A DNA stretch of 64,000 nucleotides, taken from the NCBI RefSeq assembly GCF_024713945.1, contig NC_134679.1, forward strand, positions 1,493,001-1,557,000. Direction: 5' to 3'. The translations under genes and the position numbers were made by a program. Position 1 is the stretch's first letter. Every line of letters starts with the position of its first letter. The notes beneath the pieces are model-generated. The model was not told the DNA's origin. It searched no databases and worked only from the letters and a program-made list of their open reading frames with translations. This document shows, piece by piece, positions 1 through 64,000 of this stretch. Source of the stretch: Dermatophagoides farinae. Its lineage: Eukaryota; Arthropoda; Arachnida; Sarcoptiformes; Pyroglyphidae.

Positions 1-2784
1 TTCCACTTTTAATTCATTTTGGCACCAATTTTACCACTGAAACAATTTGAAGGACAAATTTTGTATTCTCAATCATTCATTGATGGTAACCAAGGAAACC
101 AATTATTACCATCATTATTGAATGTTTGACATCATCATCATCATCATATCATTTACACACAAGTGTCAATAAATTTGTCTATGTCAAACAAACAACAAAA
201 TAATAAATCAGACTATAGATTAGCGCATTATTGTTGCCTGTTATGTCTGATATAAATCACCACCGCCACCGCCACCGCCACCATCACGTAAAATATTGAA
301 ATCAACGTCCAAACTAAAAATCATAATTTGCATATATGTAGAAAGAATAATTCATTTTCAAATCAAATCGATGACGACAAAAAAAATATGATGATGATAT
401 CGAAAGAAGAATAGGAAAAAAAATCAAACAGGAAACGGATGCTCACCATCATCATCAACGACGATAAACAATCTATCGTTTTCAATGAAAACGGAATTTG
501 ATTCCATTTGATAATGATAATATGATATAATGATCCTTTTTTTCCTTTTCAATCATCATTTGTTTTTTGCATGAAATAATACAAAACAAAACAAAAATTT
601 ATGGAAATGCCAACCATCGTAAAAAACAACAAGCAAAATTTGCACAAGAGTTGAACACAAGAAAAAAAAATCTAAATTTAATCACAACAACAACAACAAT
701 TGGCGCAACCTAAATTTGGTGTAGAAACAAAAAATGAATGTAATGGTGATGATGGAAAGGAGGGGAAGGGAGGGGGAGAAGAAAAAACCAAAGTTTGTAT
801 TCACTCATTTCTGATCTGAATTGATTGTTTTTTTTTCAATTTTTCTTCATCGTTCTGTTCATATTATTACAATATATGTAAATTAATCTAATTAGTACGA
901 ATGATGATTGTTTTTTTGTTTTGTTTTCTTTTTTTAGGATCATACAACAAACAACAATTCAATCATAATATTATCATGAGTAACAAAAAAGTGGTACATA
1001 ATTTGACTTGGACCATAATGACAACAATAATCATTGATGACAATTGTAAATTCATCATCATCATCATCAGTATGGTGATTCGAAGAAAACAACAAGAAAA
1101 CAAATTGGAACAACAAAAAAAATTTTTTTCTTTATTTCTGCATACAACCTAACCATATGGAACAAAGTGAAACTTGACAATTGCAAAAAAAAAGAGTGAA
1201 AAAAAACAATAACCAGAAAAATCCATTTGGTGTGTGTGTGTGTGTGTGTGTTTGGAATGGCGATTAAATTAATGGAGCGAACGATGATTATGAGTCTTTT
1301 TTGTTTTGTTTTGTTTTTTTGATTACCCCATGTCTACAGGTCTCTTTTAAAAAAAATTTTTCATATTTTTTTTTTGCTTGTTATTCAAACAAATAACGGG
1401 ACCTGATGATGATGGATGGATGGATGATGAGCGCATTAGAGAAAGGCAGAAAAATGGAAAAATTCAAGTTTTTTTTCAAAAAGAGAAAAGCAACAAATAT
1501 CGTCAACAACAATAAAAAAAAATTATAAAGAAAAAACCACGGGAAATATTCCCGGGAAAAAAATGTTATTTATCTAATGATGATCAGATTCGATTTCTGA
1601 AAAAGTTTCTCCATTATGGTATACAATGAGCACATATCATACACACACACATATCACAAGTCCATATTAGCAGTAAACTTGTATATATAATATTGCGACA
1701 ACAACAACAACAACAACAACAACAATAATAATAATAACAACAAAACAAAGTTTGGAGCAAGTTTTCTGTTTTCTCTCTATCTCTCTGTTTTTCTATACTG
1801 GATGGATAAGGCCATAGTTGACGATTGAATGGAACAACTTTGACTAGAAGAAAAAAAAAGAAAAGCTTTTTAAGAAAATCATCATCATTTTTTTTCTCCT
1901 GTGAGAGACAGTAATTGTTGTTGTTGTTGTTATAGTGTCCATTGGATCATCATTCGTTTTAAATTAAAAAAAAACGTAAGTTTATCATTAATAATCATCA
2001 TCATTTAATGATTAAAATAATCAATTTGAAAATGATATAGATTTTTTTTGTTATTTATTTGTTGTCGTCGTTTTGGTTACAAGGATAATAAGATTTATAT
2101 ATTATATTGATGATAAGAAAACGATAATGAATAATGAATATATATATGATATATAAATGTTCAACGTAGGCGTTCCGGCAATAACAACAACAATAATAAT
2201 AATATAAATTGTAAAAATCACAATGATAAAAAATCATCGACTGAAAATCATTCATTTATTTTTAATTTTATCACTTGAATTGTAAATTTTTGTAGACAGC
2301 AACAACAACAACAACAACAACAAAATTTTTAATACAAATCAATTAATTAGAGGGAAACAAAAAAAAATTCGAAAATTATTATTCAAACGCTCAGCTGATT
2401 CATCGGTTTTTTTTGTGCGTTTCAATTTTTCTTTCTTTCTCTCTCTATCTCGGTTCGATTCGATTCGAGTGTATTTGTTTGGTGTGTTTATTTTTTTATT
2501 ATTTTTTTTTTGTTAAATTTTCAATAATCGAACACATCGATATTAAACCAAAAAAAAAAAAAAAATTTTTTGTGCCCTTGATGGTAATTATTATTATTCT
2601 ATAAAATTCTTCAACGTCATCATTGTCATAGTCATCGTTTATATCGTCGTCATTTTCATTTCATCATTTTCCATTCATTTATTCAACAATTTCATCAATT
2701 AGGTCAAAGAGACAATTCTTTGTTTTTCATCCACATTTTTTTCATTTGTTCAATTATAGTTGGTTATTAATCATTATTCATCAA
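1..2784. other. Non-coding upstream region of the HECT ligase gene
   Basis: No convincing coding exon is seen. The stretch holds (CAT)n, (CAA)n, (CCGCCA)n and (TG)n tracts, for example TG at about 1231-1251 and CAA at about 1700-1725 and 2298-2323. The short open frames here are low-complexity Ile/Asn/Phe strings. It presumably carries the promoter and 5' UTR of the downstream HECT ligase gene, but no TATA box or initiator can be assigned with confidence. Confidence 0.6.
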
Positions 2785-5985
<3,201 letters not shown>

Positions 5986-6138
5986 TAACAATAATAATTA
6001 TGATGATGATGATGATGCTGATATTCTGTGTAAAAACAAAAACAAAATTGGATAATGGCCAACAATTTCTTTGGGGTTTTTAATATTTGTTCGAATTTGT
6101 TAAGAAGTTTTGTTGATTTTTCTTTTTGGACAATTTGT

Positions 6139-6144
6139 TTTATT
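6139..6144 (-). terminator. Candidate poly(A) signal of the 276-aa protein gene
   Basis: AATAAA on the minus strand, about 200 bp after the stop of the minus-strand gene. If used, this transcript would overlap the 3' UTR of the ligase transcript by roughly 200 nt. Confidence 0.4.
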
Positions 6145-6309
6145 TAATTTTATATTACACACAAAGCACGATATAAAAACAAACAAAAATTTGACTTTAA
6201 GGTATAACACAACACAACAATACAATATATAATACATGCAAACAAATGTGATGATTATCATTTTGTAAATAATCAAATTTCGCAAATTATATGATTGCAA
6301 TAATAATTG

Positions 6310-6315
6310 AATAAA
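6310..6315 (+). terminator. Candidate poly(A) signal of the HECT ligase gene
   Basis: A canonical AATAAA lies about 325 bp after the ligase stop codon and only about 28 bp before the stop codon of the convergent gene on the other strand. The strand and distance fit, but cleavage cannot be proven from sequence. Confidence 0.5.
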
Positions 6316-6342
6316 AAGTTTCGAACCTTATTATCATTTCAT

Positions 6343-7314
6343 CTAAATAGAGTTTTTTTCTGGAATTTTCAACACAACTCTCATATGAAGGTTAGGATTG
6401 TTCAATTCGAATGCATCTGGTGATGTGGAGAAAAAATCAACTTTATCTTCGATTGAAAACGAATCCATAATTGCCGATTGTATTAATTTTGATTCTTCAT
6501 TTAGGTTACATTCTTGTTGTTGTTCCAAAAGCATTTCTACTTTGAGCAAAGTTTTCAGATATTCACGTGAATTATTGAACAATGTGATTATTGTTTCATC
6601 AAGAATGGCAATTTTTTGTTTCAAACATTCATTTTGTTTCCTAAATAGATTTAATAAATGATCAATGCTTGCATATTGATCATCATCATCTTCATTATAT
6701 AATTTAGCATGAATATTATTTGGCTCATAGAATGGATTTTTTGGTTTCGATATCGGAACTATAAAAAATTGAAAATTTTTTGAAGAAAAAAATTAATTTT
6801 CTTATATCATGATCTGAAAAATATATAAATTAGCCTACCAGAAGCAGTTTTCATGAATACATCATCATTATTTTTCCATGTTAGACATTTCCAACATCGA
6901 GGAAGTGGATTAATTAAAACGTTGACATTTTTCATATTTTTCAATGTCATATATTCTTGTTGATCTTCGTGAAATTGTTTAATTTTTTCATCCAATTGTT
7001 TCATCAATAGATTCGATGAATCTTGTTCAATTTGACATTGTACTGATTTTAGATAATTTTGTACCATTTTCAATGTGTTTCCAATGTAGAAAAAATTTTC
7101 TTCTATTCTCGAAAAAAATCAGAATTTATATACAATCAGAATATAGCTTTCAAATAATCTTACCTGAAATTTGTTGAATAGTTTTTTTCACCTGTATATG
7201 ATGCAAACGTTTTTTTACAATCCTATCCAATTCATTCATATACTCATTAACTTCATTGAATAATTTAAAAGTTTTATTAAATCGTAATTTAAAAGGAATT
7301 TGATTGAAATCCAT
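6343..7314 (-). CDS. Uncharacterised 276-aa coiled-coil-like protein
   Basis: Three exons, 7314-7164, 7102-6839 and 6758-6343, join through GT-AG introns of 61 and 80 bp into one 276-codon frame. The start ATG opens MDFNQIPFKLRFNKTFKLF. The protein is rich in Lys, Gln, Asn, Leu and Ile and looks largely helical, with likely coiled-coil stretches (residues about 15-50, 60-105 and 165-225). There is a lone CWKC motif near residue 123. No signal peptide, membrane segment or catalytic motif is visible. I do not recognise the family. The shape would suit a small structural or kinetochore/centrosome-type subunit, but that is only a guess from composition. The gene sits tail to tail with the HECT ligase gene. 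Confidence 0.7.
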
Positions 7315-9014
7315 TATTGAAAAATGAAAAAAAAAGAAAATTTTAAAAATTGAAAAATTTACAATTGGCCCGAAAACTTGATGCGCGCACTATATTCACT
7401 GGACCGTCATTGTTTCGGTGGAAATTGAAATTTGAATTTTTTTTTTTTTGCTTCATGTCATGTCATGAAACAAAATTCTTTTATAAACAAAAACACAAGA
7501 GAGAAAAACTTGCTGAAATAAACAGAAAAAAAATTTGTTTTTATTTATTAATTTATTCCTTTTTTTTGACATAGATGAATTGAATAGTTTGTTTGTTTGT
7601 TTGTTTGTTTTTTTAATGAATACAGGGATTGGAATCCAAATTGATTTGTACAAATGAAGAGTTTTTGTTTTGTATGAGAATGAAAATGGCCTGGTCTGGT
7701 GTATATATGTCGACGGATGTGCAGCATTAAATTTATATGTATAAATATTTCTTGCTGACGGGTGTAGGTGTGTGTGTGTGTGTTTATTCTACTCAATGGG
7801 TGGTGGTTAAAAATATCATGGATTCTGGTTTTTTTTGTTTTAATTCTTCATAAGTTTTGTTTGAAATTAGAATAAATCAACATGTTCATTGTTTGTTGTA
7901 TGTGTTTTTTTTAAAATGAATTACAGAACAATTAATGAATTTTTGGAATTATATAAATATATTAATGTTTATAGTATGATGAGTGTGTGTGTGTGTGTTT
8001 GTGTTCTGGTATGGTTTGGAAATGTTTGCATGTATGGCGGATTGGGATTTATATTCGCCATTTTGGACGTTGTTTTTTTTTGAATTTCGAAACAAAAACA
8101 AGAATAAAAGAAAAAAAAATGATACACAAATTACAAATGAATCAAATATTCAATTTCAATTCATTCAACAGTTTTTTTTTTCTTTCTCACGATTTTTATA
8201 TCAATAACAAAAATCTTAATATATCAATAATCAATAATAATAATCTTCATCATCAATAAGTAAATTTGAAAACATAAATTGAACAAATTAATAACAGGAA
8301 TTGAATGTAAAATGTTTCTTTTGTATGATGTGTGTAACAAGAATACAAATCAAATTCTTTTCTATATCCACTTGCCATTGTGGGTGTGTGTTTTGATGAT
8401 AAATGAATAAAGTTAAAATAGTATTTTGATATAAATAATTCTTGAATTTGAAATATGAATTTTTGTTGTTGTTGTTGTTGATGTTGATGTTGATGTTAAA
8501 AATTTTAAAAACAAAAATAAAATGATGATGATGATCTTATGAATTATAAATTATAACAGGAATATTTTCGTATTCCGATGTGTGTGTGTGGATGTGTGTT
8601 TGTGGGCGTTTATGTTTTTTTCCTGGATATTTGTTGATATCAATGATTGATTATGATGGCCATGGATGAAAAAATAAATTCAAAAAAGAAAAATAAAATC
8701 CAAATGATGATGTGAAAATGTAAATCAGAATAGAAGAACAATAGAAATTCTAGCAAAAACAAAAAAAAATTGAATTGAACGTCAGGACAAATTCGTTTAT
8801 GTAATCGGTTTTTTTTTTGGAAGAAAACAAAAAGGACGAATAACAACTGGTTGATGAGACGAAAAAAAAAGAATTCGATCAAAAGAATAAAGAAGAAGCT
8901 ATTCATCTTACTGTATTGTGTAATTATCGTTGGAATTTTTTTAATTGTTTTGTCGAAATAAAAATCTGTCATTCTGATGAAAAAAAAAGAATTTGTTCGA
9001 TTGAAATAAATTGT

Positions 9015-9045
<31 letters not shown>

Positions 9046-9334
9046 AATCCTTTCTGGCGTTTATTAGTTGTCAAATTATCATCATTATTTTTTTGGCACA
9101 TTGTAAATTTCCAATTCAAATTTGCCAATTATTTACTTGTAATAATAATAATTGATTAATTAATTAATTTTTTTTGTGGTTGTTGTTGTTGTTGAAATGT
9201 AATGACATTATGGATGATAAAGATGACGATGGTGATGATGATGATGATGATGATAATGATAATCAAAATTTTGGACAGATCGTCATTGAATCAAATAAAT
9301 GAAGAAGAAGAAGAAGGGAAGGAAAAAAATAAGT
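7315..9334. other. Intergenic: promoter of the 276-aa gene and 3' UTR of the PKA subunit gene
   Basis: No supported coding exon. It holds (GTTT)6 at 7587-7610, TG runs near 7768-7783, 7981-8000 and 9016-9044, and ATG/GAT triplet runs near 9235-9255. The 162-codon minus-strand frame at 8640-9128 is Phe/Ile/Asn and His-Thr repeats and is not credible. The 3' UTR of the PKA subunit gene must begin at the right-hand end. Confidence 0.6.
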
Positions 9335-12300
9335 TCATCTTAGATCGGTAACATTGGATTTTGAACCAAATAATTTGACTAGTTGATCTTCATAATGATT
9401 AAAATTACGTCTCATAATATTCATACATGGTCCCAATAAACGTTCGAATGCTAATACATCCAAAACTGTTCATGAATTTGAATCAAAAAAAATGAAAATT
9501 TTTAAATTCAATTTTTTCTATTTTGTTTTGTTCAAATGAACAACTTACATGCAAGTTTCACTTCAGCACTGGCAGCATAAACGGTGGCTGCACGAGATTT
9601 TTTCGTTATCAATGCCAATTCACCAAAATAACCACCTTTTTCTACACGTGATAATTCTTGTTCTTGTCCGTTTTCCTATTTTTATTTTTGGTTTTTTTTA
9701 TTGGTTTTTTATTTGATTTCATTTCCAATCAGATTTAAATCAAATTCATTTGTAATCGGATAAATAAAAATAGGAAAAAAAAATTCAAATTAGTCAAACC
9801 GGGTAATAATTAATATTTAATGAATGATGACGTAATACGGCAAAAACTTGGTCTAGTTAATTGCACAAAAAAAATCATTATCGTCATCATGATGAACATT
9901 GAAATTAACAACAACAACAAAAAAAACGGGCCAAGGCCATCAACAAGCAAACAAACACTTACTTCTTTGATGATGCGGACAATACCTTCTTGTACAAAGT
10001 ACATACCATCTGCTTGGTCTCCCTATAAAAGGAATTTGTCATAATGGAAAAATGAATTAATAATTAGAATTATGAAATGTTAAATCAAAAAAAAAAAAAA
10101 ATTCCTATAATATGATAAGCAAGTAAGCAAGTTAATAAGAATATATAAATACCTGTTTGATAATTAAATCTCCATTTTTATAACATCTTGCCATGAATGC
10201 ATCACTTAGTGACATTTTCTCATAATACTATACAGGTAAGCATGAATTGAATTGAATTTGTTTTTTTTTTGCCGCCGGTTCGAATGGTTTCGGCAGTAGA
10301 AAATGCAAAGAGGAGAGAAAATGTTGACAAAATTAGAATTGAAAAAAAAATCGATGATAATGATGACTACCTACGTACCTCAAGAAATTTAAAAATTTCA
10401 ACTTTTTCAATAAATGATTCATATTCTTTACGTTTCATGAAAGCCCGTTTTAATACAATTCTTCTAAATGTTTGTCGGCTCTGGAAAAAAAAACATTAAG
10501 AATACATGAAAAAAAAGGATGTAATGGATGTGTATTTTTTTTTCATTTATCCAACAATTGAATAAATGAAAGTGAATGAAACCATTATATGATGTGTGAG
10601 ATATAATAATGATGACAATTATGAACATCATCGTCATCCGCATCATCATCATCATAATGAAGTAAACAGAGTGGAGGTGGGTGGTTGGGTGGGTGGTTGG
10701 TATGGTTGGGTATATTTATATAGAGTGGATGCAACAGAATAAATTATCATTTGTAATGGTGAAAAAAAAAAAATAGATGATACATACCATTGCCCAAAGT
10801 GAACCGGCAGTTACGGCACGAACAGTTGCCGCTCTTGGCATATTATACATTAATGCAAGCTCACCAAAACTACCGGAACCGACATATTTGCCAACCTCTT
10901 TTTCGGTACCATCATCATTGGCAACGGTGATTGAAAACGTGCCACTACAATTATTTTTATTTTTATTTTGTGTTTTGATCATCAAAAAAAAAGAAGAAAA
11001 AAAATATAAAAATAAAATGATAAGAATAATAATAATAATATAAATCGAAAACACACACACACACGCACACACACAAACACATAAATAATAAATGAATCAC
11101 GATCAATGAATTTCATTATAATCGAGAATCGATTTTTTTTTAGTGATCAAAATCAATGTGCAATTACCGACACACACACACAAGACAAATACAGAATGAT
11201 ACATACTCGGCTATAACATAGAAATTATCTCCATCATCTCCTTGTTTAATAACAACTTCATTCGCTTCGACCTTGATTGATTCGAACATTTTTTTTTGTT
11301 TCCATTCGATTTTCATAAACGAAATGTATGGGAATAAAAATTGAATAATAGAATAGAAATAGGAATTATTGATTGATAATTAATTATCCATTATCGTGTG
11401 TGTGTGTGTGTTTTGTTATTTAGTTGTTTCTTTTGTCCAATTCCGATGAGATCGGAAATGGTAATCATTTTTTTTAACAATGAAAATTGATTTCTTGTTT
11501 TGTTTTGTTTTGTATTTTAACATACCTTTCGTTCGAACATTGCATCAATAACCTCGTTCATGTCAGTCTAAGAAAAAAAAATGAAAACAAAAAATTAGTT
11601 GCGAAAGATTTTTGAAATAAGTAGATGAATATATAGATGGATGGAAAAGATAAATGGAAAAGTTTCGAAATAGTCGTCGTCATCGGTTTTTTTTTATTTT
11701 TTGGTGAAATCTCAGTATCATAAAAAACTTACAGGATCAAGAGATCGAAATAGTAGAATATTCTTGGTAGCTTCACCAAGACGTTGCCTTTGTTCATCAC
11801 TTTTTGGATAGAATATCTTTGTACAAAAATAAAACAAATAAATAAATAAATAAAAAGTTTTGTTTTTCATTAACACATCACATGATGATGATCATCATCA
11901 TCATTATTAGCAAACAGAACAAATTACCTGTTCAGTATCACCTTCATCTTCTTCAGGATCATAATGTTCGGCAAATACTGATTTACGGCGAGTGAAAGAC
12001 AATCGTGCTGGTGGTTCTATTTATAAAAAAAAACAACAACAAGCCATTAAACAAAAATAAATGCAAAAAAAATGCCAAAAATTTTCGGCATCCAGTATTG
12101 ATTAATTGGTTAATTGGTAACAAGAAGTACAAAAAAAATGATGAATAAAAAACATACTTATGTCACTTGATGTTGAATCATTATCATCTTCATTACAATG
12201 ATTACTTTGTAGACTATGATTACTTGGTGCACTATTACGACGTTCATCTAGAAGCCGATTAAAATAATTGGCCGCATATTCAATCAGATCACCAGGTCGA

Positions 12301-12380
12301 TTAACCAATACACTGACAGTGAAATCGATTAATAAATTATTTAATTCGGCTGGTATTTCGTAATTAGGATGATGACTCAT
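9335..12380 (-). CDS. Pka-R2: cAMP-dependent protein kinase type II regulatory subunit
   Basis: Holds PKA catalytic subunits inactive until cAMP binds, and docks to A-kinase anchoring proteins. Eleven exons: 12380-12158, 12016-11928, 11816-11733, 11567-11526, 11271-11207, 10944-10788, 10480-10379, 10227-10153, 10022-9963, 9675-9549, 9465-9335. They give 384 aa, the usual RII length. Residues 1-45 are the dimerisation/docking helix region. The inhibitory site RRKS at about 84-87 has a phosphorylatable Ser, which marks type II rather than type I. Two cyclic-nucleotide domains follow, each with a phosphate-binding cassette: [15 protein letters not shown] and [15 protein letters not shown], with the Glu and Arg that contact cAMP intact. 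The C-terminus includes AFERLLGPC. The short exon at 11567-11526 encodes [14 protein letters not shown]. No defect is seen. Confidence 0.96.
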
Positions 12381-15300
12381 TTTTTGATATATTGATAATA
12401 ATGATGATTGGTCAATGATGATAATTAGCAATGAATTTCAAAAAAAAAAATAATAAAATAAACAAATAAATAGGTCAAAGTATGAAATTAGCTGAATGTT
12501 TTTTTTTTTTTGCTTCTTCTTTAGATTCAAAAATCATGCGCGTTGCTGGCCGGCATCAAAATGGACAAATAAATAAATATATCGATTTATCGTATTGATT
12601 TGATTTGATTAATTAACTAATTAATTGGATGATGATGATGATTGATTGATTGAATGATAAGACGATCCAATTGGATTTTATTATTATATAAATATAAAGA
12701 AATGGCAAAAAAAAATCAATTTCATAAATGATTACGTGATGAAACGAAACAAACAAATAAATATTTGATTGAAATGATGATCATCAACGTACACACACAC
12801 ACACACACACATACACACATACAATGCGAATTTACAATACACATGTATTGCACATTGGTTGGTTGGTTTTTTTTTCACTATTGACACGCAAACCAGAAAT
12901 GAATTGATTGATTGATTAACGATCTATCGATGGATATGATTTTTGTTGTTGTTGTTGTTGTAATGATTATTTCAAAATAATAAAAAAACACAAGAAATAA
13001 CAAAATAATTGTTCATCAATTGAATGAAATATACAATGGTTTATGGAGGAAACAAAAAAAAATTTTCGGTCAATTCAATAATCGATTTTCAATTTCAATT
13101 AAATTTTGATTCAATTTGATTTGATTGAAATAAAGAAAGAAAAAAAATCGACCACAATTGATTACGTGGATGATGATGATGATGATGATCACAATCGGTC
13201 ACACAAACAAATACAATACACACAATGACACACCTCTATCGTTTGATCCGTTCTGATGTCTGGTTTTCTTTATCTACCTCAATGTGTTCTTTATGATGAC
13301 GATGATGATGATGATAAATTTATGATATGATCATCAACATTTACAATTGAAAATGTGAAAAAAAACAGGAGATTGAAAATCACAACCAGACAGTCAACCA
13401 CAAAAAAAAACATATATACACACACACACAATAGTCAAAATGAAAAGAAAAAATGAATTTCAATCTACTCAACAGAAAAAAAATATATATGACAATGGTA
13501 AAATTTGCAATCAGGATCCAAATTATAATGATGATGATGATGACGATATTGTTTTTTATTATTAATTATCCAACAACAACAACAACATCAAAACCATTGG
13601 ATCAAAAGTAAAAAAAAATCAAATGAATCTTTCCATAATTTTTTTTCCATCACTTTTCTACTCACACTTTCAATGTGTGTGTGTATATATATGTATGTAT
13701 ATGTTTTTATATATATATGCTGCTGGTTTTTTTTTCTAATTATTTATTATCATCATCATCATTATCATTACACAAAACAATACATTCGATAACGGAGTCG
13801 TTGTCGTCGTCGTCGTCGTCGTTGATGATGATGATGATAATATTGTGAAAAATTTTTTTTTCTTTTTTGCTAGTTGATGTTTAGGATGTGATCGGTTGAT
13901 TGGTTGGTTGTTTGCTTTCAATGTGATTTCTTCTTTTTTTTTTTTGTCACTGATGATGATGATGTTTATAATATAAGAGTCAACTGGTAATGTCGAGATA
14001 AAATATCCTTGGTCGTTGTTGTTGTTGTCGTAGTCGTCGTTGTCGTTAACAATGGTGATAATGGTATATTTCAATTTATTATGATGTTGGCTATTTGGTA
14101 ATTATTATTATCCAAATTCATGTCGTTGTCAACGCGTTGATAATCTAAACACACACACACACATTGTTTGTTTCGTTTAATTTTTTTGATTATTATTGTT
14201 ATTACCAGCAAAAAAAAAAAAAAGAACGAAAACATCACACAGAAAGCAGAGAGAAATTTGTGTTGCGGTGTTTTTTCGGATGGAACTAGTGAACTTTTCT
14301 TTTCATCTATACTGTAAAAAAATGGTGTTGAAATTGATTTGGATTTGCAAAAGATTGAACCGGTTTTTTTTCATTTGATTGATTGAAATTAAAAAATTTT
14401 TTTTTCCTGTGAAAATGAAAAAATTAAACGAAAAAAATTAGGGTTGTTGATCAATTGATTGATTGAATTGGTTTTTTGGAGTCCGTTGTTGTGTTTTCGA
14501 TATTTGAAAAGTTGCAAAAAAAAAACAAAACAAAACAAGAAATTTCAACAAAATGATCAAAAAATAAAATTAGTCAACAACAACAACAATCAAACAACCA
14601 AACAGATAGATAGACAATAATTGTGGACACAATTATAAAAAAAAGGTGAAATAATTTGTTTTCGTTGATTCATGAAAACAACATTATTTTTTTTTGTAAA
14701 CACACGAATAAAAACAACAACAACAACAACATTGGAAATTTGAACAAAAACAAAAAAATTATGATGATGATGATCCAACGAAATCAAATGAAATTTGTTT
14801 GTTGAAATAATAAAACTTTCAATGTTTGTGATGGGAAAAACAGAATCGATGAAATGATGAAGAACGAAAAAAAAATGTCGATCGATGTGGTGGCTCAATA
14901 CCCAGATCTATCTATCTATCGATGATGATGGTTTTTTATCCAGACTATTTTTACCGTTTCGTATGCCTAATTCTTCATATTCTGTATACGATATTGATAT
15001 ATTGATATATGTCTATTAGGTTTTCTATTATTATTGTTATCTTTCTGTAGCAAAATCAATAATAATAACAACAACCAAATATAGACATCATCGATAAAAC
15101 AAACCTTGTTGTTGTTGTTTTTTCTGGAATTGATGATGAACAAAAATACAATAATAATGGAACAGAAAACAAAAAGTAGAATCCACCAATCAACCGAACA
15201 AAAAAAAAAGTATATTGAGAATGAAATTATTTTTTTTTCTCGTTCGATTTATGTGTGCGCATCAATAGTAATCGTAATAGTGAACAACAGAAAATAATAA

Positions 15301-18300
15301 AAATAAAAATGAAACAAGAAATGAAATAACCGAAGCGAAAGGAAAAAAAATTGGAAAAAAGAGAAAAACCAAAAGAAGAAGAAGAATATGAAATACACAA
15401 ACACACACACACGTTAGGGCCAACGGGCAAAGAAAATGAATGAATGTGTTCGGATACACTCACTAGACCAATGAAAAAGATACCAGAAACACACGCAATA
15501 CCAAAATACTAACTAAACGAACCTTAAAGCAGATAATATACAACACTACTACCGAAAAAATAGACAAGAATGATGATGATGATGATGATGAACGAAAATT
15601 TAATGTGGGGAGAAAAAAATACATCCCAATACACACACATAAAACACACACACACATACGATTCTATATACAAGAAAAAAATGGACCAGAAAAAAACACC
15701 GTTTTGAACAATGTGTGTGTGTGTGCAGAGGTGGTATATATACTTGGTTGAATCGTTGGTTGTTGGTGGACGCCGATTGCGTGTTCTCAAATGAAACACA
15801 CACACACACACACAAGATTCACCAAAAAAAAAAAAAAAAGATTTATATTCGAAGATTGAAATCGGCTTTGTATGTGTGTGTATTTTGTTTGGTTCTTTTT
15901 GGTTGATGGGTTGGCTGATTGGTTGGATGCACCAGAAAAAAAAATGAAAGAAGAAGAATAAATATATAAAAAAAAAATACAAACGATGAATGAATACTTG
16001 CACATATACATTGAATGTGAACGAAAATGAAATGAAAAAAAATGATCATATTTTTGTCTGTACTTTTTTTTCCATTGATGATGATAATGTTTACAGTTTC
16101 ATGTTGGAACGGTACATTCATTTATTTTATTATATTAAGGATTCCTTAAGATTCTGTATAATATATGATATGTGACATAGATTGGCATTTAAATGTATGA
16201 ATGAATGAATGAATGGCATCTAGTGGTCGTTTGTTCGTTCACACACACACACACCCACACCCACATATATATCGATGAGTTATATAAGTGAAGAGATTTT
16301 TTTTTATTATTTTTATTTTCACATTCTGGTTCCAATTATAATTCTATTCTATTCTAAAACAAACAAACGGTAGTGGTGACGGTGGTGGTTTAAAAAAAAA
16401 AAATTCACTCAAACAAATTCGTGATTATTACACAGCCAAACACACATACATACAATTTTTTTTTTTGCATAAACAGGAATTCAACTGGGCATAATCATTG
16501 TCATCATCATCATCATCATCATCATTTCGATTCTGTTTAGATTTCGTTTACGTTTGAATTTGACATACATTCATTCGATTACTAGTTTTTCTTTTCATAC
16601 TGAATATACGGAATTCAATGTTGCTTTGTTCCAGTTTTCTTTTTATTTGAAACAAACGCACACACACACACACACACACACACATGACGACAGTAAACAT
16701 TTCCGATTTCAAATGAAATTGAATAAAATATAAAATAAAAAAAAATCAAAGTAGTGAAAAGAAAATTTTCGCAATCAAATTACATTACATTTATTTATAT
16801 ATTATATATAAATGTAATGAAAAACTTTACCTTCCTTTTATTGGCAGGGTTAAATACATGATTCACAAACGACGATGTGTTCTATAGTTCAAATTACATT
16901 TGTTCATTAATGTTAGATTGAATTTTTTTTTTTATTTCCATTCCGTTTCGTTCAACATTTATGGCGTCATACTTTTACTGACTAACTGATTAACTGATTG
17001 GCTGATAGTCGGCTTTAGTTCTTAGACCTTGTTAAAACGGGAAACATTCGATTCTGGAATGAATTCTGTGTTTTTTTTCATTGAAATTCAAGATGATCCA
17101 TAACGATTTTTTTTCAAGACAAGGCACGTTTTCTTTCAACAGTTTTTTTTTGATGATGATGATGATTTGTGTTTCATTGGAAAAATCGATTGAAAGCAAA
17201 AAAAAAGGTTCTGATACAAGGTTTTTTTCTCTGTCTCTCATTCGAATTCTTGATTTTCAACAACAAAACAACACTCAAGAATAATTAAATGTTTTTGAAC
17301 ACACACAGGATAGTGATAGTGATTCTAAAATGAAAACCAAAAAAAAAAACAGAAAAAAATAATAGAGATCCTTGAAACATGATCATCATGCTAAATTCCT
17401 GGACTTTATTCCCGAAAATAGAAACCTTGAACAATGAACAAACAAACACACATCTCTTTATCGACCTTCAAACGGCAAATAATATTTGTTCGAGCGTAAT
17501 AATCAAATTATTTTATCGATAAAATAATCTAACCAAACACTTACACTTATGAAACATTTGCATTTACTAGATAAAAAGTTATGAACTAAATACACACACA
17601 CACACACACCAATACCACGTTTGCACCTGAATACACGTAACGATGATGACGATAAACAACAACAACAACAACAACAACGAAAAAAAATGAATGGAATGCG
17701 TAAATAATGTAGAAATATGCAAAAATCAGTAGCAGATGCCTGAATATGAAAAAAAAGAAATATTATGATTACAACAACAACAACAACAACAACAGCAACG
17801 AAAACAGCTTTATAATCAGAAAATCTCAATATTTGTGATATGATTTTTTTTGTGTTTGTGTGTGTGTATGTCTGGAAAATTGAAATTATATCTAGAATCA
17901 ATTAATCAATCATATCATTGATTTTTTGTTGTTGTTGTAAAGAAAAACATACATTCACACAAACCAAAAGTACAGTTACCATTGATGATGATGATGATGA
18001 TGATTAATCGGTTTGAGATTATTATATTATTTGTATGACTAAAAATGGGCCAAACATTATCATCATAAGCTCATCATTATCATCACCACCAACAGTGCTG
18101 CTGGTGCTGCACATCGAATCATATGGTAGAATCATTTGGAATGAAACAAAAAAAAAATAAATAAAAAATAAAACCAAAAATAAAATTTCTGGCCATATTT
18201 CGAAAACCTAATATAATTCTCATTCTCATTCGCTCACTCACTTTGTGTTTTTGCAAGAATTATGAAAACGAACAGGATCTATCGAGGATAATCAAAGATG

Positions 18301-19385
18301 AAATTGGCAGTAATAGTATAGTTTATTATTATGGTCGTTGTTATTTATTATTATTAACAAATATTATGTCAAAACAAAACAAAACAAAAAATGGAAAATG
18401 GAAAATAACTAAATACAGAATGGATGGTTGAAAATATTAGAAAACAAAAAAAAACTGATCGAATTCAAAAAAGGATAAAATCATCATCATCCTGAATGAT
18501 GATCATTTTTGTTTTTTTTTTTTTTTTTTTGGCAAAAGTTATTTTTATTATTTTTTATGACATTGTCATCATCGTCATCATCCTCGTTGTCATTTTATAT
18601 TACACACACATACACACACACACACACATAAATATCCATATCTCATCATAATATAATCATCGTTGTATCGTTGTTTAAAGGATTCGAAAACAATTCACTA
18701 AAATAATGGGATTAACTTTTTTTTTCTTTGAAAGCTCACAATATCTCAAATCGGCCATACACCATCCAGCCAAAACCAATCTATTTGTCCATCGTGGAAA
18801 ATCTACCATACCATACCAATGTATCAGCATCGAAAACAAAAACAAACAAACCAAGTGGGGAAAATCCACAATTTCTTTTTGTGAAATATCCACTGAACAA
18901 TAGCATAGCATACCATACCATACCATACCTGGCCACATTTTATTCATGATAAATGATGAAAATATTGGGAAAAAATTTTTTTTTTCTGGGAATTTTTTTT
19001 TTCATTTTTCACTTTCATTTTATTTTAATATTATTATTATTATTATTTTATATTGCAAAAGTGAAATATTCAATTGAGTCAACATTACATTATATTGTCA
19101 TTATTATTATTATTATTATTCAACGGAGAATAGTGGAAAAAAACAAGAAAATTCAATTCTGTTAAATCAATTTTGTAGCGTATATAAAAAAAATAAAGAA
19201 TTTACAATGTGAAATATATAGAAAAAAAACGATGATAAATGAAAAAGAAAAAAAAATAGAAACGAATTGGCAAGATGGGATCAAATTGAATTTCAAATTC
19301 AATTTTCAAACATATAATACGATTCATTTCATTATATTTTCGATTTGCAAAAAAAAGAGAGAAAATTCCCATTGCCATTCATCAT
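12381..19385. other. Seven-kilobase repeat-rich intergenic region
   Basis: No coding exon can be supported on either strand. The DNA is simple sequence: (AC)n near 12792-12810, 15790-15812 and 16660-16684; (CAT)n near 16498-16525; (CAA)n near 17656-17676 and 17773-17793; GAT/ATG runs; ATACC runs near 18905-18929; long A and T tracts. Open frames are Cys-Val, His-Thr or poly-Asn/Ile strings. Non-coding 5' exons of the PKA subunit gene could lie here unseen. Confidence 0.6.
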
Positions 19386-21575
19386 TTACGCCATTCGTAA
19401 TAATGATCGATTTTTGTTTGATTGGCAGATTGTATTATCGAATGATGATGATGATGATGATGATGTTCTATCAGTCCCAGTAGTACTTGTACGTCGTTTC
19501 TTTTTATTGGATTTTTTCTTATTTGACTTACATAAATGTGATGATGCCGATGAATCAATATTTTTCATTGGTGATACTAATGAATCGATATTCATATTGG
19601 AAGAAGAATCATCAGATTTTTGCTTGTCAGCAATCGCTGTCAATTCAATACAAACTTCTCTATTCAGGCAAATGTCAATATGTCGATTAAGATCTTCGTT
19701 TGTATTGAACAATGTATTTGATTGACAAACTGGACATTTTAGAAATTGTGCTTCGTTTTCATCTTGTTTATTGCCGATCGTATCCGATGACAATTCACCA
19801 TTGTTAATATAAGGATTATCATCATTTTCGACAAACGATTCATCATCATTATCTTTGTTGTTGTCAGAATTAGAATATGAATAATCACCATCACCATCAC
19901 AATCATCATCATCATCGCTATCGGAAGACAATCCATACATAGAATCACCAGTATTACCACGACAAAATTGTCGATGATATCGAAATTTCGTTATTCTAGT
20001 AAATGTTCTTTCACATAGATTACATTCTAATTCACCATTTTCATTAAAATTTGAATCTGATGAATCATCAATTTGATCAATTGAATGAGTCGAATCCGGT
20101 TCCGATTCTATAGCTTTTCGTTTAGTTGATGTTTGAAAAAATTTTGATAATGTTAATTGATCACTGGGTAATACAACTTTATCGTTAGCATTTGATATAT
20201 TGCACAAATTAGAAACTTTAAGACCAATTAATCGATATTTATTTTGTGGAGATTTTTGCATTTCTTGTGATAACAATTCTTTACCTACACGAAACACTAT
20301 TTGTTCATCATCAGTGTAATGATCGATAGTTTTACATTTGATGAACATTTCGAAATTGATCTTTTTTAATTTTAATGTTATGGTTTTACAAATTTGTTGT
20401 TCGTTTTTCAGATCATTGGATAATCGATGTGAAATATCTTTTAGCAAATGACAAATGTCATCAAAATTGCTCATTTCGCCCACAGTTCTTTCTCGGCTAT
20501 GGGATTTTTGCTGTACTGATTCATTGTTTGACAAATGTGTTGAACCAATACCAAGATAAACTCGGAGATAATAATCAATGTCACCAAACAAACATGACAA
20601 TAAAACTCGTTCATTAAACAAATCTGTTGGTTTGACAATGTTGAAGGCTGAAAGAATTTGATCTCTAACAGGACCGATTCCGGTGAATTTTCGTATTTGA
20701 ATTTGTGATACAAAATCCATGATTTCTTCACGTTGCCCTTTGACCATAAATTGTCCGTTTGGTTTATTGATATCCGTACAAACTTTGGCCAACAATGTAT
20801 TGCAAGCTATACCGGCACTAACAGTCAATCGGGATTCTTCATGAACTTTGGCACGTATTTCTGTGACAACTTCATTAGTAAATTGCCAAATATCATCGGA
20901 TAATACATCCATACAATAAAGATCTTCAAGTGGAACATTATTCTTTTTCGAATAACCATCAAAAACAAAGTCAGTTAAATCAATGAAAACTTCATCCAAC
21001 GAAAAGGTTCGAAGATTTGGGTCATATTGACGAATGATATTCATCACAAATTCGCTTTCTGCGGCATAGTTTTTGAAATTGGGCTTAATCAATTTCAATT
21101 GTGGACAAAGCTTTTTTGCTATAAAACCGGCCATCGCTGAACGTACACCGAATCGACGGGCAATATAATTGCTTGTTGAAATCATTGATAATGATCCAAC
21201 AGCCATTGGTACATCAGCCAAACTGGGATCTTTTTTGATTTCTACAGCCGCGAAAAACATATCCATATCAAAATGGACAATAATTTTGTTCAATACTCGT
21301 CGTTGTTCAAGATCAGCAATGATCATATCCGCTTTTTTCATCGCTTGTTGTCGTTGGACATCGGTTATCGAATTGGCACGTTTTTTCAATTGTTCAATTT
21401 GTTCATTGATACGTTTTTGACGTCGCTGTTGAAATGTATAAAAATTCGAACCTTTACTTGCCTCTTGAATAATCTGATTGATTCGTTGCTGATCCAATCC
21501 ATCCAATCCAGCTTTATGAACATTTAGATTGATAAATTCCGGCTTAGCCGAATCTGTGGACATTGAATCGACCAT
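19386..21575 (-). CDS. POLK: DNA polymerase kappa (Y-family translesion polymerase)
   Basis: Nuclear Y-family polymerase that bypasses minor-groove lesions such as N2-dG adducts and extends mismatched termini. It is an intronless 729-codon frame counted from the ATG at 21575; the open frame runs two codons further upstream from a TTG. The N-terminal helical N-clasp (about 20-95) is typical of kappa. Palm metal ligands are in DMDMFFA (Asp103, Asp105) and SLDEVFIDLTD (Asp194, Glu195). Fingers carry STSNYIARRFGVRSAM; thumb and little-finger domains run to about 455. A canonical PIP box, QLTLSKFF (473-480), should bind PCNA. Two C2HC ubiquitin-binding zinc fingers (UBZ) sit at about 518-538 and 614-636, separated by an acidic Asp/Ser/Asn run. 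A Lys-rich nuclear signal (KKKSNKKKRR) is near the C-terminus. Confidence 0.96.
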   Translation of the reverse strand: MVDSMSTDSAKPEFINLNVHKAGLDGLDQQRINQIIQEASKGSNFYTFQQRRQKRINEQIEQLKKRANSITDVQRQQAMKKADMIIADLEQRRVLNKIIVHFDMDMFFAAVEIKKDPSLADVPMAVGSLSMISTSNYIARRFGVRSAMAGFIAKKLCPQLKLIKPNFKNYAAESEFVMNIIRQYDPNLRTFSLDEVFIDLTDFVFDGYSKKNNVPLEDLYCMDVLSDDIWQFTNEVVTEIRAKVHEESRLTVSAGIACNTLLAKVCTDINKPNGQFMVKGQREEIMDFVSQIQIRKFTGIGPVRDQILSAFNIVKPTDLFNERVLLSCLFGDIDYYLRVYLGIGSTHLSNNESVQQKSHSRERTVGEMSNFDDICHLLKDISHRLSNDLKNEQQICKTITLKLKKINFEMFIKCKTIDHYTDDEQIVFRVGKELLSQEMQKSPQNKYRLIGLKVSNLCNISNANDKVVLPSDQLTLSKFFQTSTKRKAIESEPDSTHSIDQIDDSSDSNFNENGELECNLCERTFTRITKFRYHRQFCRGNTGDSMYGLSSDSDDDDDCDGDGDYSYSNSDNNKDNDDESFVENDDNPYINNGELSSDTIGNKQDENEAQFLKCPVCQSNTLFNTNEDLNRHIDICLNREVCIELTAIADKQKSDDSSSNMNIDSLVSPMKNIDSSASSHLCKSNKKKSNKKKRRTSTTGTDRTSSSSSSSFDNTICQSNKNRSLLRMA

Positions 21576-22510
21576 AATCAAATCAAATCAATTTATCATA
21601 TCGACAAAGAATTTCAATTACAATGTTGACAAATATTCACACGATGAATACCAGGTTTGTACGCTAGTATTCATACGCTGTAAGTTTATCAAAAATCGAA
21701 ATTTTGGCGCGAGACTTGCTGTTTTCATTTTAAAACAAAATATTAGAACAAACAAATCAAAACAAAACAAAATTCAAAGAAAAAAAAACTTTTTTTTATT
21801 CAATTTATTTTACAGTGCCCAAAATGATCCAAATAATCGATTCGATTATAATGGGAACCGCGGTGCCTAATGATTGAATGATTGATTGATCATCAATGTG
21901 TGTGTGTGTATTGTGAATTTTATAAATAAAAATAGATAACTTTAAATATAAAAAAAAAGATTTTCAACTAAAAATTTCCATTTCTTCCATTGACAGAAAA
22001 AAAAATTTTACATTTTCAATTTGTTAAATAATATAGTAGAAAAAAAAGAAGTTACATAATCAAGAAAAAAAATAATCGAAGAAAAATAGATAGAGATCAA
22101 TAAATATCTTTTTTTCCTGGAAAAAAAAGTTGAACAAATATTTTACAGATACATGTGTGTGTGTGTGCTTGTAGGCGGTGTGTAGTATGTCTATCGAAAG
22201 AAATCGGTCGAACAAAAAAAATTTTTTTTTTTTTTTTTTTGATCAAAACAAATCGGGCAAAAGGGGTTAAGATAAATACAACCAAAATCATATCACATTT
22301 CTTGTTGTTGCCTGTATGGTGTTTTGTTTTGTTTGTAGAAAAAAAGAACGAATTTTTTTCAAGTTAATTTTCAGGGATGAAAATAAATATATTCATTCAT
22401 TCATCATTAATGGGAGAGGCAAAAATTCATTAAAAACTGAGATGGCTGTGATGATAAAAAAAGGCGATAAAAACTGAAAAAGGTGAGCAATAAAATTTTA
22501 CTATTTAATA
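21576..22510. other. Intergenic region between POLK and UTX
   Basis: About 0.9 kb holding the POLK promoter and the UTX 3' UTR; both genes are on the minus strand. No coding exon is seen. There is a TG run near 21897-21909 and a T tract near 22222-22240. Confidence 0.6.
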
Positions 22511-25500
22511 TCAGGAAGATGTTCCACCACCACCACCACCACCACCAACGGTAATGGGTGTCATTGTCGTCGTATTACTGTTATTCGTATTATTAATAGA
22601 CATTGTTGTTGCTGTCGTCGTCGTTGTTGTTGTTGTTGTTGCATGATTATTATTACTACTATTTGTCGTATTCAAATTTGTAGAGGCAGCTGGTGTTGTA
22701 ATCAATTGAAAATTATCATAAACTTTTGTCAATTCATCCAATTTATATTCTTCAAGTATAACAAAATCATTCAATTCAGGATTCATTTTTTGTGCACAAT
22801 AAAAACAATGGACAACATGTTTTCGATCAACTTCTTTGACGAATAAAATGTTAAATACTTCAATCTGTTGTAAATTGGAGATGGAAAGTAAAATTAAAAA
22901 AAATATATAAGATATAAATTCATGAAACTTACGTCACAAACAACACAATAATGTGCCGGTTCTTGTGAATCTCGTTGCCGTAAAATAATCTCATGGCCAA
23001 CATCATCAATTAGATTCGTTAACATTATTGAATATTTTAATGATCGCATCAAAGTTGACCTTATTGAAAGAAAAAAAAAATTTTTTTTAAAAAAAATTTC
23101 TCAATATTTTGAAACATTCAAAAAAAAAAAAAAAATACATACTTCATCATAGTGAACACAGATTTATCAGATATCTTAACATTACGAGCAATGTTCCAGG
23201 ATAAATTTATCATTGGCACAATTGATTTATAATTCTCATGTTTATTCCATTCATAACGTTTTATGGCCAGATCATATTGCAATGAAGTAAATGGACCGAC
23301 ATTCCATGCGATATTATTACACCATCCGATAGCTTGTACCCAATGTACAGTGCCTGCACCAACCCAAACAATATCACCCGGTTTCTGTACAAACCTATAA
23401 ACTGGTACATGTTCAGCATAAAGATCATCCAATAATGGCCACCATGAACCATGTAAGTAATTGATATTATTCCTATTTGGTAATCGAAAAAAAACAAAGA
23501 TTATTATAAAAAAAATTTTCTCTTCAATCATAATCACATACCGTTCACAAATATGATGGATAACACCCCAATATTCGGGTGCTACACCAAACCACTCACA
23601 ATCTCCTGGACCGATATTGATATTTACGGAGCAAAAATTATTATTCTCTTGATGACCAGGCGTACGACAACCAGGAACTTTCATATAAAGCTGAACCGAA
23701 TTCATACCAAGAATGGTATGACCAACATGTGTCAACATATTTGCCGCTGATGATACACGAGCAAATGGAGGTAGTTTAGCTAGTTCTTGAAGTTGAATTT
23801 TCCATTTTTTCGGATCAGAAAGATCGACATTCGTACCAAATTTAACCGGTTTGAACATGCTATATTTTTTATGTTTTTTCGTATTCCTAAAAAAATTTTT
23901 TTATTAGTTTCTAACTCGGAAATTGCTTATCAATTAAGACATACTTGGAAAATGTTGAATTCGAATCTGAATCTGAATCTCTAAATATTGTCGTTGAATT
24001 TTTCTCCTTATCTTCTTTTAATGATTCACTGAATGAAAGAGCTTGATAATGACCGTAACGAGCAATGGTTGTATGTGATCGTTGACTTTCACAATACCAA
24101 ACCATATCTCGATGTTCAGGATCCCAATTCTCATCTGATGGTTGCATGTATTGACGTCGTACTTCGATATAATGATCGGAATTCGATTCGACCAATGTTT
24201 TCGTTGAAAAAAGGCCTAAATCCAGTTTGAGCACCGATGATAGGCCACGTATAACAGCAATATGATTCGAAAGACAAAATTGTTGAAGTTCTGGCGAAAA
24301 GGCCTCTTTTTTACTTTCAACCTAATTTTTGTTATCAATTAATTAATAAGATAAGTAAAATCATACAAAAACTTACATAGATACTGGGCGTTGGTGGATT
24401 TAGTTTTTCTCGAGGTAAGGGTGGATAGGGGGGATCAGGCGGAAAAGGTGGATAGCCATCATCCGAAGTAATACTGCTTATGATTCTGGTTGTTTTTGAT
24501 GGAAATTTTTTACATTCATCAATTATCTGCTGTGCATTCATTTCGATAGATAGTTTTGGCTGTCTAATGGACGGATCTTGACTAGAATCCGATGCTGTTG
24601 ATGAGGATAATAATGAAATGATGGCGTCTTCTTTATCTTTATTTGGTTGTTGTTGTTGTTGTTGACTAGAATGGTGACAATAAACATCTTTTGAATCGAT
24701 ACCCGAATCATCGGATGAAATTGTCTGATTGGACATTACATCACTATCAACCGAATATGAACGTTTCGATTTATTCTGAAAGAATGTAGGCGATTGTTGT
24801 TGTTTTGTTGTATTATTAGGTTGAGCAATTGATGATGACATTGATGTTGTTGATTGAAAAGAATTTTTCATATTATCATAGGAAACTTGTTGTTGAGGAT
24901 GATTATATGGGACAACACTTGGGTGATGATGTGGATGATGAACATGTGTATGGTGATGATTTTCTAATTTAGGTCGTTTGGCAGTGTTATGATTGTTCAT
25001 TAATGGATCATTTGGATCCATTGTGGATGATTGTGATGAAGCAGCAGCAGCAGCAAACGATTGATGGCGTTTTGAGGCCATATCGTTATCGACAGAATTA
25101 TTCCAAGCTAATTCTAATGAAGGTAATTTCTGAGTGCTATGACAAATAGAAAAAAAATGATAAAAAACAAAAGGTTATCTCTTGAATGACGGCAGCTAAT
25201 TTTTTTTCTTCTAAACAACAACAATAATAACATACCTAATAGACATAATATTATTTTGTGATGATTTTAAATACTTGACACGTTCAATAACACCAATTGG
25301 TAATGATGATTTTTCTTTTGTCGATTTCGTAGCATGTATATAACATTTGAATGCATCATTATATTGTTGATAAGTTTCATATAACAAGCCAAGATTAATC
25401 CATGCTGTTATATTCTCTTTATTTAATTGTACTGAACAAATATATGCCTGTAATGCATCGAATGGTTGATTCTGTTTTTGATAAAGTATACCAATCGAAC

Positions 25501-28500
25501 ACCATGTATTTGAATTGGCTTCAGTTTTCTCTACTGAATGTCGATATGAAATGAATGCATCATGTACTTGATTTAGACAGGCATAACATCGACCCAGATA
25601 ATAATAAGCAGTATATGGATCATTATCTAATTCAATTGATTCATTTAGATATTTAATTGCCTGATAATAACGTGTTTGTTGCTGTGATGATTGTTGTTTT
25701 GGTTGCTGTAAATTATTTTCAATAATTAATGGTAATGAATCATTCGAATAACAAATCCAGCCTAATTGTCGTAAACAATCGGCACGTAATGAAGGTGATA
25801 TGTCTTTCTGTTTCAATATCGTTAAATATTGATCACGGGCAGTTTTAATTTTTCCTTCTAATTCATAGAGATGAGCTATGTGGAATTTTACTAAAAAAAA
25901 CAAACAAGAAAAAAACAACAAAAAAATGAAATAATAATAAAATAAATTCTTTGAAACATTTGCAACAACTTACATTCATTCTTTCCTAATGTACAAAAAT
26001 TCGTATCATTCAAAGCAATGCGAAAATGCTAAATATGTTTAAGGGAAAAATGTTTAAAGAAAAAAGAATCAATTAGTTACGAATGAAATGAAATAAAACA
26101 AACAAAGTTTATACTTTATGAGCAAGACTATAATGGTGAAGAAATTTATAGATGATGGCCAATCGTACATGTGCTTCGTTCGTACGTGAAAATTGTCGAT
26201 CCGTATAGATCAATTGTTTGAATGCTTTGATTGTCCTGAATAAAGATAAAGAGACAATAATAAAAATCCAAAGTCAAACAAATAAAAAAAAATGATGGGT
26301 GTTTTTTTTAAAGGGTGTAAAAAATGAACGCTACTGCGCTCGTAATAAAATACCAAACAAAACAACCAGACACAGACACAGAGTTCAGCTAGCTAAATGG
26401 ATCTAGCTGGCTCACGTATGGCTTATTAAATCACAGTATATACAGCCATTGTTCGGGTAGGTCCCAGCCAGTCAACCAAATTTTTTTTCAAGCAAAGAAA
26501 ATACCATTTGGAACAATAAAAACATAGGGGAGGGCGGTCTATCACTGCTAAGGGCCAAATAATAATAATAAAAAATCGAGGACATGTGTGTGTATGTGTG
26601 TCGAATATCATTGAGCGACCTCTATACAAAAACTATGCACAAGATCCAAACATTAATCACCAGGAAAATTAAAAAAAAAATCGGGCCTATGAATCGAATA
26701 TCTCTCTCTTTCTCTCTACGATATTCATTCGACCGAAACAAATTTGTAAATAGAAAGGGGAGCTTAGTGATATGATGGTGGTACATAATATGTAAGCAAG
26801 TTTTGTGACCTGTCACATTAGTTGCTTGTTGTTGTTGTTGTTGTTTCGGAAACAAACAAACAAAAAAGAAAGAAAGAAAAAATTATCAACCACCCATTTA
26901 ACCAGGGTGTAGCACTTGATTGCCATTGATGATGATAATGATAATGAATGTGGCTAGTAATTACCTCACAAAAAAATAAAATTTATAACCATTTTTCTAT
27001 GTGACATAACTCATTCTTTTCTAATTTCAAAAAAAAATTTGAAAAAAAATGCCGAACTGAAATTCAGAATGAGACAGTGAAACTAAAAAAGAAAATGTTT
27101 TGCATGAAAAAAATGACCACCACCATCATCATTAAGATAAAAAATATATGAAACAAAACGAAATTAGAAAAATTCAAAGAACCCGCCAAACTATCATATA
27201 TTTATTTATTTATTTGCGCATAATCCATCATCAAGAGAATCAGAAAAAAAACAATTCAAATAAAACAGATGCGAATCAATCATTTCTATAGGAATGTAAC
27301 GAAAATTCATTGATAAACCAAGAAAAAAAAAACGAAATTCGCATGACCTTATTCTGAAGGCCAACAATGTTCTATTATATCTATATAATGTGAGAAAAAA
27401 ATGCCAAAATTTCAGACATTCTCCATATGATCATCTGATAATATGTGCGCCAGAATTGTACCGGAAATTTGGCTTGCGTATTCAGGTTTTTTTTCGGCAA
27501 TTCGACGTCATCAATGATGACGCGATTATTGAAAATGTTGGTGTCAAATCGATTGATGTTTTACATGTAAAATGGCAAATAAAAATTGCTATTTTGGTAA
27601 AAATAGAAAAAAAAGCTACCAAAAATAGATTCTTTCCGCGAATAAATTGGCTATAATTGATTGACCACCTTTAATGGTGAATATAGAATTGCTGATTTTT
27701 TTCATCATATATACTATATAATTAACGATAATCAAATCAATGAATTAGATCAAGATTCATGAAAAATATAAAGAGAAAAAGAGAATCAAATTGAACAGAA
27801 GAAAATTCAAAAAAAAAATCAAAAGCAATTATATCAACAACAGCAATAAGGAATCCAGTTTTCCTTTGCAAAAAAAAAATAAATAAACCATCATCATCAT
27901 CATTATCATGTTCGAGGTCAATTCACCATCGATTCATTGATCATTTGCACAGTACAGAGAGAATGCAATATCTTATTATTATGCAACTTGGTGAGAGATG
28001 TAACTATTTACACACATACACACTTACCACCACAACTACAACCATCGAAATTCAATACCTCCTTACATAATAACAATAATAAATATATGGGTAGAGGCAA
28101 ATAACCTCGGACAACTTGATATATTTTCAAACAAAACAAAACCAAAAAAAAAACGACAAAGTTTTCCATACACACACACAGTGAAAACAAGATTCGTCGT
28201 AGTTATTCATTCGAGCCGATGAACAACAGAACCAAATAAACCAAACAACAACAACAACAACAAAACAGAAAAATAAAGAAAAAAAATTTAATTCTCGTTC
28301 AAAAAAAAAAAAAAAAATAAAAAACTTTTGTCGAATCCAGTTCTTTGCTCCTGTGTAAATTGTTGTTGTTCATGTTATAATAGTATAATATGTGTGTGAA
28401 TGTGTGCTTTTGTTCTTTGAAAAAAAAGAAATTTAAATTCTTTATAATAATGAACACCAAACAAAAAAAAAGATTCACTTTCTTCACTTTAGTTTTGTTG

Positions 28501-29505
28501 GGCGTTCTAATCAACATCGTGACTAATATTTTGTATAATAAGAATGATTTCCTCATACACACACAATCACAATACACATACCTTTTGTTTTTTTTTAATC
28601 GATGAAATCAATATGAACACATTTGTGTGGACGGTGGTGGGTGAATAGATATGTGTGTATGTATGTGATGAAAAGAGGTATTTTTGACAAGAATTAATTT
28701 CTCAATAATTATATGGGAATAAGAATTTTGAAGAATTGTTGAAAATTTTCATAATACAGAAACACTTATATATTGGCAGTGATTGGTTTCAAATTTTAAA
28801 AATTGTTGGTCACATGTGTTATATACATGCACACAATACACGGAATGTTCTTGTTGCTATTCAATTTAAATATACAGAAAAAATGTCACCAAATAAAATG
28901 AGGTAATCGAGAAAAAAACAAATTCTCTAATCAGATGTATATGTGAACACGGAAAAAAACGAGATCATTTTACTTAAATCAAAGATTTTTTTTTGTGTTT
29001 TGTTTTTTATGACAAGAAAAACAAAATATTTTCGATTCAAAAAAACAACAACAGGCAACAAACATTTTTTTTGCAAATGTGAAGAATATACAAACACAAC
29101 TCACCACACACACACACTCTTTTTATTCTCTATAATATTCACAACCAAAACCAAAATAATCATACAGAAAACCCGAAAAAAAATTGAGAACACCATCAGC
29201 ACAGATGGCCACTAAACTATTAAATTGTGTGACTAACTTGATCAACTATCCAAAAGCAAGCAAAAAAAAAAAAAAAAAGAAAGAAAGAACGAAAGAAACT
29301 CTCTTTCCGTCAAATCATACGGATTGTGTGTGTGTGTGTGAACGAAAATCTCCAATTCGTAAAATGATAATGGTCGTGGTATAGTGTGTATGAATGGTGA
29401 TGGTGGTGGTGGAGCTAATGAAGCAATAGCGGCGGGGGAAAGGGGGTTTATTTCTTTTTGGTGGGTAAAAAAATTCATTGATCCCAAAAAAAACAACAAC
29501 AACAA

Positions 29506-29581
<76 letters not shown>

Positions 29582-32500
29582 GTTGAACGGAAAAAATAGA
29601 ATAGATTTTTGATACAATAACCAACGAATAATAAGAATGATTATTATTATTACCACCAGCACCAATTCAACCACTACTATTTAAATTAAACTTGGATCTC
29701 ATGGGTGTCATTCGCCGCTACAACCCAAAAAAAAAATTTTTTTTTTTAAAGATACATACACACATCATCCATACCACCATCATTACAAGACAACCACCAA
29801 CAGAATTGAAATTGTGTGTGCGAAAGAATGATGATGCTTCCATTTTACAATGTTGTATATACAAACTGCTACCACACAATTACCAATCATAAATTGGATC
29901 AAAAAAAAAAAAAAAAAAAAATACAACCACAACCACTACCTAAAAAGCAACAACAACAACAACTTAATATTTCATTCATAAGGGTATAAGGTGAAAGTTG
30001 AGAGATATCCTCCTGCTTTTACAAACTGTGTTGTTAATATATAACACACACATCCAAAAAAAAAGTTCATTGTAAATAAAAGTGGATGATGTACAGTAGT
30101 AGTATATATATGTAGTTTAAATTCAATTGCCATTCAATTCATTCATTCATTCATTCATTCGTTCATTCACTGTATGTATGGTTCAAGATTCATGGTCGGT
30201 CACGTACCCCAGAAATGAAAATTGAATGAACCAATATATTAAATTGTGTGTGTGTGTGTGTATTTGAGTGTGAGAGAAAGAGAGAGAGTGAGAAATACAA
30301 ATTCAAGTGAAAAAAAATTTTTAAAGGGAATTTCACATCAGTCATGATGCATTATCATCATCATCATCATCACTAAACTATTTGGGGTCTATGATTTGAA
30401 TATGAAAAAAAATTCTTTTTTTCCGATAGAAAAAAAACCGGATGTAAAATACATCATGTACATGGATGTTGGTGGTGGACATTCATTAACAAATGTCCGT
30501 ATGTTTTTAGGCATTGAATTTACGGATGTATGTTTTAATTATTTACTTGTGAATCGAAAAAAAAATAAAATAAAAGGATTCACACACAGAAAAAAGAAAT
30601 GGAAAACTTCATCAAGGAACAAACATCCTTCTCCCACCAAAAAAAAACCATAAACAAAAAATTTATGGTAATCTTTGAGGAAAAAAAAGTTGACATCAAT
30701 TTTTTTTTGTTTTGGTGAAACAAACCAAAAAGAAAGAAATAAAAAAAATTGTCAACAGAAAAATTCAAACTTACAGTAAAACCTACACACACACATGCAA
30801 CCATTGAAAAAAAGAGGACAAAAACAACAAAAAAAATTATTTATCACACACACCAATATCTTTCCTCAATCATAATGAACACAATTATTAAGAAGATAAA
30901 TATGAAAAAAAGAGAGTAAAAAAAAGGAGTAGAGAGTAGAAGGAATGATTTCTTTATTTTTTTTTCTGGATATTTTATTCCAATGTTTGATCAGTCGGTT
31001 AAGATTATCATCATATTTCAATCCGAAAAAAAACTCGATCAAAAGCAAAATAAATTTAGGATAAGAAAAATAAACAAAACAAAACAAAAATGAAGAAAAA
31101 ACCAGAAAAAAGGGTGACCAGTTTTCAACAACAACAAAAACAAAAAAAAACACCGAACGCGCTATTAACAGAACGATTGATATGATATGAAAATTTCTTG
31201 ATATTTCATCATAATCATCAAATTTCCAATGAAAACACTGTGCACAATTTCCGGTAACAATACCTATTTCTCACTTGTTCGTCGTTGTCAAATTATTAAA
31301 TTAAATATATATAAGAAACGAAAAAAAAACCCACAGCATATTAAAACTTTTCATTACTTTGTTGCAATCGGGTAGTTTCAGAAAAAAAAAACAAAACGAA
31401 AATAAACAAACAATTTCATCATAATAAAAAAAAAATTTTTACAAGAATTTCGTTCATAAAGAAATTATAAAAATAGCAACAAAACATCATCAACATGAGA
31501 ATTTTTTTCCTATTTCTACCCCTTAAAATTATATATATTGAATTGCAAATGCCTTTGACCTTTGCCATATTTGTGTGTGTGATTCATATAACTATCATAT
31601 AAGCTAGATAGCTATAAAGGTCGAATGTGGCCAAAATAAAATCAACTAATACTACCCATCATCATCATCATCAACAGCTACATTCTAACCATCTATGCTT
31701 TCATTCATTCGTATGGGATCATCATCATCGTCATCATCGACAATTTTTATATATATGAAACAAAAAATAATAGCAAAGACTCATCACTTACAATACGACA
31801 ATGATTACGATCATCATCATCATCATCATAAGCAAAATAGGAAAGAAAAAAGCAGCTGTTTGTGACTACAACAAGTCGATGGATGTAGGCCTCACTTAAA
31901 TCATCTATAATAATATCCACTATCTTTGTGTCTTGTGTTTTCTATAGACTAGCCACACACACACACACACAAATTTCTAAACCACATAAGACAAAGACAA
32001 TATAGATTTTTTTTTCTGCAGATGATAATGTAAAGCAGCAGCAGTAACAGAAAAAAACAACAAAAACCAGAAAAAAAATCATTAAAAAATCAACATGGTC
32101 ACGAGACCAAATACAAAAAAAAACAATGTATAATTTTGTGATCAAAAAAAAAAATATCATCATTTCAACAACAACAACGATGATGATAATAGGATTCGAC
32201 AATGATGACTTTGTTTCAAAAAAAAAAAAAAATGTTATTATATTCGGATTATCATACATAGATAGATAGAGATAGGCAGTCAAGTGTAGAATTTATATAT
32301 TTTGAACCATCATTATTATTTATTTTCAATCATTCAAACCTGTTTGGTAAGATAGTCAGTCAAAAAAAAAAAAAAAAAAAAAAAGATTTAGGGGCCTTGC
32401 CCACATTTAATAGACACACACACACCGGTGAAAGATGTGAATAAAGAAAGAAACGAAAAAGATTCTACAGCAACAAATTTTGTATATGTGTGAAGGTGAC

Positions 32501-34477
32501 AAGAACCGGATGATCATCAATGATGATAATGGGAATAAATATAGAAAATATATCAAACATTTTCATTTTGATTGATTTCAATGTCATCAAAACCGGAAAT
32601 TCGGATCATTGTTATCATTTGAGAAGGAATTTTATATATTTTTTTTTTTTTTTTGATGATTCAAACACCGGATGATGAAATATGATGATGATGATGTTTT
32701 TTTATGACAATCACACTCATACACACATGCAGAAAGCAATAAAAAACAATAAAAAAAAACTTTTACACCACTTTATTGAAAAAAACAAATAAACAACAAC
32801 AAAAAAAAATTTTTTTTTTGGCAAATCCGTTCAAAATGATGATAAGAATCCGGTTGCCATTCAAGGAAATTGAGGCCAATGAATCAACATATAAAAAAAC
32901 ACACAAAAACCAAAATTTCACCTGAATCCTATATCATCATCCTATAAAATAGGAAATGCTTGAAAAAAATTGCAAGTTTTGTATACAATTAACAACAAAT
33001 TGTTTATCAATATGTGTTGTTTTGATGATAAGATTCAAGTATTTTGTATGTTTATGACAAAAAAAGCATCAATTAACTCTCTCTCTCTCTCTCTATAGTT
33101 CTCAAAGGACAAATGTAATCAAATGTATAACCAATTATCAAGAGAAAAATAAATGGGAAAACGCCCAACATTATCATTACGAGAAAAAAAAAGTCTGAAT
33201 ACAGATAATCGTCTCGTGTTTTTTTTTAGGGTATCACTTGTTAATTGATAAAATTCTCTTGCTATAATGGCGCCATCTACTGTGCTCAGACCGAATATGA
33301 CTGAAATATTTTTTTTTGACATTGAATTTGGAATTGATTCAGAATTTTTTTTTTTTGATTGTAAAATTTTCTTCAAAAGATAATAAATCTGAGAAAAAAA
33401 ATTCTACTCACCAATTGAATGCATTATAATGGAAATAAGTAAGGCCAAGGCCGAATATTGCTGAGGAATTCTATTTTGAAACAATGGAATTGAAAAACAA
33501 AACAAAAAATAAAAATTTTAGTTTTCTCATCATCCATTTACCATCATCAAACAACAATGACAACTACTTACTTTCCAATGATTTTTATCGGCTATTAAAT
33601 ATCGTTGGTACGCTGATAAAGCTAATTAATAATGGAGAAATATTCAATAATTGATACAAAATGACAACAAATTGAAAAAATTTACCTTTAACACGATTAC
33701 CAAGTAAAAAATTATAATGTCCAAGACGACAGAACACATTTGGATTAATTGCATTTGATTTCAAACGGTTAGCACCACCATTACCACCAGAATTTGTTTG
33801 TGAACCATTTAGATTACGATTTAATAATGCCAAATCATAACATTTGATTGCCTAATTTTTCATTTTTTTTTTTGTTCATTCACCATAACAGAAAGAAGAA
33901 AAAAAAAGTTAAAATAAGACAAAAAAATTATTCAAAATTAACTTACTTTCAATAAAAGTGATTTTAATTTTTGGCAACTTAAATCTTCTGGTTTAAAAAC
34001 ACCAAACAATTGACTATTTGTGGACATGGGAAAAAAAATCATTACAAGTTATTCAAGTTATTCAATCGAATCGTATATTTACACTCACCTATCAATAGTG
34101 TTTAATTCATTCCATTCTTCAGTTGTTAATTGTAACATTTGAAATGAAGGCGACGATGATGATGATGATGATGTTTGTGGTGGCGGTGGTGCAGAATTCT
34201 GATTCTGACCATTATTATTATTATTACTGATATTGGCCATTCCGGCATCGTTACTATCAACAACATTCGAACCATTTATCGATGAAATATTATTTAATTG
34301 TTGTTGCTGTTGTTGTTGTTGTTGCGGTTGTTGAAATGAAATCGTAGCTGTTGAAATTGATGATGATTGTAATGTTGGATTATGATGTTGATGATTTTGA
34401 TGAAAATGATGATGATGATGATGATGTGTTGATGGTGGTAAAGATTTCGTTACATCTTCAACCATTGTTGTCAACAT
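22511..34477 (-). CDS. Utx: Histone H3K27 demethylase UTX/KDM6 (TPR plus JmjC)
   Basis: Fe(II)/2-oxoglutarate dioxygenase that removes methyl groups from H3K27, in the nucleus with MLL3/4 (Trr) complexes. Fourteen exons: 34477-34089, 34013-33947, 33851-33686, 33621-33572, 33470-33412, 26235-26115, 26028-25974, 25890-25236, 25136-24377, 24321-23945, 23886-23542, 23472-23143, 23059-22933, 22864-22511; 1284 aa. Residues 1-120 are His/Gln/Asn-rich. TPR repeats span about 130-515, including [14 protein letters not shown] and [15 protein letters not shown] disordered Ser/His/Gln region follows (520-765). JmjC iron ligands are His978 and Glu980 (GHQENNN) and His1058 (GTVHWVQ). The C-terminal zinc site uses C1163, C1166, C1187 and C1190. 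The tail is Thr/Asn-rich and ends in a Gly run. The N-terminal exons lie 7.2 kb from the rest, but the joined codon (TG|G, Trp) matches the family. Confidence 0.95.
29512..29574. repeat. (AG)n dinucleotide microsatellite
   Basis: About 31 uninterrupted AG units inside the large UTX intron, the longest pure dinucleotide tract noticed in the window. On the transcribed (minus) strand it reads CT, a polypyrimidine tract. Confidence 0.95.
30136..30164. repeat. (ATTC)n tetranucleotide repeat
   Basis: Roughly seven tandem ATTC-type units, one with a single change (GTTC), within the UTX large intron. Confidence 0.8.
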
Positions 34478-37400
34478 TTTTTTTTTCGTTTTTGATTCAA
34501 TCAATCAATTATTCGAATACAAATGTAAAAAAAATGATTTAAACGAAACCGAAAAAAATGAGGAAAAAAATGAAAAACCAAAAAAAAAAATGAAAAATAA
34601 ACAAATTCAATCCACGTGATCGAATCGAATTCAATGAATCATGATGAATTCATGGAAAAAAAACGAAGGAATAATAGATGATTCCGGTGGCGGTATTCAC
34701 ATTGTTGATGATGATCATGATCATCATTGAGGCATGGAAATATTTGTTGTTGTTGTTGTTGTTAAAATTTCTCTTTTAAGATTCGGGATTTGATTTCTCT
34801 TTTTTTCTTCAAGAATTGATGATCATAAATTCACTCTCCCTTTTCCTCTTTTTTTTCTTACATACAATTTAGATTTGCTGTGGATCATTGACGAAAATTA
34901 TTTTCTTTTTCTCTTTCTTTTTTTTCTGTTCGCCCATTCACCGTCATTCGGTCGCTCTTTTTTTCTCTCCGTTCTATTCACGAATATAATCAAGAGACAC
35001 CAACCACTTGTCCATATTTTTGTAAACGATTCATACACAACGTTACAGTGTTGTGATTCTTTATCAAAAGATGGCATTATCGTCTTGTATAATAAGAATT
35101 TCAATCAATTTAATTTTGGTTCGATAAAAAATCCAAATATCCCGGATCATAGAATTTCTCATACTTCGTATTCGAATTAACATTTCGAATCGAAATCATT
35201 TTTCGAAAAAAAATTGATTTTTTTTTCCTAGTTTCATCTAGAAAATAAAATGGCGCCAATTTATCTTGTTAATCATCATCACATCATCGTTATATAATCA
35301 AAAATCGACAGACTCAGATCGAATTCTGAATTCAAAGTATTCATACAACCGCGTGCGGTATTTTTATTGTAAACAAACGGTTGCGCTCTTGATCATCCAG
35401 AAAAAAAAACAACAACAAATGAATGAATGAAAAAGAGAAAAATCTTGCGCTCTCGAAAAAAATCGAGGTTAGTATAAGGTTTTAATTCCTATTCATCATT
35501 CATCATCATTCATTCATTCATTCATATTCAAATGATGAATGATAATTAAAAATAGAATCCATTTTTTTTTCTCTCAACGTGTACACTCATCATCATCATC
35601 ATGTCAGCAGCCATTAGGGACATTCAAACAAAACAAAACTAAAAACATTGAAATGAATCCTTATATATAACATATATTTATTTATTGTTTTTATTATTTT
35701 ATTGTCCTATTGAGAATGCTTGTAAAGAATTCATTGATTCACTGATTTCGAACGAAACAAAAAGCAATGTAAAAAAAATAATAATAATTATAATATATAA
35801 TCACCAAGAACTTGATATCGGACTAAACCCGGGAATGAAATTAAAAAAAAAAAAAAAATTTTCTTTTTTTGGCGGGAGGATGGTTATATGTGTGTGTGTG
35901 TGTGTGTCTGTTGATTGTTTTATGGTGGAATCAAGACAGCGAATAAAAAAATCAGAATAAGCAAAAATAAAAAAAAATAGAATTTTTTAACCACACCCAT
36001 ACTGCGCATGTCATCATACTGCCACTACCACCAATCAACCACCATCAATTTGTTGTTGTCAACCAGAGGAAAAAGTATAGAAAACAAAAAAAATTCTAAA
36101 TTGTGCTACCATCTATCGACTACTATACTAGCAAGAATATATGAGTAGTGCTCACACACACATTGAATTATTATTTTGTCGTCCATATTGTTAACGTTTT
36201 TTGTTACCATAACTTTATTCTATGCTACTATCATAATATGATGAGGAGGATAAATGGATCATTCACAGATGAAGTGAATATCATCATCGTTGATTGTGTA
36301 TATGTTTTTGGTGAACTTTCGCTTTTTTTTCCCCATTACTTGCACTGATCACGGTGTGTCTTCTTTGGTTCTCCTTCGTGTGTATACACATCATTTTTGT
36401 TATTTTTTTTCGTTTTGTGGCCGATTTTAGCTGATGTTTTTTTTGATGCTCTCGAGTTGCGTATTCGATCAATTTTTTTTTCGGACCAATGTTCTGGTTC
36501 TTATATTTTTGATAGGTAAGTTTGATTTTTTTCTATTTCATTTTTTCTGGACTCAGTGTTTTTTGTGTGCAAGTGTTAGTGTGTTTGATGCATATATGTA
36601 TGCTAATCTCTATTTGAATGACTCCTTATGATGATTATATTTTATTCAAATTAATACGGTCCTTGTGTAGTTGATGTTGTTATTGAAAATAAATGATGTG
36701 TCTGTATTTATAAAATAGAATAAGATTGCTCAATGATTGAATGGATGGATTGGTCAACTTATACACATCCATTTGTGTGTTTGGGTGTTTATAGATGATA
36801 TATAGAATTTCGGCAATCCTTTCTATTCACACAGTGTAGAAATATAAAAATCTGATGATATTATTCTAATCATCATTTTTATTTTCAAATTAAAATTTAT
36901 TCTGACAACAGGAAAACAAATAATAATCTATTCACTATTTTATATTGCGCCTAAAAAGTGATTTAAATAAGAAAAAACATAGTGGACAGCGCACGCTCAA
37001 GCGTCAGTCAAATGATCATCTTTTCCATCATCATCATCATCAACAACAATCAACAACAAAATCCTTAGAATGAAACAGATGTCATGCGGCCTTCGAACTT
37101 TTGTATTCATCAATATTTACTTCTGGTGCATGTGTGTTATAATATCGATATATAATATAATAATTCTTAATCTTTGATGATAAATATAATCATCTGTAAA
37201 ATGGTAAAAAATTCATATTCGAATCAAATATGATAAAATCAAATAATCATCATTATCATCATCGATTGATTCTCATCCGCTTATTCGGATCATTAATCCT
37301 AAAATTTTAGGTATGTTTTATGTTGCTGTCAATTACAATTATTGCATAATATTTTTAATTGAAAGAAATTTTCGATAGAAAAATCGAAAACCGATAACAA

Positions 37401-39840
37401 TCAATTTGTGATTTATGATCATTTCGATGTTCATGGATCAACCGGTGGGAATTGTATATATTTATTACAATCATCATAATATAAATGCTGCACGTGTGTG
37501 TATATGATTGGCGGGGATTTTTTTTTCATTTCAATTAACATCGGGCGCAAGGCCATTTCGTCCAATAAATACCACTCAGGCGCGGCCACTCCTCACCATC
37601 ATCATATACCAAAATGGTTAAATAGTTTTGATTTTCTCCCTAATATTATTATATTATACTCTACTAATAACTAAAATAACGTCTTTTGTAACTTGCGCGA
37701 TTCGTTTTTAGCGTTTTTTTTCCATTCATTCATTCATATTTTATCCTCATACTTATTTCGAAACGATAATATGGATGATGATGATGATAATGGTGTTGCA
37801 CAGCCTCGCGCGATTGCGTTTCAAGTCAAAACTAGAATCGAAGGAAAAAAAATACAAGCAAACAAACAAAAAAAAGTATAAAGAATACAAGAATAATATT
37901 AAATGCACAAAAAGAGAAAGAATTATTTTTACCCCAGTACAGATCAGAAATGACAAAGACGACTGTGAAAACATACACAAAAAAAACATTTTAACAAATA
38001 TATTATCATTTAATGCATAATTCCATCAGTCAGTTTAATTTTTAATTTCCACAATCCAGAATCGTTGAACCTGCCTAAATGTGATGATTATTATTTTTTT
38101 TTGTCATTGTTTTTTTTTTTTGTTTCATAATTTCCTCTGAACATCAACATTTATCATCATTCGATTTTTCTGATCAATTTCAATTTCTGATATCACAGTA
38201 GTAGCCATCAAACGATGATGAATTTCGAAAGAAAAAAAAATGAAAATCTAAAAATTCCATCATTGCGATCAAAAAAAATATTTTTCAAATTTTTTGATTT
38301 CCTCTTTCTCAATTATTGAATTGAAAATTGTTGATGCCCTTTTGAATAAAATTGTGGATGTGTGTTTGTGTGTGTGATACAATTTCATCTTTCGATAGCT
38401 ACAAATGAATCCAATAACAATCATAGCGGTAAAAATATGGCTCAACAACAACAACGCCGACGACGACAACAACAACAACAGTTATGGCTCCATAATATTA
38501 TGAAGAATATTCCAACAATGGCAGCCATCGATGGTGGTGGTGATGGTGATTGTGATGATAATGATGATAGCTGTGGTGGTAGTTCCAACAACTATTTTCA
38601 AAAGCCACCATAGACAATCGGGTTAGCTCTTTATATATTCTCAATCGTTTCGTGCAAAAGATGTGCATCCATGATGAATTTTTTTTTTTGTTGTTGGATG
38701 TCTCAAAAATTATATAGAACTATGTGTGTGTGTGTGTGTGTGCATGTTTGGATCAGCAATCGATCGATACGGATTCTGTTGTTGTTTTTCTGGTTCTATA
38801 TATCATCACAATGTATACTTCCCTAGAATATTCGTGTTGTGTACATAGAGTGGTGGTTGTGTTGGGTTAGAAGGAGGGAGGGAAATGGTTTTTTTTCTAT
38901 TTTGCTCCTGAGTTCCAAATATATATTCTATATATATGAATATCATTTATATGTTTATAATAATATAATACAAATACAAATGAAAAAGGAAGCAGAATTT
39001 ACTTTTTCCCTCTCTCTTTTTCGTTCATTATTTGGTTTTAGGCGAAAAAAAATTGAACTCTTGAAATGAAGAATATTCTTTTTTCTCTCGGATGATGATG
39101 AGTATAATTCTGAATGTTGGGTGAGCTTTTTCTTCTTTTTTTGTTATTGTTGTTGACAAGAGGGAGATTGTGCGAGTGAAATAAATGTTAAAGAATCGTT
39201 GAGACTGTGTATTTTGTGTGTATGTATTTGTATGTCTATGGAGCGTGTGTAATTCTGATTTTGATTCGATTTTTTATTCTTCATGATTCTTGTTGATAAA
39301 TATTATATAACTGGTTATTGTTTATTTATTAATATACGTTTTAATCATTTAATTTCATTGAATCGAATAATTATTCATTTTTTTCATATCTTTTTTTTCA
39401 TTCTTGAATCTAGAAAAATTCTTCTAAAGTAATTTTTTTGGTATTTTTTTGATCATCTGTTTTTTTGGATCATCATTCGAATTTTGGCCATCATCATATT
39501 ATATATTTTGAATCAAGTTTAATTATATATTGAACATTTATTTTCAATTCGCGATAAATTTCCGAATTGTAACCCTAAAAACTGTGGCTAATGCACGTGG
39601 GTTTTTGAATTCTCTCAAACACCATTATAATATGGTACAATCGACTATTGGACTCGATTGCGACGATTCTCACAATTTTTCGATTTGATCATGTCCACAT
39701 TCCATGTTGTTTTTGTTTCGAATCAATAATAACAACAAAACATTATTATATTTTTTTTATATCAACATTTTTTTTATTTTTTATTTGAAAAACAAATTCG
39801 TATGCCAAATTGGTCAAGACAAAAAATATAACAAGAATAA
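34478..39840. other. Divergent intergenic region between UTX and NRF1
   Basis: 5.4 kb separating the UTX start (minus) from the NRF1 start (plus), so both promoters should lie here. It holds T tracts, GAT/CAT runs and a (TG)n near 38724-38742. No conserved exon is recognised. A short frame at 38437-38613 has somewhat more protein-like composition and is discussed as a finding. Confidence 0.6.
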
Positions 39841-42545
39841 ATGAAGAATTTGATTCTTTGTAATGCGCAAGATATCACATCATCGCCATCAACAACATCA
39901 ACATTGGTACCATCATTAACAACGATAGCTGCACCAACGGTAACCGGTACAATAGCAACAATAACAACAAACGGAACATCCAATCTGAATTTAATCAGTA
40001 TAAACGATAATAATAATAATCCAACAATTATAACGACACCAACCATAACGGTTGCAGCACCAACAACAGTGGCGGCCAATACTGTACCAACAATATTATC
40101 TAAACAACCATTAGGTACAAAGAAAAGAAGACTAATGAAGAATAAACAGCAGCAACAACAACAACAACAGCAGCAGCAACAACAACTACAACAAGAAACA
40201 TTAAATCATTCGGATGGTGGTGGTACCGGTGTTAATACATCCGGTGACATTGATGATCTCAGTGATGGTTCTTCATCAGTTGAAAGTGACAATTTTGATG
40301 ATAGTGATCTATTATCTAGTACAGCACATGATGAAGTAACAGCCCAATTGGCAGCTGCTGGTCAGTTTTTTCTTGTCATGTTGGAATATTTTGTTATAAT
40401 TCATGAAAAATTCAATTTCCAGGTCCGGTTGGTATAGCTGCAGCTGCTGCAATTGCAACAGCAAAAAAACGTAAACGACCACATACATTCGAAACGAATC
40501 CTTCCATCAGAAAAAGGCAACAGACTAGATTATTGAGGTAAAATTGTTTAAAATAAAAATTGTTTATCATTTCAAATAATGGATTATCATCACTTGAACA
40601 GAAAATTAAAACAAACAATTGATGAATATACAACCCGTGTTGGTCAACAAGCAGTCGTTTTAATAGTCACACCTGGAAAACCTCAAAATAATTTCAAATG
40701 TTTCGGTGCACGTCCATTGGAAAGTGTGGTATGTATTAGATTATCCAAGTTTTAAATTTTAAACTAAATGAATTGATCTTATTATTGAATCATGAAAGAT
40801 TCGGCAATGTCGTTCGATGGTAATGCAAGAATTAGAGACAGCATTAGCTCAACATGCACCACCACAAGTCAAAGAAGATCCATCATTACATGAATTGCCT
40901 CCTCTAGTCGTTGATGGTATTCCCACTCCAGTAGAAAAAATGACTCAAGCCCAATTGAGAGCTTTCATACCTTTGATGTTGAAATATTCCACGGGCCGAG
41001 GTAAACCTGGTTGGGGAAAAGATTCTACGCGGCCACCTTGGTGGCCACAAGATCTCCCTTGGGCTAATGTTCGTTCAGATGCCAGGAATGATGAGGAAAA
41101 ACAAAAAGTACTGTACCAAACGGACTTTATATTGATGATAATAATTTTTATTTTCAATATATTTAGGTTTCATGGACACACGCTCTAAGACAAATTGTCA
41201 TTAATTGTTACAAATATCATGGCCGTGAAGATCTATTGCCAGCATTCAGTGAAGATGATGAAAAGAATTCAGCTGCCGGACCTAGTTCACAAAATAAAGA
41301 GAAGGTGAAGACTCGTAATACAACAACATCAACGGTGACCACAACATCGACACAACAGCATCATAGTAGCATAAATATGGCTAATATCGCAACTGCTAAT
41401 ACAAACATCACAACAGTACCGATCACTGCAGATTCAGCCAGTTTAGCTTCACAGGGCATAAACGTATGTCGTAGATTGATTGTATCGTTATTTGAATCTA
41501 TTATCGATTCAGAACGAAACAATCACAATCACTATAGTCAATTAGTTGAATTTTTTTTTTTTTTTGATTTTCAGTTTGCGTTTTATATCGTTTCTTACGA
41601 CATTTCTAGATTCATTTTGAAATGAATTTATTTGATGACTTTTTTTTATTTTGTTTTGAATGAGTTTTTTATGTTTGCTTGACGCTGTTATGATGTTTTT
41701 GGTTGCTCATTTTTTTTTCATTTGGAATGATTATTCAATTTATCTCTTGGGATACGATTTACGTTTGAATTAATTTTCTTTTTTAATCATTTTTTTCCAT
41801 TCATGACAATAGACAATATATGCACAGCCAATCGCAACCCATTACACACCAGTGGTTCAAACGATAAATAATCCAGATGGAACTGTTTCTATCATACAAA
41901 TGGATCCATCTGCAGTAGTTGCCATTTCCGATGGTAATGGTGGCGTTCGAACACTTGGTCCGCTTAGGGTATGTTTTTTCAATTCTTTTCTTTTCGTTAA
42001 CCTATGCAATTAATTCATCGTAAACATTATAATTATTTTTTAGTTTAATACAACTGGAACGGATGCCAATCAAGGTGTGCAAGCATTGGCTGAAATTGCT
42101 ACTGGCCAAGATCATGAACGTGTTACCCAATTAGGTACTGTTGAATTGGGTGGTGAAGGTGCCACACAAGCCGTATCGTTGGCCGAAGCAACCATTAGTC
42201 CAGATGGTCAAATTATTTTAACTGGTGAAGATGGCACACAAAGCAGTAAGTGTTGAAATAATCAATTTTTAACAATTGTTGTCTTTAATTTAATCAATTT
42301 TGAAATTGAAAAAAATAGCTTTTCCAATGTCTGGAATGGTGACGATACCGGTATCAATGTATCAAACAGTGGTAACCAATCTAAATCTACAAGGCGATAA
42401 CAGTATACCAATTGCAATGTCAGCAATAACTGGAACAAATCAATTAGAAGCTGGAAATGATGAAAATGATGAAGATGTTAAAGCTGTTTTAAATGGCCAA
42501 AATGCAATCCGTATCACTACAGCGACTAATGAAGAGAATGGTTAA
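39841..42545 (+). CDS. NRF1: Nuclear respiratory factor 1 / erect wing transcription factor
   Basis: Sequence-specific activator binding GCGCATGCGC-type sites in promoters of mitochondrial and housekeeping genes; Drosophila orthologue erect wing. Exons: 39841-40360, 40423-40537, 40602-40728, 40799-41107, 41167-41463, 41813-41968, 42044-42245, 42319-42545; 650 aa. An in-frame TAA directly precedes the ATG. Residues 1-170 are Thr/Asn/Gln-rich with an acidic Ser patch. The DNA-binding/dimerisation domain spans about 185-385: nuclear signal KKRKRP, then TRLLRKLKQTIDEYTTRVGQ, MTQAQLRAFIP and KYSTGRGKPGWGKDS, ending HGREDLLPAF. The C-terminal half is the activation region and keeps VVQTINNPDGTVSIIQ and IPVSMYQTVVT. 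The first donor is GTCAGT. Reading past the exon 5 donor would add about 53 residues before a stop. Confidence 0.96.
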
Positions 42546-44156
42546 ATTGGAAAGATATATCCTAAAATAATGAAAAAATCGTTCAAATTCATCCAATATT
42601 CAAACAGAGAAGAAAAAACATACAAATAGGCAAACCTCTAATTCATCATCATCATCATCATCCTATAGCTTGATATATATTCAAAAAGTATACAAACACA
42701 CACAAACACATTAATATTATCGATTTCTTCATTCTTATTCTTGAATTATCATCATTAGCATCTCTTTTTCCCTTTATTATTCTTCAAACAAACAAATTAT
42801 TTACATCATCATCATTACATCAGGCAAATCAAATTGAGATATACGGTAGATATTTCCATGAAGAAAGAAACAATCCTTTCATCCTTTCAATTATTTTTTT
42901 TTTTTGTTTTTCTTTCTTTGTAATTTTTTTTCCCATCCCTAAACGAAAATCCTCTCTCATCATCTGTTTTGTAAATCAATTCACCCAGCCACACACACAC
43001 AAGTTTTATCGAATATTTATTAATATGTCTCTCTGTCTTTTTTTTCGTTATTGCGAAGAATCCGGCCCCAAATAATCCACATTGCCATTACATTAAATCA
43101 TTTTTTTCAACTCATTTCTATATTCTCATTCACAATTTGATTATTATATTTCACGATTGAAATATCACATTTCATTGACATCGTTTTCATTCTCTCTAAT
43201 TTTTTTTTCTTTCTTTTTTTTGAATATTTCAAACAAAAAACTATTATTACACACATCATCTTCATCAATTGATTCTTGCATTCAATGTAAATTTATTTTC
43301 TAAAATTCAATTATTATTATCCTAATTATATGATTTTTGTGTGTTTTTGTTTTGTTTGTGTCATGTGTGTGTGTGTGTGTGTGTGTTTCTGTGAAAATTC
43401 AAAATTTTTTTTCCTCTGTTCATCGTTGTTGCCATTTCCGTTTCGTTTGCTGATTTTTTTTTCTTTGTTTATTCGTTTGTTTTCTCTCTTCATGGTTATC
43501 ATCAATTTTTTTTTTATTAATTCACCAGAAAATTTTATCATAAATCGATGCCAAAATTTTATCATTTCTTTCCCTTTGTTTGTTTACCACCATTATCTCT
43601 CGAAACAAAAATGGCCGTTGCAATCAAATGAAATTTAAAAAGCAAATGAAAAAAAAATAACAGTGACAGATCACAATTGTTGAGATTCCAATTGTTTTTT
43701 TTTTGTTTTTGTTTTCATCGAATCAATTTCGATGAATTTCTCTGTATCTGAATTCGAATGAAATGTATCACTTTTTTTTTGTTTCCCAATTGAATGACAA
43801 CAAACAACACCCAAATAATCCAACTATATTTCAAATTAATTTCCAAACATTTATTATTTATAAATATTTTAGTCCTTTTCAATTATTCTATATCTGATGA
43901 TCATTTATAAATTCACAATTTCTTTTTTTCACCAACATCATTATCATTCTATTCGAAACAAAAACATTTCTTTTTCTATGTACATTAATCACAATTATTA
44001 TTATTATTTGTTCAACAATTTAAATATGCGAATAATAATAATAATAATAAAAATATAAATAAACAACCAACTCGAATTGATCACAATTGGCGTTGAAATA
44101 ATAATTTTTTTGACGTTGAGTATTTTTTGACCGGTAACATTGAAAATCGATGATGA
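42546..44156. other. Intergenic region and 3' UTR of NRF1
   Basis: No coding exon. AT-rich with a (TG)n at about 43368-43386 and CAT runs near 42645-42661. NRF1 transcript 3' sequences must begin here. Confidence 0.6.
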
Positions 44157-44951
44157 AATTTCAAACGTGGTTTTTGGCATTTTTTGCGCATGTTGTATGC
44201 AACAAAAAAAAAACTTTAATGCAAGCACATGTACAGAACCATGTTCACCAGTATTCACTGTGTGATGATTAGTATAAAAAAGCATTTGCTTTCGAATTTT
44301 TTATTTTTATTTATTATTCGTTGGTCATTTGGCTTATATGGATGGTCTGGATATTGATGACAATTTCGGCCTTGTGTTTGGTAGACACTTTTATTATCGA
44401 TCGATGAGAAAATACATCACGACAATATATACGATTTGTTTCGAATATGTGCCACTTTTTTTGTTTGATGTGTTTTCATTATCATCATCATCATCATCAT
44501 CGTTTTGCCAATAAGACGGTCGTTTTGTTTGATTATCCATTTCAACCTAACCTTATTCCGGTGTGTTGTATTACCTTGTTTATTATTGTTTTTTTAGTCA
44601 GTCAATGATGATCAAGGTTTTTTTTTATTTCCCTTAAAACTGACTACAACCATCCTATATTATGAGTCGTAATGATCATAATGAATAATCAGATCATTAA
44701 AATGAGAATTAATTTCTCGACAGCAATAATTTGTCATATTAATCGATCATTATTTGGTGTTTTGATTTTTTTCTTCCATTCAATTCGCCATTGATTCGAT
44801 TTTGACATACATTCATATGCCGAAAAAAATTTATATTCATTTATCGGGTAAAACTTTTTATTATACATAATAATTTTCTTTTGTTTTCAGCTATTTATAT
44901 TTTATAACGAATGAATAAAAAAAAAATTTAATTTCTGATAAATTATATCAC
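44157..44951. repeat. Direct duplication, copy 1
   Basis: About 795 bp that recurs in the same orientation at 45250-46201. Outside four blocks of substituted or inserted sequence the two copies are almost base-for-base identical. The start is the shared word AATTTCAAACGTGG and the end is AAATTATATCAC. No transposase or terminal inverted repeat is visible. The 61-codon plus-strand frame at 44329-44514 lies inside it and is broken in copy 2. Confidence 0.9.
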
Positions 44952-45249
44952 AGATATCATAATTTTTTTGACCAGTTTCATTTTTTTAAACGATTTTATT
45001 TGTCGTTCATCACGATTGTTGAGCAATTTTGACCCCCTTTTATTCCCTTTACCCCCCATATTAATTTAATCCATATATATTGAAATTTAATTGATTTTAT
45101 TGAAATATTAATTTAATAAAAATTGGAAATAATAAAATACATCCATATTTCACATCCCAATTGCGCCATACAACGTTAATTGTCCCGTTTGAAATAGATC
45201 CATAATTCGCTGTCCATCCAAGATGTTCAAATTTTATCCGTGGTTGATC
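44952..45249. other. Spacer between the duplicated copies
   Basis: 298 bp of AT-rich DNA not repeated elsewhere in the window. A minus-strand frame (45285-45097, 62 codons) starts inside copy 2 and crosses it, with composition less repetitive than the surroundings (WTANYGSISNGTINVVWRNW). I do not recognise it. Confidence 0.5.
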
Positions 45250-46201
45250 AATTTCAAACGTGGTATTTTGGCATTTTTTGCGCATGTTGTATGCAACAAA
45301 AAAAAAACTTTAATGCAAGCACATGTACAGATCATTTTCAAGTACCATAATCTTCGTCCAAAGATTCAACCAGTATTCACTGTGTGATGATTAGTATAAA
45401 AAAGCATTTGCTTTCGAATTTTTTATTTTTATTTATTATTCGTTGGTCATTTGGCTTATATGGATGGTCTGGATATTGATGACAATTTCGGCCTTGTCTA
45501 ATTCATTGATCATCAATGAAAATTTTATGCTTCAAAAGACAAGGAAAATTGTTAGTTTGGTAGACACTTTTATTATCGATCGATGAGAAAATACATCACG
45601 ACAATATATACGATTTGTTTCGAATATGTGCCACTTTTTTTGTTTGATGTGTTTTCATTATCATCGTTGAGTTCATCATCATCATCGTTTTGCCAATAAG
45701 ACGGTCGTTTTGTTTGATTATCCATTTCAACCTAACCTTATTCCGGTGTGTTGTATTACCTTGTTTATTATTGTTTTTTTAGTCAGTTTATTTATTCAAT
45801 AAAAACCCCTGTACCTCAAAGATGGGGGAAGAAAATAAATGATATTTAAAGAATTATAGAATCAAGGTTTTTTTTTATTTCCCTTAAAACTGACTACAAC
45901 CATCCTATATTATGAGTCGTAATGATCATAATGAATAATCAGATCATTAAAATGAGAATTAATTTCTCGACAGCAATAATTTGTCATATTAATCGATCAT
46001 TATTTGGTGTTTTGATTTTTTTCTTCCATTCAATTCGCCATTGATTCGATTTTGACATACATTCATATGCCGAAAAAAATTTATATTCATTTATCGGGTA
46101 AAACTTTTTATTATACATAATAATTTTCTTTTGTTTTCAGCTATTTATATTTTATAACGAATGAATAAAAAAAAAATTTAATTTCTGATAAATTATATCA
46201 C
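45250..46201. repeat. Direct duplication, copy 2
   Basis: About 952 bp, longer than copy 1 because it carries extra blocks at about 45331-45370 (40 nt against 12), 45498-45554 (57 nt, absent from copy 1) and 45788-45860 (73 nt against 8), plus a small change in the TCA run near 45660-45680. It ends 19 bp before the stop codon of the minus-strand kinase gene, so it lies in that gene's 3' UTR or just beyond. Confidence 0.9.
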
Positions 46202-46220
46202 TGTAGTTGTTTTTTTTCAC

Positions 46221-48570
46221 CTATTTCCTATTCGAAGCTGCTAGACTTGAAACAATTTCATCGATAAACAATGCCGATACTCCTGGAAATGATTGTTCAG
46301 CTGTTTCAAATGCATTTTTTAGATTATCAATCATATTGATATTCGATTCACCAATATTATCACGTGGATTTTCTCTTTTCTTTAGCTAAATAAATGAATA
46401 TATAAAACAGAAAAAATTATTGGTCAACAAAATTGAAATCAATCAATAATACTAACCTCATTTAGGATGGCAAATATCGTATTTTGGGAATGAATTTTAT
46501 GATTCGACGAATTATGACTAATAATCGATGATGTTGTATGTTCGATACCTTTATTCGATATTGATGATAATGGTTGACTGTGGTTATTGTTGTTGTTATT
46601 ATTATTAATGTTTGAATGTATTTCATGATGATGATGGCTACCATTATTATTGTTAAGGCTTCGAGGACCATAATTTTTCGATGTTGATGATGAAGATGAT
46701 GGTGATGATGATGAATGTTTGGGTAATTGTTGTTGATGATTTATATCACTATCATTATGACGCTTGTTTCGATTAATTTCATCACCAATAAAATGTCTTT
46801 TATCATTGATAGAATTTTCAATCACATTATCGGTTATATTATTATTAGCACTAGAAGATCGATGGTGTAATTGTGATGGTGAATGTTGCTGCTGCTGTTG
46901 TTGTTGTTGTTGTTGTTGGTTTTCTTTTTTATTCATCAATTTATTATTATTATTATTATTGATAACATGTGAATTTTCCTGTTTATTTGATGATGATGAT
47001 TTTGATTCTTTTGAAGATGGCGATTTCGCAACAGGTTTCTAAATTTAAAAAATTTTTGAATATTTAGTTAGATTTATTTGATTGATATTTCGAATAAAGG
47101 GTTGATTACCTTGTTTGGTTTACCAATCACATCGACATTAACATCGTTTGTAACAGTAGCAGCATTATTATTCTCATTGTTTATTGACCTATCACCATCG
47201 GAATCATTATGTAAAACATTATTGTTTTCATGATGATTATTCATCGATAATTGTTCCATTTCTTTTATCAATGGTTTTTTATTTGATTGTTTTGGATTCT
47301 GTTTGATTGTCAAATCCCATGTTAATGTATCAACCGTTGACTTGCCTTTTCCATCATCACTATATTGATCATGATTTTATTAATTTCAAAATTAACGTTT
47401 TTTTTCTAAAAAACTTACGAATCAGAGGCATCGGAATCACTATCACTTTTTCCACCACCTTGAGCTTTATATCGTTTATATCTTTCAATCAAATCGATTA
47501 GGAACGAATTTTTCTTTGCCTTTCTTATGAAAGGATATTTCAATAATTCTTTTGCCGATGGTCTCTGTTGAAATGAAGATTGAGGGAAATTGATTAAAAA
47601 AAATTGAACAAAAATGACAATGACATGATAATTTCACCAACATTTTCGGGATCTTTGTTGAGACAGGCTTCGACAAATTCTTTAAATTGTTTACTATAGT
47701 TGCCAGTCAATTGAGGTGGATTGTTTTTAGGAATCAAAAATAATACTCTCATAGGATGTAGATCGGAATTGGGTGGTTCACCTTTTGCTAATTCAATTGC
47801 AGTGATTCCTAATGACCATATATCAGCCTAAAATTGATATGATAAAAGAATATGTACAATAAATGAATTCTTAATAATTACAATATACCTTGGAATCATA
47901 AGCAGATTGTTTGATCACTTCGGGTGCCATCCAAAATGGCGTACCAACAAACGTACTACGTTTGCTTGTCGTATTAGTCAGCTGACCAGCAACACCAAAA
48001 TCAGCCAATTTAACTTCGCCCATTTCCGATAATAGTACATTAGCCGCTTTGATATCACGATGAAGTTTACGTTCTGAATGTAGATAGTCAAGTCCTTTGA
48101 GAACTTCACGAAGAATGACTGCAATATGCATCTCATCGAATTGTCCGGCTTTCATTAGATCTAAAGCCGAACCACCACCCAGATATTCCATAATGATCCA
48201 TAATTTTGTACCCTAAAAAAATTTAATCATAAAAATCAAATAAATTCTATAGAAAAAAAACATTTAAATACCTTAAGATATGATCCATAATATTTGGTCA
48301 CAAATGAACTATCACATTGTGATAAAACCATAATTTCTTGTTGTATATCTTCAATCTCATCTTCAGCCTCTTCAAGATCAATAATTTTTATGGCTACCAC
48401 TTGCTGTGTTCGATTATCAATGCCTTTAAACACTTCACCGAATGAACCTTTACCGATACGTTCTTGTTTAGTGAAAATTAATTCCGGGTCCTATAGATGA
48501 AGTTTGAGAATAAAATTTTAAAATCCAGATAATTTTGTTATAAGAAAAAACTTACCTCGTTACAGGCCAT
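46221..48570 (-). CDS. GckIII: GCK-III Ste20-like serine/threonine kinase (STK24/25/26 group)
   Basis: Germinal-centre kinase III, a partner of CCM3/PDCD10 and STRIPAK, acting in the cytosol and at the Golgi on polarity and tube integrity. Exons: 48570-48556, 48490-48272, 48212-47889, 47827-47642, 47564-47419, 47359-47110, 47038-46457, 46385-46221; 628 aa. The first coding exon has only five codons (MACNE). Kinase domain about 10-262: glycine loop IGKGSFGEV, Lys40 in [14 protein letters not shown] (Asp131), DFGVAG (Asp149), activation-loop Thr165 in [14 protein letters not shown] long Asn/Gln/His/Ser-rich linker follows, with Q11 and N8 runs. The C-terminal GCK-III dimerisation helix is [14 protein letters not shown], the CCM3-binding region. 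Vertebrate members are about 420 aa; the excess is the linker. Two donors are non-consensus (GTTGGT at exon 4, GTTAGT at exon 7). Confidence 0.95.
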
Positions 48571-51101
48571 TTTAATAATAAAAATTGAAAATTTTTTTTT
48601 TATCGAATCAATAAAATAAACGAAAATGATCGGAAACAAAAAAAAAACAGAAGAATGTTGAAGAAAAAAAATACAATAAATTAATAAACGAAGCTACTAC
48701 TATGGTTGAATTGGATGTGGCTTGTTTTTTTTTCTTTGCTATTTTTTGATGTTACAACATTTTCTTTTTTAAAAGGTCATCATCATAAAAAATTATTATA
48801 TATTAACAATTAAAACTTCAATTTTTACAGCAGAAGCAGAAAAATAAAAACAACAACAACAACAACAAATCGAATGTTATTTGATGGTGGTGGCACTTGA
48901 ATTAGTTGTGATATTATATTACAATAATTAAGGAAGATGAAAAATTAGTTTTTTTTTTTCTTTGATGACGATAATTATAAATTATAAATTATGATGATGA
49001 TGATGGCAGTTAATAATAATGATGATGATCACCATCATAAGGTAATGATAGAAAGGTTGCCTGGAAATGTATTTAGATTAATTACAATTACAATTTTTTT
49101 TATTATTATTACACTAAAAATGTAAAATCAAATATATTGAGACAATGGATGTGAGAAAGAAAAAGTGATGGATAAAAATCTGTGATATGGCTAATATTCC
49201 ATTTATTGTGACAACATTTGCATTTGGGAAATATTTTCACTTGTATTGCCTCAATATGTTGATGATTATGATGATAATCGATTGCCGGCAAACAAAAAAA
49301 ATTTTTTTTTTTAAGTTATCAAAAAAAAACACACACACAAACACTGAAAATAGAAATATGAAACCAAATTTGTTTTCCTCAATTCTTCCTTGTTGTTGTT
49401 GTCGTTGCTGTTGTTCTTGTTGTTATTGTCGAAGATATTCGGTGATTTTCAACACAATGATAATGAATGGATGGATATTTTTATTATATAGATTGGTTGA
49501 GTATGCGTGAATGTCATTTAATCATCATTCATCATGTTGAATCTTTTTGTGGATATTTTTTATCGATAATTTTTCAATTTTTTCTTTCTCTCTCTCTATC
49601 AATAATTAACAAAAATTAATCAATCTGATTTAAATTGAATGAATATTTTTTCTGGTGATGGGAATGAATTTTTGAATGAACAAAAAAAAACAAAATTAAT
49701 TTATCTTGCATTCGATTTGTATCAATTAGTAGTATTTGAATGGCACAATTTTTCTTTTTTTCAGATTATCATCATCAACGGTATAAATCACAAAATAATG
49801 ATAATGATAAAGTTAGTTTTAATCATGATAATGATGACTGAATGATTTTTAAATTCAAACTTTTCGTTTCATGTTATCGTCGTTTTTTTTTGTTTCGTTG
49901 TTGTTCATTAACAAATTTGATTTTTGTTTTTCCCCGTCAACATTGATGATGATGATGATGATAATGATTGGTTTAACGAAAAAATTGGATAATGAGCAAA
50001 ATGATAAAATGAAAAAAAAATGATTAGAAAAATGAGAAACAAAACAAAAACAGAATCACTCACTTTGTCAGGTCATAAGATCAAAAAAAAAAACAGAACA
50101 AGATGCTTATGATAGTAATAAAAAAAATAATAAAACATTCAATGATGACGACCATCACCAGTTGATCATCATCATCATTATTATTATTAGTTTGATAACG
50201 ACCACGACAACATTCCGAATCTAATGATATAGAATTAAAAAAAAAACTCAAACCCCCATTTGTTGCTGTTGCGGCTGCTGCTGCTGCTGCTGCTCATCAT
50301 CGTCATCGACGTCAAGAAAGATGCTCAAAAAGAGTTCAATGTTCATTCAGTGTTGTTGGTTGGTTGTTGTTGGCTACACACACACAAAAAAACTGGACAC
50401 AACAACAAAAAAAAGGGCGACCCCGATCGACAAAACATGTTATTTGTCTTCCAATATATATATGCTACTATTCCAACACAAATTCTCTTTCAGCAACAAA
50501 AAAAAAATTTAACAGTTTTTTTTCGGTCTTTTTTTCTAAAAAAAAAATCTGTTAATCTAATGATAAAAAGAGTTTAGATGTTGGATTGTATTGGTTTTTT
50601 TTTTTTTTGACTCGGTAGAAACCTTGTAATAATCCGCGAAATATATATAGCATTTATTATAGCCAGTCACAATTGCAATTTTTCAAATGGGCAAAATCCA
50701 TTCTCACATATCTCACTAATATATATCGTCATCACCACACTGTTCTATTTTTCTCTCATTTTTTTTTTAATTTTATTTTAGCACTCAAATCTTTACCAAA
50801 TATTTTTTAGATTATCATCATCATCATCAACCACTTCATATATTACACCTGTGTATGTGTTATACAAAAGCACCACTGTTGTTTTCATAAATACAAAAAT
50901 TCAATGACATTTTAATCATTTCCGAATAACATTAAAGAAATCAATATTAAATTACAAGTTTTATTTATTTTTATATATTGTTATTTATAGTTTCTATAAT
51001 ATATTTCATTTCATTTTGAACATATAAAATTTAAGATTCAACACGTGTGTGTTTTTTTTTCTATGCATGTAAAACAAAAAAATATCGTTGTGGACATATC
51101 A
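48571..51101. other. Intergenic: kinase promoter and MED14 3' UTR
   Basis: 2.5 kb without a credible exon. Simple repeats include (CAA)n near 48851-48867, GAT runs near 48992-49003 and 49945-49963, and (CTG)n near 50271-50292. A minus-strand AATAAA at 50960-50965, about 140 bp beyond the MED14 stop, is a plausible MED14 poly(A) signal. Confidence 0.6.
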
Positions 51102-54100
51102 TCATTGTAATGGATATTGTAATGTATTCATTATTTCTCTTATGGCTGAATATAGGATACAATCAACGTTATTTTGAGCTATGTAAAAAAAATGTAGAAA
51201 ACAATATATGATTAAAGAATTATTATTGATTCATTTTTTTTTTTTTTTTTTAATTTACTTACCATAATCATTACATCTTTTTAAAATTTTCTGTACAAAT
51301 TGTATTAAACTTTGATTCTGTGATCTTTCATATAGATTATTCATCAACGTAAGTGTATTCATTGAAGTTTCATAGATCAATGGTAATAAAAGAATAAATG
51401 GCTGTGCAGCCATCATTTGTCCTTGTACCGGGGTTTTGTGTGTTAATTGAATCTGATTAAATGAAAAAAAAGACGTTATTCATGATGTGATTCAGTAACA
51501 AAGATGACTTACAAAAATGATAATTTTTGTTTTTAAAATCGAAAATGCCGAAATTCCAATACTGGCTGAATGAATGAAACCAAACGGTGGAACTGTCAAG
51601 CTAATTTTCGCTGTCCATTTTAATGATGGATCCGGATGCTAAAGTGAATGGAATAAGTTCAAATTATGATAATTGATCGAATAGTCAGTATCGATTGCGA
51701 GCACTTACAAGTTCCAGACGCATTATTCTAATTAGATCTTTCAAAACTCTCATGGGTACATTAAAAAATCGAGCGAATGCATTGAATGAATTCGGTTTGA
51801 ATGGTGCACATGCAATCTAATAAAACAAATAATCAAACACATTAGAAATATTTCAAACACAACCAGACAAGATTATTACCTTGGTTTCAAAATATTGTTG
51901 AATAATATCCAATTCTTCACGGGTCCATTGATTCATTTCGGAAATTGATTTTACAAACATATGAATCTATATTTCAATGATATAGAATATTAGAAATCAA
52001 AATATTCAATGTATCAATCTAAATTACATACCAATAGTGTATTGAAATCCATCCAGATTTTAAATTGTAATGTATCATTCTTGAACATAATCGTTCCGGG
52101 TTCCATGGTCGGTATGACGGTTAAATTCTCTTCAATTGGTTTACTAAAATGTCTTCGCATAAATGTTGAACCAAGAAATCGTTCTAATTGGGAATACGAG
52201 TAATAAATGTTTGATGCAGCAGGACCACTATCATTGCCCGGTCTGCACATCATTTCGAAACCTTGATGTGTTAACATTGTTGGTAAAGCTGCTGCCCATG
52301 GTTTCTGTGGCAAAGAACGCGATTGTATCTGTTGAGGTTGATATTGCTGTTGTTGTTGTTGATTGTTGATTAAACTGGCTCCACCAGGACTTTGAGTTGA
52401 GGCAGCTGCTGGACGAGGTGATGGTCGTGAAGAAACCGAAGGACTTGCAGGCCAAAGATTCGGTACTGGTGATGCGATCGATTGCTGTGCAGCGCTTAAT
52501 GAAGCCGGTATATTTGGTTGATTAAATGGAGATCCTATTCCACTTTCATGACTTCCGGGAGTATTTTGTGACATGAATTGAGGAGCTGGAGATTGAGTAT
52601 GGAAACTGGTAGTAGGTCCTGGCGATGGTGTAGGTAAGAACGACGGCGAAGGAGTAGCCAGATTGGAATTCATTGGTGAATTGATATTGAACACACTGGC
52701 TGGTGATTGTTCCATTTGTGGCATTTGAGGTGATGGTGCCATTGGATTGGCTTGTTGCTGCTGTAATCCAGGATGTGATGGTGGTGATGATAGTGAAAAG
52801 TTTCCCGGTGAAGGTGCATAATTTGAATGAACACTTAGTACTGAGGCCAATGGCGATGCTGGTGTATGAGGACTGGAATGCAATGGAACAGCCGAACTAC
52901 GATTTGCTAGGTTTGGTTCATTAATTGCTGGTTGTATATTTGAATTAGGCTTAATTTGAGATCCCGGAAACATATAATTATCATTAGGAGTAAATTCCAT
53001 TTGAGAAATGGGTGATGGTGGATTATCATCTTCCGTTTGCGATAACCGTCTTGTTTGAATAGTTTTATCAATAAATTTACTAAGAAAAGCTTTTAGACCT
53101 TGAATTGGTTTGAAATCACTGATCACTTTTGAATTATCAAAATTGCTTAAAGCACCATCACGAATTGAGACTAAATTGTCCGCATACATGACTATATCCA
53201 AACAATATCTAGAAAAGAAAAGAAAAATAGAATTCATTAACAATGATAATCATCATTTACGAAAAGGATATGAAAAAAACTTACGTATTACGATAGATTA
53301 ATTTAATATGAGTAGAAGCTTCGGGCAACACACAAAACGATAATACAGGCCAATGAGGTCTCTATATAATTTGAAGTTTGATGGTTTTGTAGAAATAGAA
53401 TAGGTAAAGTTAAAATGAGAATACAAAAAAAATTTTTGGAATGAAAAAAAAAATTAAACCATACCGAATTGACTGTTCCCAAGAGAGGAATCGATTTAAG
53501 ATTCTGTATGGTCAACAATGGATTCAATGTATAGTTAAGTACATGTATCAATTGTACAATAGACAGATGTTGATTGAATTCATGTTGTAATTGTGTCGAT
53601 ATTATTATATGAGGATTCGTATTCGAATAAGCTTGCTGTAATACACCAAATGATAATTGGAAACGTTTCTCAGAGAATTTATAATAAATTGAAACCTTCG
53701 ACGATTCAAACGAATAGATTTAGAAAGAATCAAAGAATTTAAAAGAGATTTACTTACAAAAAAAGATTTGTTTGGTCCATAACCAATGGAAATCTTTTTA
53801 TAGCTAAAAGATTTAATTTCGATTGACGATAAATTTGTTATCAATGAATTGTGTTTGATTTCTTGTGAAAATTTTTCCACCACATCATATAATCGTGCAA
53901 TGGCCGTCCAATCGTTGAGTAATTCATCAACCATTCTGACAATAACCGATTGCGAAAGTGTTGTATAATCATAAGAATTATTGACAATTTTTCGTAAACA
54001 ATGTTCTTTGACCGGTAGATTCTGTATCGGTGGCGAAGCAAATGATATTAATACGTTCCAAACTCTTGAACTTTTGCCATGTAAACGAATCGTACAGCTT

Positions 54101-56218
54101 AATGTATTCGATAAAATCTTTTCGGTTAATTCATGTGGACACCATGAACATGATGGAAATTTGATAATATCAATATAATGAGTGCAGCCATTTGAATCCG
54201 GTACAACTTGATGATGAATATTTCGTTTATACAGTTCTTGTGATAAACAAGTGTAGGAAAGTTTCTCTTCACAAAAGCTTACGATATGAGCCAATTCGGT
54301 AATGTAATAGCCGGGTAGTTTTTTTCGTTTTACCAATGGCAAATTCAATCATGCTTGATTTTCGTTTCATTCCAGCACCATTAACCATAATGGGCAAATC
54401 GACATCATTGTTACCGTAGTAATAATTTTGAAGTATACTTGATGAATCTAATGGCAAGACCTTTAAAATTTCCATAAATTGTTTAGGACATTCTTGTTGA
54501 TCAAATTGATCCATTGTATTTGATTGTGAATGTGTTTTAGGTTGATTATCTGTGATGGAAATATTATTCAAATGAAGTAGATAATAGTCCATCCATAGAT
54601 TAAAGCTAGAACTTTTATCATTATCAAAAATGACCATTAAACATTTATCTTGATGTCGAGTGAAAATGAAATAAATTTTATTTCCTTGAATGTTAAGAAT
54701 ATCATGCGAATAATTGGCCGGAAACGGTAATGAATCCATAATACGAACAGGCAAAGCTTCAACCGTTTTTTTACAACGTTCACGAGTGATCCACATTTTC
54801 AATTTATCGACCATTGGAAACAACCGATCAATACTTTTGTTCAGATATGATTCAACATCGGCAATAAGCGGACAATCTTCATATTGTGGTATATGAACTA
54901 AAAATTGTCCGGTCAGCATATCGACCGATACAAGCAATTGTTCAGAAGGCATACATGGTTGAATGAACGAAATATGTAGTACAGCCGGAAGTTCATTCAG
55001 TTCACAAATTAATGATGAATTCTTTTCTTCAATCAATTTTTTCAAATCAAACAATTTAAGCTTAGATCTTTCATGTGTTGTGAATAGTAAAATTTTTTCA
55101 ATCGAAAGTATATTAGCCTGAATTGATTTGAGAAATGCTTTTGAATCAATAAATTCAGGAATATGTTGTATTTGTAATGGTTTTGATGGTTCAGTTGGAT
55201 CGATTTTAACAATTAATTTATATGATGATGATGATGATGAAGATGATGATTTATCTTGATCTTTCCAATATGATAAAACTAGATGTTTACCGGAAACATA
55301 TTCATCAATATAAATGAATTCTTTCAATCGTTTATAAACGGAATCTGATTGAAAAGCTAAAACTTGTAGTTGAAGACCAAGACAAAATGTATGCAATATA
55401 TTATAAGCTTCAACTAATGGTTTGATATTTTCATTTAGTCGAGTTTGTACGATACCACGAATAAAGTTGAGCTGGTCAGGTTGTACAAGATCTTTAATAT
55501 CATTGATTTCTTTATCTTCGATTAATATTTCAATATTTAATACTTTCCATGGCATATTGGCATTATCACTTAACAATGTTAATGTTAAACTAAATTCATT
55601 GGTCACAGTAAATGTTACACGTCCGAATTTGATTTTAATATTACGCATTTGTAAAGGTAACTCGGATGATACCAATCTTTGTTGAATGATATGATTAAGC
55701 TGAAAAAGTGCAGCACGTTTTTCGGCATTTGAAATCGGATCAGGTGGAACTAAACGATCGCGTATAATGTTTGGTAAACGAGAATAAGTTCCCAATGTCA
55801 TCACTTCAACAGCGGCCAATAATTGAAAAGCAGGTAAACGAGCTGTGACCAATGTTTCACGTGATAATCGTGCTAATATGTCGGCCGTTTCGGTAAATAA
55901 CATGGATTGTTTGTCCAGAAACGATACGATTTGTGAACATTTTTCCACTTTGGATGCACTACCGGCCCATTTTACCAATGACAATAATCGAACAAATAGC
56001 TGACGATTTCGATTGGCAAAAATCATGATTTCAATTTTACGTTCCATATCAGTTTTTCTCGGTAACAATTCGGCCAATAATGATAAATCACGAAATGTTT
56101 TTTTGATTGCCAATTCAAGTAGATTACCGATGGAAACCATTTGTGTTGGCATCTGTCCATTATTCACTTGAGCCATTGGTATTAATTGTGTTGGCTGATT
56201 GGCAATCGTGATTGCCAT
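51102..56218 (-). CDS. MED14: Mediator complex subunit 14 (RGR1/TRAP170), with a 1-nt frame break
   Basis: Scaffold subunit joining the Mediator head, middle and tail modules for RNA polymerase II transcription. Exons: 56218-53758, 53695-53465, 53361-53285, 53208-52032, 51966-51880, 51816-51709, 51638-51513, 51452-51263, 51178-51102. The N-terminus is typical: VSIGNLLELAIKKTFRDLSL and NRNRQLFVRLLSLVKWAG. The C-terminal half keeps EDDNPPSP, a Pro/Ser/Gln-rich segment, QKPWAAALPTMLTH and LERFLGSTFMRRH. Exon 1 is 2461 nt, one more than a multiple of three: the frame breaks at the 7-T run 54319-54325 between MIEFAIGKTKK and LPGYYITELAHIV. Counting one fewer base there, the protein is 1510 aa, near the usual size (about 1450). 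As read, translation would stop at 54269 after 649 aa. All other introns are intact, which argues against an old pseudogene. Confidence 0.93.
54319..54325 (-). other. Homopolymer frameshift site in MED14
   Basis: Seven T on the plus strand (seven A on the coding strand, in ACGAAAAAAACTACC). The frame upstream and the conserved frame downstream differ by one base exactly here. No intron with proper GT and AG restores the frame: the nearest candidate, GTAAAACG to CGTAAG, gives the wrong phase. Confidence 0.8.
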
Positions 56219-57058
56219 TTTTAATGATTGCTGAATGATTTTTTTTTGTCAAAAAATTTTTTTAGAATAAATGAAAAGCCGGTAATAAACAAAACAGAAA
56301 CAAAAAATTCCTTGAACAAAAACAAAAACATGACAAGCACAGCAAACTATGAATTTACAGAATGCTAATTGTGTGAAGCATATTGAGCCAATTTGTACAT
56401 TCGAATGCCAAGTTCATACATGGCAAGTTACACAAATATTCCAACAACAAAAAAAATCCAAATTCTTTGTTGATCCAAAATCTGATTTTTATTATTTTCA
56501 TCAAATATAATTAATTTTTATTTTTGAAGATAATAATTTTGAATAGGGCAACAGTTGAATAATATTTTCCATACATCAATAATAATAATAATAATATGAT
56601 GATGATGATGATGATAAAAATTACAAAAAAATATGGTTTGTTGGAAATGCCAAAAAAAAAAAAAATGAAAAAATGAGATTAAGACCAAAGAAGATGAATG
56701 AATGAAATAAAATAAGAATTTCCAAGATGATGATGCATAAATAAAGGTATGATCCGTTTGAAAAATTTATAATATGATGATTATAAGCTTCTTTTCTTTG
56801 GATCAATTTTTTTTTAGTGCCAATAAAATATGGTATATTCGATGAACGAATAATAATAATTATAAGGTGCACTTGATGATTATATATCGATTATAAATCA
56901 TTTAAATGTAGTGAATCAATTTTTTTGTTTCTGTTATTTAGTGATGTAAAACATAAAAGTGTCTGTATTGTTAGAAGTAATAAGTGTTTTTTTTTTTTTT
57001 GTTGTGTCCCGAAAATCATGAATGACGTCGGATGGAAAATTTAATCCAATTATTATGA
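56219..57058. other. Intergenic: MED14 promoter and CAPS 3' UTR
   Basis: 0.84 kb between two minus-strand genes. No exon seen; AAT and GAT runs lie near 56579-56613. Confidence 0.6.
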
Positions 57059-60000
57059 TTAAAGATTATTCAAGAATTTATTGGCAATACCACCGATTCC
57101 ACCGGCCATACCACCAATACCGCTTACACCACGTCCAAGACCGGATATTCGACCCATGACATTTGTTGTAGCATTTTGTATACGGCTAACATAATTTTCA
57201 GGATTTGTTCCAGATGATGATGAAATTGATGCAGATGTTTTTCTCGAACGATTACCCATTTGTTCACCATTAGCATGACATTCACTATTTATAATAATAA
57301 TAATAATAATAATAATGTATTAGTTTTTATGGAACAAAAAAGAAAAAAAATAAATCAAATTGAAAAGTTCAAACAACATACTCAGCATCTTCATTTTCAC
57401 GATTAAGATCATTTGTGGATACTGATGCTGTTGCCTCTTCCATTAATATTCGTTGCATGACCGTTTTATATGTAACATTATTCAATTTTTCTTCTTCAAT
57501 ACCTTGTAATTCAAAATCGCTATACATTTTCTGTATGTTGTAATTTAAGCCCAACGAAACAGAGAAACAAAAAAACGAAACCAGAAAATTTTTTTTTTCA
57601 TCAATAAGAATAATTAAATGGAAAAATCATGTTTACGAAAAAAAAACAACAACAACGGGTTACACACACACATACCCGAACAATGTGCGAAATGGCACAT
57701 AATTGAAAAATATGTAGACTACTATCGATACGTTCCAGAAGCCAATTGTTGATCAATTCAATCTGTGCTGCATACCATGACTACGTTTGATGAATTTGAT
57801 TGAATAGTTTTGAAAACAAAAACAAAAACAAAATAAATTAATTGATGATATATTAAAATCCATGACAACAATAAAATTCAAGTTGATAAAAATCGATCAA
57901 CAACAACAACAGATCAAATCGATTGATAGGTTTCTTTTATTACCTCAAAAAAACCAATTGCCCATAGTTCATCGCAAACTTTTTGTCGTAATTGTTCAGC
58001 AGAATTTCGTATGAAATTTATATAGGATTTTCCCACATCTTTACCAGTGCTCGATACACCTTTATTATACTGTGTGTGTGTGTGTGTGTTTGAAATGAAT
58101 GGGGAAAAAAAGTAAAGAAAAAATTTTTTGATGAGATTATTATGTATCGGAAAGTTTTTTTTCTATTCATCATCAATTGAACAGAAAAATGATATCCGTA
58201 ATAATTACCGTTAAGGACAGGATTGGCGCCAAAATGCTTCCCTCATCATAACGTGATAGTTTACTGATACAATTTTCCAATATTCCAATCAACTACAAAG
58301 ATTTTTTATTTTTTTTGGTCCGGTGTTTATTATTGGAAATAATAAAATAAAAATTATATATATTGTTGTCAATCATTTTCAATGTAAATAAATGAAAAAA
58401 AAACATTTACCTTGTTAGTAAGACAACTTTGCATCATATCCAATGTATTATCGACTAAATGATCAATTTTAGCATGATATTGATTCTATAAAATGGAAAT
58501 AAAAAAAAAAGAAATTGTGAATGTTCGAATATTTAAAAAATGGATGACATATGAATTGTCAATCATGAAAAAAAAAGAAAAGAAAAAGAATAAGAAAATT
58601 ACCGTATCATGTCCACTGAATGTACACAATTTAAGTGATTGATTTCTTGATTCCAATACAATATTGATCATTGTACACATTTCTGTTGGTATTATATAAT
58701 CAGTACTTGTTGTCCAACGATTTCCTTTTCTTTCCCATTGTTGAAATGCTTGCATTGTTTGATTTATTGAAGTTTCAATCATATCACAAGCCATCAATTT
58801 TAATCTTTGTTCCAGATGGCTAGCAAATACATCATCAGGCCAATAAAGATCGTGTATAAAATTTTGCAATGTATTCAATTTCCAGAATAGTTCCACCGAT
58901 GTTGCACATCCAGCTGGTCTGTGTGTTTTTTATGTGCAGAAACAAAAAAAAAACAAAACAAAACAAAAAAGAAAACCAATAAAGCAATATATCAAATGTG
59001 TGTTTGTTAATGTGATAAATATTATTATAAAAAAAACAACAAGAAAAATTTCTCATCAGAAATCAATTTTCATCATCGTAATTATTACCCTTTTAGATCC
59101 CATTTTTCTTTATCATAACCTTTCAATAATGCTTGTGCAATAGTATTTTCCATAAGATCAACATATCGTATTACTTGTGGTGCAAATGTATCTCGTAGAT
59201 GATTATGAAATCTACCTCCACATAGATTTTCTATATAGATTGAATTTTTTTTTTTTTTTGGCAAGAAAAAAAAATTGAGGCAGGTGATGACAAACAAACA
59301 TAATAGAATGAGAGATTAATAATTGTCAACATAAAGTTTCATGAATTTTTTTTTTTATTATTATTATTGCTTACCATCTAAACGAAGATAATTATTGAGT
59401 ACCTGAAACAATGGAAAACTTTCCCATGTGTCTGGTGGTTGCAACGATAATATTGTATCCATATCGACAGCAAATAATGTCCAAAATGTTTCACAATGTT
59501 CCACAAGTAATTCGGAAAACCAGGCAAACGCCTTTTTAGTGATGGTGGTGATGATGATGATGATTGTTGTAATCATCAAATAAACAAGGGAAAAAATATT
59601 TAAACAAAAATGAATAAATAGAAAAACAGAATTTGATTAGATTCTTTTGTTTTTTTTTTGCAATAAAAACAAAAAATAAAAGTACAAACAAAAGCCATTT
59701 TCAATTATAAGCTTGTTTACGATAATTGAAATGATTATTTTTCAGTTTTTTTCGTTTAGTTTTGTTTTCATACAATTTTTTTCCATTTAAATTTGATGAT
59801 TAAAATTTTCATTTTTTGTTTTTTTTTTCATCGAAATTTCCATTTTGATAATCAAAGAAGATGAATGGAATCAAATAAAGAGAAAGAGAGAGAGAGAGAG
59901 AGATGTTTAAAAAAAACTTACAGATGCTGCCTATATTACATTGTTCGAGAATCGGAAGACCAGTCATTCAGTTCGATATAATTTAATTATTTATTATTTA

Positions 60001-63000
60001 TCAAGACAAAGTTTGGCAGTTTTTTTTTTGTTTTGTTTTGTTTTGTTCGAATCGGTTTAGTTTGAGTTTGATGGAAAAGAATAATTTTTTGTTTTAGTTG
60101 TTTTTTTTTGGAAATTGTAAAAAAAATAAATTAGTCAAAAATGGAAAAGCATTCATTCAATGAAATGTGGAAAAGAAAAAAAGAAAGTAAAAAGAGAACA
60201 AAACAAAACGAAAAAAAAAATTCGAATGGATCAATTCATTATTCATCATCATCACCATTTTGATTATAATGATAGGAATTTGTTTTTGTTTTTCTTTGTT
60301 TGTGTATTGGTCATCATCATTGTCTTCTAAATGGGGATTTTGTCTGTGTGTGTGCGTGTGTGATTGAAATGTTCATCATGCTTATCTTTGTAGCATTCAA
60401 TTGAAATATAAAATAATGAACAATAAATCAAGACTCAAAGCGAAAAGAAATTAGAGAAAAAAAAAAATTTTGTGTGATCCAAAAATAATGAATCTCAAAA
60501 CTTGGACACACACAAAAAAGACAAAAGAAAAATTAAAGTAGATCGAATGACAATGATGTATATATTGAAGAAACAAACAAATAAAATGAATAATTAGCGT
60601 CTTAGAAATTCTTATTATATGATAGCACGGAAAATAATGAAAGAAAAAAAAAGAACATTTCTGGTCATTTGGGATCATCAATGAATCATCAGTTCTAGCA
60701 ATTTTTTTTGTTGCAATAAATCTTTGATTCTGAATCGAATGATTCCGAATGAAACAAATAAAAACCTAAACGAAAAATAAAAAAAAAATTCCGTCTGAAA
60801 ATGGATGGCAAATTTAAACAGAAAATTTTCTTTTAAATGTAACAGAATAAAAGTCCATAAATAAATCATTATCATTATGATGATGATGATGATGATGATG
60901 ATGATAATTTTATTTTTAGCCAGAATACAATGATAATTAGGAATATCCAATTTTCTTCGTCATTATCATTATGATTGCAGAATATGTGTCTATTACTATT
61001 CACTGTTTATATTACCATTATCATTAATCCAATCTTATATCCATCATGATGATCATTATTATCATCAAAATGATATTATTTCGTCATCATGTGTGAATTA
61101 TAATTTTTTTTCAGTTCGTTGTTTATTTCGTGACATATACATTAAAAAAAAATATGGAAAACTTACCTCAGCATAATGTTCATTATTCTCCTGTATTAGA
61201 TCCACACACATTTCGGCTAAATGTGTAAGCCGTTGTAATTTTGTTGAGCAATCTAATTCTGGATCCTGAGCTATTTCTATTCATACGATGATGATGATGA
61301 AAATTGTGATTGTGAAACAAAAAAAAAAAGTTTTTTGTTTTATCCGGTTGGAATACCCGGGTATTATTATCATTTGTTCGTTATAATCAATGTCGTTTTC
61401 GTTATTGTCCATGTTGAATTAAATTAAATGGATGAATTTCCATTTAAACACACGATGATAATGATGATGATGATAATGAAAACAATGAAGAATTGTTTGA
61501 ATAAAAGAGAAAAAAGAGAGAAAGAGAGAAGTGAATTAACTTGCTATTAATCCTGTTAAAATTGTTATGCATTGTTCCAAGAAATATTCATTTATTTATT
61601 CCATAAATATTGGAACAGAATATTTATGAAAAAGAATGGAAGATACACACACACTTAATATTTATTAATCAATAATGAACATCAATGATAGCAGTTCAAT
61701 ATACATACATACCTTCAATACGAGCCGATCTTGATATTTTACTATAATTTACATAAGCAGCACTTTCAAGGCACTTTTTGATGATACCACGCACCTCTTC
61801 TTGTGGTGCTGGCGTTAAATTATCTTTCATTAATACACGTTCCAATAATGATAATGTTGCCTTTAACGATCCTTCAGGACGGCCAAATGGAAAACAATAG
61901 CTATATGTAACATGGGACATAATTGAAAGCAAAAACAAACAAACAAACAATTTCATTATGAATTGAATGATAAGGATGATGATGATGATGATGTTTTTGT
62001 TTTTGTTCAAATCATATAGGAATAGGTAGAAAAAAAATGAATGGACGTGTGAAATTGTTTTATGGAAATGATACTAACCGAAAATTTGTTATTTGATATT
62101 CAAGCAAATTTTTCAGCCTATCCTTGATGATCATATACATATCTTTTTCTTCGATGGTTACCGTAAATATGCCTCCAGGTCTATAGGAAGATTTTTATTT
62201 TTTTGAGGAATCCAATGAACAAAAAGAAGAATAATGAGAATGTGTAGTAGTAACGTGTGAAATATACCTGATATCATAGGCTACCTGTCCCATTGGTGGA
62301 GCGCTTCTATAAATAAAATAAAAAATGACAAAATGAAAATTTTATCTGTGTGTTTATGTGTATGTGTTATTCAGAAATACATACATATTACCATGTACAT
62401 GTGATGAACAGAATGAAAAACTAAAATGTATCAATGTTGGATCAATTAGAATGCCTTTTTCAGCAAAATCCAACAAATCACTCATGTATGATAAATGACG
62501 AAAACAGCTTCGTACACCATAACGGGCACCATATTCATCAAGTACAAATACCTGTCCAGGTGAAAACCAGCCCATTGAACAATATTGACCATTTAATCGA
62601 TATGTTAGTGTTTCACGTTGTAATAAACTAAACAATTGATGATGATTAAATTTACATGGATCGGCTTGTATAAATTCATCCATTCCATGTTTTCGTGCAC
62701 GATCGGCATCTATTTTTTTTTTAAATAATGAAGAAATGAACAAAAAAAAAATAATTAAATCGTGAATAAAATGAACAAAAATAAATTAGAACCAGAAATA
62801 AAAAGAATCCAATTGAATATTTACAGAATTTATTCATGCAAATGAAAACACACATACGCATGAATGAATATATACAATAAATAAATAAAAGAAATAGTGT
62901 AATGATGATGATGATGATATAAATATTTACCTCCTTGAAGCCGTGAAATTGTTGAATTTTTATTCGATGTAGTGGGCATTAATGGTGTTGGTTTGTGCGC

Positions 63001-63122
63001 TTGACCAGTAGCTCTATACATGGCCATGACCCAAAGTGCACATTCATTTTCATCATCACAGGCAAATACAATACTATCGCCTTCTTTAACAGCATTGAAA
63101 AAATATTTACCTTCAGGAAGCT
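57059..63122 (-). CDS. Cadps: Calcium-dependent secretion activator CAPS/CADPS, C-terminal 780 aa (partial)
   Basis: Priming factor for dense-core vesicle exocytosis; binds PIP2, syntaxin and SNAREs. Exons in the window: 63122-62931, 62709-62385, 62306-62268, 62180-62079, 61900-61713, 61276-61167, probable microexon 59930-59922, 59531-59375, 59230-59089, 58918-58603, 58485-58411, 58292-58209, 58069-57944, 57780-57676, 57530-57382, 57284-57059. The first begins in mid-codon, so the 5' part (C2 and most of the PH domain) is beyond 64000. Visible: the end of the PH domain ([21 protein letters not shown]), [50 protein letters not shown], and the MUN-type region with [20 protein letters not shown] and [15 protein letters not shown]. 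It keeps MEEATASVS near the end, then carries an added Gly-rich tail not in the vertebrate proteins I know. Confidence 0.95.
59922..59930 (-). CDS. Cadps: Probable 9-nt microexon of CAPS
   Basis: GCAGCATCT is bounded by ATATAG and GTAAGT on the minus strand, inside the 1.6-kb intron between the exon ending NNEHYAE and the one starting AFAWFSEL. Both neighbours meet at phase 0, so inclusion adds Ala-Ala-Ser in frame and skipping also leaves the frame intact. From memory, vertebrate CADPS paralogues differ by a three-residue insertion at this same point (HHAE / AFAWW). Confidence 0.6.
59931..61166 (-). other. Long CAPS intron flanking the microexon
   Basis: 1.2 kb upstream of the microexon, with a further 390 bp downstream (59532-59921), much longer than most other CAPS introns. 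AT-rich, with GAGA runs at about 59881-59902 and (ATG)n near 60878-60904. No other exon seen. Confidence 0.7.
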
Positions 63123-64000
63123 CTAGAATTGTAAAAAAACAAAACAAAATAATCATCATCATCAGCAAATAACAATTTTCGTGCAAAAGAAAAATGAAAT
63201 TCGGTTACAATTACCGAAATAAGACAAGAAAAACAAAACACACATCTGTCAAATTTAATTTCATCATCATCATCATCATTGTAAACAATAACTGAATGAA
63301 TGTGTTTTTAAAATACATTGAAATAGACACTTTTTTTTATTTTTTTGAAGTGTAATCACAAAATTATGATGTGAATGTTTCTATTTTCCTCTATATATCC
63401 ATTTAGAAGGCCAAAAGAAGCCTTGAAAGTTTCAAATTTAAAACACAAGCAAAGAGAACATTTTTTCCACTGTTTTGTTTCAATATTTAAGATGTTTGAG
63501 TGTGTGTGCGCGCGCGAAACTGATCTATTACCGATTTTATCATTGTAGGCTACATCATGATCAACGAGATTGATCATCATCATCATCATCATCATATATG
63601 AGATGAGTGTGACAATTTTTTTCAGTGAAATCAAAGACCGATATTAAATATTTGAACAAACATGAAAAAAAACTAATTTTTTTCTTGATTTCGAAATGAA
63701 TCAATATGATAAAATAATTTCAGCGTGTTGTTTAACCACTGAAAAAAAAATCACCAAGAGATTTTGTTTTTCTAGTAAAAATAAAAAATATATGGCATCA
63801 TAAAAACATGTTTTAGTTGATTCTAGCAGAAGAATGAAGAACCAACGCAAAAAAAAACCAGAATCCATTCCCAAATGGTCTGGTCTGTTTTTGGTTTTCG
63901 TTTTCGTTTTCTCGTAGAACCGTTTCATCAATTTTTTTTCATGGTCCATGATTTTTCATTCCATGGGCATTCAGTTATCATTTTTGATGGCTGATAAAAA
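63123..64000 (-). other. Partial CAPS intron at the window edge
   Basis: Upstream of the first visible CAPS exon. The minus-strand frames here (63634-63356, 63949-63701) match nothing in the family and are not bounded by splice sites in phase. The preceding PH-domain exon should lie beyond 64000. It holds (CAT)n near 63574-63594. Confidence 0.65.

Follow-up and report, generated by a model that had tools for sequence, protein, structure and literature searches.

The CAPS protein prepares vesicles loaded with hormones or neuropeptides for their release. In mouse, the Cadps gene displays a 9-nt alternative microexon that encodes the tripeptide GLK (PMC12287369; this and the other papers are cited from excerpts). 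A Cadps microexon has been assayed by RT-PCR with primers that are published (PMC13067610). The excerpts dealing with mouse CAPS2 name exons 3, 11, 22 and 25 together with truncations, not all of which are placed on the protein, and these passages describe no 9-nt exon.

A second 9-nt microexon is found in unc-13. It encodes VLK in C. elegans and is invariant in nematodes and Drosophila according to the excerpts of PMC12287369. It resembles the mite candidate described below in that it belongs to a MUN-family priming factor, adds three residues and acts as a neuronal switch in the worm (PMC12287369). Unlike the mite candidate, however, the unc-13 microexon is situated between the calmodulin site and the C1 domain and is thus outside of MUN.

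The fly has neural exons that depend on the eMIC programme, and in non-vertebrate bilaterians the processing of the eMIC domain is reported to restrict this programme to neurons (PMC8797185). A comparison of fly and mouse found only four eMIC exons at the same position, i.e. in sponge, Endophilin B, unc-13 and unc-104, and convergence was favoured for these with the exception of Endophilin B (PMC8797185). The words Cadps and Caps are absent from the main text of that paper. In human, a class of exons has been described in which an AG-exclusion zone is combined with a branch point predicted to be distant (PMC1431707, in excerpt).

Here a 9-nt block within an intron of the CAPS gene of the mite Dermatophagoides farinae is analyzed. 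Judged from its sequence and surroundings, the block (positions 59922..59930) is quite probably a genuine cassette microexon.

The CAPS gene and its long intron

The window, i.e. the whole stretch of DNA that was analyzed, is 64,000 nucleotides in length and comes from the D. farinae assembly, which represents a 62.4-Mb genome in 22 contigs. The features are listed in Table 1. The joined coding stretch matches the CAPS1 fragment 6a68 (PDB) with an E-value of 1.2e-69 over query residues 10–178, and by this match the mite gene is assigned as the same gene as mouse Cadps. Both exons that flank the 9-nt block match the MUN domain (Pfam profile).

Table 1. Positions of the features discussed (window positions unless another contig is given).
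Feature	Position	Strand	Remarks
CAPS/CADPS gene, part covered	57059..63122	-	PH-region (a label which we take to apply), MUN/DAMH and C-terminal exons; continues upstream
Upstream CAPS coding exon	61167..61276	-	5′ end at 61276 or 61270; ends ...ENNEHYAE; MUN 24.5 bits, profile positions 47–73
Host intron	59532..61166	-	1,635 nt; divided by the putative microexon into 1,236 + 390 nt
AG-free zone ahead of microexon acceptor	59933..60293	-	361 AG-free nt; 363 nt when measured from AG to AG
CTAAT, candidate distant branch point	60130..60134	-	about 200 nt before the acceptor, T-rich run after it; presumed assignment
Microexon 3′ splice site AG	59931..59932	-	preceded by a sequence reading ...atatag
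Putative microexon	59922..59930	-	GCAGCATCT; 9 nt, Ala-Ala-Ser, phase 0 on both sides
Microexon 5′ splice site GTAAGT	59916..59921	-	
CT repeat just downstream of microexon	59885..59902	-	possible splicing element or simple repeat
CTAAT, candidate branch point of downstream acceptor	59636..59640	-	about 105 nt before that acceptor; presumed assignment
Downstream CAPS coding exon	59375..59531	-	begins AFAWFSELL; MUN 56 bits (translation extended 11 nt beyond the exon end), profile positions 77–135
SRRM-type gene, eMIC split over two exons	G000:C2:4911252-4911329 and about 4911660-4911791		downstream of a serine-rich stretch

Introns were modelled by GT-AG boundaries, reading frame and homology, without transcripts. 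There are 14 CAPS models in the window and 10 Unc13 models, two of which share a donor, and the splice-site comparison set consists of 24 modelled entries with 23 distinct donors. One of the 11 Unc13 junctions sought shows no GT donor, and from its sequence a GC donor is likely there. The host intron has a length of 1,635 nt, as compared with 78 to 436 nt (median 144) for the 13 remaining CAPS models. The first-pass annotation had placed the block alone in an unusually long intron. This description is borne out, since the host intron displays only one block of 3–51 nt with a length divisible by three (a 3n block), a donor of at least 4 bits and an AG-free approach of at least 60 nt.

The exon upstream of this intron is preceded by a tandem acceptor, atag-aaatag, at window positions 61270-61278 of the minus strand. 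Either AG is in frame (EEIAQDP or EAQDP), and a two-residue variation is possible. The window also encodes a group 2 allergen-like protein. Its best solved-structure matches are the house-dust mite allergens Der p 2 and Der f 2, which points to an astigmatan-type mite.

Sequence, frame and splice sites of the 9-nt block

The junction order on the minus strand is 61167 GAG/GTAAGT ... AG/GCAGCATCT/GTAAGT ..., followed by position 59531, which begins GCGTTTGCC. The frame is kept with and without the block, as in neural cassette microexons; the skipped form reads HYAE-AFAW and the included form HYAE-AAS-AFAW. The block is also within the size range of such microexons (up to about 27–30 nt) and has canonical splice sites. 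The coordinates, strand, splice dinucleotides and phase given in the first-pass annotation are all confirmed, as is the position of AAS between HYAE and AFAWF. Its description of the splice sites as good applies only in part. The six intronic bases of the donor score among the best of the 24 modelled entries, but the donor is middling when the three exon bases are included (6.83, which exceeds 7 of the 24 entries). The score of the acceptor is low (2.79, with 4 of 24 lower).

The acceptor at 59931 might serve a different event. Read-through past the nine bases stops after seven codons and would give an alternative terminal exon, AASVSFF-stop, and there is an internal AG at 59928-59927 that would give a 5-nt exon and break the frame. 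C-terminally truncated isoforms of CAPS2 are indeed described in the mouse excerpts. However GTAAGT is located exactly nine bases past the AG, the intron downstream of the block contains neither AATAAA nor ATTAAA, and the MUN domain would be disrupted in either case. There is therefore a very remote chance that the acceptor belongs to an event of this type. Recursive splicing was considered by inspection and set aside, as no donor is regenerated by the bases past the AG and the intron is of modest length.

The AG-free zone and the probability of a chance occurrence

An AG and a GTAAGT could come to lie nine bases apart by chance in an AT-rich intron and never be spliced. The motif AGN9GTAAGT is found once in the whole window, where 0.6 occurrences are expected, and at least one is present in 45 of 100 shuffles. 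Because 0.6 are expected per window, the bare motif is not significant by itself and does not constitute evidence. The weak acceptor, and the small pairwise gain from AAS described below, are also in keeping with a decoy. The host intron gives a different picture. When it was shuffled with dinucleotides preserved, an AG-9 nt-GT arrangement with an equally good donor appeared in 5 of 4,000 shuffles, and any 3n block of 27 nt or less with an equally good donor appeared in 23 of 4,000, the donor threshold being the value of the observed site itself. Such a 3n block together with an AG-free approach of at least 100 nt was found in 4 of 4,000 shuffles, and with an approach of at least 200 nt in none of the 4,000. 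The whole window has no other candidate of the microexon kind with an AG-free approach of at least 100 nt.

The AG-free approach is a more independent test than the donor-thresholded shuffles. It measures 363 nt at the microexon AG, which is the longest in the gene stretch. The approaches at the 14 modelled CAPS acceptors are 39–263 nt with a median of 131.5 (the value of 263 uses the first AG of the tandem near 61272; the second AG gives 6, and the median becomes 124). For the other 121 AGs of the CAPS stretch the median is 18 and the largest value 205, and the approaches at the 10 modelled Unc13 acceptors are 63–323 nt. Among the 1,877 AG gaps of the window's minus strand the gap of 363 ranks second, and over both strands only 3 of 3,981 gaps, that of the microexon included, are at least 363 nt. 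In shuffled introns 36 of 58,000 gaps reached this length, spread over 36 of 2,000 introns. Within the AG-free zone the only CTAAY sequence is the candidate branch point at 60130..60134.

A chance decoy is improbable in view of these values, of the agreement in place and length with the published mouse exon, as far as the excerpts describe it, and of the profile results below, where three residues are favoured here but not at eight other sites. It is highly likely, on the sequence features, that the block is a real exon.

Fit of the three residues to the MUN domain

The Pfam MUN profile is matched by the upstream exon up to position 73 and by the downstream exon from position 77, which leaves three positions between them. 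Addition of AAS raises the score of the joined mite segment from 146.2 to 151.6 bits. When AAS was inserted at 8 other places the scores were 137.8–144.2 bits, all below that of the skipped form. A comparable rise, from 106.6 to 112.5 bits, is seen when GLK is added to the CAPS1 segment at the same place. The skipped join aligns with CAPS1 of PDB without a gap.

Pairwise alignment with Unc13 proteins is less specific for the mite tripeptide. AAS at the junction gains 1–2 points, but 7 of 44 and 11 of 44 other positions are equal or better. Of all possible tripeptides at the junction, 14%–22% score as well; thus the pairwise gain chiefly reflects length. When GLK is placed in the CAPS1 segment, none of the 44 other positions is as good in either comparison.

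The corresponding stretch in the two mite Unc13-type genes reads PVLNQ and PILNQ, in both cases inside larger exons, although no more than 2 nt separate the PVLNQ stretch from the end of its exon. In Munc13-1 (PDB, protein sequence only) it reads PCLNQ. Alignment with Munc13-1 places the three residues 44–46 residues before the N1128/F1131 dyad, the mapping of which onto the Munc13-1 chain is by its N-x-x-F spacing. The dyad is reported, in excerpt, to be important in opening syntaxin (PMC13398699). The part of CAPS that holds the three residues is described as SNARE-binding in excerpts of two papers (PMC12702071, PMC6579465). According to a title cited within PMC12702071, priming by CAPS does not depend on its MUN domain, and this weakens the functional step proposed below.

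Comparison with the mouse Cadps microexon

The mouse and mite exons are in orthologous genes, and both are 9 nt in length and encode three residues. Translation of the published Cadps primers gives LQQNEE(H) and FAVDMDA. On the CAPS1 chain of PDB these sequences bracket 22 residues in the MUN/DAMH part. The bracket covers the mite junction, which is three residues into it. Thus the two exons are equal in length and agree in position to within the 22-residue primer bracket; a search of the literature for the exact residue of the mouse GLK insertion gave, in the excerpts, nothing finer than this. GLK placed at the mite junction in CAPS1 lifts the MUN score, as does AAS in the mite segment. The residues themselves differ, and AAS does not resemble GLK. 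Neuron-type-specific use is shown for the mouse exon in the excerpts and would be a prediction for the mite exon.

A three-residue variation among vertebrate CADPS paralogues at exactly this place had been suggested when the block was first noticed. The mouse Cadps alternative exon of 9 nt, with a primer bracket that holds the junction, supports a vertebrate variation of this size; what the excerpts describe is alternative splicing within Cadps. A literature search for a 9 bp alternative exon of CADPS gave no match. The word microexon is absent among the listed matches from the mite literature, which is no proof of its absence from print.

If the mite exon is real, then it very likely has the same place as the mouse exon, as judged from the bracket and the profile. 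Common descent of the two is possible but falls somewhat short of an even chance. A mite exon that equals the mouse exon in length and shares its position, or nearly so, provides a concrete case for the question of retention as opposed to repeated re-invention. It may be that these three residues are an old component of the MUN fold which became optional in CAPS, and that the 9-nt switch predates the split between arthropods and vertebrates; this is rather unlikely. A segment of that kind would be represented by VLN, ILN or CLN in Unc13-type proteins, GLK in mouse Cadps and AAS in the mite, with conservation of length and not of letters. Searches of prokaryote-genome and viral contig collections, by single-sequence and two-sequence-alignment queries, showed no CAPS relative, a result that says little.

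Possible control by the eMIC programme

The mite genome encodes an eMIC domain. The SRRM_C score is 36.6 bits for one exon and 55.8 bits for two exons joined manually. Several features of the mite CAPS exon are shared with the eMIC exons of Drosophila as described in excerpts of PMC8797185, i.e. a weak acceptor, a long AG-free zone, a strong upstream donor, and CTAAY branch-like sites both upstream and before the next acceptor. Other features are not shared. The fly exons have UGC near the acceptor and UCUC upstream, but the mite exon has no UGC within the 87 nt upstream of it (the nearest is at 88 nt) and its UCUC run is downstream. In addition, the fly exons have short introns and a weak donor, whereas the mite introns are 1,236 and 390 nt in length and the intronic donor bases are a strong GTAAGT. 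With features partly shared and partly not, eMIC control of the mite CAPS microexon is possible.

RBFOX and MBL sites are not present close to the microexon; GCATG is absent within 450 nt and GCTTGC is absent from the intron. This differs from the mouse event, which is called a direct RBFOX target (PMC13067610, in excerpt). A TAAGTT sequence, which is EXC-7-like, overlaps the microexon 5′ splice site; it is hence uninformative and was rejected as a separate signal. The CT run downstream of the microexon is not claimed as a specific element, there being three other such runs in the window. Knockdown of the fly PTB orthologue gave no sign of repression of eMIC exons in the excerpts of PMC8797185.

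Optional use and proposed function

If real, the exon could be constitutive, with CAPS being simply three residues longer in the mite. The strong intronic bases of the donor are consistent with this. So is the history of the VLK sequence, which is optional in the worm, present in the fly, and reads on from the upstream exon in mite Unc13; the contiguous arrangement there indicates that optional exons may become fixed in the mite lineage. The weak acceptor, the far candidate branch point and the 9-nt size however favour optional use, the skipped form matches CAPS1 gap-free, and the mouse exon is alternative. Constitutive inclusion has accordingly only a small chance of being correct. We infer splicing, alternative use and a neural bias, as well as the helper factors and the functional effect described below, and it is probable that the block is used alternatively.

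The preferred reading of a cassette microexon is based on the sequence, the frame, the AG-free zone, the profile fit and the eMIC-encoding gene, with the mouse exon and its primers taken from papers. The mite exon would then likely be a new instance of an established type of neuronal splicing switch, located in the dense-core vesicle priming machinery. The spliceosome would join 61167 to 59531 either directly or by way of the 9 nt. Because of its small size, which does not allow exon definition, its weak acceptor and its probably distant branch point, the exon is expected to have a poor intrinsic inclusion. It would then be skipped by default and require helpers, most plausibly neural factors of the eMIC/SRRM, PRP40 or ELAV type. 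On inclusion, the three residues would make this part of MUN/DAMH as long as its counterpart in the Unc13-type MUN domain. In this way they would probably tune the handling of SNAREs and the priming of dense-core vesicles by cell type. A length switch at this MUN site could thus set the strength of priming in different cell types.

Observations on the mite Unc13 genes

In mite Unc13 the VLK codons (G000:C6:1504312-1504332) are contiguous with the upstream exon and read GAATTG-GTTTTAAAG/GTATGT. They lie between the CaM-like region and C1, which is presumably the place of the separate 9-nt exon in nematodes and flies. The VLK switch looks to be fused in the mite, unless a weak alternative 5′ splice site, GTTTTA, is what is left of it.

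This gene also has two consecutive and similar exons of 107 and 101 nt in the same phase (G000:C6:1505428-1505534 and 1506290-1506390). Their translations read DVFGVDQ...AKIAIT and DVFAVEP...AKITIT, respectively, and by sequence they have the appearance of mutually exclusive exons. An apparent GC donor (GCATGT) is seen at the second of them. In the second Unc13-type MUN gene (G000:C2:6188821-6190569) the PILNQFPQEL stretch is found within one long open frame.
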